A stretch of 47,923 nt of DNA, from assembly GCA_913041415.1 (NCBI GenBank), contig CAJWHS010000010.1, positions 1 to 47,923 of the forward strand. Reading direction: 5' to 3'. Under the pieces are notes generated by a model that ran no database searches, was not told the DNA's origin, and was given only the letters and a program-made list of their open reading frames with translations. Below, one piece after another: positions 1 through 47,923 of the stretch. Position 1 is the first letter of the stretch. Every line of letters begins with the position of its first letter. This DNA comes from an uncultured Acidimicrobiaceae bacterium. Lineage in GTDB: Bacteria > Actinomycetota > Acidimicrobiia > Acidimicrobiales > Aldehydirespiratoraceae. The position numbers and the translations under genes are program-made.

Positions 1-469
1 CCGACGTGACGTTGAGGCCGAGACCGACCACGACGCACGGAGGTGACGAGTCGACATACTCACTCAGCAGGCCGGCAAGCTTGCCAGGGGCATCGCCATG
101 CTCGACGAGGAGATCGTTAGGCCACTTGATCTTTGCGTCGACGCCAGCGGCGATCACCGCCTCGTGGGCGGCGACCGCAACCGCCCCCGGCACGACCTGA
201 AGGTCATCATCGACCGGCGTCCGGAAGCTAAACATCAGTTGCCCCGAACGGTCGTCCTCCCAGGACCGATCGAGCCGGCCCCGACCGGCTGACTGGTGGT
301 CGGTCACCAGCAACTCAATGCCGGTCGATCCCGCCCGAGCCGCATCGGCAAGGTCAGTGTTCGTCGACCCTGTCGACGACACGTGTGTGAAACTCCAGCC
401 GTTGGCTATCGCCGCAGCCCGACTATTCGCAAAGATTCCGGGGTGTGGTGTCGCATTGGAGGGCGCCAT
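1..469 (-). CDS. birA: Biotin--[acetyl-CoA-carboxylase] ligase (BirA), partial (C-terminus outside window)
   Basis: Reverse-strand translation from the ATG at 469 gives MAPSNATPHPGIFANSRAAAIANGWSFTHVSSTGSTNTDLADAA...TDHQSAGRGRLDRSW...GVDAKIKWPNDLLVEHGDAPGKLAGLLSE; the STNTD, GRGR and KWPNDLL motifs are typical of BirA. Open to the window edge. Confidence 0.9.
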   Translation of the reverse strand, partial: MAPSNATPHPGIFANSRAAAIANGWSFTHVSSTGSTNTDLADAARAGSTGIELLVTDHQSAGRGRLDRSWEDDRSGQLMFSFRTPVDDDLQVVPGAVAVAAHEAVIAAGVDAKIKWPNDLLVEHGDAPGKLAGLLSEYVDSSPPCVVVGLGLNVTS

Positions 470-487
470 TCGGCTAGTCAATAGCAC

Positions 488-2242
488 GTGTTCTCCAAAG
501 TCTTGATCGCCAACCGTGGTGAAATCGCCGTCCGTGTCATCCGTGCCTGTCGCGAACTGGGCATCACCTCCGTCGCCGTGTATAGCGAACTCGATCGAGG
601 CGCGCTTCACGTCCGTCTCGCCGACGAGGCCTACGCGCTCGGTGGCCAGACCGCCGCAGAGTCCTATATCAACGCCGACGCCATTCTCGATGCGATCGAA
701 AAGTCCGGTGCCGATGCCGTGCACCCCGGCTACGGCTTCTTCTCCGAGAACGCCGACTTCGCCAGGGCGATCACCGAACGCGGAGTCACCTTTGTCGGCC
801 CGCCACCTGCGGCGATTGAGGTGATGGGCGACAAGATCAGCGCACGCGAGGCCGCCGAGAAAGTCGACGTCCACGGCGTCCCTGGGAGCACCGCCATCCT
901 CACCGACCCGGCCGAGGTCATCGCGTTCGGCGACGAGTACGGCTGGCCCGTAGCCATCAAGGCCGCCTTCGGCGGTGGCGGCCGCGGGATGAAGGTCGTC
1001 CAGAATGCCGACGAGGCCGCCGACCAGCTCGCGTCTGCCCAGCGCGAAGCGCTCGCCTACTTCGGGCGCGACGAGTGCTACCTGGAGCGCTACCTAACCA
1101 AGCCGCGCCACGTTGAGGTCCAGGTGCTCTGCGACACCCGCGGCAATGCCGTCTACCTCGGTACCCGCGATTGCTCGGCCCAGCGCCGTCACCAGAAGCT
1201 CATCGAAGAGGCGCCTGCCGCGGGTATCCCGGACGACATCATCGAGCAGATGGGTCAGGCGGCCGTAGCCGTCGCCAAGGGCTGCGAATACACGAATGCC
1301 GGCACCGTCGAGTTTCTCTACGAGGACGGCGGCTTCTACTACCTCGAGATGAACACCCGGCTTCAGGTGGAGCACCCGGCCACCGAGCTCATCACCGGGG
1401 TGGACCTCGTTGAGCAGCAACTTCGCGTCGCCGCCGGTGAGCCGCTGCCGTTCACCCAGGACGAGGTCGAGATCCGCGGTCACGCCATCGAGATCCGCAT
1501 CAACGCAGAGGATCCTGCCGGTGGCGCGTTCCTCCCATCCCCCGGCCCGATCACGGCGCTCACGCCACCCGACGGTTTCGGCACCCGCTGGGACACTGGC
1601 TACGAGGCAGGCGACGAGATCAGCCAGTTCTACGACAACCTCGTCGGCAAGCTCATCGTCTGGGGTCGCACCCGCGAGGTTGCCATCAACCGCGCCCTCC
1701 GAGCACTCGGCGAGCTTCATATCGAAGGTGTCGCCACCACCATCCCGGCCGACATCGCCATCCTCAGGCACGACGACTTCCGGAACAACGAGCACTCGAC
1801 GAAGTGGGTCGAAGAAGTCCTCAACCTCTCGGACGTGTCCGCCACCCCAGCCGAACGAGCTGACGACGATGACCTCAAGATCAAGCGCGAACTCGACGTC
1901 GAGGTCAACGGAAAGCGCTTCAGCGTCGCCATGTGGGTTCCCGAATCTGCCGGCGCACCAGCCGCAACTGGCGGCGGTGGTGCCGCTCGACGTCGCAGTG
2001 GCGGTGGAGCGAGCGGAGGCGGCTCTGGCAGCGGCGACGTCACCGTGCCGATGCAGGGCACCATTGTGAATATCAATGTCGCCGTCGGCGATGCGGTCGA
2101 AGCCGGCGACACAATCGTCGTCCTCGAAGCAATGAAGATGGAAAACAACGTGACCGCCGAAAAGGCAGGCACTGTCACCGAGATCCGCGTCACCGAGGGT
2201 GACTCCGTCGGGGGCGGCGATGTCGTCGCAGTCATCGAGTAG
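488..2242 (+). CDS. accA3: Acetyl-/propionyl-CoA carboxylase alpha subunit (biotin carboxylase + biotin carboxyl carrier domain)
   Basis: MFSKVLIANRGEIAVRVIRACRELGI N-terminus, ATP-grasp motifs, C-terminal biotinylation motif EAMKMEN. Divergent from birA. Confidence 0.95.
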   Translation: MFSKVLIANRGEIAVRVIRACRELGITSVAVYSELDRGALHVRLADEAYALGGQTAAESYINADAILDAIEKSGADAVHPGYGFFSENADFARAITERGVTFVGPPPAAIEVMGDKISAREAAEKVDVHGVPGSTAILTDPAEVIAFGDEYGWPVAIKAAFGGGGRGMKVVQNADEAADQLASAQREALAYFGRDECYLERYLTKPRHVEVQVLCDTRGNAVYLGTRDCSAQRRHQKLIEEAPAAGIPDDIIEQMGQAAVAVAKGCEYTNAGTVEFLYEDGGFYYLEMNTRLQVEHPATELITGVDLVEQQLRVAAGEPLPFTQDEVEIRGHAIEIRINAEDPAGGAFLPSPGPITALTPPDGFGTRWDTGYEAGDEISQFYDNLVGKLIVWGRTREVAINRALRALGELHIEGVATTIPADIAILRHDDFRNNEHSTKWVEEVLNLSDVSATPAERADDDDLKIKRELDVEVNGKRFSVAMWVPESAGAPAATGGGGAARRRSGGGASGGGSGSGDVTVPMQGTIVNINVAVGDAVEAGDTIVVLEAMKMENNVTAEKAGTVTEIRVTEGDSVGGGDVVAVIE

Positions 2243-2265
2243 ACGGCGCCGCAACGCGACCCCAA

Positions 2266-3630
2266 CTACTCAGCCGCCTCAGTAAGCGCTTCGGCGAGGG
2301 TCGGGTGGACCAGCATCGACTCATGGATGTCGGTCACAGTCAGGCCATTCGTGACGGCCACCGCCAACACCGAGATCAACTCGGCCGCATGGCGCCCAAC
2401 GATCGACCCACCGAGGATCACACCCGTGGCTGGATCCGAGATGATCTTAACGAACCCGCGCGGATCATCGTTGATCAACGCCTTCGCGTGCGTCGCAAAC
2501 GGCACCTTGGTCACCCGGACTTTGCGACCTTCAGCGAAGGCATCGATCTCGGCCAAGCCGACATCGGCAATCTCGGGCTCGGTGAAGATCGCCGAAGCCG
2601 CCTTGTCATAGTCGATCTGGCGATCATTGCCGCGGGCAGTGAGTCCCATGGCGTGTTCGGCAATCTTGCGTCCCTGCATTGTGGCGACAGACGAAAGCGG
2701 AAGCCGTCCCGAGAGGTCGCCGGCGGCGTAGATGTGTGAGATGTTCGACTGCATATGGTTGTTGACTGGCACATACCCGTGATCGGTCTGCACACCCGCG
2801 TCATCGAGGCAGAGACCATCGGAGTTCGGGACCGAACCGATGGCAAGCAGGGTGTGCGAACCCCGGGCGATGCGGCCATCGTCGCAGGAGACGATCACCT
2901 CATTGCCCTCCCGAACAATCGACTCGGCTCGAGCACCCTTGAAGAGCTTCACGCCGCGCCGAAGAAAGTCCTCCTCGAGCGCAGCAGCAACCTCGGGGTC
3001 TTTTTGCGGAAGCACCTGCTGGCGACTCACGACGAGCGTCACCTGCGCACCCATCGACTCGAACATGTGCACGAACTCCACGCCCGTCACACCCGAACCG
3101 ATCACGATGACGTGCTCGGGCATGACCGACGGAGGGTAGGCATCACGGGTCGAGAGCACGCGCTCACCATCGACCGAGGCCCACTCGGGAATCCGGGGAC
3201 GGCTGCCGGTTGAGAGCACCACCACGTCGGCGTGGAACGTCCGCTCGGTGCCGTCGGGCAGGGTCGCGACGGCCGTGTGGGCGTCGACCAGGCGGCCGAA
3301 CCCGTCGACCAGTTCCACCCGCTGCCTGTCGAGCAGACCCCGGACCGTGGTCTCGAGCCGAGACTCAATGTGCTTGAGACGGTCACGCAGTTGGTCGAGA
3401 TCAACGTCCGAGCCGACCTCAGCGAGCCCCATCCGCGCCGATCGCCGCAGGAACTGGCGGGCATTTCCGGTGGCGATCATCGCCTTCGACGGAATGCAGT
3501 CCCACAGGTGCGCTGCGCCACCGATCGTGTCGCGCTCGATCACGACCACGTCCGCACCGAGGCGTGCCGCAGTACTCGCACAACTGTGGCCGGCTGGTCC
3601 CCCTCCGATGATCACCATGCGTGTCGTCAT
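2266..3630 (-). CDS. FAD-dependent pyridine nucleotide-disulfide oxidoreductase-like protein (LpdA/Rv3303c-type NAD(P)H quinone reductase)
   Basis: MTTRMVIIGGGPAGHSC... Rossmann motif; GGAAHLWDCIPSK replaces the canonical GGTCxxxxCIPSK, so the first redox Cys is absent; second Rossmann motif VIGSGVTGVEF. Start chosen at MTTRM rather than the longest ORF. Confidence 0.85.
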   Translation of the reverse strand: MTTRMVIIGGGPAGHSCASTAARLGADVVVIERDTIGGAAHLWDCIPSKAMIATGNARQFLRRSARMGLAEVGSDVDLDQLRDRLKHIESRLETTVRGLLDRQRVELVDGFGRLVDAHTAVATLPDGTERTFHADVVVLSTGSRPRIPEWASVDGERVLSTRDAYPPSVMPEHVIVIGSGVTGVEFVHMFESMGAQVTLVVSRQQVLPQKDPEVAAALEEDFLRRGVKLFKGARAESIVREGNEVIVSCDDGRIARGSHTLLAIGSVPNSDGLCLDDAGVQTDHGYVPVNNHMQSNISHIYAAGDLSGRLPLSSVATMQGRKIAEHAMGLTARGNDRQIDYDKAASAIFTEPEIADVGLAEIDAFAEGRKVRVTKVPFATHAKALINDDPRGFVKIISDPATGVILGGSIVGRHAAELISVLAVAVTNGLTVTDIHESMLVHPTLAEALTEAAE

Positions 3631-3722
3631 TGACGACCATCTTACTGCCCCTCCCCGCACGGAGAAGCTCCTTCATGAGGGTCGAGGGGCAGCGCGGGTG
3701 AACGGGTTAGGGTCCCATCCCG

Positions 3723-5204
3723 ATGTCCAGATCCACCGGACGGGTCGCCGTCTTGCTCGTGATCATCGCCGGAAGTGTTCTCCGGTTCGCCACTGCGTCG
3801 CCGTTGTGGCTCGATGAGGCACTGTCAGTCCACATCGCGACCAGCGACATTTCACTCACCGAGGCCCTGCGCCAAGACGGCCACCCCGCGCTCTTCTATC
3901 TGTTGCTGGGATGGTGGATCGACGTGTTTGGCGATGGCGACACCGCCGTGCGGGCGCTGTCAGGCCTGCTGTCGGTCATCACCGTGCCGGTGATCTGGAT
4001 GGCGACCCGGCGCCACGGGCGCGACGTCGCGATCGCCACTCTGCTCCTCGTTGTCACATCCCCCTACCTCATTCGCTACGCAACCGAGACCCGCATGTAC
4101 GCGCTCATCGTGCTGATTATCGCCCTCGGCTGGTGGGCACTCGAAGCGGCATGGGAACAACCGACCACTCGCCGTCTCCTTGCCGTCGCCACCATCACCG
4201 CCGCAGCGGTGCATACCCACTACTGGACCTTCTATGCGATCGCCGCCGCCGGACTCATCGTGGTCATGGCAGGCCGTCGAACGAACAAGCACAACATTGC
4301 GACCCGCCTCCTCCTTGCGCTGGCCGCCGGTGCGGCGACCTTCATCGTCTGGCTTGAGGTCTTCATCGACCAACTCGCCGAGACCGGCACCCCGTGGGCC
4401 ACTCGGGCTCGACCCACCGAAGTCTTCATCGAGACGCTGCAGGGAATCGGTGGTAATAACCGGTTCGAAGGCGAGTCGCTCGGCGTTTTGCTCGGGTTCT
4501 CAGCTGTCCTCGGCATGCTTACGATCGGCCCGGTCCGAGACAAGGTGCTCCAGCTGCGGTCGTCGATCCACCCGTCGATGCAGGTTCCGGCTGCGGCAGC
4601 CGGCGTGGGCCTCGGGATCGGTGCTGCCGCTGCCGTCGTTTCGGGCAGCGCATTTGAGGCTCGCTACGCCGCCATCGCTCTTCCCGTCATCTTGCTGCTG
4701 GCGGGGCGAGGCATCGCCATGCTCGACTCCCGTGCCCGGATTTCGCTGCTCGCAATTGTCGTCCTGCTCGGTATAGCAATCAGTATCGACGAGGCCCGCC
4801 GGACCCGATCGCAGGGCGAGGAAGTAGCCAGCGCCATCGATGACGGAGCCGGACCCGGCGACCTCATCATCTTTTGCCCCGATCAGCTTGGGCCGGCCAC
4901 GACGCACTACCTCGAGACCGATGTCGAGCGGCGAGCGTTCCCAAGCGGCGACGGCTCCGTCATCGACTGGCGCAGCTATCTCGACCGGATCGCCTCGGCC
5001 GACCCCATCACCTTTGCCACCCACGCCCACGAGGCAGCGGGCAACAGTACGGTCTGGTTCGTGGGCAGCCCCAGGTACCGAGGTTTCGACCTCCCGTGCA
5101 GCATGGTCGAGGCCACGCTGCAGGAACGGCGCAATCCCGACAACGTCGTGAGGCTCGAAGAGATCTTCGAGGGCATGTACGCCACCCGGTATGGCGTGCG
5201 CTGA
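3723..5204 (+). CDS. Multi-pass membrane glycosyltransferase, GT39/ArnT-like family
   Basis: N-terminal ...SPLWLDEALSVHIATSDIS...GHPALFYLLLGWWIDVFGD (conserved Asp/Glu loop of GT-C enzymes) followed by many hydrophobic segments. Confidence 0.8.
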   Translation: MSRSTGRVAVLLVIIAGSVLRFATASPLWLDEALSVHIATSDISLTEALRQDGHPALFYLLLGWWIDVFGDGDTAVRALSGLLSVITVPVIWMATRRHGRDVAIATLLLVVTSPYLIRYATETRMYALIVLIIALGWWALEAAWEQPTTRRLLAVATITAAAVHTHYWTFYAIAAAGLIVVMAGRRTNKHNIATRLLLALAAGAATFIVWLEVFIDQLAETGTPWATRARPTEVFIETLQGIGGNNRFEGESLGVLLGFSAVLGMLTIGPVRDKVLQLRSSIHPSMQVPAAAAGVGLGIGAAAAVVSGSAFEARYAAIALPVILLLAGRGIAMLDSRARISLLAIVVLLGIAISIDEARRTRSQGEEVASAIDDGAGPGDLIIFCPDQLGPATTHYLETDVERRAFPSGDGSVIDWRSYLDRIASADPITFATHAHEAAGNSTVWFVGSPRYRGFDLPCSMVEATLQERRNPDNVVRLEEIFEGMYATRYGVR

Positions 5205-5406
5205 GACGCCCTTCATCAGCTTGTAACCGGCGTGGTCGCCGCCCACGACCCCACATCGCCCACGCCGTCCTCGAGCACACTGACCCGATCCGGGCAATCC
5301 ACCGAAGCCTCCCCCACGTCCTCGTCGAACCTGGCCAGGCGTCACGTTCCTCCTGTGATGGAGTGCGTCGGACCAGCCACCTAGGCCCGTGCCATAGGAT
5401 CCCCTC

Positions 5407-6432
5407 GTGCCTGCGCCACCTGCCGAACTCGACGTCACGATCGTTTTGCCGGTCCACAACGAGGCCGAACATCTCCAGGCCGAGATCGATCGGATCGCTC
5501 ACGCAATGGAGGTCTCGGCCTACTCGTGGGAGCTGATCATCGTTGATGACGGCTCGAATGATGGCTCCATGGAGATCGCCACCGCTGACCAACGCACCCG
5601 GGTGATTCGGGCCGAACGATGCTCAGGCGCTGGCGCTGCCCGTCGGATCGGCACCGAAGCAGCCAGGGGCAGCGTCGTGGTGTGGTCAGACGCCGACATG
5701 TCGTACCCCAACCACGAGATCCCGCGGTTAGTCGACGCACTCGGCGATGCCGATCAGGTCGTGGGTACCCGCACATCCGAGCAAGGCACGCTCAAATTCT
5801 TCCGGGTTCCGGCCAAATGGTTGATCCGCCGACTCGCCCAATATCTCACCCAGACCACGATCCCTGATCTCAACACGGGGTTCCGAGCGTTTCGACGCGA
5901 CGTGGCGCTCCAGTACACCCACGAACTGCCGATGGGCTTCAGTTGCGCCACCACCATCACCATGGCGTTTCTGATGAACGGCTACCGGGTCGACTTCATG
6001 CCGATCACCTACGAGAAACGGGCTGGCAAATCGAAGTTTCACTGGTGGAAGGACACCAGGCGCTATGCCCTGCAGGTCATCCGGATGATGTTGTCCTACG
6101 ACCCACTTCGGGTGATGCTGCCGATTGCCTCGCTGCTCGGGCTGATCTTCATCGGCAAGCTCGGCTATGACCTTCTCGACAAGGACTTTCGTCCAGCCGC
6201 AAACACCTTGTTGCTCGGTTTCGCAGTGTTACAGACCCTCGTGGTTGGCCTCCTCGCCGACCTTGTTGTCCGGGTCAACCGGCCGTTACGCAGCGAACTG
6301 CCGTCGGATGTGCGCGAACTCAGCGAAGCCGACCGAAGCGCTCGCCTACCCGAGGCTGGCGGCGTTCCCGAAGAAATCACGCCGGGTCCCGATGGTCCGG
6401 CCGGCGTCGAGCCGCCACGACGAGCCCGCTGA
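5407..6432 (+). CDS. Glycosyltransferase family 2 (dolichyl-phosphate mannose synthase-like) with C-terminal TM segments
   Basis: VTIVLPVHNEAEHLQAEIDRI...WELIIVDDGSNDGS...VWSDADMSYP; GTG start. Confidence 0.88.
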   Translation: MPAPPAELDVTIVLPVHNEAEHLQAEIDRIAHAMEVSAYSWELIIVDDGSNDGSMEIATADQRTRVIRAERCSGAGAARRIGTEAARGSVVVWSDADMSYPNHEIPRLVDALGDADQVVGTRTSEQGTLKFFRVPAKWLIRRLAQYLTQTTIPDLNTGFRAFRRDVALQYTHELPMGFSCATTITMAFLMNGYRVDFMPITYEKRAGKSKFHWWKDTRRYALQVIRMMLSYDPLRVMLPIASLLGLIFIGKLGYDLLDKDFRPAANTLLLGFAVLQTLVVGLLADLVVRVNRPLRSELPSDVRELSEADRSARLPEAGGVPEEITPGPDGPAGVEPPRRAR

Positions 6433-8863
6433 GGACCCAGGCGAGCACCGTCAGTGCGATCACCGCCAGCCCTACCGTCAGCCCAGGCGGTCGATACCGA
6501 ACGTCAACCTCGCTCACCCCTGACGGCACCCGCACACCGAGCACGACATCACCCTGCAGATCGCCAGGTGCGCCGTTGACGAGCACCGTCCATCCAGGCC
6601 GATGGACAATGTCGGTCCACACCTCAACGAACCGCGCGCTTTCGACGGTGAACTGCAATCGACGATCATCGACGCGGTCGATGACCACGTCGGCATCGCC
6701 CGCATCAGTGACCGCAGCGACGGGTCGATACACGATCGACAGTCCATCGGCAGCCACGAGAGCACCGCCGTCATCGGAACCGATCACACCGACAACCACC
6801 ACACCGTCGTCATCGACGCCGAGCGCCGCAGTGCCTTCCTCAGCGAGCACCCGAACGTTCACGGTCGCCGGCCCCACCAAGAGATCACCTTCGATCGGCA
6901 CGACCGCCGGAGATCCAGTGAGTACCAACGCATCACCGAGGACCCGACGGCCAGCGACAACTACATCGACCTCGACCGGCGTCGCAAACGGCGCCAGAAG
7001 GTCGAGCTCGACAGCACGGAGACCGGCAGTGAGCTCAACCGTCGCCGTGAACACACCACCAGCGGGATCGATTCGATCGGTTGCCTCGGCGAGCGGCGTG
7101 GTCACGACTCCTGGTGGGCGACGGCCAGGCGAGATCACAAAGGCATCGACGCCAAGCCGCCGCCACGCAGGGTCGCTCACGTCAAGTCGACCAAAAACTG
7201 GCTGGTCGGCACTGGCGCCGCCGCGAACCGCTCCGGGGTCGACAGCGGCCAGCAGATCGATTTCCTCAGGGGAGCGAGGGCGAGGCACTCGGAGGTCATT
7301 CGGGCCGAAGCGGGCGGCAACAACAGGAGCGAGGGCTCGCCCCTCCCCCACGACGAGCCCGTCCTTGCCCACACGACCGAGCAGTTCGGCGTGGGTCTCG
7401 GTGGCGACGAGCCGCTCGGCTCGGTCCGTGACGGTAGGGATCGCAACCCCGAACGTCAGCGCCTCCACAGCGACAAGCACCGCTGCGACAAGCCCGACTG
7501 CCTCTCGTGCGAGCATGCCTCGGCGCCAGGCGCCGACGACGGCAGCAAACACCGCAGCGGCGAGCAACGAGGTGGCCGACTCAGCGAGTGCTGTCCGGGT
7601 TACGCCGGCGGCTTGCGCTGCAGCGAGCCACTCGGTCCCGCTCCAACCCATCACGACAACGACCGCCAACCCGACCATCGCGGCGAACCGATCCGGCCGA
7701 CGAAACCCATCTCCCCGCTCGATCACATCGACGGTCTGCGCAGCCGCAACGACCGCACCGAGAACGAGCAGGACGCGGGCGTGGGTCATTTCTGCCCCAG
7801 CGCCCGCCACCACGTTCGACAACCACCCAAAAGGCCCGCCGATATAGGCAATACCAAAGCCAAGCCCTACGAGCACGAATGGCAGTCGTCGATCGCCAGG
7901 CGCAAGCACCGCAACGAGAGCGAGCATCCCGGCGACAAGGCCAATGGTGGCGACCGACAATTGCGCGGACAGCGACCCGATCCATTGATACCCAACCGCG
8001 TCAGCTCCCCACAACGGACCGAGACCAAGCGTGATCACGCTCTCCACGGCAGTAGACGAATCGCCGATATACGGGGCGGCCGATGTATCCGCCCATGACC
8101 ATCGCGTCGACGAGGCAAGCAAGTGCGGTGCCGCAAACGCAAGACCCGTCGCAGTGCCGGCGACGACGGCGGGCAGCCCACGAGGCCGGCGACTGCTGAA
8201 GCCGATAACGGCAACAAGGCCGACGAGGGTGTAGCCGGTAATCGCCCAAACTCCGCACCACGCCATCAAGGCGACTGAAACACCAAGCCGCAACGTCGTG
8301 CGCCGGTCCGCTACCGATACGGCATCGAAGCCGCTCCAGAACACCCATGGCACCAGCGCGACTGCGGAAGCGTGGGGCCAACCAATCCAAACGAACATTA
8401 TCCCCGACAGTCCGTAGGCGAGGCCACCGACACCAGTCGCAGCCGGACCAAACCCAAGACGTCCGAGCAGCCGGGCCGTTCCCGTCATCGCAAGCAGCAT
8501 CGCAAGGGCGGCGATCAAGCCGGGGGCGAACCAGGCCGGAACGAAGGCGTAGACGAGATGGGTGAACGGGACGCCGTCAGCTAGCACGGGAGCGCCCGAC
8601 CGTCCGTCTCCAAGCTGGGTGAGCGACCCCGACCGAACCTCGTCGCCCCACCGCGACCAGGCCGAATGCACAGCAGTTGCATCCGGCTCTGCAATCTCAA
8701 TCGAGAGTTCGGCCGGGGCATCAGCGCGGAACGGAGCCGTTGACCAGACCTGATCGTCGGGGGCGAGCGTGCCACCGGCGAACAGCGGACGCCAGAACGC
8801 AAACGCTACGACGGCGACAAACACGAGCGTTCGCGTCGTGCCGGTCGAGCCCGATCGTTCCAT
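6377..8863 (-). CDS. Large multi-pass membrane protein, YfhO-like
   Basis: 828-aa ORF with about a dozen hydrophobic helices and a C-terminal beta-rich region ending in TM helix; LAPDDQVWSTAPF and VYAFVPAWFAPG segments resemble YfhO family proteins. Convergent overlap with the upstream GT2 gene. Confidence 0.7.
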   Translation of the reverse strand: MERSGSTGTTRTLVFVAVVAFAFWRPLFAGGTLAPDDQVWSTAPFRADAPAELSIEIAEPDATAVHSAWSRWGDEVRSGSLTQLGDGRSGAPVLADGVPFTHLVYAFVPAWFAPGLIAALAMLLAMTGTARLLGRLGFGPAATGVGGLAYGLSGIMFVWIGWPHASAVALVPWVFWSGFDAVSVADRRTTLRLGVSVALMAWCGVWAITGYTLVGLVAVIGFSSRRPRGLPAVVAGTATGLAFAAPHLLASSTRWSWADTSAAPYIGDSSTAVESVITLGLGPLWGADAVGYQWIGSLSAQLSVATIGLVAGMLALVAVLAPGDRRLPFVLVGLGFGIAYIGGPFGWLSNVVAGAGAEMTHARVLLVLGAVVAAAQTVDVIERGDGFRRPDRFAAMVGLAVVVVMGWSGTEWLAAAQAAGVTRTALAESATSLLAAAVFAAVVGAWRRGMLAREAVGLVAAVLVAVEALTFGVAIPTVTDRAERLVATETHAELLGRVGKDGLVVGEGRALAPVVAARFGPNDLRVPRPRSPEEIDLLAAVDPGAVRGGASADQPVFGRLDVSDPAWRRLGVDAFVISPGRRPPGVVTTPLAEATDRIDPAGGVFTATVELTAGLRAVELDLLAPFATPVEVDVVVAGRRVLGDALVLTGSPAVVPIEGDLLVGPATVNVRVLAEEGTAALGVDDDGVVVVGVIGSDDGGALVAADGLSIVYRPVAAVTDAGDADVVIDRVDDRRLQFTVESARFVEVWTDIVHRPGWTVLVNGAPGDLQGDVVLGVRVPSGVSEVDVRYRPPGLTVGLAVIALTVLAWVLSGLVVAARRRPDHRDPA

Positions 8864-8908
8864 GCCGGGACGCTACCTTCAGCGGCACGCCGGGGCCGCG
8901 CTCGAGAG

Positions 8909-10366
8909 CTACACCAGCTTTCCCGGCCAATCCGAAGCGGAATCGATCCCGGCCGGACGACGCACCGCAGTGCTGGAGACGTCGCACGCTTCAGGGCACG
9001 AGAGTCCCTGATCAGTGTCATGTGCAACATCGACGTCATCCCGGTCGACGTCTCGACAAAGCGGTACCGACAACTCGACCGTGCTCGGGGCAACGCCGCC
9101 ACAGCGACGCCCGTTCGGGCCTAGTCCGGCGAGATCGCGCTTGCCGGGATCGCCAGGCGGTCGCTCGTCACCCGGTCGGCGAAACAGTTCGGAACCGAAT
9201 CGCAGTGCTGCAGCGGTGAGCAGGACCCAGTTATAGGAGAACCAAAGCACGAAGCTCTCCGTGAGGTTTTCAACCACCAAGAAGGTGACCACCGCCAGCC
9301 AAAGGTATGCCTCGGTGTCAGGTTGACGCCACGCACGCGCAACCACACCTGCGATCGCTATTCCAACCACCATCGACCAGAGCAGCAGCCCGACCACGCC
9401 GAGCCCGAGCAAGAGCTCCGGGATCGAACCATGCGCGCTGCCTCGCCGGAGCATCTCATCGGTGTGGAATTCGGGCGCATACCAAAACGCTTCCCAACCG
9501 TGACCGATGAATGGTTCGTCACCGATGGTGTCACCGACAAGTCGCCAGATCGCACGGCGCTGTGTGAAGGTGGGATCGTCCCAGGCAGCCGCAAGCCCAG
9601 CAGCGGCCACCAACCCGCCCGCACCTCCTGCGCCAAGGCCGAGGGCCGTACTGGTCCAGACGGGGTGGGCGAGGTAGCGGCGACGCCCCATAATCAGCAC
9701 GAGCGACACGAAGATCGCGATGGCGGCCGCCGACGCAGCAGTGCGGCTCCCACTCCCCCACAACCCGGCAATCGAGGCGAGCACGAGCAGACCTCCAGCC
9801 CGACGGGCCCCCCGCTTCCACCACGCAAGCCCACCAAAGACAGCCAGCCCACAAATCGGCGCCAGGCTGTTGCGACTCGTCATCGGGCCGCGCCAGTCGT
9901 TGTTGGGGTCGAGCGCTGCGTCAGGCCACAGGATGAGGAGGGCGAGGCTGACCACGACAAGTGAACCGGCTGCCCACACCAGGGCGTCGACGAACCGATC
10001 ATGAGAGAGGTCCGCAATCACCCACCCAAGGAACGGCAGCGCGACATAGATGACCCCCCGCCAAAGCGTGATGTCGGGTTGCAGGCTCCACCACGCACTC
10101 ATCGTCGCCCACACGCCGAACATGACAGCCGCTGCGAAGGGAAAACGAGGAACGGGAGCCAGCCGGCCGCCGACGAGTCGAAACTTATCTAGCACAACGA
10201 ACGCAACCGCCGCGCCAGCGGTGAAGACGATCGCCGGTTGCACCACAGGGTCCTCCCATGCGCCACGGAGACCAAACACGCGCCGCGAAAGAAAAAACAA
10301 CGGCCCGTTCGTCAACACGACGAGCCACACGGCAACGACAGCGGAGCGCAGCGAACCGGCGAACAC
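8909..10366 (-). CDS. O-antigen ligase / Wzy-like membrane protein
   Basis: Hydrophobic part of the 8909..11131 ORF, e.g. PDAALDPNNDWRGPMTSRNSLAPICGLAVFGGLAWW and FIGHGWEAFWYAPEF...AHGSIPELLLGLGVVGLL, the pattern of O-antigen ligase proteins. The N-terminal extension of the ORF is antisense to the ABC permease, so a GTG near 10366 is preferred (start uncertain). Confidence 0.7.
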   Translation of the reverse strand: MFAGSLRSAVVAVWLVVLTNGPLFFLSRRVFGLRGAWEDPVVQPAIVFTAGAAVAFVVLDKFRLVGGRLAPVPRFPFAAAVMFGVWATMSAWWSLQPDITLWRGVIYVALPFLGWVIADLSHDRFVDALVWAAGSLVVVSLALLILWPDAALDPNNDWRGPMTSRNSLAPICGLAVFGGLAWWKRGARRAGGLLVLASIAGLWGSGSRTAASAAAIAIFVSLVLIMGRRRYLAHPVWTSTALGLGAGGAGGLVAAAGLAAAWDDPTFTQRRAIWRLVGDTIGDEPFIGHGWEAFWYAPEFHTDEMLRRGSAHGSIPELLLGLGVVGLLLWSMVVGIAIAGVVARAWRQPDTEAYLWLAVVTFLVVENLTESFVLWFSYNWVLLTAAALRFGSELFRRPGDERPPGDPGKRDLAGLGPNGRRCGGVAPSTVELSVPLCRDVDRDDVDVAHDTDQGLSCPEACDVSSTAVRRPAGIDSASDWPGKLV

Positions 10367-10426
10367 CGGTGCATCGTAGCTTCGCGCCTCATCGCTAGTA
10401 TTACGGGGCGCTCGAAGCGCACACCA

Positions 10427-11242
10427 ATGATGCTGACCTTGTCTCCCTCGGCGCGAAAAAGCGCCAACCTCATCATCCACTTCGCAGAGCGCGAGTCGAA
10501 GGCCCGTTACAAGCGGAGCCTGCTCGGCTGGTTCTGGTCGTTCGCGAACTCGCTCACCACCGTTGCGGTGTACAGCTTCGTCTTCGGCGCGGTCTACAAC
10601 GCTCAGCCTCCCATCACCGATAACGGCAGGGCGGAAAACTTCGGCCTCTACCTGTTCACCGGCCTCATCGCCTGGACGGTCTTCACCGGGGTCGTCACCG
10701 GTTGCATGGGTTGGCTGCAAGATGTGAGCGACCTCCGCAAGAAGATCTACTTCCCAACCGAGACCGCACTCCTCGGCGGCGCCGCGTGCAACGCCATCCA
10801 GACTGCGCTCGAGGCGGCCGTGCTCCTCGTGATCATGGCGCTGTTCACCAACATCTCGTGGACGGCTCTCTTCTTGGTGTTTGCGCTCTTGCTCACGATG
10901 ATGTTCGCCCTCGGGGTCGGGTTCATCGTGGCGGTACTCAACGCCCGCTACCGCGACATTCAATACCTCACCGGCGTGCTGATCGGAGTCGGGTTCTTCC
11001 TCGTGCCGGTCGTGTATCCGCCGAGTCTGCTCGAGCGCGACGATGTCCCCGAAATCGGTCGCCAGCTTGTCACCTGGAACCCGCCGGCCATCTTCGTTGA
11101 GATTGCCCGCGATGGCGCCTACTTCCTCCAAACCCCCGACCCGCTCAAGGTCCTCGTCGCCACCGCATGGGCGGTCGGCACCTTCACCGTCGGTTGGCTC
11201 TACTTCCGGTCCCGCAGCATGGAAATCAGCGAAGAGCTATGA
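10427..11242 (+). CDS. ABC-2 type polysaccharide exporter permease (Wzm-like)
   Basis: MMLTLSPSARKSANLIIHFAERESKARYKRSLLGWFWSFANSLTTVAVYSFVFG is typical of TagG/Wzm permeases; overlaps the ATPase start by ATGA. Confidence 0.88.
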   Translation: MMLTLSPSARKSANLIIHFAERESKARYKRSLLGWFWSFANSLTTVAVYSFVFGAVYNAQPPITDNGRAENFGLYLFTGLIAWTVFTGVVTGCMGWLQDVSDLRKKIYFPTETALLGGAACNAIQTALEAAVLLVIMALFTNISWTALFLVFALLLTMMFALGVGFIVAVLNARYRDIQYLTGVLIGVGFFLVPVVYPPSLLERDDVPEIGRQLVTWNPPAIFVEIARDGAYFLQTPDPLKVLVATAWAVGTFTVGWLYFRSRSMEISEEL

Positions 11243-12006
11243 CCACTGGCGAGATCACGATCTCCGATGTCTCGAAGCGATTTCGCCTCGACCGCGATCG
11301 GCCAAGCAGCCTCAAAGAGGCCGTCCTTCGCATCGGCCGCACAACGGATATCGACGACTTCTGGGTGCTACGTAACGTCGACTTACACATCGAACCCGAC
11401 TCGTTCTTCGGGCTCGTCGGCCACAACGGCAGCGGCAAGTCGACGCTCCTGCGGCTCATCGCCAACATCCATCGGCCGACCACCGGCGAGATCACCACCG
11501 AGGGCCGAATGTCGGCACTGCTCGAGCTCGGCTCAGGGTTTCACCCCGACCTCACCGGCCGCGAGAACGTTTTCCTGAACGGCACCATGCTTGGGCTCAC
11601 CCGGAAGCACATGGCTGAGGTGATGGACGACATCATCGGGTTCAGCGGCATCGGTGACTTCATCGACGAGCCTGTGAAGATCTACTCAAGTGGCATGTAT
11701 GTGCGACTCGGCTTCGCCGTCGCCGTCAACGTCAACCCAGAGATCCTGCTCGTCGACGAAGTCATCGCTGTAGGTGACGAGGAGTTCCAGCGCCGATGCA
11801 TGGATCACATGCATCGGTTGCGCGAGAACGGCACCACGATTGTGCTCGTGAGCCACGACGCCGCCTTGATGCGAAGCCTGTGCGATCGCGTCGGCTGGCT
11901 TGACCACGGGCGACTCGTCGAGGTTGGTGATCCAGATGATGTAATCGACGCCTACCTCAAACACGCGTCGCAGGATGAAGGCGACACCCTTACCGCTCGA
12001 GATTGA
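11239..12006 (+). CDS. ABC transporter ATP-binding protein, polysaccharide export (Wzt-like)
   Basis: Walker A GHNGSGKSTLL, signature YSSGMYVRLGFAVA, Walker B ILLVDEVIAVGDEEFQRRC; typical TagH/Wzt. Confidence 0.93.
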   Translation: MTTGEITISDVSKRFRLDRDRPSSLKEAVLRIGRTTDIDDFWVLRNVDLHIEPDSFFGLVGHNGSGKSTLLRLIANIHRPTTGEITTEGRMSALLELGSGFHPDLTGRENVFLNGTMLGLTRKHMAEVMDDIIGFSGIGDFIDEPVKIYSSGMYVRLGFAVAVNVNPEILLVDEVIAVGDEEFQRRCMDHMHRLRENGTTIVLVSHDAALMRSLCDRVGWLDHGRLVEVGDPDDVIDAYLKHASQDEGDTLTARD

Positions 12007-12966
12007 TCAGCGGCCGAAGAGAAAACCAGCACCCCAGGCGAGGTGCATGGTCACGAACGTGAGCGCAACCTGGAGCTTCGGCGCACCGCCAGAACGAAAG
12101 GCAAAGCCGATCACGGCCAAGCCATAGGCGGCCGGTAGCACAAGGCCGAGCCTCGACCCAACGATCACAAGCACCAGCGAGGCAACGAGGCCGACGACGA
12201 GTCCGGGAGCGGCGACCTGGCGGGCTCGAAGCGATTGAGGGTGACGGGACACCACGACTCGTTTCCAGCGGCCGTACTCGAAGTACTGGCTACAGAGAGC
12301 CCCGAGCGAGGCCCGAGGCGTGTAGTCGACGACGAGGCCGGGATCGAGCCAAACGAGGTAACCGGCCCGGCGAAGGCGCCAGTTGAGTTCATAATCCTGA
12401 TTGCGAACGAAGGTCTCGTCGTAGCCCCCGACCTCGTCGAGCGCAGCGCGACGGAACGCGCCGAGGTACACCGTGTCGGTCGGCCCTTCGTAGCTGCCGC
12501 CGCGAAACTTTGCCGGACCAGCTCCGAACCGTGACTCCATGGCGACCGCGATCGGTTTCGACCAGCCGCTCGCGCCGACTGCCTGCTGGATGCCGCCAAC
12601 GTTGCCCGCACCCGTGCGTCCCGCCGTGTCCAGCACCCGCTGAAGATATCCCTTGGGGACCTCGGCCTGGGCGTCGACCCGGACGACAAGATCGCCGCTC
12701 GACTCGGCAATCGCCCGGTTGAGCGCCGCCGGCGTTAGCCCAGAGGGGTTATCGATCCGCCGCACCCTCGGATCACGCACAGCCCATGCGTCGACCCGCG
12801 CCGCAGTGTCATCACTAGACGGCCCGGTGGCAACGATGACGTCGAACTCGAGCTCGACGTCCTGGGCCAGTAACGCCGCCAGGCAGCCATCGATCACCTC
12901 GGCCGCGTCACGGGCCGGGATCACCACTGAAAGCGACAGAGGCGGCGTGCTGAGGTCGGCGGTCAC
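12007..12966 (-). CDS. Glycosyltransferase family 2 (ExoA/succinoglycan-type)
   Basis: SVVIPARDAAEVIDGCLAALLAQDVELEFDVIVATGPSSDDT...LVVRVDAQAEVPKGYL...VRNQDYELNWRLRRAGY. Confidence 0.88.
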   Translation of the reverse strand: MTADLSTPPLSLSVVIPARDAAEVIDGCLAALLAQDVELEFDVIVATGPSSDDTAARVDAWAVRDPRVRRIDNPSGLTPAALNRAIAESSGDLVVRVDAQAEVPKGYLQRVLDTAGRTGAGNVGGIQQAVGASGWSKPIAVAMESRFGAGPAKFRGGSYEGPTDTVYLGAFRRAALDEVGGYDETFVRNQDYELNWRLRRAGYLVWLDPGLVVDYTPRASLGALCSQYFEYGRWKRVVVSRHPQSLRARQVAAPGLVVGLVASLVLVIVGSRLGLVLPAAYGLAVIGFAFRSGGAPKLQVALTFVTMHLAWGAGFLFGR

Positions 12967-14333
12967 CGGGCCAGTCGGCGAGCCATCACGACGATGGTCT
13001 CGAGCATGATCATGAGGTCGAGCACTGGCGACCAGTTGACGACGTAATGCAGATCGTGACCGAGCTTGTAGCCAGGCTCGGTCTGGTACTGCCCTCGGAT
13101 TTGAGCAAGCCCGGTGATGCCAGGCGGTACGTCGTGACGGCGGCTGTAGCCCGGGAGACGTTTTTCAAACCGCGATACAAACGCCGGCCGCTCAGGCCGG
13201 GGGCCGACTAGGGACATCTCACCTCTTACGACATTCCAAAGCTGCGGCAACTCGTCGAGGCGAGCCGCTCGGAACCAGCGCATCCCCGGAAGCACTCGCG
13301 GGTCGTTCTCGAGAGCAAGGGTTGCGCCAGTCATCGCCTCAGCGTCGTGGATCATCGTTCGGAACTTGAGGACTTCGAAGATCTGCCCACCGTGGCCAAC
13401 CCGCTCCTGCCGGTAGATGATGTTGCGCCCCGCCCGGGAGAACACGTAGAGAGCTGCGAGACCGACAACGAGCGCGATCATGGGGAGGGCAACGAGCAAA
13501 AGTGTGAGGTCAAGGAGACGCTTCAGCCGGAGCCGGTAACGCGGAAGGGCGTGCGTTCGGAGCGCCACAAACGGGATCCCGGCGATTTGGCGACTGCGCT
13601 GAAGGCCAAGCAGGGTGTCAGCAGGTTGCACCCGGTGGTACACGCCAATCAGCCGCCGCTCGAGTTGGTCGAGCGGGGCGGGGTAGATCTCCTCAAGCCG
13701 GTCGCCACCCAACAGCAACACGTCAGTCGCATCAGTAGTCTCGACCGCTGCAAGCAGATCGCTCGTTGTGGATGCGGTGCCGACGACAGAGGCGTCCGAG
13801 CCCGACTCTCTCATGTGGTGCTGGACCGACTGAACTTCCTCGGGTGGACCGACTAGGAGAACGCGGGGTGCGCCGAAGCGACGGCTGCGGATCCCACGGG
13901 CATACCACCGGTTGAAGGCGATGAGTACCGGCGCCGCTATGACGAACATCAGCAGGTTGCCTCGGGGCACGAGGTAGCGACCGGTACCCAGGGCAATAGC
14001 GGTGCTGAACAGGATCGCAACACCGGTAAGGAGGGCGGCCTTTGGTAACCACGGCGGGCGCCCAAGCCGCTGCTCGTACTCGAACATGCCCCCGAAGTAG
14101 TAGACGCCGAGATGGATTGCGGTCGCAAGCAAAAATCCGACAAGGTAGTGCGAGAACGGATACGTCGGCCATTCGAACCCAAAGCGAGCCACCATGATCA
14201 GCTGCATCATCACAAAGAGGGAAACGCTGTCGATCACGTAAAGGAACCTGAACCCACGCGCCCGAAGCCGAAGCATGAGGCCGCCCGAGGGAGAGTCCTC
14301 GGCGGGGGGGAGCGGAACGGGGTAGGTGCGCAT
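12963..14333 (-). CDS. Exopolysaccharide biosynthesis polyprenyl glycosylphosphotransferase (WbaP/bacterial sugar transferase)
   Basis: KRLLDLTLLLVALPMIALVVGLAALYV...IIYRQERVGHGGQIFEVLKFRTMIHDAEAMTG...RLDELPQLWNVVRGEMSLVGPRPERP is diagnostic. Start taken at MRTYPVPLPP instead of the longest ORF start at 15086; ATGA overlap with the next gene. Confidence 0.93.
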   Translation of the reverse strand: MRTYPVPLPPAEDSPSGGLMLRLRARGFRFLYVIDSVSLFVMMQLIMVARFGFEWPTYPFSHYLVGFLLATAIHLGVYYFGGMFEYEQRLGRPPWLPKAALLTGVAILFSTAIALGTGRYLVPRGNLLMFVIAAPVLIAFNRWYARGIRSRRFGAPRVLLVGPPEEVQSVQHHMRESGSDASVVGTASTTSDLLAAVETTDATDVLLLGGDRLEEIYPAPLDQLERRLIGVYHRVQPADTLLGLQRSRQIAGIPFVALRTHALPRYRLRLKRLLDLTLLLVALPMIALVVGLAALYVFSRAGRNIIYRQERVGHGGQIFEVLKFRTMIHDAEAMTGATLALENDPRVLPGMRWFRAARLDELPQLWNVVRGEMSLVGPRPERPAFVSRFEKRLPGYSRRHDVPPGITGLAQIRGQYQTEPGYKLGHDLHYVVNWSPVLDLMIMLETIVVMARRLAR

Positions 14334-14373
14334 GATGGGGGCCAGCGGGGTTGGAATCAGAGTAGCCGCACCC

Positions 14374-15408
14374 TCAGGCCTCCTTCGGACAGCAGGCGCT
14401 GACGAGGCGTCTGATAGCGGTATCGCTCGCCCCGCTGGACGATGGCCGCGCGGCGCCAGTAGGTGAGGGCAGCGCAGCGCCGACCTCATCCCACGAGTCG
14501 AACCCGGTGACGTGCGACTCCAAGCCGTCGGTCGCCGCGAACGAGGCGAGCTTCGCCTGGCGGACGTCAGCAAGCACCGGCACCCCAGCTGCGACCGCAA
14601 GAAGCGCAGCGTGGTATCGCGAGGTAATAACAACGGCCGCGTCGCGCACCGCATCCACAGCCGCGCCAGCGTCGACAAGCTCAGCGTTGGGAAGCGCTGC
14701 AGCGATCGACCGAGCGAACCGATCGTCTCGAGCACCGCGGAAGGCGACAAGACGAACTGGTCCACCCACAGCGTCTCGGAGCCGCTCGAGCGCAGCGACC
14801 ACCGACACAGTGTCGTTGGAAACGAGACGGCGGCGACCTGGACGCCACAGACCCGCGCCGGCGACGGGACCGAGCGCGACCGTGAGACCCTCGCCCGCCC
14901 CGGATTCGGGATGGTCGAGTTCCCATGCGAGGTCGAGATCAACCTTAGGGTTGAGCCCGACGTCTCGCATGACGGCTGCGGACATCTCGTCCCGAACGAC
15001 GACCGGCGCACCGACCAGAGCGAGACGCAACAGCCACCTCGATAGGGAGCGGCGAAGAGGATCGGCTCCGAGGCCGAGACCGGCAACGGGCTGGCGACGG
15101 AGTCGAGCGATCAGCACCGGCGCGAGGTGAGCTGGCAACGACCACACGCTGGAGTGATCCTGGACGATGCCGCCCGGGCCCAGCACGACAGCGTCGACGC
15201 TGAACGCTGCCCGCATCGATGCAAACCCTCGATGTGCGACGGCAACCCCGCCGTGGGCAGTCACCGTGGCGCTGGGCGACACCGAGCGAATGACGGGATC
15301 AAGACCGGCTGAGCGCAAGCGGGCCGCCAGAACCTCCGTGAGGAGTTCGTCGCCGACATTCCCGGCTCCCGACCAGCCGCACACCAGAACACGGGGTCGG
15401 ACCGTCAC
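14374..15408 (-). CDS. Polysaccharide pyruvyl transferase family protein (CsaB-like)
   Basis: RVLVCGWSGAGNVGDELLTEVLAARLR...VVLGPGGIVQDHSSVWSLPAHLAPVLIARLRRQPVAGLGLGADPLRR...ASFAATDGLESHV; GTG start proposed at VTVRPRVLV. Confidence 0.82.
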   Translation of the reverse strand: MTVRPRVLVCGWSGAGNVGDELLTEVLAARLRSAGLDPVIRSVSPSATVTAHGGVAVAHRGFASMRAAFSVDAVVLGPGGIVQDHSSVWSLPAHLAPVLIARLRRQPVAGLGLGADPLRRSLSRWLLRLALVGAPVVVRDEMSAAVMRDVGLNPKVDLDLAWELDHPESGAGEGLTVALGPVAGAGLWRPGRRRLVSNDTVSVVAALERLRDAVGGPVRLVAFRGARDDRFARSIAAALPNAELVDAGAAVDAVRDAAVVITSRYHAALLAVAAGVPVLADVRQAKLASFAATDGLESHVTGFDSWDEVGAALPSPTGAARPSSSGASDTAIRRLVSACCPKEA

Positions 15409-15737
15409 GTGTAAAACGGTAGCTGCCCCGGCGGGCGCCGTGGTGGTGAGTGACGCCACGCACGGACCTCTTGTATGCATTGCGAAACGCTACGACAACG
15501 ACGCCGCGCCGCCTGAGCCAATCGCCGTCGAGCGGATCCATGTCTGAGTCCGCTGCGTGGCTGGCCTCCCGCTCCCGCCCCGACGACGGGATTGACGGTT
15601 GAGCCGATGAGACCGTCGGGCGAGAAGTTCACCGCCGTCAACGCCGAACCCTGCCGGACGACCCGCCGCCACCTCATCCGCAAATGTGTCGACTAGATTA
15701 CGAAAGAGAGGTGCGGACCACCGGTGGGAACGCTGAA

Positions 15738-17726
15738 ATGTTTCGGGAACGACTCCATCGACTTCTGGTTTTAAGTCTTCTTTCGAGCGTCGTCGTGGCC
15801 TCCCCGGCTCAGGTGGCGGCACAGGAAGACGAGACCACGATCTTGTTCGAAGGCGGTGGCTGGGGCCACGGCGTTGGCATGAGCCAACACGGCGCCCTTG
15901 GCCGCGCCGAGTCTGGCGTCGTCGCCGAGGACATCCTCGGGTTCTACTTCGAGGGCACCACCGTCGAAGACCGCAGCGACACGATCGCTGAGTACGTAGG
16001 CGAAGGGATCCGGGTCAATCTCGGCCAAGACCGCCCCGACGAGATCCGAATCACCATCGACGAGACCCGTGGCGCACCGGGCACCCTCACCGTCGACATC
16101 GACCAGAAGAATCCACCGACCGAGACCACGGCATCGAACACGGTGTACCTGCGGCAGGGAATGCAGGTTGGCGACAGCGCCGACGGAAGCCTTGACACCT
16201 GGAAATGGGTGCAGGAACTCGATGGTGGAAGCGACAGTTGCTACGGCTGCGTCGATGACACACCCGTCGTCACCTGGTCCGAAGGCAGTGTCGTCGGCAT
16301 CGGCGAGATCATCGGCTCCTCCGGTGGCAAGCCGGTCTTTGAATACGGCACCCATGACGTCGGCGCGCTGCACTTCGTAAGTCGCGATGTCGACAACATC
16401 GACGGCGCGTTCGTCGTGCTCGTCCTCCCCATCGACGACTACCTCCACGGCCTGGCCGAGATGCCCTCGAGCTGGCACCCGGAGGCACTACGGGCTCAGG
16501 CGATCGCCGGTCGCAGCTACGCCGTGCACCGGGCGATCGATCGCGAGACCTCTGACTTCGATGTGTACAACAGCGTGCAGGATCAGGTCTACGCCGGGTT
16601 CGATGCGAAGTCCGAGGGCCGTATTGCCGCCGCTGACAGCTCGTCGAACCTCGTCGTCACCGCCGACGACCAGATCATCCAGACCTTCTATTCCTCGAGC
16701 AATGGTGGCTACACCGAATCGACCGAGAACTCCTCAGCGTTTGGGACAGCTGAACCGTGGCACGTGTCGAAGCCTGATCCCTTCGACGCCGCCCCCGACG
16801 AAAACGGCGACCCCCAAAATCCGTTCGCCTTCCGGCAGTTTGAGTTCACCGTTGAGGAGCTCTCGCGCTGGCTCGCCGAGTACAGCTCGGCCGACCTCGA
16901 TGTTGGCACCGTCGTGAAGATCACGGTCGATGATCTGCCGCCGTCGGGGCGGATCACCAACGCACTCGTCACCATCGTCGGAACCAACCGGACGCTCGAG
17001 GTCAGGGGATTCTTCGGCGACGGTGGCACGAACCTCGATGGTCCACCGTTCGGGCTCCGCTTCCAGGCCGCCATCCAGCGCGGCTGCCAAGACGACTACG
17101 GCGGGGGTGGCCTCACTTCCAACTGCCCCAGCTCGAGCAACTTCCGCGTCGCCAGATTCGTCGATATCGCACCCGACGACTACTTCTTCGACCCAGTCCT
17201 GTGGATGGCCGATGAAAGCATCACCCAAGGCGTCGGGCCAAACGAATTCGGCCCGAGCCTCCAGGTCACCCGATCCCAGTTCGCCGCGTTCGTTCACCGC
17301 TTTGCTGGCGAACCCGAGCCGGTTGAGCCAAACGGCTTTGAGGACGTACCCGAGGGCACGTGGTACGACGTCCCCATCTCCTGGATGAAAGAGAACGGCA
17401 TCACTACGGGCACCTCCCCGAGCACCTTCTCCCCGTTTGCACCAGTCACCCGAGGCCAATTGGCAACCTTCCTCTACCGCCTTGCCGGCGAGCCGGCAGT
17501 CGAGCCGTCCGAGCAGTTCGAGGATGTTCCGTCCGACCAGTTCTACACCGACGCCGTCGCCTGGATGGTCGAGTTCGGCATCACCACTGGCACTAGTGCT
17601 GCGACCTTCTCCCCCACCGATGCGGTCACACGAGGCCAAACAGCGACCTTCGTCTACCGGCTCGCCGGCATCCCGGAAGCGTTCGCCGAGGGCACCGAGC
17701 TACCGACGAAGATGCGCGTCGGCTGA
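15738..17726 (+). CDS. Secreted SpoIID/LytB-domain protein with three C-terminal S-layer homology (SLH) domains
   Basis: Signal peptide MFRERLHRLLVLSLLSSVVVASPAQVAAQ; GGGWGHGVGMSQHGALGRA and LAEMPSSWHPEALRAQAIAGRSYAVH (SpoIID); three SLH units FVDIAPDDYFFDPVLWMADESITQG..., FEDVPEGTWYDVPISWMKENGITTG..., FEDVPSDQFYTDAVAWMVEFGITTG.... Confidence 0.93.
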   Translation: MFRERLHRLLVLSLLSSVVVASPAQVAAQEDETTILFEGGGWGHGVGMSQHGALGRAESGVVAEDILGFYFEGTTVEDRSDTIAEYVGEGIRVNLGQDRPDEIRITIDETRGAPGTLTVDIDQKNPPTETTASNTVYLRQGMQVGDSADGSLDTWKWVQELDGGSDSCYGCVDDTPVVTWSEGSVVGIGEIIGSSGGKPVFEYGTHDVGALHFVSRDVDNIDGAFVVLVLPIDDYLHGLAEMPSSWHPEALRAQAIAGRSYAVHRAIDRETSDFDVYNSVQDQVYAGFDAKSEGRIAAADSSSNLVVTADDQIIQTFYSSSNGGYTESTENSSAFGTAEPWHVSKPDPFDAAPDENGDPQNPFAFRQFEFTVEELSRWLAEYSSADLDVGTVVKITVDDLPPSGRITNALVTIVGTNRTLEVRGFFGDGGTNLDGPPFGLRFQAAIQRGCQDDYGGGGLTSNCPSSSNFRVARFVDIAPDDYFFDPVLWMADESITQGVGPNEFGPSLQVTRSQFAAFVHRFAGEPEPVEPNGFEDVPEGTWYDVPISWMKENGITTGTSPSTFSPFAPVTRGQLATFLYRLAGEPAVEPSEQFEDVPSDQFYTDAVAWMVEFGITTGTSAATFSPTDAVTRGQTATFVYRLAGIPEAFAEGTELPTKMRVG

Positions 17727-17778
17727 TCCTCGGCTGGAGTCAGCTTCGCCGCACAACCACCCCACTACCGTCGTCACG

Positions 17779-18678
17779 ATGCTCCAGAAGACGCAGGCAC
17801 TGCTCGAACGTCGGGCTCAGCCCTTTCCGGAGCGCTACCGGCTCCCGCTTCTCGTCATCGCCACGGTCGCCCTCACCGTTGCGATAATCTGGGCCTGGAA
17901 TCGGGCTGAGCTCACCATCGACAACCTCTCGTGGGAGCCACTCGCGGCCCTCGCCCTAGTTGCTGCGCCGGCGAGCCTGCTGCTGAAGGCGGCTGAGTTC
18001 GTCGTCGCCGCGCGAATCGCGGGCCAGCGGCCCGGCCTGCGCCTTGCCATGGAGACTGCGGTGCTGTCCTCCGCCGGCAACCTGTTCCCACTCCCGGGCT
18101 CGCTCTTCGTCACGGTGAAGACGCTCGCCGATGGTGGGGCCGGCTACAGCGGTGCGGTCGCGGCAAGCGCCGTGCCGGGCATGGCCTGGCTCGGCATTAC
18201 CGGAATGGTCGGGGGCTCGGCGCTAGTCGTCGAAGGCGCCACGGCAATCGGCCTGATCGCGCTCGTCGGCGGTGTAGTTGCGCTCATGGGGGCTGGCGTT
18301 TTCTTTCGCGCAGCCGGTGCCAGCGACGGACGGCCGACCCTCGTGCTCGCCATCCTCCTCGTCGAGACCGGCTGGCTTGCGGTGAGTGGGCTCCGCTTCA
18401 CCCTCGCTGCGGCGGTGATCGGCGTTGATCTAACCCTCTCGCAGGCACTGGCGCTGTCGGTCGCTGGCGCGATCACGGTGGCAATCGGGTTCTTCCCCGG
18501 CGGCCTCGGTGTCCGTGAGGCCCTGATTGCTGCGCTCAGCCCGCTGATCGGCCTAGATCTCAAAACCGGTGTGCTCCTGGGAGCCGTCGACTGGGTGGTG
18601 TGGCTCAGCTTTCTCGCACTCGCTGGAGTCGGGCTGACAGTGAACCGACGACGCACGAGCGTTGTCTCGCCGAGTTAA
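17779..18678 (+). CDS. Lysylphosphatidylglycerol synthase TM-region-like membrane protein
   Basis: Multi-TM protein starting MLQKTQALLERRAQPFPERYRLPLLVIATVALTVAIIWAWN; FFPGGLGVREALIAALSPLIGLDLKTGVLLGAVDWVVW resembles the C-terminal signature of UPF0104/LPG synthase TM proteins. Confidence 0.7.
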   Translation: MLQKTQALLERRAQPFPERYRLPLLVIATVALTVAIIWAWNRAELTIDNLSWEPLAALALVAAPASLLLKAAEFVVAARIAGQRPGLRLAMETAVLSSAGNLFPLPGSLFVTVKTLADGGAGYSGAVAASAVPGMAWLGITGMVGGSALVVEGATAIGLIALVGGVVALMGAGVFFRAAGASDGRPTLVLAILLVETGWLAVSGLRFTLAAAVIGVDLTLSQALALSVAGAITVAIGFFPGGLGVREALIAALSPLIGLDLKTGVLLGAVDWVVWLSFLALAGVGLTVNRRRTSVVSPS

Positions 18679-19946
18679 GCCAGGGACGACATTCGACCCG
18701 CAGCCCGGTGACGAGCGAACTCGATGCGCAGCAGGACACCCTGCGCAATTGCACCAGCCGACGTGGCGGCGAGCAGACCGACCTCGACCTGCAGGAACGG
18801 CTCGTTCGGGAACTGCAACGCGATTGGAAAGACGGCAACGGCGACGAGGAAGCCGACAATGGCCAGCCGAGTGTGGTTGAGGGCGACCAAGCCGAGCGAC
18901 AGCGACAGCATCAACATGAGGCCTCCGCCGGATGCCGCCAGCAGGCCCATGTCGCGGCTGCCGAGTTGATCAGAGAACGCCGTCTCGACAATCCACGGCC
19001 CGACGAGGGCGGTCGCCGCCGTGGATCCCGCAGCGACGACCGCTACTGCGCCCACCAGGCGAAGTTGGACCTCGCGGAACCCGTCGAGATCGTCGTCGGC
19101 GGCACGGGCAGCGAGCGCTGGAAGGAGCGAGGCCTTCACCGCCTGGAAGAAGAACAGTGGAATTCGAGAGATGATCAAGCCGTTGAGGAAGACCCCCGGC
19201 GCCTCCTCGCCGAGTTCGTCCCCGATGATGGCGAGAGCAACAGGCCCGACGTTGAGAAGGAAGGCCTCCGAGATCGAGGTGGCGAGCAGCAGGCCGAGTG
19301 CCGGGGAGAGCTCGTTGAGATGTGAGGGGGGTCCCGGGTTGACGAACGGTCGAACCGTGAAGCCCGCTGCGAGAGTGCCGAGGAGGAACGCCACAGCCAG
19401 GGTGATCGCATAGGCGCCGACAATCTCGATGCCGAGAATCACGAGCGCGCCGGCGATGAGCATGCGGCTGATGCCTTCGGCCGCAAAGTACCGGCCGTAC
19501 TCGGTGAACAGGTGACGACCCGACAAGATGCCGCGGCCGAGTTCGGCGAACGCGAAGGCAGCGAGGCCAAGCAGGAGGGCGGCGAACAGATCGGGGCGGT
19601 CGTCAAGCATGCCCGACAGTCCCAAGGGCCACGAGACGAGCACACCGGTGAAGACGAGGGCGAGGAAGACAGCGCCGATGTTGGCGGCTTGGCGCAGCAC
19701 CGGGGCACTGCCCTTCCCCAGCGAGCCGCGAGCGGCGGTCGCGCGCGCGACCTCCTGCTCGAGCGGCTGGAAGAGGCCGGGCCCGAGGATGTAGACGAGC
19801 GACCAGACGATGGCAAGGCCGCCGTAGGCCTCATCGCCAACAGCACGCCGGGCGAGAACCAGGAACCCGTACGTGCTGATGCCGTTGATCGCGAGCCCGA
19901 GCGCGATGGCGGGGGTGCCATCGGGCAATGGGCTGCGTTCACGCAT
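18675..19946 (-). CDS. Polysaccharide biosynthesis/flippase-like membrane protein (Wzx/MATE-like)
   Basis: ALGLAINGISTYGFLVLARRAVGDEAYGGLAIVWSLVYILGPGLFQPLEQEVARATAAR, ~12 hydrophobic segments. Start set at MRERSPLPDG (uncertain). Confidence 0.72.
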   Translation of the reverse strand: MRERSPLPDGTPAIALGLAINGISTYGFLVLARRAVGDEAYGGLAIVWSLVYILGPGLFQPLEQEVARATAARGSLGKGSAPVLRQAANIGAVFLALVFTGVLVSWPLGLSGMLDDRPDLFAALLLGLAAFAFAELGRGILSGRHLFTEYGRYFAAEGISRMLIAGALVILGIEIVGAYAITLAVAFLLGTLAAGFTVRPFVNPGPPSHLNELSPALGLLLATSISEAFLLNVGPVALAIIGDELGEEAPGVFLNGLIISRIPLFFFQAVKASLLPALAARAADDDLDGFREVQLRLVGAVAVVAAGSTAATALVGPWIVETAFSDQLGSRDMGLLAASGGGLMLMLSLSLGLVALNHTRLAIVGFLVAVAVFPIALQFPNEPFLQVEVGLLAATSAGAIAQGVLLRIEFARHRAAGRMSSLA

Positions 19947-20052
19947 GCGCTTGAGGAACGGACTGATGGCGGGGCTCCAGGTCAACGGATGGCCTAAAAT
20001 CAGGGCCGCCAGAGCGTATCGGCCGAGATCGTCGTGGTGGCGGTTCTCGCCG

Positions 20053-21219
20053 TCACGCGCTGCGGAGGGCCGGCATGCACAGACCCTCCAAATCAACCAC
20101 GTCGACGCGGTCTCGGTTCTCCCAGGTGACCTCGTTGCCGGGGTTCGCCTTGAGGGTGAACTCTCGGAACGACAGATCAAGCGCGTCGAACACGAGGAGA
20201 CGGCCCCGGAGCGGCTCGCCGATGCCGAGCACCAGTTTGAGCGCCTCGAGCGCCTGAAGACTGCCGATGATGCCGGGGAGCACCCCGATCACGCCGGCCT
20301 CTGCGCATGACGGAGCGAACTCCGGCGGCGGCGGTTCGGGCAGCATGTCGCGGTAGGTCGGGCCCTGCCGGGGATCGAAGACGGTGACCTGTCCCTCGAA
20401 ACGGAAGATCGAGCCGTGCACAACAGGAATGCCGAGTTTCACCGAGGCGTCGTTGAGGAGATATCGCGATGGGAAGTTGTCGGCGCCGTCGATGATGACG
20501 TCGTAGCCGTCGATCACATCGAGCACGTTGTCGGCGCTCAGGCGCATGTCGTAGGTGTGGACGGTGACGTAGGGGTTCAGCGCCGCAATCGATGCCCGGG
20601 CTGATTCGACCTTGCGCTCACCGACCTGGTCGAGGCGGTGGATGATCTGACGCTGCAGGTTCGATTCGTCGACCTCGTCCATGTCGATGATGCCGAGCGT
20701 GCCAACCCCTGCGGCGGCGAGGTACAGCGCAGCTGGCGATCCCAGGCCACCGGCACCAAGCAGGAGCACCTTGGCGTCGAGAAGGACGATTTGACCCTCC
20801 TCCCCTACCTCGGGCAAGAGCAGGTGACGCTGATAGCGATTGCGTTCGACCGGCCCGAGCGAGCGCGGGCGAGTCCAGGGCTTTCCGGCGTCTTTCCAGC
20901 CGTTGAAGCCACCGCCCATCGACACGATGTTGGTGTAGCCGAGCTGCTTCAGGGTCTGAACGGCAAAGGCCGACCGGGCGCCACCGGCGCACATCACGAC
21001 CATTGGCTGGTCCTGATCGGGCACCCGCTGTTCGATCACGGTCTCGAGGGTGCCGCGGGGGATGTGGAGCGATCCGGGGATCGCTCCCTGGTCGTACTCG
21101 TCGGGCTCTCGAACGTCGAGCAGTAGGTGGCCCCCGTCGAGCAACTGCGCGCCACTGACGATGTCGACCTCGTCGATCTCGGCCTTGACGGCCCGAAGGA
21201 GCTCCCGGAAGCTGGCCAT
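20053..21219 (-). CDS. Rhodanese (N-terminal) - ThiF/MoeB-type adenylyltransferase (C-terminal) fusion
   Basis: Rhodanese motif VVMCAGGARSAFAVQTLKQLGY, then RYQRHLLLPEVGEEGQ...VLLLGAGGLGSPAALYLAAAGVGTLGIIDMDEVDESNLQRQIIH, characteristic of E1-like MoeB/ThiF. Confidence 0.92.
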   Translation of the reverse strand: MASFRELLRAVKAEIDEVDIVSGAQLLDGGHLLLDVREPDEYDQGAIPGSLHIPRGTLETVIEQRVPDQDQPMVVMCAGGARSAFAVQTLKQLGYTNIVSMGGGFNGWKDAGKPWTRPRSLGPVERNRYQRHLLLPEVGEEGQIVLLDAKVLLLGAGGLGSPAALYLAAAGVGTLGIIDMDEVDESNLQRQIIHRLDQVGERKVESARASIAALNPYVTVHTYDMRLSADNVLDVIDGYDVIIDGADNFPSRYLLNDASVKLGIPVVHGSIFRFEGQVTVFDPRQGPTYRDMLPEPPPPEFAPSCAEAGVIGVLPGIIGSLQALEALKLVLGIGEPLRGRLLVFDALDLSFREFTLKANPGNEVTWENRDRVDVVDLEGLCMPALRSA

Positions 21220-21222
21220 GCC

Positions 21223-21993
21223 TCAGGCTACGGCGCGAACGATCCGGGGCAGCGTCTCGGAGATCCCGGCGTGGAGCACGACATCGGCGATCGAGTCGAA
21301 CACCGTCACCTCACCGTTGAGGATGATCACCTTAGAACCGGTCTGGTGCGCAACCTTGACCGTCTCGTTGATCGGGAATACCGCAAGCGAGGTACCGATC
21401 GCAAGGAAGAGATCGCACTCCACCGCAGCGCGTTCGGCCCGCTGAAGATCCTCGGCAATCAGGCTCTGACCGAAACTGATCGTGGCGGATTTGAGAATCC
21501 CGCCACACGTCACGCACAGCGGGTCGGCCTCACCGGCCCGGACCCGGTCGAGCACTACCTCCATGTCGTCGCGATAGTCACATTCGAGACAGGCAACCTT
21601 GCGGGTGGTGCCGTGGATCTCGATGACCCGATCGGGAGAGGAACCCGCCCGCTGGTGCAGTTCGTCGACATTTTGCGTGATTAAGGTGTGGAGTTTCGCC
21701 CGCCGCTCCAGTTCGACGAGCGCCTGATGACCGGCGTTGGGATCAACGTTCGCCCACAACGAACCCTCGGCTCGTTGGGCCCAGTTGGCGCGCCGGACCG
21801 CCGGGTCACCAACGTAAAAGTTGATGTTCGACGCCCTCTCGGCAGCAGGGTCCCTGGTCCAAAGTCCGTTCGGACCCCGAAAGTCAGGGATGCCGGAGTC
21901 GGTGGAGATACCGGCACCGGTCAAAACGGTGATCACCTGAGCCTCGTCGATCAGGCTCCGAGCGGCATCGATCGACTCGTCGAGGATGTGCAT
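21223..21993 (-). CDS. cobB: NAD-dependent protein deacylase, Sir2 family
   Basis: LTGAGISTDSGIPDFRGPNGLW, LITQNVDELHQRAGSS, Zn-binding CLECDY...CVTCGG. Start at MHILDES. Confidence 0.93.
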   Translation of the reverse strand: MHILDESIDAARSLIDEAQVITVLTGAGISTDSGIPDFRGPNGLWTRDPAAERASNINFYVGDPAVRRANWAQRAEGSLWANVDPNAGHQALVELERRAKLHTLITQNVDELHQRAGSSPDRVIEIHGTTRKVACLECDYRDDMEVVLDRVRAGEADPLCVTCGGILKSATISFGQSLIAEDLQRAERAAVECDLFLAIGTSLAVFPINETVKVAHQTGSKVIILNGEVTVFDSIADVVLHAGISETLPRIVRAVA

Positions 21994-22132
21994 GGCGGCA
22001 TAGTAGATCGACGGCGACGATTTCGGCCTCGCCAACAGGGATACGACGACGACTGCCTCTTGACCCGGTTGTATGGAATACTACGAAATATATTCAGCTT
22101 CCCCGGCCATCATCGCACTGACAGGAAGCGTC

Positions 22133-22765
22133 ATGTCCAACCCACTCGCCGAGTCACCGTCTGACTCGACCATCCCGCAGCCACTGCTCCACGTTCTGCG
22201 CTGGCACGATCCGCTGATCGATCGGCTCGGCCACGATCCCCGCTCTCGCTATATCGAGCGGTTCTGGCTCGGAGTTCTCGGCCCGTCAACCACTCTCTTG
22301 CTGCGGGTGTTCGCCGATGCGCACGACGAACACAGAGGCGTGGCCCATCTCGATCTCGGAGATGTTGCCGTCCAGATCGGTGTCGGCAACCACGGCGGGC
22401 GCAACAGCCCGCTCTCCCGGTCGATTCAGCGGGCGATCCGGTTCGGGGCAGCCCGACCAGCCGGTGCCGACTCGATCGAGGTACGCCATCGTCTCGCTCC
22501 CCTCAGCCGTAGCCAGATTGAGCGCCTGCCTTTCGCCCTCCAAGCCGAGCACCAGCGCCGCCACGAGCAGCCGGTGACTACCGGTACCGCTCGTTCGAGG
22601 GCACGCCGCCTGGCGTTGAGTCTGATTGAATGCGGCGACAGCTTCGCCAAGACCGAACGTCAGCTCGATCAGTGGCGAGTCCCGGGACCAATTGCGGCCG
22701 AGGCGGTCAACTGGGCGTGGGAGTGCGATCGAATCGAAGCCGAACACGGGCCCGAAGCAGCCTGA
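22133..22765 (+). CDS. Conserved-type hypothetical protein
   Basis: 211-codon ORF MSNPLAESPSDSTIPQPLLHVLRWHDPLIDRLGHDPRSRYIERFWLGVLGPSTTLLLR...; complete ORF between well-assigned neighbours; no family recognised by eye. Confidence 0.7.
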   Translation: MSNPLAESPSDSTIPQPLLHVLRWHDPLIDRLGHDPRSRYIERFWLGVLGPSTTLLLRVFADAHDEHRGVAHLDLGDVAVQIGVGNHGGRNSPLSRSIQRAIRFGAARPAGADSIEVRHRLAPLSRSQIERLPFALQAEHQRRHEQPVTTGTARSRARRLALSLIECGDSFAKTERQLDQWRVPGPIAAEAVNWAWECDRIEAEHGPEAA

Positions 22766-22843
22766 GGCGCCATGAGCGCAGCCGACGTCTACGGCCACTC
22801 GATCGTGCGCTCGAGGGCGGCCCTCCGGGGCCGTCCGGCTCCG

Positions 22844-24283
22844 CTACGGGGCGGTGAAATTGGTGGCCAGCTCGGCGAGCAATCGCACGCCGAAGCCGGT
22901 GCCTCCCTTGGTGATCTCGGCATCATCACTATCAGTGAACGCCGGACCGGCGATGTCGAGGTGCGCCCACGGGATGCCGTCGGCGACGAACTCCTGGAGA
23001 ATCAGGCCAGCGGTCAGTGCCCCACCGTGCGGACCACCGATGTTCTTCATGTCGGCGACCGACGAATCGACCTGCTTGTGGTAGTCGGACGGCAACGGAA
23101 GGTGCCAGACCCGCTCACCGGTCAGTTCTGATGCCGCCTCGATCTGTTCGATCCACGAAGCCTTGTTGCCCATCAAGCCGGCAATCTTCGGGCCGAGGGC
23201 GACCACGCACGCACCGGTGAGGGTTGCGAGATCGATCATTGCGTCGGGCTTGGCCTCCGAGGCAAGCGAGAGCGCATCGGCAAGGATCAGGCGACCCTCC
23301 GCATCGGTATTGAGTACTTCAATGGTCTTGCCGTTGCGGATTTCGAGCACATCACCTGGCCGGGTGGCGTCGCCGCCGAGCATGTTGTCGGTCATGGGGA
23401 CGAAGGCGCGAACGCGACACCCGACACCGAGATCCTTGAGCACCGACATCGCTCCGATCACCGCAGCGGCACCGCCCATGTCGCACTTCATCGTCATCAT
23501 GCCGGCGCCGGTCTTGATCGAAAGACCCCCGGCATCGAAGGTGATGCCCTTCCCGATCAACGCAAGCGTGCCCTTCGGCTTCGACTTCGGGATGTAGGTG
23601 AGTTCAACGAAGCGAGGCGGCTGAGTCGAGCCGCGATTCACACCGAGGAGGCCTCCGAGCTTACCTTTCTTGATCGCCGCCTCATCCCACACCTTGACGA
23701 TGAGACCATGCTCTTTAGCCACCGCCTGAGCACGACGGGCGAATACGGCCGGCGTGAGCACGCCGCCGGGCTCGTTCACGAAGTCCCGAGCGAGCATTTG
23801 GCCCCGGGCGATCGCAGCACCACGGTCGAGCGCCGCCTGGTTCTTCGCACCAGCGCCACCGGCGACCTCGACGGTCGCAAGCTTCGAGGGCTTGGCATCG
23901 GACTTGTAGGTGGTGAACGTGTAGGTCGAGAGGGCAACGCCCTCGACCAGCGCTTGGCGAGCAGCCGCACCGTCAAGTTCAGTCTCGGGCAACTCGACAC
24001 CGAGCTTGCCGTAGCGACCGAACCTGCGGCCGACTGCGGCGGCAGCGCGCCGAACCGCATCGGTGTCGACATCGGCGGCATCGCCGATACCGATCAGTGC
24101 CTCGATGCGCTTGCCATCAGGGTGAACATGCGTATCTCCCAACTTCCCGGCGAAGCCGGCCGACGTGAGTTGACCGTCCAGGATGCCTGCAACACCGGCC
24201 TCGACAGCACCGGTAGTGACGATGCGGACACGGACCTTGGTAGACTTGGGAATGGATCGGGTGGCGGTGAAGGTGATGGCCAT
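22844..24283 (-). CDS. pepA: Leucyl aminopeptidase (M17)
   Basis: IGKGITFDAGGLSIKTGAGMMTMKCDMGGAAAVIG and NTDAEGRLILADALSLA (M17 signature). Confidence 0.95.
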   Translation of the reverse strand: MAITFTATRSIPKSTKVRVRIVTTGAVEAGVAGILDGQLTSAGFAGKLGDTHVHPDGKRIEALIGIGDAADVDTDAVRRAAAAVGRRFGRYGKLGVELPETELDGAAARQALVEGVALSTYTFTTYKSDAKPSKLATVEVAGGAGAKNQAALDRGAAIARGQMLARDFVNEPGGVLTPAVFARRAQAVAKEHGLIVKVWDEAAIKKGKLGGLLGVNRGSTQPPRFVELTYIPKSKPKGTLALIGKGITFDAGGLSIKTGAGMMTMKCDMGGAAAVIGAMSVLKDLGVGCRVRAFVPMTDNMLGGDATRPGDVLEIRNGKTIEVLNTDAEGRLILADALSLASEAKPDAMIDLATLTGACVVALGPKIAGLMGNKASWIEQIEAASELTGERVWHLPLPSDYHKQVDSSVADMKNIGGPHGGALTAGLILQEFVADGIPWAHLDIAGPAFTDSDDAEITKGGTGFGVRLLAELATNFTAP

Positions 24284-24327
24284 TCGGCGATCGTAGTCAC
24301 CCTGCGCCTCGGGTCGAGTGCTGGGCC

Positions 24328-24355
24328 CGACCCTTCGAACAAGGACGAAGGGTCG
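24328..24355 (-). terminator. Stem-loop directly after the GH2 stop codon (terminator-like, no strong U tract)
   Basis: CGACCCTTCG AACAAGGA CGAAGGGTCG: perfect 10-bp stem abutting the stop codon (24356-24358 on minus strand). Confidence 0.5.
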
Positions 24356-26098
24356 TCAGCCGAGCGAGACGTACCACGAGCGAAGAACGTCGTAGGCGAG
24401 CTTCTTCTCGCCCTCCTCACTGACCAGCCCCTTGCGGTTGTAACCGTCCTGGATGCCGGGCAGAACCCGCATCGGCGTGCGGAAGTCTTTCAGGATCCAC
24501 GGACTAAGTCCGGCGCAGTCGTCGTTGGCGGCGATCATCTCGATCTGGGCCTCGTAGACGGCAGCCTGGAACTCCTCGGTCCAGATCTCGCCGTCGTCAC
24601 CGTGGTTGCCGTGCTTTGCGCCGGCCCCGAGTTCGCTGAAGATAATCGGTTTCCCCCAGTCCGATGTCCAACGCTTCGAGGCGATCTCGGCACGCTCGCT
24701 GTAGTACCAGCCGTAGTACTGGTTTACGCCAATCACATCGATCAGCTCGCCGAGCGGGTCCTCGATATGGGTCTCGATGCCCTGCCCTGGCAGCGTGAAG
24801 AGCGCGCAGGTGACGAGGCGGGTCGGGTCGAGCGAGCGCACCCGCTCAATCAAGGAACCGATGAACGCTGTGCGTTCGTCGCCGGGGAACGTCTCGTTGG
24901 CAACCGACCACAGCACGACCGACGGGCGACAGCGATCACGCAACACGAGTTCGTCGGCCTGCTCGAGCGTGTTGGCCAGTGTGGCCTCGTTGGACCACTC
25001 GATACCCCAGTAGACTGGAAGTTCGACCCAGGCGAGCACCCCTCGCTTATCGGCCTCCGCTACCATCGCTTCGTCGTGCTGATAGTGCGCCAACCGAACG
25101 AAGTTGGCACCGAGTTCCTCGGCCCAATCGAACAACGTGGCGGCGTCCTCTGCACCCGAGGCCCGCTTGCCGCCGGTCGGGCCTTCGGCGTGCATCGAAA
25201 TGCCTTTCAAGAAAACAACTTCGCCATTGACGACGATGTCGCTGCCCCGCGTCTCGACGGTGCGAAAGCCGACCAAATCGACCACACGGTCATCGCCCGC
25301 GTCGAAGACGACCTCGTACAGCCGAGGGGTACCCGGGTGCCAGCGCTCGTGCTCGGGAACGTCCGTTGCCGAAACGGTGAAGCGCTCATTGGTCTTCACC
25401 TCGAGCGACCATCCAAGCTCGGCGATCTCGAGACGAGCCGTGGTCGGGGCGCCACCGTCGACATTGACTTCACCGACGAGCGAGCCGTCGACGCCCATGG
25501 TGATCCACGCGCTGGAGATGAACGTGCTCGGAACCCTAACGAGGTCGACGCTGCGGTGAAGGCCGCCGAAGTTGAACCAGTCGGTGCGCATTGCCGGAAC
25601 CCGCTCGGGCTTGCGGATGCAGTCGACGAGAACCACCAGCGAGTGCTCGCCTGCACCGATGCGGCCGGTAATCTCGACGGCGAACGGGCCATAGCCGCCT
25701 TCGTGCGAGGCAAGCATGTCGCCATCGAGATAGATCGTGCACGAGTGGTTGACCGCACCGAAATGGACGAACGTGCGGCCGGACTTCTCCTCGGTCGTGG
25801 TGAAGCGTCGGCGGTACCAGAGCGAAGCCTCGTAGTAGTGCAACTCGGGAATCTGGGTGTTCCAGTCGCCGGGCACCTCCAAGTCGAGGGATCCGTCGAA
25901 GTCGTATTCGATGCGTTCGGCCGGATGCTGGGGCTTGCGGTCGCGGAACCAGCCGTCTCTGGCGGGCCCAAGGATGCTGAACCCGCCCACGTCGTACGGG
26001 TCGGGGATGGCCTTCCACGTGCCGTCGAGAGACGTGGTCTCCCCCGCTGCCCTGCGGCTCAGGAGATGACTCAGTGAGGTGGTTCCGGTCGTCGGCAT
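24356..26098 (-). CDS. Glycoside hydrolase family 2 protein (beta-glucuronidase/beta-galactosidase-like)
   Basis: GH2 architecture; acid/base region SVVLWSVANETFP, nucleophile region KPIIFSELGAGAKHG, NFVRLAHYQHDEAMVAEADKRGVLAWVELPVYW. Confidence 0.9.
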   Translation of the reverse strand: MPTTGTTSLSHLLSRRAAGETTSLDGTWKAIPDPYDVGGFSILGPARDGWFRDRKPQHPAERIEYDFDGSLDLEVPGDWNTQIPELHYYEASLWYRRRFTTTEEKSGRTFVHFGAVNHSCTIYLDGDMLASHEGGYGPFAVEITGRIGAGEHSLVVLVDCIRKPERVPAMRTDWFNFGGLHRSVDLVRVPSTFISSAWITMGVDGSLVGEVNVDGGAPTTARLEIAELGWSLEVKTNERFTVSATDVPEHERWHPGTPRLYEVVFDAGDDRVVDLVGFRTVETRGSDIVVNGEVVFLKGISMHAEGPTGGKRASGAEDAATLFDWAEELGANFVRLAHYQHDEAMVAEADKRGVLAWVELPVYWGIEWSNEATLANTLEQADELVLRDRCRPSVVLWSVANETFPGDERTAFIGSLIERVRSLDPTRLVTCALFTLPGQGIETHIEDPLGELIDVIGVNQYYGWYYSERAEIASKRWTSDWGKPIIFSELGAGAKHGNHGDDGEIWTEEFQAAVYEAQIEMIAANDDCAGLSPWILKDFRTPMRVLPGIQDGYNRKGLVSEEGEKKLAYDVLRSWYVSLG

Positions 26099-26150
26099 GC
26101 CCGGAAGGTAGCGGTGGCGTCGGCGACGCGCCGCATGCTCACCGGGCGGG

Positions 26151-27014
26151 TCACGGCGAGAGGAGCACGCGGGCGACGATGTCTTGCCCGAAGCCGGTGA
26201 GGATCGCCAGGTACATGAGACCGGTGGCGGCCATCACGGCGGAGTACTGGCGCTCCTTGAGCGCAAGCCGACAGACGAGGATCAGCACGCCCGTGCCCAG
26301 CACGGACGCGACCCAGAACCAGCCGAGCAGTCCATTGTAGGCATCATCGATGTCGCCATTGAGCACCGACCACATACCGGTCGGGATCACGAAGACGATC
26401 GTCTCGGGCACCCAGAGGATCTGCGCCCACCTGACCTGTTCGAGGATCGGCGCTCGGGCAAGGCCAGGCTGAACAAGGTACCAGTGGCCGAGCAGCATCG
26501 CGTCGGAAAGCACCCCGAGAAAGAGCGCCGAGGTGACGCCCCGCAGGATCGACAGGAGTTCGACACCCTCCGCCGAGCCGGCCTCCCACGAAGCGACGAA
26601 AACGGCGACCATGCCGATGATCGCCGCAACGAGGTCGAGACTCGGCGGGAACTCCTCTGCGCTCTTGTCGAAGCGCTGCTCCTCACGGTCGATGCCGGTC
26701 ATGGCGACAACCCGAGCGCTACGGCGTTCAACGACCTCGCGCTGACCGGCGACGCCTGCGGACTTGCGGGCGATCGAGACGATCAGGGCGACGACGCCAA
26801 CCGCCATGAACGTCATCGTCACGATCTCGCGCTCCCACGTCGGCGACGTGGAGAACGCTGCCACCAACGAAAGGGCACCGAGGACGAGGAAGGTCAGTCG
26901 CTGCAACCAGCCGTAGCCGAGGCCGACTTCGCGCCGACGCGTCGTGACCCAGAGAAACAGCCAGCCGCCGGCGGCCCACTGCAGGAGCACGGTTGCGCCG
27001 TCGAGTTCGATCAC
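26151..27014 (-). CDS. Multi-pass membrane protein of unknown function
   Basis: 287 aa with ~8 hydrophobic segments; ATGA overlap with the preceding small membrane gene. Confidence 0.7.
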   Translation of the reverse strand: MIELDGATVLLQWAAGGWLFLWVTTRRREVGLGYGWLQRLTFLVLGALSLVAAFSTSPTWEREIVTMTFMAVGVVALIVSIARKSAGVAGQREVVERRSARVVAMTGIDREEQRFDKSAEEFPPSLDLVAAIIGMVAVFVASWEAGSAEGVELLSILRGVTSALFLGVLSDAMLLGHWYLVQPGLARAPILEQVRWAQILWVPETIVFVIPTGMWSVLNGDIDDAYNGLLGWFWVASVLGTGVLILVCRLALKERQYSAVMAATGLMYLAILTGFGQDIVARVLLSP

Positions 27015-27268
27015 AGAACGAATGCGCCAGCGGCGGCAACGAGGAACAGGCCGAGCAGTGACGGAGCGAGCAGATGCCCCGGCATCGCGCCGCTCTGTCG
27101 GGCGAGCACCACGCCCACCGACGCAATGAGCGCAAGGACGATGGCGACGATGCCGAACACGCCAGGTTCACCGGCACCGACGAGGAGTCGACCGAGAATA
27201 GCCAGGCCGACTGCCGTGGCGATGACGTTGCGGACGGGGCGCAGCGAGGGCGCCGGAGGACGACTCAT
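27011..27268 (-). CDS. Small membrane protein (85 aa) of unknown function
   Basis: Three hydrophobic stretches; overlaps both neighbours by 4 nt, suggesting translational coupling. Confidence 0.65.
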   Translation of the reverse strand: MSRPPAPSLRPVRNVIATAVGLAILGRLLVGAGEPGVFGIVAIVLALIASVGVVLARQSGAMPGHLLAPSLLGLFLVAAAGAFVL

Positions 27269-28371
27269 CCGAGAACGGCGAGATGGTGGTCCGCGCGGTT
27301 GAGCGGGTCGGGGCCGTCGTCGTCAGCGGCGACGATGTCCTCGAGGCGCATCCCCCATTTCCCTTCGATATAGATCCCGGGCTCTACCGAGAACGCATTG
27401 CCGTGGGCGAGCGGCTGGCTATTGCCCTCGACGATGTAGGGATCCTCGTGTGCCTCGACGCCGATGCCGTGGCCGGTTCGGTGCACGAAGTACGAACCGA
27501 AACCCGCATCGACGATGCGCTGCCGGGCGGCACGATCGACGTCCTGACACGGCGTACCCACCGTGGCGGTCCGCACCGCAGCGGCCTGGGCCTCGTGGAG
27601 CACGGCGTACGCCTCGAGGTATTCGCGGTCGGGGCGATCGTCGGTCCAGATGTTGCGAGTGATGTCGGAGCAGTAGCCGATGTCGTCGTCGCCGATCATC
27701 GTGCCGCCGAAGTCGCAGAGCACCGGTTCTCCGGCCCGGATGACGCGCTCACCGGCGTGATGATGAGGGCTGGCGGCGTTTTCCCCGGCGGCGACGATGG
27801 CGAAATTCACGCGGTCGTGGCCCTCCTCGAGGATCTGGCGTCCGAGTTCGGCCGATACCGCCGCCTCGGTTTGCCCAACGAGCGGGATCTCGCCACGCTG
27901 CAGCCTTGCGGCGATGCGGTCAACGGCGGCGCCGGCCTCGCGGAGACGGGCGATCTCCTCGGCGTCCTTCACCTGCCGGATCGGGCTCGTAATGCTCGAC
28001 GCCCGACAAAACGAGGTGTTGGGCATCTGGTTGGTGAGATCGACGAGAAAGCCCGCCCACATGTGATCGCCGATGGCGACGGTGTCAGCGGCGCTTGCGA
28101 GATCGGCGATCTTTGCGATCGGATCCTCGGTTTCGCCCCACGGCGCAACCGAGAAGATCTCGGGCCGTTCGTGCACACGGGCGCGTTCTAGGCCCGGGAT
28201 GACGAGCGTGGCATCACCCTCCCGAGGCACGACGAGCATGGTGATGCGTTCGAGCGGCATCGCCTCGTAGCCGCAGAAGTACGGGAGGTCGCTGCCCACC
28301 GACAGCATGAGCACGTCGACGCCGTCGACCTCCATGCGGGCCCGGGCTCGGTCCAAGCGAGTTGCGAACAT
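27265..28371 (-). CDS. M24 family metallopeptidase (Xaa-Pro aminopeptidase/dipeptidase-like)
   Basis: PVLCDFGGTMIGDDDIGYCSDITRNIW, FVHRTGHGIGVEAHEDPYIVEGN, FSVEPGIYIEGKWGMRLEDIV; metal-ligand pattern of M24. Start at MFATRLDRARARM. Confidence 0.92.
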   Translation of the reverse strand: MFATRLDRARARMEVDGVDVLMLSVGSDLPYFCGYEAMPLERITMLVVPREGDATLVIPGLERARVHERPEIFSVAPWGETEDPIAKIADLASAADTVAIGDHMWAGFLVDLTNQMPNTSFCRASSITSPIRQVKDAEEIARLREAGAAVDRIAARLQRGEIPLVGQTEAAVSAELGRQILEEGHDRVNFAIVAAGENAASPHHHAGERVIRAGEPVLCDFGGTMIGDDDIGYCSDITRNIWTDDRPDREYLEAYAVLHEAQAAAVRTATVGTPCQDVDRAARQRIVDAGFGSYFVHRTGHGIGVEAHEDPYIVEGNSQPLAHGNAFSVEPGIYIEGKWGMRLEDIVAADDDGPDPLNRADHHLAVLG

Positions 28372-28564
28372 GTCTACTGAGGCTAGACGCGTCCTCTGCT
28401 TCATTCGGCGTCCGGGATGCGCAGATCGCAGGCGCAGTGGGCTTCGACGTCGTGATGGATCGCTGCGCGAAGATCGAACACGCACGCCCACCGGCGGTCT
28501 CCACCTCGCGAGGTTCAACACGGGCGTCATCACCGCAAGGCGATGAACTCGACAGCGTTGGTTT

Positions 28565-30298
28565 TCACCCTCGTTCTGCAGCATCTGCCGCCTCTCGAGC
28601 GTGGTAGCTCGAGCGGGTCAGCGGACTGGCCTCAACGTGGTCGATGCCCATCGCCTCGCCCTGCTGCTTCCACTCGCCGAAAATCGACGGCGGCCACCAG
28701 GTGACGACGGGAAGATGGTGCGAGGTTGGGCGCAGGTACTGGCCGATCGTGACGATGTCGCAATCAATGGCGGCGAGGTCGGCCATGGTCTGGACGACCT
28801 CGGTATCGGTCTCGCCCATGCCGACGATGATCGACGACTTGGTGACAAGTCCCGCCTGCGCAGCCCGGGCAAGGACCGATAGCGACCGGGCGTACGACGC
28901 CGAGGGACGGACTGCCCGCTGAAGTCGGGCGACGGTCTCGATGTTGTGGTTGAAGACGTCGGGTCGGGCGTCGAAGACGACCTGCAACGACGCATCGTCG
29001 CCCTTGAAGTCCGAGACGAGCACCTCCACCCGGCAGCCCGGCACACGACCTCGGATCGCCTGGACCGTGTCGGCAACGTGCTGCGCCCCACCGTCGGCGA
29101 GATCGTCGCGGGCGACCATCGTCACGACGGCGTGGGTAAGCCCCATCCGCTCGGCCGCCTCGGCGACACGAGCCGGCTCATCCGGATCGGCTGCTGCCGG
29201 CTTGCGCGTGTCGACGTGACAGAACCCGCATGCGCGGGTGCACCGCTCCCCCAGCACCATGAACGTCGCAGTGCCGTCATTCCAGCACTCGGAGATGTTC
29301 GGACACCCCGCCTCCTCACACACGGTGACGAGATCGAGGTCGCGCATCGTCTTCTTGATCTCCCGGTACGTCGGACCCGTGTCAAGTGGGACCCGCATCC
29401 ATTCGGGTTTGCGCGCCTTCAACCGAACCGGATCGGCCGACACGCCAGCTTCGGCAAGTCGACCAAGCAACCGCACTGACGTGCCGTCGGACTGTTCGGC
29501 GAATGAGAGTTCTGGATTCACTTCGCCGTGTCCCACGCCCCGTCGCCCGACCGGCGTACCCGGGCCCTCGCCACGGGTGAAGGGCGCGAGATCAGTCGTT
29601 GGCACGCGCCACGCTATCTCGGCCCGATCGACAGGCTGACCGCCACCCCAACGCTGGGCGGCCGCAGCAGCGACGAGATCAACAACAGCGTGCATCGAGA
29701 CATCGACCCCCTCGGCGGCGAGCGAGCTAACACCCTTGTCGGTGATCCCGCAGGGCACGATGCGATCGAACCAGGAAAGGTCGGGGTCGACGTTGAGGGC
29801 GAAGCCGTGCATCGATCGCCCCTGGGTGATCCGGACGCCGATCGCTGCAATCTTGCGGGGCCGCGGCGAGTCGCAATCGACCCAGACACCGGTGCAGCGT
29901 GTAAGTCGCCCTGCCTCCACCCCGAGATCGGCGAGCACATCGATCAACACCTGTTCGATCCCGTCGATGTAGGCGGCGGTGTCGGCCATGCCGCCACCCC
30001 GCTTCCCGGGCACGGTGAGAATCGGGTAGCCCACGAGTTGACCCGGACCGTGATAGGTGATGTCTCCGCCCCGGTCCGTGTCGACGACGGCGGCGCCCAT
30101 CGCCTCGACGTCGACGAGGAGGTGGTCTCGCGGCGTGCGCCGACTCATTGTTACGACATGGTCGTGCTCGAGCAGGAGCAGGTGGTCCCTGGTCGAGTGA
30201 TCTCGCAACTGGCGCTGCAGGGCGAAGGCGTCTCGATAGTCGACTCGGCCGAGCCAGCGAACTCCAAGGCCGGTGGACGCGACATCGGGCATCTCCAT
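28565..30298 (-). CDS. Bifunctional single-chain octanoyltransferase (LipB) - lipoyl synthase (LipA) fusion
   Basis: N-terminal LipB: LLLLEHDHVVTMSRR..., DRGGDITYHGPGQLVGYPI, KIAAIGVRI (Lys), RIVPCGITDKGVSSL (Cys). C-terminal LipA: VCEEAGCPNISECWNDGTATFMVLGERCTRACGFCHVDTRKP, FNHNIETVARLQRAVRP, SSIIVGMGETDTEV, SPLTRSSYHA. One uninterrupted ORF; start at MEMPDVASTG. Confidence 0.95.
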   Translation of the reverse strand: MEMPDVASTGLGVRWLGRVDYRDAFALQRQLRDHSTRDHLLLLEHDHVVTMSRRTPRDHLLVDVEAMGAAVVDTDRGGDITYHGPGQLVGYPILTVPGKRGGGMADTAAYIDGIEQVLIDVLADLGVEAGRLTRCTGVWVDCDSPRPRKIAAIGVRITQGRSMHGFALNVDPDLSWFDRIVPCGITDKGVSSLAAEGVDVSMHAVVDLVAAAAAQRWGGGQPVDRAEIAWRVPTTDLAPFTRGEGPGTPVGRRGVGHGEVNPELSFAEQSDGTSVRLLGRLAEAGVSADPVRLKARKPEWMRVPLDTGPTYREIKKTMRDLDLVTVCEEAGCPNISECWNDGTATFMVLGERCTRACGFCHVDTRKPAAADPDEPARVAEAAERMGLTHAVVTMVARDDLADGGAQHVADTVQAIRGRVPGCRVEVLVSDFKGDDASLQVVFDARPDVFNHNIETVARLQRAVRPSASYARSLSVLARAAQAGLVTKSSIIVGMGETDTEVVQTMADLAAIDCDIVTIGQYLRPTSHHLPVVTWWPPSIFGEWKQQGEAMGIDHVEASPLTRSSYHAREAADAAERG

Positions 30299-30377
30299 GA
30301 CTCCATGATGCCGTGCCGCCGGGCTTTTCGACAGGTGCCCGATGCCGCTCACGAGTGGGGGAACGAGGCCGCCCGGA

Positions 30378-31724
30378 TCACCGAATCTCGGCTTCCCAGT
30401 CGCGCGTCTCGAGGATCTCCTGAATCCGGTTGAGGAATGCCGCGGCGTAGGCGCCATCGAAGGCCCGGTGGTCCCAGGCTAGGGCGAGCACTCCAACCGA
30501 GTGAATGGCGATCGACTCGTTCCCAAACTCGTCGGTGACGACGACCGGCTTGCGCTTCACCCCGTCGGTGCTGAGGATTGCGACCTGGGGCTGGTTGATG
30601 ATCGGGAACTGCATCATCGTGCCGTACTGCCCGGCATTGGTCAGCGTGAAGGTGCCACCGTTCAAGTCGTCGGGCGTGAGCTGCTTCGTGCGGGTGCGGC
30701 CGGCGACATCCGTGATGTCGCGGGCGATCTGCCGCAGACGCTTGCCATCGACATTCTTCACGACCGGGGCGAGCAACCCTTCGAAGTCGATGTCGACCGC
30801 AATCGCCATGTTGACTTCATCGTGCACGACCAGATGGTCGCCGCCAAAGCTGGCGTTGAGATGCGGGAAATCACGCAACGCGTCGGCAACGGCGCGGGCA
30901 ATGAACGGCAGGTAGGTCAGCGAGAAGCCCTCTTCCGCCTTCCATGCGCCCTTGTGTATCTTGCGCACCTGCTCGACCCGCTCGTAGTCAACTTCCATCG
31001 CCGTGAGGACGTGCGGCGAGGTCGACTTCGACATCACCATGTGTTCGGCGGTGCGCTTGCGAATGTTCGTGAGCGGCACAACCTGATCTCGAGCACCCAC
31101 GGCCGGAGTGGGCGCTGCAGCGACGGGCGCCGGTGCCGTGGGCGCGGCAGCGGCCGGAGCGACAGGCGCCGCAGGAGCTGGGGCGGAAGGCGCCGCAGGT
31201 TCGGGAGTCGAGCCGGCGGTGCGAGCCTGGATGATCTGCTCAACGTCGTTGCGGGTGATGCGGCCTCCTAGACCGGTGCCGGTTATCTGGCTCGCATCGA
31301 CACCGTTGTCGGCGATCAGTCGGCGCACGACCGGTGACAGGATGCTTCCGTCCGTGGGCGCCGGGACGGGTGCGTCGGTCGGACCGGGAGTCGGGGCGGG
31401 GGCGGGCTCAGGTGCCGGAACCGGTTCACGCTCGGGAAGGGCAGGCTCAGGGACGGGAGCGGCTTCGGGGGCCGCCGTCGGTGCAGCGTCGGCTTCACCG
31501 ACACGGCAGAGCACCTGGCCAACCTCGACCACGTCGCCCTCGCCAGCGAGGAGCTCGGTGACGACCCCGGTGACCGGCGACGGAACCTCGGAGTCGACCT
31601 TGTCGGTCGAGACCTCAAAAAGGATCTCGTCCATGGCGACGGCGTCACCCACGTTCTTGAACCATTGGGTGATGGTTCCTTCGGTGACGGTCTCGCCCAA
31701 CTGCGGCATGGTCACGTCGGCCAT
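30378..31724 (-). CDS. 2-oxo acid dehydrogenase E2 component, dihydrolipoyllysine-residue acyltransferase
   Basis: One lipoyl domain (FEVSTDKVDSEVPSPVTG), Ala/Pro-rich linker, peripheral-subunit-binding domain (SPVVRRLIADNGVDASQITGTGLGGRITRNDVE), catalytic domain with AWDHRAFDGAYAAAFLNRI. Confidence 0.93.
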   Translation of the reverse strand: MADVTMPQLGETVTEGTITQWFKNVGDAVAMDEILFEVSTDKVDSEVPSPVTGVVTELLAGEGDVVEVGQVLCRVGEADAAPTAAPEAAPVPEPALPEREPVPAPEPAPAPTPGPTDAPVPAPTDGSILSPVVRRLIADNGVDASQITGTGLGGRITRNDVEQIIQARTAGSTPEPAAPSAPAPAAPVAPAAAAPTAPAPVAAAPTPAVGARDQVVPLTNIRKRTAEHMVMSKSTSPHVLTAMEVDYERVEQVRKIHKGAWKAEEGFSLTYLPFIARAVADALRDFPHLNASFGGDHLVVHDEVNMAIAVDIDFEGLLAPVVKNVDGKRLRQIARDITDVAGRTRTKQLTPDDLNGGTFTLTNAGQYGTMMQFPIINQPQVAILSTDGVKRKPVVVTDEFGNESIAIHSVGVLALAWDHRAFDGAYAAAFLNRIQEILETRDWEAEIR

Positions 31725-31748
31725 TGCGCTCCTCTCTGTCTCGGGGGG

Positions 31749-33164
31749 TCAGCCGTGGAGGCCACGGCCGGTGAGCGACAGGACGGTCTCGCCGAACAGT
31801 TCGCTCATGGTCGGATGGGGCTGGATGAAGGCCGCGACATCGTCGACGGTGGCTTCCCAGTTGACGGCCAGGTAGCCCTGACCGAGCTGCTCGGTAACCC
31901 ACGGGCCCACCATGTGGACGCCGAGGATGCGGCCACCGGTGCCGTCGGGCCGCCTCTCGGCGATCACCTTCACGAGGCCTTCGGTGTCGCCGACGATCTT
32001 GGCTCGACCGTTCCCGACGAAGTGGTGCTTGGAGGACACAACATCGAAGCCGGCCTCCTTGGCGGAGGCCTCGGTGTGGCCAGCGAACGCAACTTCGGGG
32101 TTGCAGTAGATGCACCAAGGTGTGCCGTGGTGGTCAAGCGGGGTCGGCTCTTCGCCGAGAATGTCGCGTATGGCGAGCATGCCTTCGGCGAATGCCACGT
32201 GGGCGAGCTGTGGCGTGTTCACGAGATCGCCGACCGCCCACACGCCGGCTTCGGCGGTGCGACAGCGCTCATCGACCTGGACGAAGCCGCGCTCATCGAC
32301 ACCGACCGCAGTGCCCTCGAGGCCGAGTAGGTCGGCGAAGGGGCGGCGGCCGATCGACACGATGACGGTATCGACCTCGACCGACTCACCGTCGCCGAAG
32401 TGAACCGTGGTGCTCGAGCCATCGGGCTTCGGCGTGTGGCCGTTGACCATCACGCCCGTACGGGCCGTGATGCCACGCTTCGTGAACGATCGCTCGACGA
32501 CCTTGGCGGCGTCGGCATCGCAGCCGTTGAGAATCTGGGGCAGAGCCTCGAGGATCGTGACCTTGGTGCCTAGGTCGCCCATCATCGACGCGAACTCGCA
32601 GCCGATCGCCCCACCGCCGATGACGACGGCAGATCCTGGAAGCTTCGGCATCGAGAGGACTTCGTCGGAGGTCATGACGACCGAACCGTCGACGTCGAAG
32701 CCGGGGATCGAACGGGTCGCCGAACCAGCGGCGAGGACCACCGCCTGGCCTTGCAGGGTGAGTTCTCCGGACTCGCCTCCGCTTACGGTGACGGTGCGGT
32801 CAACGCCAAGCGAGCCCTTGCCGTTGTACACCGTGACCTTGCGCTGTTTGAGCAGACCCGAGAGACCGCCCACCAGTTGGTCGATGATCGACTGTTTGCG
32901 GGTGAGTGTCGTGCCCCACTCGATGGTCGGCGCCGAGGCCTGGACTCCGAAGTCGGCGGCGTGACCGACCGTGCGGAACACATGGGCCGTCTCGAGGAGT
33001 TCCTTGGCGGGAATGCATCCGACGTTCAGGCAGGTGCCACCTAGGGCGCGGTATTCGATCAGCCCGATGTCGAGCCCGATCCCTGCGCCGTAGAGGGCCG
33101 CGGCGTAGCCGCCGGGGCCTCCGCCGATCACGATGACGTCGTGGTGTGCGTCCGTCGCACTCAC
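31749..33164 (-). CDS. lpd: Dihydrolipoyl dehydrogenase (E3)
   Basis: VIVIGGGPGGYAAALYGAGIGLDIGLIEYRALGGTCLNVGCIPAKELLETA; C-terminal HPTMSELFGE. Confidence 0.95.
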   Translation of the reverse strand: MSATDAHHDVIVIGGGPGGYAAALYGAGIGLDIGLIEYRALGGTCLNVGCIPAKELLETAHVFRTVGHAADFGVQASAPTIEWGTTLTRKQSIIDQLVGGLSGLLKQRKVTVYNGKGSLGVDRTVTVSGGESGELTLQGQAVVLAAGSATRSIPGFDVDGSVVMTSDEVLSMPKLPGSAVVIGGGAIGCEFASMMGDLGTKVTILEALPQILNGCDADAAKVVERSFTKRGITARTGVMVNGHTPKPDGSSTTVHFGDGESVEVDTVIVSIGRRPFADLLGLEGTAVGVDERGFVQVDERCRTAEAGVWAVGDLVNTPQLAHVAFAEGMLAIRDILGEEPTPLDHHGTPWCIYCNPEVAFAGHTEASAKEAGFDVVSSKHHFVGNGRAKIVGDTEGLVKVIAERRPDGTGGRILGVHMVGPWVTEQLGQGYLAVNWEATVDDVAAFIQPHPTMSELFGETVLSLTGRGLHG

Positions 33165-33195
33165 CTCCCCGCTAGAGGTCCGATCCTATCGGACG

Positions 33196-33288
33196 TCACG
33201 AGATGATCTGATAGAGCTGAAAGGCAGATGCAAGCAGGATCGCCATCCCGCAAAGCGCCGAAAGCAGTAACAGTTTTCGGGTACTCAC
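33196..33288 (-). CDS. Possible 30-aa single-TM small protein
   Basis: GTG start: VSTRKLLLLSALCGMAILLASAFQLYQIIS*, preceded by TTGGAGGAGCGAGACTC (SD-like GGAGG). No similarity evidence. Confidence 0.35.
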   Translation of the reverse strand: MSTRKLLLLSALCGMAILLASAFQLYQIIS

Positions 33289-33370
33289 GAGTCTCGCTCC
33301 TCCAACGGTGTCGATCCAGGGGACGTACCCAAGTATGGCCTCGGTTGCCCCTACGCTCTCACTTGTGCTC

Positions 33371-33898
33371 ATGAACCGCACCAGGGTCCTAGTCACGAGT
33401 TTGACGTCTGTCGTCGCCCTTCTCGCCGTGGCATGTGCCGGCGATGACTCGTCCCCTGCCGAAAGCAGCGCACCTGACACGGTCGACGCCGAGTGGCCCC
33501 ATAACTTCGTCGAGGAGACCATCGGTGGCGGTCTCATCGACTTAAACAATCTCGAAGGTCAGGACGTTATCTTGTGGTTCTGGGCGCCGTGGTGAGCAAC
33601 GTGTCGCCGTGAAGCGGGTGCGGTCGCATCCGTGCAGAATCAGTTTGAGGGCCGGGCTCGGATCATCGGTGTCGCCAGCCGCGACAGTGTCGAGCAGATG
33701 GAAGCCTTTGTCGCCGACACCGGCGTCGACACCTTTCCCCACGCCGCCGACATCGACGGTGACGTCTGGGAGTTCTTCGGAATCGGCAGCCAACCGGCGT
33801 TCGTCTTCATCAACGGCGACGGCACGTTCGACACTCGGCTCGGTTCGCTCGACGAAGACGGACTCACCGAACGGGTCGAACAACTCCTCGCTTTCTAA
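33371..33898 (+). CDS. Candidate selenoprotein: DsbE/MPT53-like thioredoxin-fold lipoprotein, in-frame TGA (33593-33595) read as Sec75
   Basis: Continuous frame apart from one TGA: MNRTRVLVTSLTSVVALLAVACAGDDSS...GQDVILWFWAPW[TGA]ATCRREAGAVASVQNQFEGRARIIGVASRDSVEQMEAFVADTGVDTFPHAADIDGDVWEFFGIGSQPAFVFINGDGTFDTRLGSLDEDGLTERVEQLLAF*. The TGA is at the first Cys position of the WAPWCxxC thioredoxin motif; cis-Pro region SQPAFVF; lipobox-like LAVAC. The ORF track splits it into 33308..33595 and 33632..33898, both in the same frame. Confidence 0.85.
33593..33632 (+). promoter_or_regulatory. Candidate bacterial SECIS element following the in-frame TGA
   Basis: UGA-(19 nt)-CGGGUGC-GGUC-GCAUCCG: 7-bp stem (one G.U) 33615-33621/33626-33632 with GGUC apical loop at 33622-33625, i.e. 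27 nt after the UGA; a GGUC loop is the hallmark of the E. coli fdhF SECIS. Confidence 0.75.
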
Positions 33899-33971
33899 GA
33901 GTCATTCCCGAGATCTCTGACCGAATCGCATCTGGCGGCAGAGCGGAGGGTCGAAGGCGTCGATTTCGGCG

Positions 33972-34229
33972 TCAGTTGGTCCGGTGCTTGCGCCGACGGA
34001 TGAGGTAGCCACCCAGTTCGCTGAGAACGGCGCCCGCCGCGGCGGCCAGCACGATCACCACCCACAGCGGCGCACTGCCCGAAAAGATCAACCATGTAAC
34101 CGGAGTCGAATCCGTGTTCTGAACGACGAACGCGCCGAGCCCAGCCGCGACGATCGCGACGGCGAGCAGTCGCTCCCGGCCGCCGCGCTTCTTCGCCGAT
34201 GACTCACCATCGAGGATCTCGTCGCTCAT
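33972..34229 (-). CDS. Small membrane protein, LapA-like domain
   Basis: MSDEILDGESSAKKRGGRERLLAVAIVAAGLGAFVVQNTDSTPVTWLIFSGSAPLWVVIVLAAAAGAVLSELGGYLIRRRK; two TM helices with FVQNT/VxWLF spacing of LapA; SD AAGGAGG upstream. Confidence 0.75.
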   Translation of the reverse strand: MSDEILDGESSAKKRGGRERLLAVAIVAAGLGAFVVQNTDSTPVTWLIFSGSAPLWVVIVLAAAAGAVLSELGGYLIRRRKHRTN

Positions 34230-34292
34230 GAGCACGCCTCCTTGCATCCGGGCTTCCGGCTCGGATCGTAGACCTTCTGGGAGGCTCGCCTC

Positions 34293-35192
34293 ATGCGTGT
34301 TCTAATCTCTGGCTCCACCGGCTTCATCGGCACGGCGCTCGTCAAACGTCTTCTTGAGCTGGGCCATGAACCCGTTCGACTCGTCCGGTCCACACCGCCG
34401 GACGACGTGCCGTCGGTCCGCTGGGACCCAGCTGCGGAGACGACCGACGACGGTGCGCTCGACAACATCGATGCCGTCGTTCACCTCGCCGGCGAGTCGA
34501 TCGCCTCGTCGCGGTGGACCGACGCGCAGAAGGCCCGGATCATGGATTCACGGGTGAAGGGAACCCGTACGCTCGCCAAGGCGATGGCCGCCGCCGAGAA
34601 TCCGCCGGCGATTTTCCTGAGCGGCTCGGCGATCGGCTACTACGGCGATACCGACGATCGGCACATCACCGAGGAGAGCCCAGCGGCCGACGACTTCGCC
34701 GCACTGGTCACGATCGAATGGGAGAAGGAGGCGGCTCCGATCGCCACAACCCGCACTCGCCTCGCCTTCCTGCGCACCGGCATAGTGCTCGACCCCTCGG
34801 GTGGCGCGCTTAAGGAGCAGCTGCCATTCTTCAAGCTCGGCATCGGTGGCCGTATCGGTGACGGCACACAGTGGTTGAGCTGGATATCTCTCGGCGATGA
34901 GGTCGGCGCCATCATCCACCTGCTCGAGAACGACGTGTCCGGCCCGGTCAACCTCACCGCCCCCAACCCAGTCACCAACGGTGCGTTCACCAAGGCGCTT
35001 GGCCGGGTACTTGGTCGCCCCACCCTGCTGCCCACACCCACCCCTGCGCTCTACCTCCGGCTCGGCAAGGAACTCGCACGGACCCTCCTGCTCGGTGGAT
35101 CGCGCGTGTCACCCACCGTGCTCGAAGCGAGCGGCTACGAGTTCACCGACCCGGAGTTGAAGCATGCGCTGCAGCGCATGCTCAAGGGCTGA
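34293..35192 (+). CDS. TIGR01777/YfcH-type NAD(P)-binding epimerase-like protein
   Basis: MRVLISGSTGFIGTALVKRLLELGHEPVRLVR...GAVVHLAGESIASSRWT-type motif, FLSGSAIGYYGD, FFKLGIGGRIGDGTQWLSWISLGDEV. Confidence 0.9.
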   Translation: MRVLISGSTGFIGTALVKRLLELGHEPVRLVRSTPPDDVPSVRWDPAAETTDDGALDNIDAVVHLAGESIASSRWTDAQKARIMDSRVKGTRTLAKAMAAAENPPAIFLSGSAIGYYGDTDDRHITEESPAADDFAALVTIEWEKEAAPIATTRTRLAFLRTGIVLDPSGGALKEQLPFFKLGIGGRIGDGTQWLSWISLGDEVGAIIHLLENDVSGPVNLTAPNPVTNGAFTKALGRVLGRPTLLPTPTPALYLRLGKELARTLLLGGSRVSPTVLEASGYEFTDPELKHALQRMLKG

Positions 35193-36252
35193 TGATCCAG
35201 ACGTCGTTGGGCAGCACCTGTTCGAGCGCCTGCACGATCTTGCCGATTCGCGGTTCATCGTGGTCCCACACCACGATCGCTTCCGTGGCGATCTTGCGTA
35301 GCCAGCCGTTTCGACGGTCCAGCGCCTGACCAGCCGCCCGGTTGTCGGCCGGCACCTTCTTTTCGAGCCGCACGATTGCACTAGCTTCGGCGAGCAACTC
35401 GTGAAAGCGCCGTTGCGTCGCAGCAGGCCAGTTGATTTCCGGGTCAGGGAACGGAAGCACGGCAACGAATGGCACCTCCGCCTCTGATGCTGCTTCCGCT
35501 GCGAGGGTCTCGGCACCGAGGCGGAGGCCGGTCACGACGACAAGATCCGGATAAAGCTCCGCCTTGGCCCCGAGGATTTCAGTGATCTGGCGGCGGACCT
35601 CGTCGGCGACCGGGTTGGGGTCGTAGCCACCGAGCTGCGGCGGCTGGACCCCCGTGATGAGGATTGCCGGACCGGTCGGCACCCACGAGGACGAGTACAC
35701 GCCGTCGGGCCCCGGCTGCGGCGCGGCCGCCGGAACGGATCCACCTGCGTCGATCTCGTCAGGTGGGCCGAGATCGTCAGGCGTGCCGACGCCATGGCGT
35801 CCCTGACCGGTGTGTGATGCCTCCACCGCCAAGCGATCGGCGATGTCGTTGTACTCGTCACCGGCGTGACCTTTGACCCACGTAAACGTGATCTCCGCCT
35901 CGCGTGAGCGGTAGAGGCCGATGAGCGGCTCCCAGATGTCGCGGTTGGCGACCGGTTCCTTCTTCGAGTTCTTCCAGCCCCGCTTCAGCCAGCCTTTCCA
36001 CCAGCCGTCGCGGAAGCAGTTGACGACATAGGTCGAATCTGAGACGACCTCGACCGAACCCTCGATCCTGCGCAGTGCATCGAGGGCCGCCATCAACTCC
36101 ATGCGCTGATTCGTCGTGTCGGGATCGAAGCCATTGGCCCAGGGACCTTCAGGCACAACCCAACCCCAGCCGCCAGGACCGGGGTTCCCTCTGCACGCCC
36201 CGTCGGTATACACGACCGTGCGATCTGCGTCACCTGTCACAGGGCTGACCAT
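35182..36252 (-). CDS. Ribonuclease HI fused to a C-terminal SLOG/YpsA-like domain
   Basis: RNase HI: VVYTDGACRGNPGPGGWGWVV...NQRMELMAALDAL...VVSDSTYVVN...WVKGHAGDEYNDIADRLA. After a low-complexity linker: AILITGVQPPQLGGYDPNPVADEVRRQITEIL...DLVVVTGLRLGAETLAAEAASEAEVPFVAVLPFPDPEINWPAATQRRFHELLAEASAIVRL, resembling B. subtilis YpsA. Start at MVSPVTGDAD. Confidence 0.88.
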   Translation of the reverse strand: MVSPVTGDADRTVVYTDGACRGNPGPGGWGWVVPEGPWANGFDPDTTNQRMELMAALDALRRIEGSVEVVSDSTYVVNCFRDGWWKGWLKRGWKNSKKEPVANRDIWEPLIGLYRSREAEITFTWVKGHAGDEYNDIADRLAVEASHTGQGRHGVGTPDDLGPPDEIDAGGSVPAAAPQPGPDGVYSSSWVPTGPAILITGVQPPQLGGYDPNPVADEVRRQITEILGAKAELYPDLVVVTGLRLGAETLAAEAASEAEVPFVAVLPFPDPEINWPAATQRRFHELLAEASAIVRLEKKVPADNRAAGQALDRRNGWLRKIATEAIVVWDHDEPRIGKIVQALEQVLPNDVWIISP

Positions 36253-36301
36253 ACCCGCTGCTAATCGACCGATTCGCGTCCGGACAACGATCGACCCTGC
36301 G

Positions 36302-39049
36302 ATGATTGAGACCATGCTCGACCATTTCGCGCGACAGCTCCCCGACATCGACCCAGCCGAGACGAAGGAGTGGATCGACTCGCTCGATGCGGTCGTCGCT
36401 GCTCAGGGCACCCCCCGTGCTCGCTACATCATGGCGAAACTGCTGGAGCGGGCCAATGAACTACAGGTCGGCGTTCCCCCGACCACCTCGACCCCCTACA
36501 TCAACACGATCCCGGCGGAGAACCAGCCGTTCTTCCCCGGCAACGAGGACATCGAGCGCCGTATCCGGGCGTTCATCCGCTGGAACGCCGCAGCGATGGT
36601 GATCCGTGCCAACAAGTCCGCCGATGGCATCGGCGGCCATCTCTCCACCTTCGCGTCGTCCGCCGCGCTCTACGAGGTCGGTTTCAACCACTTCTTCAAG
36701 GGGAAGGACACCGGCCTCGCTGGCGACCACGTCTACTACCAGGGCCACGCCGCCCCAGGTGTCTACGCCCGCTCGTACCTCGAAGGTCGCCTCACCGAAC
36801 AGAACCTCGACCATTTCCGTATGGAGATCGGCGGCACCGGGCTGTCGAGCTACCCACATCCTCGGCTCATGCCGCACTTCTGGGAGTACCCGACGGTGTC
36901 GATGGGCCTCGGTCCGATCAACTCGATCTACCACGCCCGCTTCAACAAGTACCTCCACAATCGCCGGCTCGAGGACACCAGCCCGAGCCAGATCTGGTCG
37001 TTCTTGGGCGACGGCGAATGTGACGAGCCCGAGACCCTCGGCGCCATCGCCCTCGCCGGCCGTTCCGACCTTGGCAACCTCAACTGGGTCATCAACTGCA
37101 ACCTGCAACGCCTCGACGGCCCGGTTCGCGGCAACGGCAAGATCATCCAGGAACTCGAAGGCGTGTTCCGCGGGGCCGGGTGGAACGTCATCAAGGTCGT
37201 GTGGGGCTCGGCATGGGATGAGTTGCTCCATCGCGACGTCGACGGTGTGCTCCTCAACAAGATGAACACCACGGTCGATGGCGAGTACCAGCGTTACGCG
37301 ACCGAGAACGGCGCCTACATCCGCGAACACTTCTTCGGGCCCGATCCTCGCCTTCGCAAGTTGGTCAGCCATCTCTCCGACCGCGACATCGAGAACCTTC
37401 CGCGAGGCGGGCACGACTACCAGAAGGTCTACGCCGCATTCAAGGCTGCAGCAGAGACCACCGACATGCCCTCGGTCATCCTTGCAAAGACGGTGAAGGG
37501 CTGGACGCTGGGCGAGGGTTTCGAGGGCCGTAACGCCACCCACCAGATCAAGAAGATGACCAAGAACCAGCTGCTCGAACTCCGAGAGCGGCTGCACATG
37601 GGGGACGAGATCCCCGAGGAAAGCCTCGAAGACGGTATTCCGCCGTACTTCCGCCCCTCAACGGACTCCGAGGAGCACCAGTACATGACCCAGCGGCGCC
37701 GGGCGCTCCACGGCTTCATCCCGAAGCGCGTCGTCCGCGATCGTCGCCCGCTCGCCGCCCCGTCCGTAACGCCGTTCCTCGAGCTGCAGAAGGGTTCGTC
37801 AGGCCGCGAGGTCTCCACGACGATGGCGTTCACCTCCCTGCTGCGGGACCTCCTCCGCGACCAGGAGTTCGGCGATCGTGTCGTGCCGATCGTGCCCGAT
37901 GAGGCCCGGACCTTCGGTATGGATTCGCTGTTTCGCGAGTTCAAGATCTACGCACCGCGCGGCCAGCTGTACGAGCCGGTCGACCACGACCTGTTGCTGT
38001 CCTACACCGAGGCGCTCGATGGGCAGTTGCTCGAGGAGGGCATCACCGAGGCTGGTTCGATGGCGTCGTGGATCGCCGCCGGCACCAGCTACGCGAACAC
38101 CGGCGTGCCGATGGTGCCCTTCTACACCTTTTATTCGATGTTCGGCTTCCAGCGCATCGGCGACCTCGCCTGGCTGGCCGCCGACGCCCGCACCCGAGGC
38201 TTCCTGATGGGGGCCACGGCGGGCCGGACCACGCTGATGGGCGAAGGCCTTCAGCACCAGGACGGTCACAGCCTTCTGCTCGCCTCGACCATTCCGGCGT
38301 GTGAGGCCTACGACCCAGCGTTCGCCTTCGAACTCGGGGCGATCATCGAAGAGGGCCTCGATCGGATGTACCCCGACGGATCGATCGACGGTGAAGACGT
38401 TTTCTATTACATCACCGTCTACAACGAGAACTACGAGCAGCCGCCGCGGCCCGACCATGTCGACAACCGCGACATCACCTCAGGTCTGTACAAGTTCGAT
38501 GATGGCCCTGACCTTGGTGACGATGCACACAAAGCAACCATCTTATTCTCCGGTCCGTCGTTCCTCGCCGCCAAGGAGGCCCAGACCATCCTGGCCGAGC
38601 AGCACAACGTGGCCGTCGAGTTGTGGAGCGTCACCTCCTACAAGCGCCTCCGAGAGGACGCCATCAACGTCCAGCGACGGAACCGGCTCAACCCGCTCGG
38701 GGAGCGTCTCGTCCCGATGGTCACGTCCAAGCTGCAGGACAGCGAGGGGCCGATCATCGCCGTATCGGACTGGATGGCCAGTGTGGTCGGCCAGATCAAC
38801 CGCTGGACCCCTCGCCCGATGTCAGTGCTCGGCACCGACGGCTTCGGTCGGTCCGACACTCGGGAGGCACTGCGGTCATTCTTTGAGGTCGACGCCGCCC
38901 ACGTTGTAGTCACGGTGCTCAACGCGCTTGCGCGAGACGGGGAAATCGGACGCGAGGTCGTCGCCGACGCCATCACGACGTTCGGTATCGACCCGAACCG
39001 CCCCGACCCGGCCCACCCCAACACGGGTGCAACCGGGATCGGCCGGTAA
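36302..39049 (+). CDS. aceE: Pyruvate dehydrogenase E1 component (homodimeric AceE type)
   Basis: [102 protein letters not shown]; strongly diagnostic. Confidence 0.97.
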
Positions 39050-39059
39050 CCCCGAAATC

Positions 39060-39641
39060 GTGAGCCCTGGCACCCTCTGGATCACCGGCGAACCCGAGAT
39101 TGACGGTCTCGTCAACACCGATCCCCTTGCGCTGTTGATCGGCATGCTGCTCGATCAGCAGATCGCGATCGAACTCGCCTTTCGCGGACCGTCAAGACTC
39201 AAAGCGCGGCTCGGCGGCACCCTCGACGCAGCCACCATCGCCGAATGGGATCCCGACGAGTTCGCCGCGGTCTGCGCTGAGAAGCCAGCGGTGCATCGCT
39301 TTCCCAGCTCAATGGCGGGGCGTATCCAGGAACTGTGTCGCCATATCGCCGACACCTACGACGGTGAGGCATCGCGGATCTGGAAGCGCCGTCGCCACGC
39401 CGATACCGTTGCTGCGAACCTCGCCGCCGTACCCGGATACGGCGAGGAGAAGGTCAAGATCCTGCTCGCCGTCCTCGGCAAACGGTTCGGAGTGTGTCCC
39501 CCTGGTTGGGAGACGGCGTCGGCCCCGTTCAGCGACGACCAGCCGCGCTCAGTTGCCGACATGGGCAGTGCCGAGGAACGACTTGCCGTACGTGCCTGGA
39601 AGAAGGCACAGAGGGCCGCCGGCAAAGCCAAGAATGAGTGA
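39060..39641 (+). CDS. HhH-GPD family base-excision-repair-like protein
   Basis: LIGMLLDQQIAIELAFRGPSRLKARLG...LAAVPGYGEEKVKILLAVLGKRFGVCPPGWE; helix-hairpin-helix/GPD pattern; GTG start proposed. Confidence 0.82.
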   Translation: MSPGTLWITGEPEIDGLVNTDPLALLIGMLLDQQIAIELAFRGPSRLKARLGGTLDAATIAEWDPDEFAAVCAEKPAVHRFPSSMAGRIQELCRHIADTYDGEASRIWKRRRHADTVAANLAAVPGYGEEKVKILLAVLGKRFGVCPPGWETASAPFSDDQPRSVADMGSAEERLAVRAWKKAQRAAGKAKNE

Positions 39642-39677
39642 GCCGAAGACGAACGACCTGAGCGCTGGGCATCCGGG

Positions 39678-40445
39678 CTAGGTGCTGCGGCCCAACGCCG
39701 AGCGCTGCCGCTCGAGCCACCCAAGCAGGATCGCGATCGCCCGTGGGTCGTGGCGGAGGTGATGTCCGGCACCCTGCACGATGCGCAAGTCGGCTGCTCC
39801 ATGACCATCGGCGACCGCCCGGGCGTCGAAGACCGGCACCGATTCATCATCGCTGCCATGCACGACCATGAGCTCCCGGGGCGCCAGCCGCAATGCGGCA
39901 TCGGCGGCGCGCACCGACCGGAGCCCCTCAGCCCACGTATCGAATGAAGCAGGGAACGAACGGTCGCGAATGAGGTTCATCTCGTTGGCGAGAACGAGCA
40001 GCTTGCGGGGATAGCGGGCCCAGTCCTCGAAGTCGGCCGGCGCTCCGACCGCTGCGACCCCTCGAACGATTGGGTCGGCGGCGCCTGCCTCGATCGCAAG
40101 AGCACCACCGGTGCCGAAGCCGATCAGATACAGCCCATCGATCTCGACGGACGCTCGAAGATGCCGGATCGCGCCGTTGAGATCACGCAGCCAGCCGGCC
40201 AGCGAAAAGTCACCCTCGCTTTCACCGATGCCGCGGCTGGCGTAGGCGAGCGCCGCCCATCCATGCTCGGTCGCAATACGGTCGGCGAGCTGCGGAAAGC
40301 TCGCCACCGAGTTGATGCCTCCACCGGCCTCGGCCGGGAAGCCGTGAGCGATGACGACACCGGGTCGACCTCCCTCGTTGCGGTCGGCCGGCTGGGCCAG
40401 GTGCGCGGCGAGCTCGAGACCGTCGACGTTGAAACGACGATCCAT
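39678..40445 (-). CDS. Alpha/beta hydrolase
   Basis: PGVVIAHGFPAEAGGG, LIGFGTGGALAIE (nucleophile elbow variant GFGTGG), LMVVHGSDDESVPVFDARAV, GAGHHLRHDPRAI. Confidence 0.85.
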   Translation of the reverse strand: MDRRFNVDGLELAAHLAQPADRNEGGRPGVVIAHGFPAEAGGGINSVASFPQLADRIATEHGWAALAYASRGIGESEGDFSLAGWLRDLNGAIRHLRASVEIDGLYLIGFGTGGALAIEAGAADPIVRGVAAVGAPADFEDWARYPRKLLVLANEMNLIRDRSFPASFDTWAEGLRSVRAADAALRLAPRELMVVHGSDDESVPVFDARAVADGHGAADLRIVQGAGHHLRHDPRAIAILLGWLERQRSALGRST

Positions 40446-40461
40446 GGAGATCTCGACCCGG

Positions 40462-40659
40462 CTACTCGGCGAGGCGGTAGCCGCGGTTTCGGGCCTCCGC
40501 AAGGGTGTCGGGCCCGAACCCAAGAGCGAACGGGCTCTCGGCGAGCTCGGTGATCTTCGCCATCGTCTCCTCGTCGGTGGTCTCGTCAACGTCGTAGACA
40601 ACCTGGGTGCGCTTATCGCCCAGGAAGCGGAAGTGTTCGAACCGGCCGTTTCGCTCCAT
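40462..40659 (-). CDS. Small conserved-type hypothetical protein (65 aa)
   Basis: MERNGRFEHFRFLGDKRTQVVYDVDETTDEETMAKITELAESPFALGFGPDTLAEARNRGYRLAE; acidic, well-formed ORF next to the hydrolase. Confidence 0.65.
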   Translation of the reverse strand: MERNGRFEHFRFLGDKRTQVVYDVDETTDEETMAKITELAESPFALGFGPDTLAEARNRGYRLAE

Positions 40660-40684
40660 GCGCCGCAATCTAGCTGGAGAACGA

Positions 40685-40715
40685 AACAACCCTGGGGCCG
40701 GACCCCAGGGTTGTT
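40685..40715 (-). terminator. Strong intrinsic-terminator-like hairpin
   Basis: AACAACCCTGGGG-CCGGA-CCCCAGGGTTGTT: perfect 13-bp inverted repeat; on the minus strand followed by TCGTTC, on the plus strand by CACGTTTTT, so possibly bidirectional. Confidence 0.6.
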
Positions 40716-40732
40716 CACGTTTTTGCTGGAGA

Positions 40733-40852
40733 CTCGGATCGGGGCCCCGTCAAAGCGGTGAGGGCGTGACTTTTCCCGACCAGATGATCCGAGGGTGGGT
40801 GGCGTGAATTCGCCAAGCAGTCCAGCGGCTTGGGGCCTAGCGGCCAGCCACC
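40733..40852. other. Non-coding interval with multi-stem folding potential (candidate structured RNA)
   Basis: CTCGGATC(40733-40740)/GATCCGAG(40786-40793); GGTGGC(40798-40803)/GCCACC(40847-40852) enclosing CCAAGC(40813-40818)/GCTTGG(40828-40833) and GGCC(40834-40837)/GGCC(40842-40845). No supported ORF here. Confidence 0.35.
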
Positions 40853-40884
40853 TCCAAGGTCACAAAAGCATTACTAGGAATCTG

Positions 40885-40908
40885 GACCACCTCCTCTCTT
40901 TGGTGGTC
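40885..40908 (-). terminator. Stem-loop immediately after the stop codon of the 40909..41385 gene
   Basis: GACCACC(40885-40891)/GGTGGTC(40902-40908) 7-bp stem abutting the TGA. Confidence 0.4.
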
Positions 40909-41385
40909 TCAGTCAATCACACCCTCGGGTGGGGGTGCCGAGTTTTGCTCCACGACCGTCCCTACCGCGCCGATCTTGCGGAGGTACGTCATCTGCAGAT
41001 CGAGAACGCAGACAACATCGACGGCGTCGATCTGCTCTCCAGCCGCCACGGACTTCGCCACCACGGCGTCGACGGCAGCGTCTTCGACCGCGACCGACCC
41101 CTCGTGGAGGACGTTCTCACCGCCCAACTCCTCACCGTGCTCGGAGGAGACCCCGACGGAGGTGAACCAGTCGAGATGCCAGGTGAGGATCCTGGTGACG
41201 TCGTCGTAGGAGATCCGAGCGGTTACCTCGTCGGGCAGTCGGTCGGCAATCCAACCGACGGCGGCCGGCAATTCGTACACTGCCGGAGGCCGCTGGCCCG
41301 CCATCTCCCCCGTCACCCGACCGACCGCGTAGAGCGCAATCGCTGCGACGAGTACTGCACCGAGAGCGAAAAACACCCAGCCCAT
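40909..41385 (-). CDS. Conserved-type hypothetical protein with N-terminal TM helix
   Basis: MGWVFFALGAVLVAAIALYAVGRVTGEMAGQRPPAVYELPAAVGWIADRLPDEVTARISYDDVTRILTWHLDWF...; complete ORF. Confidence 0.75.
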   Translation of the reverse strand: MGWVFFALGAVLVAAIALYAVGRVTGEMAGQRPPAVYELPAAVGWIADRLPDEVTARISYDDVTRILTWHLDWFTSVGVSSEHGEELGGENVLHEGSVAVEDAAVDAVVAKSVAAGEQIDAVDVVCVLDLQMTYLRKIGAVGTVVEQNSAPPPEGVID

Positions 41386-41429
41386 GCGCTGAAGCGTACG
41401 ACTTGGGTGTCGTCAGAACCGTGTTGGGT

Positions 41430-42545
41430 TCAGATGCCGATTCGCTGGGCGAGCAGCTCGCGGTGGTAGGAGGGATCACCGAACAGCAGCTCCGAGCTCT
41501 TCGCCCGCTTGAAGTACAGGTGGGCGGGGTGCTCCCAGGTGAAGCCGATACCACCGTGAATCTGAATGTTCTCGGCCGAGGCGTGGAAGTAGGCCTCCGA
41601 GCAGTAGCTCTTGGCGAGCGAGGCGACCTGAGGAAGCTCGTCGTTCATTTCGTTGGCGCACCAGCCGGCGTAGTAGGCGGCGGACTTGGCCGACTCGACC
41701 TCAAGGAGCATGTCGGCGCACTTGTGCTTGATGGCCTGGAACGAGCCGATCGGGCGACCGAACTGCACACGGACCTTGGCGTACTCGACCGACATGTCGA
41801 GACACATCTGAGCGCCGCCGACCTGCTCGGCGGCGAGCGCCACGGCGGCAAGGTCGAGAACGATCGACAGGACATCCCAACCGCCACCGTCGGTGCCGAT
41901 GAGCGTGGCGGGCACACCCGAGAACTCGAGCTTCGCCTGCTTGCGGGTGGTGTCCATCGTGGACAGGGCGGTGCGGGTGAGGCCTTCGGCGTCGGGCTGG
42001 ACGGCGAAGAGGCTGACCCCGGCGTCGCTGCGAGCCGCAACGAGGATCAGGTTGGCGGTGGCGCCGTCGAGGACGTAGCTCTTCACGCCGTCGAGGGTCC
42101 ATCCACCGTCGCCCGGGGTGGCCTGCATGGTGATGCCACCTTCGTCCCAGCGGCCGCTCTCCTCAGTGAAGGCGAGCGTGGCTCGGGTCTCACCCGACGC
42201 AATGCCGGGGAGGTAGGCGTTCTTAGCGTCTTCATCGCTGCTGTGCAGCAGCGTGTTGGCTGCAAGCACGCAGCTCGAAAAGTACGGGGCGCACAGCAGG
42301 GCGCGGCCCATTTCCTCAAGAACGACGACCTGCTCGATGAAACCGAAGCCCTGACCGCCGTATTCCTCGGGGATGGCGAGCGCTTGGAGGCCCATCTGAT
42401 CGGCCATCTGGTTCCAGACCGTCTCGTCGTAGCCCTGATCGGTCTCCATCTGGTCGCGCACGTCGTCCTCAGACGACTTTTCCACGAGGAAAGAGCGCAC
42501 GAAGTCGCGGAGCTGGTCCTGTTCTTCAGAGAAGGCGAAGTTCAT
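41430..42545 (-). CDS. Acyl-CoA dehydrogenase
   Basis: MNFAFSEEQDQLRDFVRSFLVEKS...ALAIPEEYGGQGFGFIEQVVVLEEMGRAL...IQIHGGIGFTWEHPAHLYFKRAKSSELLFGDPSYHRELLAQRIG. Confidence 0.94.
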   Translation of the reverse strand: MNFAFSEEQDQLRDFVRSFLVEKSSEDDVRDQMETDQGYDETVWNQMADQMGLQALAIPEEYGGQGFGFIEQVVVLEEMGRALLCAPYFSSCVLAANTLLHSSDEDAKNAYLPGIASGETRATLAFTEESGRWDEGGITMQATPGDGGWTLDGVKSYVLDGATANLILVAARSDAGVSLFAVQPDAEGLTRTALSTMDTTRKQAKLEFSGVPATLIGTDGGGWDVLSIVLDLAAVALAAEQVGGAQMCLDMSVEYAKVRVQFGRPIGSFQAIKHKCADMLLEVESAKSAAYYAGWCANEMNDELPQVASLAKSYCSEAYFHASAENIQIHGGIGFTWEHPAHLYFKRAKSSELLFGDPSYHRELLAQRIGI

Positions 42546-42592
42546 GAGGAGAACCGTACCGTTCCAACCAATAAGGCGCCAACGCGGTATGA

Positions 42593-42606
42593 GTACACTG
42601 CTGTAC
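42593..42606. promoter_or_regulatory. Candidate operator for the VapBC-like operon
   Basis: GTACA-CTGC-TGTAC perfect 5-bp inverted repeat 23 nt upstream of the antitoxin ATG; overlapping direct repeat GTACACT-GCT-GTACACT. Confidence 0.45.
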
Positions 42607-42629
42607 ACTATTTATGCTATCCTCACGTG

Positions 42630-42956
42630 ATGCAACTCGACGCTGTCCCCGGCGCTACTCACCTCGGGGTGCGAGATCTGCGCGCCGATCTTGCCGCCCA
42701 CGTCCGGCGAGCCGAGGCGGGCGAGCGGGTGATCGTCACCGTCGACGGGCGTCCGGCCGCCCAGATCGCCCCGATCAGTCCCGACAGCACACCGGATCTC
42801 GACGACCTCGCCGCCGCTGGGCTTGTTCGCCGGCCACTCCGCTCGGATCGACCAGGCCCGCCACAGGATCTCCCGCTCTTGCCGGTCGACGTCAGCATCG
42901 ATCAGGTGCTCGCCGACCTTCGGGGCGAACCGCCGCGTCGCCGCGGCGGACTGTGA
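42630..42956 (+). CDS. Type II antitoxin, Phd/YefM (VapB-like)
   Basis: MQLDAVPGATHLGVRDLRADLAAHVRRAEAGERVIVTVDGRPAAQIAPI is the Phd/YefM antitoxin pattern; stop overlaps toxin start (GTGA). Confidence 0.88.
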   Translation: MQLDAVPGATHLGVRDLRADLAAHVRRAEAGERVIVTVDGRPAAQIAPISPDSTPDLDDLAAAGLVRRPLRSDRPGPPQDLPLLPVDVSIDQVLADLRGEPPRRRGGL

Positions 42957-43366
42957 TCCTCGCGCTCGATCCCAGCGCGCTGGTGCAGCGCTACACGGGC
43001 GGACCGCACTCGGCTGTCGTCAACCAGGCGATGGCGGCCGCCGGCACCTGGGCAATCTCTGATCTCGCTCGGGCTGAACTGTTGATGGCGCTACACCGTG
43101 TCTCCCCCGATCCGGTTACTGCGGCGGAGCTCACAGCGGCAGCCCGGGCCGATGTCGACGCGATGGTCGTCGTGCCGATCGATGAGCGGACCCTCGGGCG
43201 AGCGGTCGAGCTCGGCACGCTCTATGGCCTTCGGACGGTCGACGCCGTTCATCTCGCCGCGCTCGACCGCCTCCCCCGCCCGCTCGGCCTCACGACGCTC
43301 GACGCCCGCCAGATCCCGGCGGCGGTCTCACTCGACATGGAGGTCGTCACGCCGCTCGAGCGCTAA
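42953..43366 (+). CDS. PIN-domain ribonuclease toxin (VapC-like)
   Basis: VILALDPSALVQRYTGGPHSAVV...WAISDLARAELLMALHRV...YGLRTVDAVHLAALDRLP...LTTLDARQIPAA; PIN acidic residues (LDPSAL, AELL, DAVHLA, TLDARQ). Confidence 0.88.
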   Translation: MILALDPSALVQRYTGGPHSAVVNQAMAAAGTWAISDLARAELLMALHRVSPDPVTAAELTAAARADVDAMVVVPIDERTLGRAVELGTLYGLRTVDAVHLAALDRLPRPLGLTTLDARQIPAAVSLDMEVVTPLER

Positions 43367-43447
43367 ATCGCCACGGACCTCTCACCCTCCATAGACGACT
43401 ACTCATGCAAACAACTTCCAGCAGGATCTACCGAGTAGAACGTTGAG

Positions 43448-45163
43448 ATGCGCCGCCACGTTGTGCTCTTGCTAACCCTCGCTCTCGTCGCCGCTGGATG
43501 CTCCGACGAGAGCGACTCAGTGGCGAACGGCGATTCGACAACGACAACAGTTGGGGCGCCCACAACTGTCTCAGGTATTCCGGATGAGGGGCACGAAACT
43601 CGTCCGCTCTTCGCGGCCCCGGTGTGGACACCGTCGGCCGTCAGCCCGCTGGCCGCCACCCTCGAACTCGCGACCACCCAGCCGGTCGAATTGCGCCTGA
43701 CTGCCACAGCAGGGGATCACAGAGTGACCACTCCATGGACCGCTGAACCTGCGCAAGAGCACAACCTTCCTCTAGTCGGCCTGCGCTCGGACCGAACCTA
43801 CGACGTGCGGATCGAAGCACGCCTGCCCGATGGCGAAACCGACCACATCGACTCGTCCTTCACCACAGGGGCGCTGCCCGAGAACATCCCCAACTTCGAT
43901 ATCACCATCGATACCAACCGCGCTGCGCCTGGCGTGACAATCGTCGAGCTCAATCCCGTACAGGCTGTCCTGAACGGGATCGGCAACCCAATCATTGCCG
44001 TCGACAACGAAGGGGAAGTCGTCTGGTACTACCAATCCCAAGCGATCGCTGGTGCCTTCACCGGGGCAGTCTCGCAGGGCCCGAATGGAACCGTTTACGC
44101 CCAGAACCACCCATTCGGCGCCCGAGAATTCACGATTGACGGACGCCTTGTTCGATCCATCAGCGCTGACCCGACCGGTGAAGCCGAGATCACCCCGATC
44201 GAAGGTGGCGGCCTCAACGTTCCCTACCACGCCGAGTGGATCGATCTCCGAACGGTTCACCACGACATCAGTCCGATGCCTGACAACACGGTGATCTTTA
44301 TCTCGAGTACCCTCCACGAGATAACCCCGGAGCAGCGCGCCGCCGTAGGTTGCCCTCCCGAAGACACCTTCGAGTGGAACCCGTTCTCTGATGTGATCGT
44401 GCACATGGACACCGATGGCACGGTGCTCCGCACGTGGGATCTCTGGGGTTTCATAAGCTTCGATGACCTTCCCGGGAACTTCCTCTGCCAGCGCGGAGGC
44501 ATCGATGTCACCGATCTCGAGCGCGACTGGACCCATGCGAACAGCCTCGTCTTCGACCCTGAGCGCCGAGCGATCATCGTGTCGGTTCGTCACACCGATC
44601 AGCTGATTGCCCTTGACTTCACCGATGACCTCGGCCCTCAGACCGGGGTGCGTTGGATCCTTGGCGCGGCTGGCACGGTGCCGTACGAGGGCGAGAGCTT
44701 TCATCACACCCACGGTGCCATGGTCGACACTGACGGCAGCATCGTGCTGTACGACAACGGCAACTTCCGCCCTGGCACCGTGCTCGCTGGCGGCGACGCA
44801 GCGCCCTACTCGCGGGCGGTTCGTATCGAGGTCAACGACGAATCCGACAACCCGGCCGAGTGGACTGCCCGTCAGGTCTGGGATCACGTGCTCGAGGACC
44901 CCAAGACCGGCACTCCTGCCTTTGCACCTTTCGTGAGCGACGCTGACGCGCTGCCGAATGGGAACGTCCTCGTCACGCATGGCGGGCTTGGCGGCTTCGC
45001 CTCGTTCCAGCACGTACACATCCTCGAATACGCTCCAGAGGGAGACCGTAACGGTGACATTGTCTGGGAACTTCAACTCGGTTTGCCCGGTGATGAGATC
45101 ACCGTCTACCGGGCCGATCGGTGGGAATCGCTTTACTTTGGGCCACTCTGGGAATCGCCGTGA
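43448..45163 (+). CDS. Arylsulfotransferase (ASST)-like secreted lipoprotein
   Basis: Lipoprotein signal MRRHVVLLLTLALVAAGCSDE; ASST-like segments GNPIIAVDNEGEVVWYYQ, VHHDISPMPDNTVIF, WTHANSLVFDPERRAIIVSVRHTDQLIALDF, HHTHGAMVDTDGSIVLYDNGNFR. Confidence 0.82.
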   Translation: MRRHVVLLLTLALVAAGCSDESDSVANGDSTTTTVGAPTTVSGIPDEGHETRPLFAAPVWTPSAVSPLAATLELATTQPVELRLTATAGDHRVTTPWTAEPAQEHNLPLVGLRSDRTYDVRIEARLPDGETDHIDSSFTTGALPENIPNFDITIDTNRAAPGVTIVELNPVQAVLNGIGNPIIAVDNEGEVVWYYQSQAIAGAFTGAVSQGPNGTVYAQNHPFGAREFTIDGRLVRSISADPTGEAEITPIEGGGLNVPYHAEWIDLRTVHHDISPMPDNTVIFISSTLHEITPEQRAAVGCPPEDTFEWNPFSDVIVHMDTDGTVLRTWDLWGFISFDDLPGNFLCQRGGIDVTDLERDWTHANSLVFDPERRAIIVSVRHTDQLIALDFTDDLGPQTGVRWILGAAGTVPYEGESFHHTHGAMVDTDGSIVLYDNGNFRPGTVLAGGDAAPYSRAVRIEVNDESDNPAEWTARQVWDHVLEDPKTGTPAFAPFVSDADALPNGNVLVTHGGLGGFASFQHVHILEYAPEGDRNGDIVWELQLGLPGDEITVYRADRWESLYFGPLWESP

Positions 45164-45552
45164 GCGGCGGCTCCGGCGCCCCACTCCCTGCCCACAAGCG
45201 CCCCTACGACGACACTCCGGTGCACACCGAGGATCTCCCACCGCTCCCGATCCGGGACCGCAACATTCCTGCCGAGGCGTGGATCGAGGCCCCCGACGAG
45301 CTCCTGCGATCAGGCGACGACATCGGGAGCCCCCGAATCGCCTACAAGCGCCGCATCGGCTCGTGGCTGCTGTGGCGGGCTGGGCCTGCTCGCAAGGCCA
45401 ACGCCCGCTATGTCGCGATCCACAGCGAGGACCTCCACCGCATCCTGACCTTTCGGCTCTTCGAGGATGGCGCAGGCGCAGGCGACGGCCCGACCGGCAC
45501 GCCCCACGAACGATTCCGGGCCTGGAAACACGATCTGCTCCAGAACGACTGA
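45160..45552 (+). CDS. Hypothetical protein, translationally coupled to the ASST-like gene
   Basis: GTGA overlap with upstream stop; ORF SGGSGAPLPAHKRPYDDTPVHTEDLPPLPIRDRNIPAEAWIEAPDELL...IGSWLLWRAGPARKANARYVAIHSEDLHRILTFRLF. Confidence 0.65.
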   Translation: MSGGSGAPLPAHKRPYDDTPVHTEDLPPLPIRDRNIPAEAWIEAPDELLRSGDDIGSPRIAYKRRIGSWLLWRAGPARKANARYVAIHSEDLHRILTFRLFEDGAGAGDGPTGTPHERFRAWKHDLLQND

Positions 45553-45640
45553 GTCCCTCGGGATCAGGCTCGAACGTCGCCGCTGCTCGCCCCGCTCAAC
45601 TGATTCGGGACACGTCGATTAGTCGCAGTAGCGTCGCGGC

Positions 45641-47023
45641 ATGAGCGACACGCCATGGTCCGGAGACGTCGTCAGCCTTGTGGAGGCCTTCCGAGCGGGT
45701 GAGCGAAGCCCGAGCGAGGAACTGGAAGCCACGCTCGCCGCCGTTGGGGCGAGCGACCTCAATGCGGTCTGCCACGTCGATGCCGAAGCGGCCCGGGTGG
45801 CTGCGGCTGCCGCCGATGTCTCACTCCCATACGGAGGTGTCCCCTTGGCGGTGAAGGAGCTCCTGGCGGTCGGCGGCTGGCCGGCGTCGCTTGGATCGCT
45901 TCCTCTCGCCGACGAGGTTTTCGACGCCGATGGCATCTCCGTCGAGCGATTGAAGACCGCCGGCGCGGTCGCCGCCGTGCAGACGACATCCAGCGAATTC
46001 GGTGCCACCAATCAGACCACCACCAAGATTCACGGAGCGACCCGTAACCCCTGGAACCTTGAGCGCACCCCCGGCGGCAGCTCGGGCGGTTCGGCCGCGG
46101 GTGTTGCCGGCGGTCTCTTCGCGCTCGCTACGGCAAGCGATGGCGGCGGATCGATCCGCATCCCCGCCGGCTTCTGTGGCCTGATCGGCCTCAAGTCGAC
46201 CTTCGGCCGTATTCCCCGCGGACCTGGGTCGATCTTGGGCAACGCCACGGCGGTCGAGGGCACCGTCAGCCGCAGCACCCGTGACGCTGCTCGCTACCTC
46301 GACGTCACCAACGGCTTCGACCCTCGGGATCCTCAAGGTCTACCTCGGATCGAGGGCTATGAGGCCGGGCTCGGCAGCCGCGCCGATGAGATTCGTTCGC
46401 TGCGGGTCGCCGTCGTGCCCGACCTCAGCTGCGCCGTCGTGGGGCCGGAGACCGATGAGCTCATCGTCGCTGCGGCCGAGGAGTTCATCGCGCGCTGCGG
46501 GATGCAGCGTGTCGAGATCGACTTCCGACTTCCGAAGATCATGGGCGTGTGGGGTGCGACCGGCGGTGTCGGGATTCGGATCTCGCTCGGCGATCGCTGG
46601 CCCGATTGTGCACCGGACCTCGGCGGGGTCGAGCGAGCCGGGCAGCGCGCCGCTGACACCGGCTTCACGATCGATGCGATGGCGCGTGCCGAAAGCCGCC
46701 GAGCCGAGTTCAACAGCGCCATGGCGGAGATGTTCGACCAGGCCGACATCGTGCTTGCTGCCACCAAACCCTCCACCGCATTCGGTGCCGAGGGCCACCT
46801 TCCCGGCACCTTCGAGGGCCGTGAATCCAACCCTGGCAACAACGGTGCGCTCACCGCCCCGTCGAACATCTACGGCAACCCAGCCATCGCGCTGCCGGCT
46901 GGCCTCGCCAGCGACGGATTACCCGTCAGTCTGCAGGTTCTCGCCCCGCACTTTCGTGAGGATTTGCTGCTTGATCTGGCGCTGCAGTGGGAGCGCGAGC
47001 ACCCGGTCGAACTCGCCCCGTGA
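45641..47023 (+). CDS. Amidase (amidase signature family)
   Basis: PLAVKELLAVGGWPASLGS, GATRNPWNLERTPGGSSGGSAAGVAGGLFALATASDGGGSIRIPAGFCGLIGLKSTFGRIP (Ser-cisSer-Lys signature). Confidence 0.95.
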   Translation: MSDTPWSGDVVSLVEAFRAGERSPSEELEATLAAVGASDLNAVCHVDAEAARVAAAAADVSLPYGGVPLAVKELLAVGGWPASLGSLPLADEVFDADGISVERLKTAGAVAAVQTTSSEFGATNQTTTKIHGATRNPWNLERTPGGSSGGSAAGVAGGLFALATASDGGGSIRIPAGFCGLIGLKSTFGRIPRGPGSILGNATAVEGTVSRSTRDAARYLDVTNGFDPRDPQGLPRIEGYEAGLGSRADEIRSLRVAVVPDLSCAVVGPETDELIVAAAEEFIARCGMQRVEIDFRLPKIMGVWGATGGVGIRISLGDRWPDCAPDLGGVERAGQRAADTGFTIDAMARAESRRAEFNSAMAEMFDQADIVLAATKPSTAFGAEGHLPGTFEGRESNPGNNGALTAPSNIYGNPAIALPAGLASDGLPVSLQVLAPHFREDLLLDLALQWEREHPVELAP

Positions 47024-47034
47024 CGCCGGTGGAA

Positions 47035-47058
47035 TTAGCACTACCGGCGTAGTACTAA
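47035..47058. promoter_or_regulatory. Dyad-symmetric element upstream of sufC
   Basis: TTAGCACTAC-CGGC-GTAGTACTAA: 9 of 10 positions complementary, ending 27 nt before the sufC ATG. Confidence 0.45.
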
Positions 47059-47085
47059 CCCCGCCGGGTGGCGTAGACTCCGGCC

Positions 47086-47440
47086 ATGACCGCTCCCCTG
47101 TTCGAGATCAAAGGTCTCCGCGCCGACACCACCGTCGGTGGTGTCGACATCCTCAACGGCATCGATCTGACCGTCGCCGAAGGTGAGGTCCACGCCCTCA
47201 TGGGCCCCAACGGCTCGGGCAAGTCGACCTTGGCCAGTGTGCTGCTCGGCAGCCCCGAGTACGAGGTCACCGGCGGGTCGATCAAGTTCCGCGGTGAGGA
47301 CATCACCGAGTGGGATCCCGACATTCGCGGCAAGGCCGGTATCTTCCTGGCGTTCCAGTACCCGGTGGAGATCCCGGGCGTCTCGAACAACGACTTCCTG
47401 CGGATGGCCGTGAACAAGCGGCGCGCCGCCCTCGGCCAGC
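47086..47440 (+). CDS. sufC: Fe-S cluster assembly ATPase SufC, truncated by a probable chimeric join
   Basis: FEIKGLRADTTVGGVDILNGIDLTVAEGEVHALMGPNGSGKSTLASVLLGSPEYEVTGGSIKFRGEDITEWDPDIRGKAGIFLAFQYPVEIPGVSNNDFLRMAVNKRRAAL; homology lost near 47440 and the ORF ends at 47481 without signature/Walker B motifs. Confidence 0.88.
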
Positions 47441-47922
47441 TTGCGATGAATCGCTCCAAGGGAGTGGGCCAGCGCTTCTAGTTCACCGTCCTGCTTGAGC
47501 ACGTCGTCCAGCGCCCGCATGCGGCGGATGCCCTCGAGACCGCCTTGCTCGTGTCCGAGCTTGGCCAGCGGGCTCATGCCCGCACAGGCTGCGCTCATGG
47601 CCAGCGCGTGACCGCTGCCGGTAATGCCCTGATCCCGGCGCGCACGAATCTGACTGACCAGATCCCGAATGCGGTTGTGCTCATCAAAGCGCGCCTGTTG
47701 CAGGGTATCGGACATCAGCGTCAGTTGCGGCGTCAAGCGATCGGCCAGCGCCTTGGAGGACAGGACGAAATAACTCTCGCTCGACTGTTCGTCGCCGCGC
47801 TGCGAGCGGCTGCTCACCGACGCACTCAGCGATCCCACGGTGGCAGAGTGTCGCTCCTGGGTGGCGAGATAATCAAGCTCGCCGACCCCTACCTCTGCCA
47901 TGAGCGCCGTGACCAGAGGCAA
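47440..47922 (-). CDS. Fragment of an M16C/PreP-like zinc metallopeptidase, probably from a different genome
   Basis: MPLVTALMAEVGVGELDYLATQERHSATVGSLSASVSSRSQRGDEQSSESYFVLSSKALADRLTPQLTLMSDTLQQARFDEHNRIRDLVSQIRARRDQGITGSGHALAMSAACAGMSPLAKLGHEQGGLEGIRRMRALDD resembles the M16C-associated region; runs off the window end, and its ORF continuation beyond ~47440 is only antisense to sufC. Confidence 0.6.
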
Positions 47923-47923
47923 A

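Follow-up and report, generated by a model that had tools for sequence, protein, structure and literature searches.

An in-frame UGA probably read as selenocysteine in a DsbE/DsbF-type lipoprotein gene of an Acidimicrobiales bacterium

The window, that is, the whole stretch of DNA analyzed here, comprises 47,923 nucleotides of contig CAJWHS010000010.1 from an uncultured Acidimicrobiaceae bacterium (GCA_913041415.1). The source assembly (2.68 Mb, 97% complete) belongs to the Acidimicrobiales; among named relatives, an Acidimicrobiaceae MAG (L053) is the nearest, at 90% identity. On the plus strand, one reading frame at 33371-33898 was interrupted by a single in-frame TGA at 33593-33595, corresponding to residue 75 of 175; standard ORF calling splits the gene into two at this codon. 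Translation across the TGA gave again the 175-aa protein that the initial annotation had obtained by joining two same-frame ORFs (MNRTRV...LAVACAGDD...WFWAPW[TGA]ATCRREAG...SQPAFVF...LLAF-stop), including the thioredoxin active-site context FWAPW[TGA]ATCRREAG and the cis-Pro segment named there. The following features were recognized at the locus.

31749-33164, minus strand: lpd (dihydrolipoamide dehydrogenase), a divergent neighbour whose place next to the selenoprotein gene is conserved in many relatives
33196-33288, minus strand: conserved 30-aa membrane microprotein ORF (VSTRKLLLLSALCGMAILLASAFQLYQIIS), a divergent neighbour upstream of lpd
33371-33898, plus strand: CDS of the putative Sec-containing DsbE/DsbF-like lipoprotein, 175 aa, stop TAA
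33371-33442, plus strand: lipoprotein-type signal peptide predicted from the translation, with a candidate lipobox (...LAVA-C) and lipidation Cys
33593-33595, plus strand: in-frame UGA, putatively read as selenocysteine (U75), the first residue of the U-A-T-C active site
33602-33604, plus strand: resolving Cys C78 (TGT) of the UxxC motif; Cys in 94 of the 95 aligned stretches from the order and U in one
33614-33633, plus strand: SECIS-like hairpin 26 nt after the UGA, with an 8-bp stem (33614-33621/33626-33633) and the apical loop GGUC (33622-33625)
33788-33808, plus strand: SQPAFVF segment with the cis-Pro (P142) of the thioredoxin fold, aligned with QQPAYAF of DsbF

In the read-through product, the predicted signal peptide with its lipobox-like LAVA-C would be followed by a spacer and then by a thioredoxin domain containing LWFWAPW-U-ATC-RREAG and SQPAFVF. 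The translated sequence points to export and lipidation of the protein, and a Cys near the lipobox position was found in many homologues in the alignment. The joined reading of 33371-33898 held, but its start was less secure: two same-genus genomes had Pro or Thr at the position of ATG 33371, and the upstream ATG 33335 and GTG 33365 kept their reading in same-genus genomes. Because ATG 33371 was not conserved, translation may actually begin at ATG 33335 or GTG 33365.

The microprotein encoded between lpd and the selenoprotein gene is a single helix with a Cys in the helix. Its relatives were present in 90 of 149 genomes of the same order, mostly directly upstream of lpd, and to our knowledge it has no name. 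A partnership of the microprotein with the selenoprotein was considered, and was weakened by the finding that the microprotein also occurs with lpd in genomes lacking the selenoprotein. Domain combinations were also noted in two further ORFs on the minus strand. The 630-aa ORF at 28565-30457, adjoining E2 and lpd, is a LipB-LipA fusion, in which a lipoyl synthase domain (LIAS_N and radical SAM) is joined with a PF21948 lipoyl ligase/octanoyltransferase domain. The ORF at 35182-36348 combined in one protein an RNase H domain and a weak SLOG-like (YpsA) match at the C-terminus.

The best Pfam match of the joined protein was PF00578 (AhpC-TSA; 6.4e-15), and the closest solved proteins were M. tuberculosis DsbF (3ios; 3.6e-26) and MPT53/DsbE (1lu4; 9.7e-20), both of which have Cys at the position of the TGA, as expected from the earlier proposal that the TGA stands for the first Cys of a CxxC motif. 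The AlphaFold model (pLDDT 84.5) matched DsbF (3ios) best among PDB entries, with an rmsd of 1.0 Å, and the folds closest to the model were DsbF, DsbE, and ResA. The protein showed the features of the Gram-positive DsbE/DsbF (MPT53) type, namely a single thioredoxin domain, an N-terminal beta-hairpin region, WxPWCxxC with Sec in place of the first Cys, and the cis-Pro. When the candidate was searched against NCBIfam, no family scored above its cut-off.

Homologues were found in 68 of 149 same-order genomes at a cut-off of 1e-15, and three other same-genus genomes gave no match at 1e-15. Alignment of 95 homologous stretches from the order at residue 75 yielded both kinds of relative that the initial annotation had looked to: 20 had C..C and 75 had TGA, as U..C (74 stretches) or U..U (one stretch). 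In every one of the 75 stretches with a TGA, this codon lay on the identical alignment column, which excluded chance, and it was flanked on both sides by conserved sequence. In a wider genome collection, searched with Cys-coded motif patterns and so biased towards Cys forms, 80 of 81 loci had Cys at the UGA column, the remaining one being the Acidimicrobiaceae MAG named above; in a further phylum-wide sample, UGA forms also occurred outside the Acidimicrobiales. On a tree built from few columns, with many forks unresolved, the Sec and Cys labels needed seven changes. In-frame TAG codons in a few homologues, considered as possible UAG-coded Sec, were end-of-gene stops. In another arrangement, seen in a same-genus genome (L199, G008:C57), lpd and the microprotein were kept and the selenoprotein gene was absent beside them, which suggests loss of that gene.

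A DsbE gene inactivated by a nonsense mutation, or a TGC or TGT miscalled as TGA, would also explain why ORF calling splits the gene, and a single stop is easily mistaken for a mutation. However, the TGA occupied the same column in 75 of the 95 stretches, and a base-call error was untenable because separate same-genus assemblies with 86-90% identity carried the identical TGA. Moreover, dN/dS after the UGA was 0.10-0.34 in six same-genus pairs, and purifying selection thus persists downstream of it. The homologues alternated between Sec and Cys at one column with no sign of frame decay, as the initial annotation had anticipated for a functional gene. The conserved column and the downstream constraint effectively excluded a pseudogene or sequencing error, which we regard as highly improbable.

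A genome-wide reassignment of UGA to Trp, Gly, or Cys would likewise keep the frame open. However, UGA terminated six of seven Pfam-verified neighbouring genes, in agreement with the earlier remark that TGA is an ordinary stop elsewhere in the window, and this indicated that the codon was not globally reassigned. Homologues without the TGA had Cys at this position rather than Trp or Gly, and the genome possessed a full Sec system with a UCA tRNA-Sec; we give a genome-wide reassignment still less credence than a pseudogene. The source genome was searched for selA, selB, selD, and tRNA-Sec (selC), as foreseen in the initial annotation, and all four were found. The tRNA-Sec with anticodon UCA scored 64 bits against a cut-off of 47, and selB, above its cut-off, overlapped the end of selA, which was recognized by its reading frame and its position adjoining selB, not by family search. 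The selenocysteine-type selD had its own in-frame UGA, in HGAGUGCK, followed by a GGUC-loop hairpin similar to that of the candidate. The same genome contained a second UGA-containing thioredoxin-fold gene (L020, G000:C15:19412-19747 region) with the motif SSW-U-GC; its best NCBIfam match was the ResA-like WAxxUGC family NF041054, at 163 bits and below the cut-off of 300.

Across the order, tRNA-Sec was detected in 54 of 56 genomes with the UGA form, and the other two had selB (Fisher p = 3e-9, a value that treats related genomes as independent). Of seven genomes in which the same WFWAP motif occurred in a Cys version, four were without a detected tRNA-Sec. There were also 49 genomes with tRNA-Sec but no UGA-form match, and the candidate gene is therefore not the sole reason for keeping the Sec system.

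The UGA and its UxxC context had been correctly listed in the initial annotation as selenoprotein features, but the SECIS-like hairpin at 33614-33633 had been left unmentioned. In the bacterial SECIS model, the loop lies 16-37 nt after the UGA, a G is present in the first two loop positions, and the stem has 4-16 bp (PMC13188914 Fig 2); our test also applied an energy rule of at or below -7.5 kcal/mol. The window hairpin conformed to this model in its spacing (26 nt), loop (GGUC), stem (8 bp), and energy (-12.0 kcal/mol). Perfect-stem G-loop hairpins within the bacterial SECIS range and at or below -7.5 kcal/mol were found in 37 of 71 UGA genes, 7 of 100 Cys genes, and 57 of 438 control positions, about half of the UGA genes failing the perfect-stem energy rule. 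GGUC at positions +27 to +30, giving exactly the 26-nt spacing, was present in 61 of 71 UGA genes versus 10 of 100 Cys genes. The loop Val codon was GUC in all 66 Val-bearing UGA genes (background 0.49).

We also examined covariation in the stem using 48 distinct sequences and 1000 shuffles. Paired stem cells amounted to 81%, against a shuffle maximum of 71%, and double-changed stem cells numbered 51, against a shuffle maximum of 27. The shuffles ignore relatedness, which is accounted for by slid-register controls, and the slid registers of the stem paired far less. Stem pair 24-33, which joins two synonymous third codon positions, was seen as U-A, C-G, and G-C; pair 22-35 was poorly kept. Single-sequence folding after the UGA was no more stable than in shuffles (z between -1.15 and 0.56), as expected for GC-rich DNA, and the SECIS claim therefore rests on comparison and not on stability. 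An Rfam scan of the window gave no match. Judged by this comparison, the putative covarying hairpin adds direct RNA-level evidence for the selenoprotein reading, and its presence downstream of the UGA also argues against a pseudogene or sequencing error.

Taking the machinery, the Sec/Cys column, and the covarying hairpin together, we conclude with high confidence that 33371-33898 encodes a Sec-containing thiol-disulfide oxidoreductase of the DsbE/DsbF (MPT53) type, the identity of residue 75 as Sec being read from the sequence. The earlier view that the UGA is decoded as Sec in a probably extracytoplasmic oxidoreductase is thereby supported; the confidence extends to the selenoprotein reading and not to the direction of electron flow. 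We propose that SelB with Sec-tRNA(UCA) would read the UGA at 33593-33595, directed by the GGUC-loop SECIS hairpin 26 nt downstream, and that the ribosome would continue past the UGA to give a lipoprotein of 175 aa or slightly longer. This lipoprotein would be exported and lipid-anchored outside the membrane, where U75-x-x-C78 would work as a selenenylsulfide/selenol-thiol couple. Its main role may be the rapid delivery of electrons for reduction or repair, with a CcdA-type membrane protein as their source.

This electron-delivering role is the weakest point of the explanation, and we lean towards it only slightly. The lean came from the results that VKOR was not found in the source genome, in a search directed at VKOR, and that one CcdA/DsbD-family protein was present, although this protein adjoined a different, Cys-type thioredoxin. 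Sec mostly speeds reductive chemistry, and all three points argue against the serious rival that the selenoprotein is an oxidant of exported proteins, which we consider rather unlikely. That rival draws on the closest relatives by sequence and fold: in vitro, M. tuberculosis DsbF and DsbE act as oxidants in the folding of hirudin and show no reduction of insulin (PMC3853704). The usual re-oxidant in Actinobacteria, where it is used in place of DsbB, is VKOR (PMC12421883). The selenoprotein might instead be an envelope peroxidase or a methionine/cysteine-sulfenate repair partner, a role that would suit the best Pfam match to the AhpC-TSA family and the fast peroxide chemistry that Sec provides. 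The closeness of the fold to DsbF, DsbE, and ResA speaks against this role, and its motif, WUxxC, is that of disulfide oxidoreductases, the peroxiredoxin motif being TxxU (PMC13188914); we consider a peroxidase or such a repair partner improbable.

A catalogue from 2026 lists 119 prokaryotic selenoprotein families (PMC13188914), among them the UxxC entries 'Thiol-disulfide isomerase-like protein' (cd02966), 'Prx-like thiol:disulfide oxidoreductase' (PF00578), and 'Redoxin family protein' (PF08534) (PMC13188914 Table 1). The words Actinobacteria, Actinomycetota, and Acidimicrobiia are absent from the text of this catalogue, which also leaves the Acidimicrobiales unnamed and gives no DsbE/DsbF-type or actinobacterial example. 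A study from 2006 reported 12 selenoprotein families in Actinobacteria, with Symbiobacterium as the richest example (PMC1794560). In the open-licence literature, we found nothing on point for Acidimicrobiia with selenocysteine or selenoprotein, or for DsbE with selenocysteine. The description of the gene as a candidate new selenoprotein was accordingly narrowed: the catalogue already covers UxxC selenoproteins of three kinds (TlpA-like cd02966, PF00578, and PF08534), and what appears to be unlisted is the DsbE/DsbF-type subfamily with its broad occurrence in the Acidimicrobiales. This subfamily, its wide distribution, and its UxxU paralogue seem undescribed in the open-licence papers searched; as judged from the catalogue descriptions, some members may already be filed under the broad names.

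The paralogue in question (L146, G126:C190:7143-7544) has two in-frame TGAs, giving WFWAPW-U-PF-U-RRES, and after them one perfect GGUC hairpin within SECIS range of both UGAs; the UxxU motif is possibly a diselenide active site. Up to five homologous genes were found in one genome. We consider it fairly probable that the Sec DsbE/DsbF lipoproteins form an old, common, and unnamed family of the Actinomycetota, above all of the Acidimicrobiales, with several Sec/Cys switches, an expansion of paralogues, and a UxxU version. If so, the family would partly account for the retention of the Sec system in these bacteria and would represent a selenium-dependent envelope redox pathway. Selenium chemistry would then take place on the outer side of the membrane in a lineage on which the 2026 catalogue is silent. 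Since standard gene callers end the gene at this codon, many actinobacterial annotations may lack the enzyme or show it truncated, and the nearly invariant GGUC loop at its fixed 26-nt spacing offers a simple handle for finding more members. With Sec and Cys versions both occurring in nature, the contribution of Sec to a DsbE-type enzyme can be tested directly.

The candidate shares the broad fold and the UxxC motif with the catalogued cd02966, PF00578, and PF08534 selenoproteins, which are named by broad domains; its motif and fold class fit the cd02966 entry, and both this fit and the distinction from the catalogued entries are judged from the catalogue's descriptions. With the ResA-like WAxxUGC selenoproteins of NF041054 it shares a TlpA/ResA-like thioredoxin fold with Sec, but these are longer and have the motif UGC, whereas the candidate has UATC and scored 32.9 bits against a cut-off of 300. 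The Gram-negative-type DsbE/CcmG family (TIGR00385) and ResA likewise have a thioredoxin fold, one CxxC, and an extracytoplasmic location, which is predicted for the candidate; the candidate has Sec and fell below the curated cut-offs of both (56 versus 170 for ResA and 32.6 versus 123.15 bits for TIGR00385). The closest known systems are M. tuberculosis DsbF (Rv1677, 3ios) and DsbE/MPT53 (Rv2878c, 1lu4), with which it shares the thioredoxin fold (rmsd 1.0 and 1.5 Å, respectively), the cis-Pro, the LWFWxPWCxxC active site, and probably export. They differ in having Cys where the candidate has UGA/Sec, and their identity with the candidate in the structural alignment is approximately 40 and 33%, respectively.
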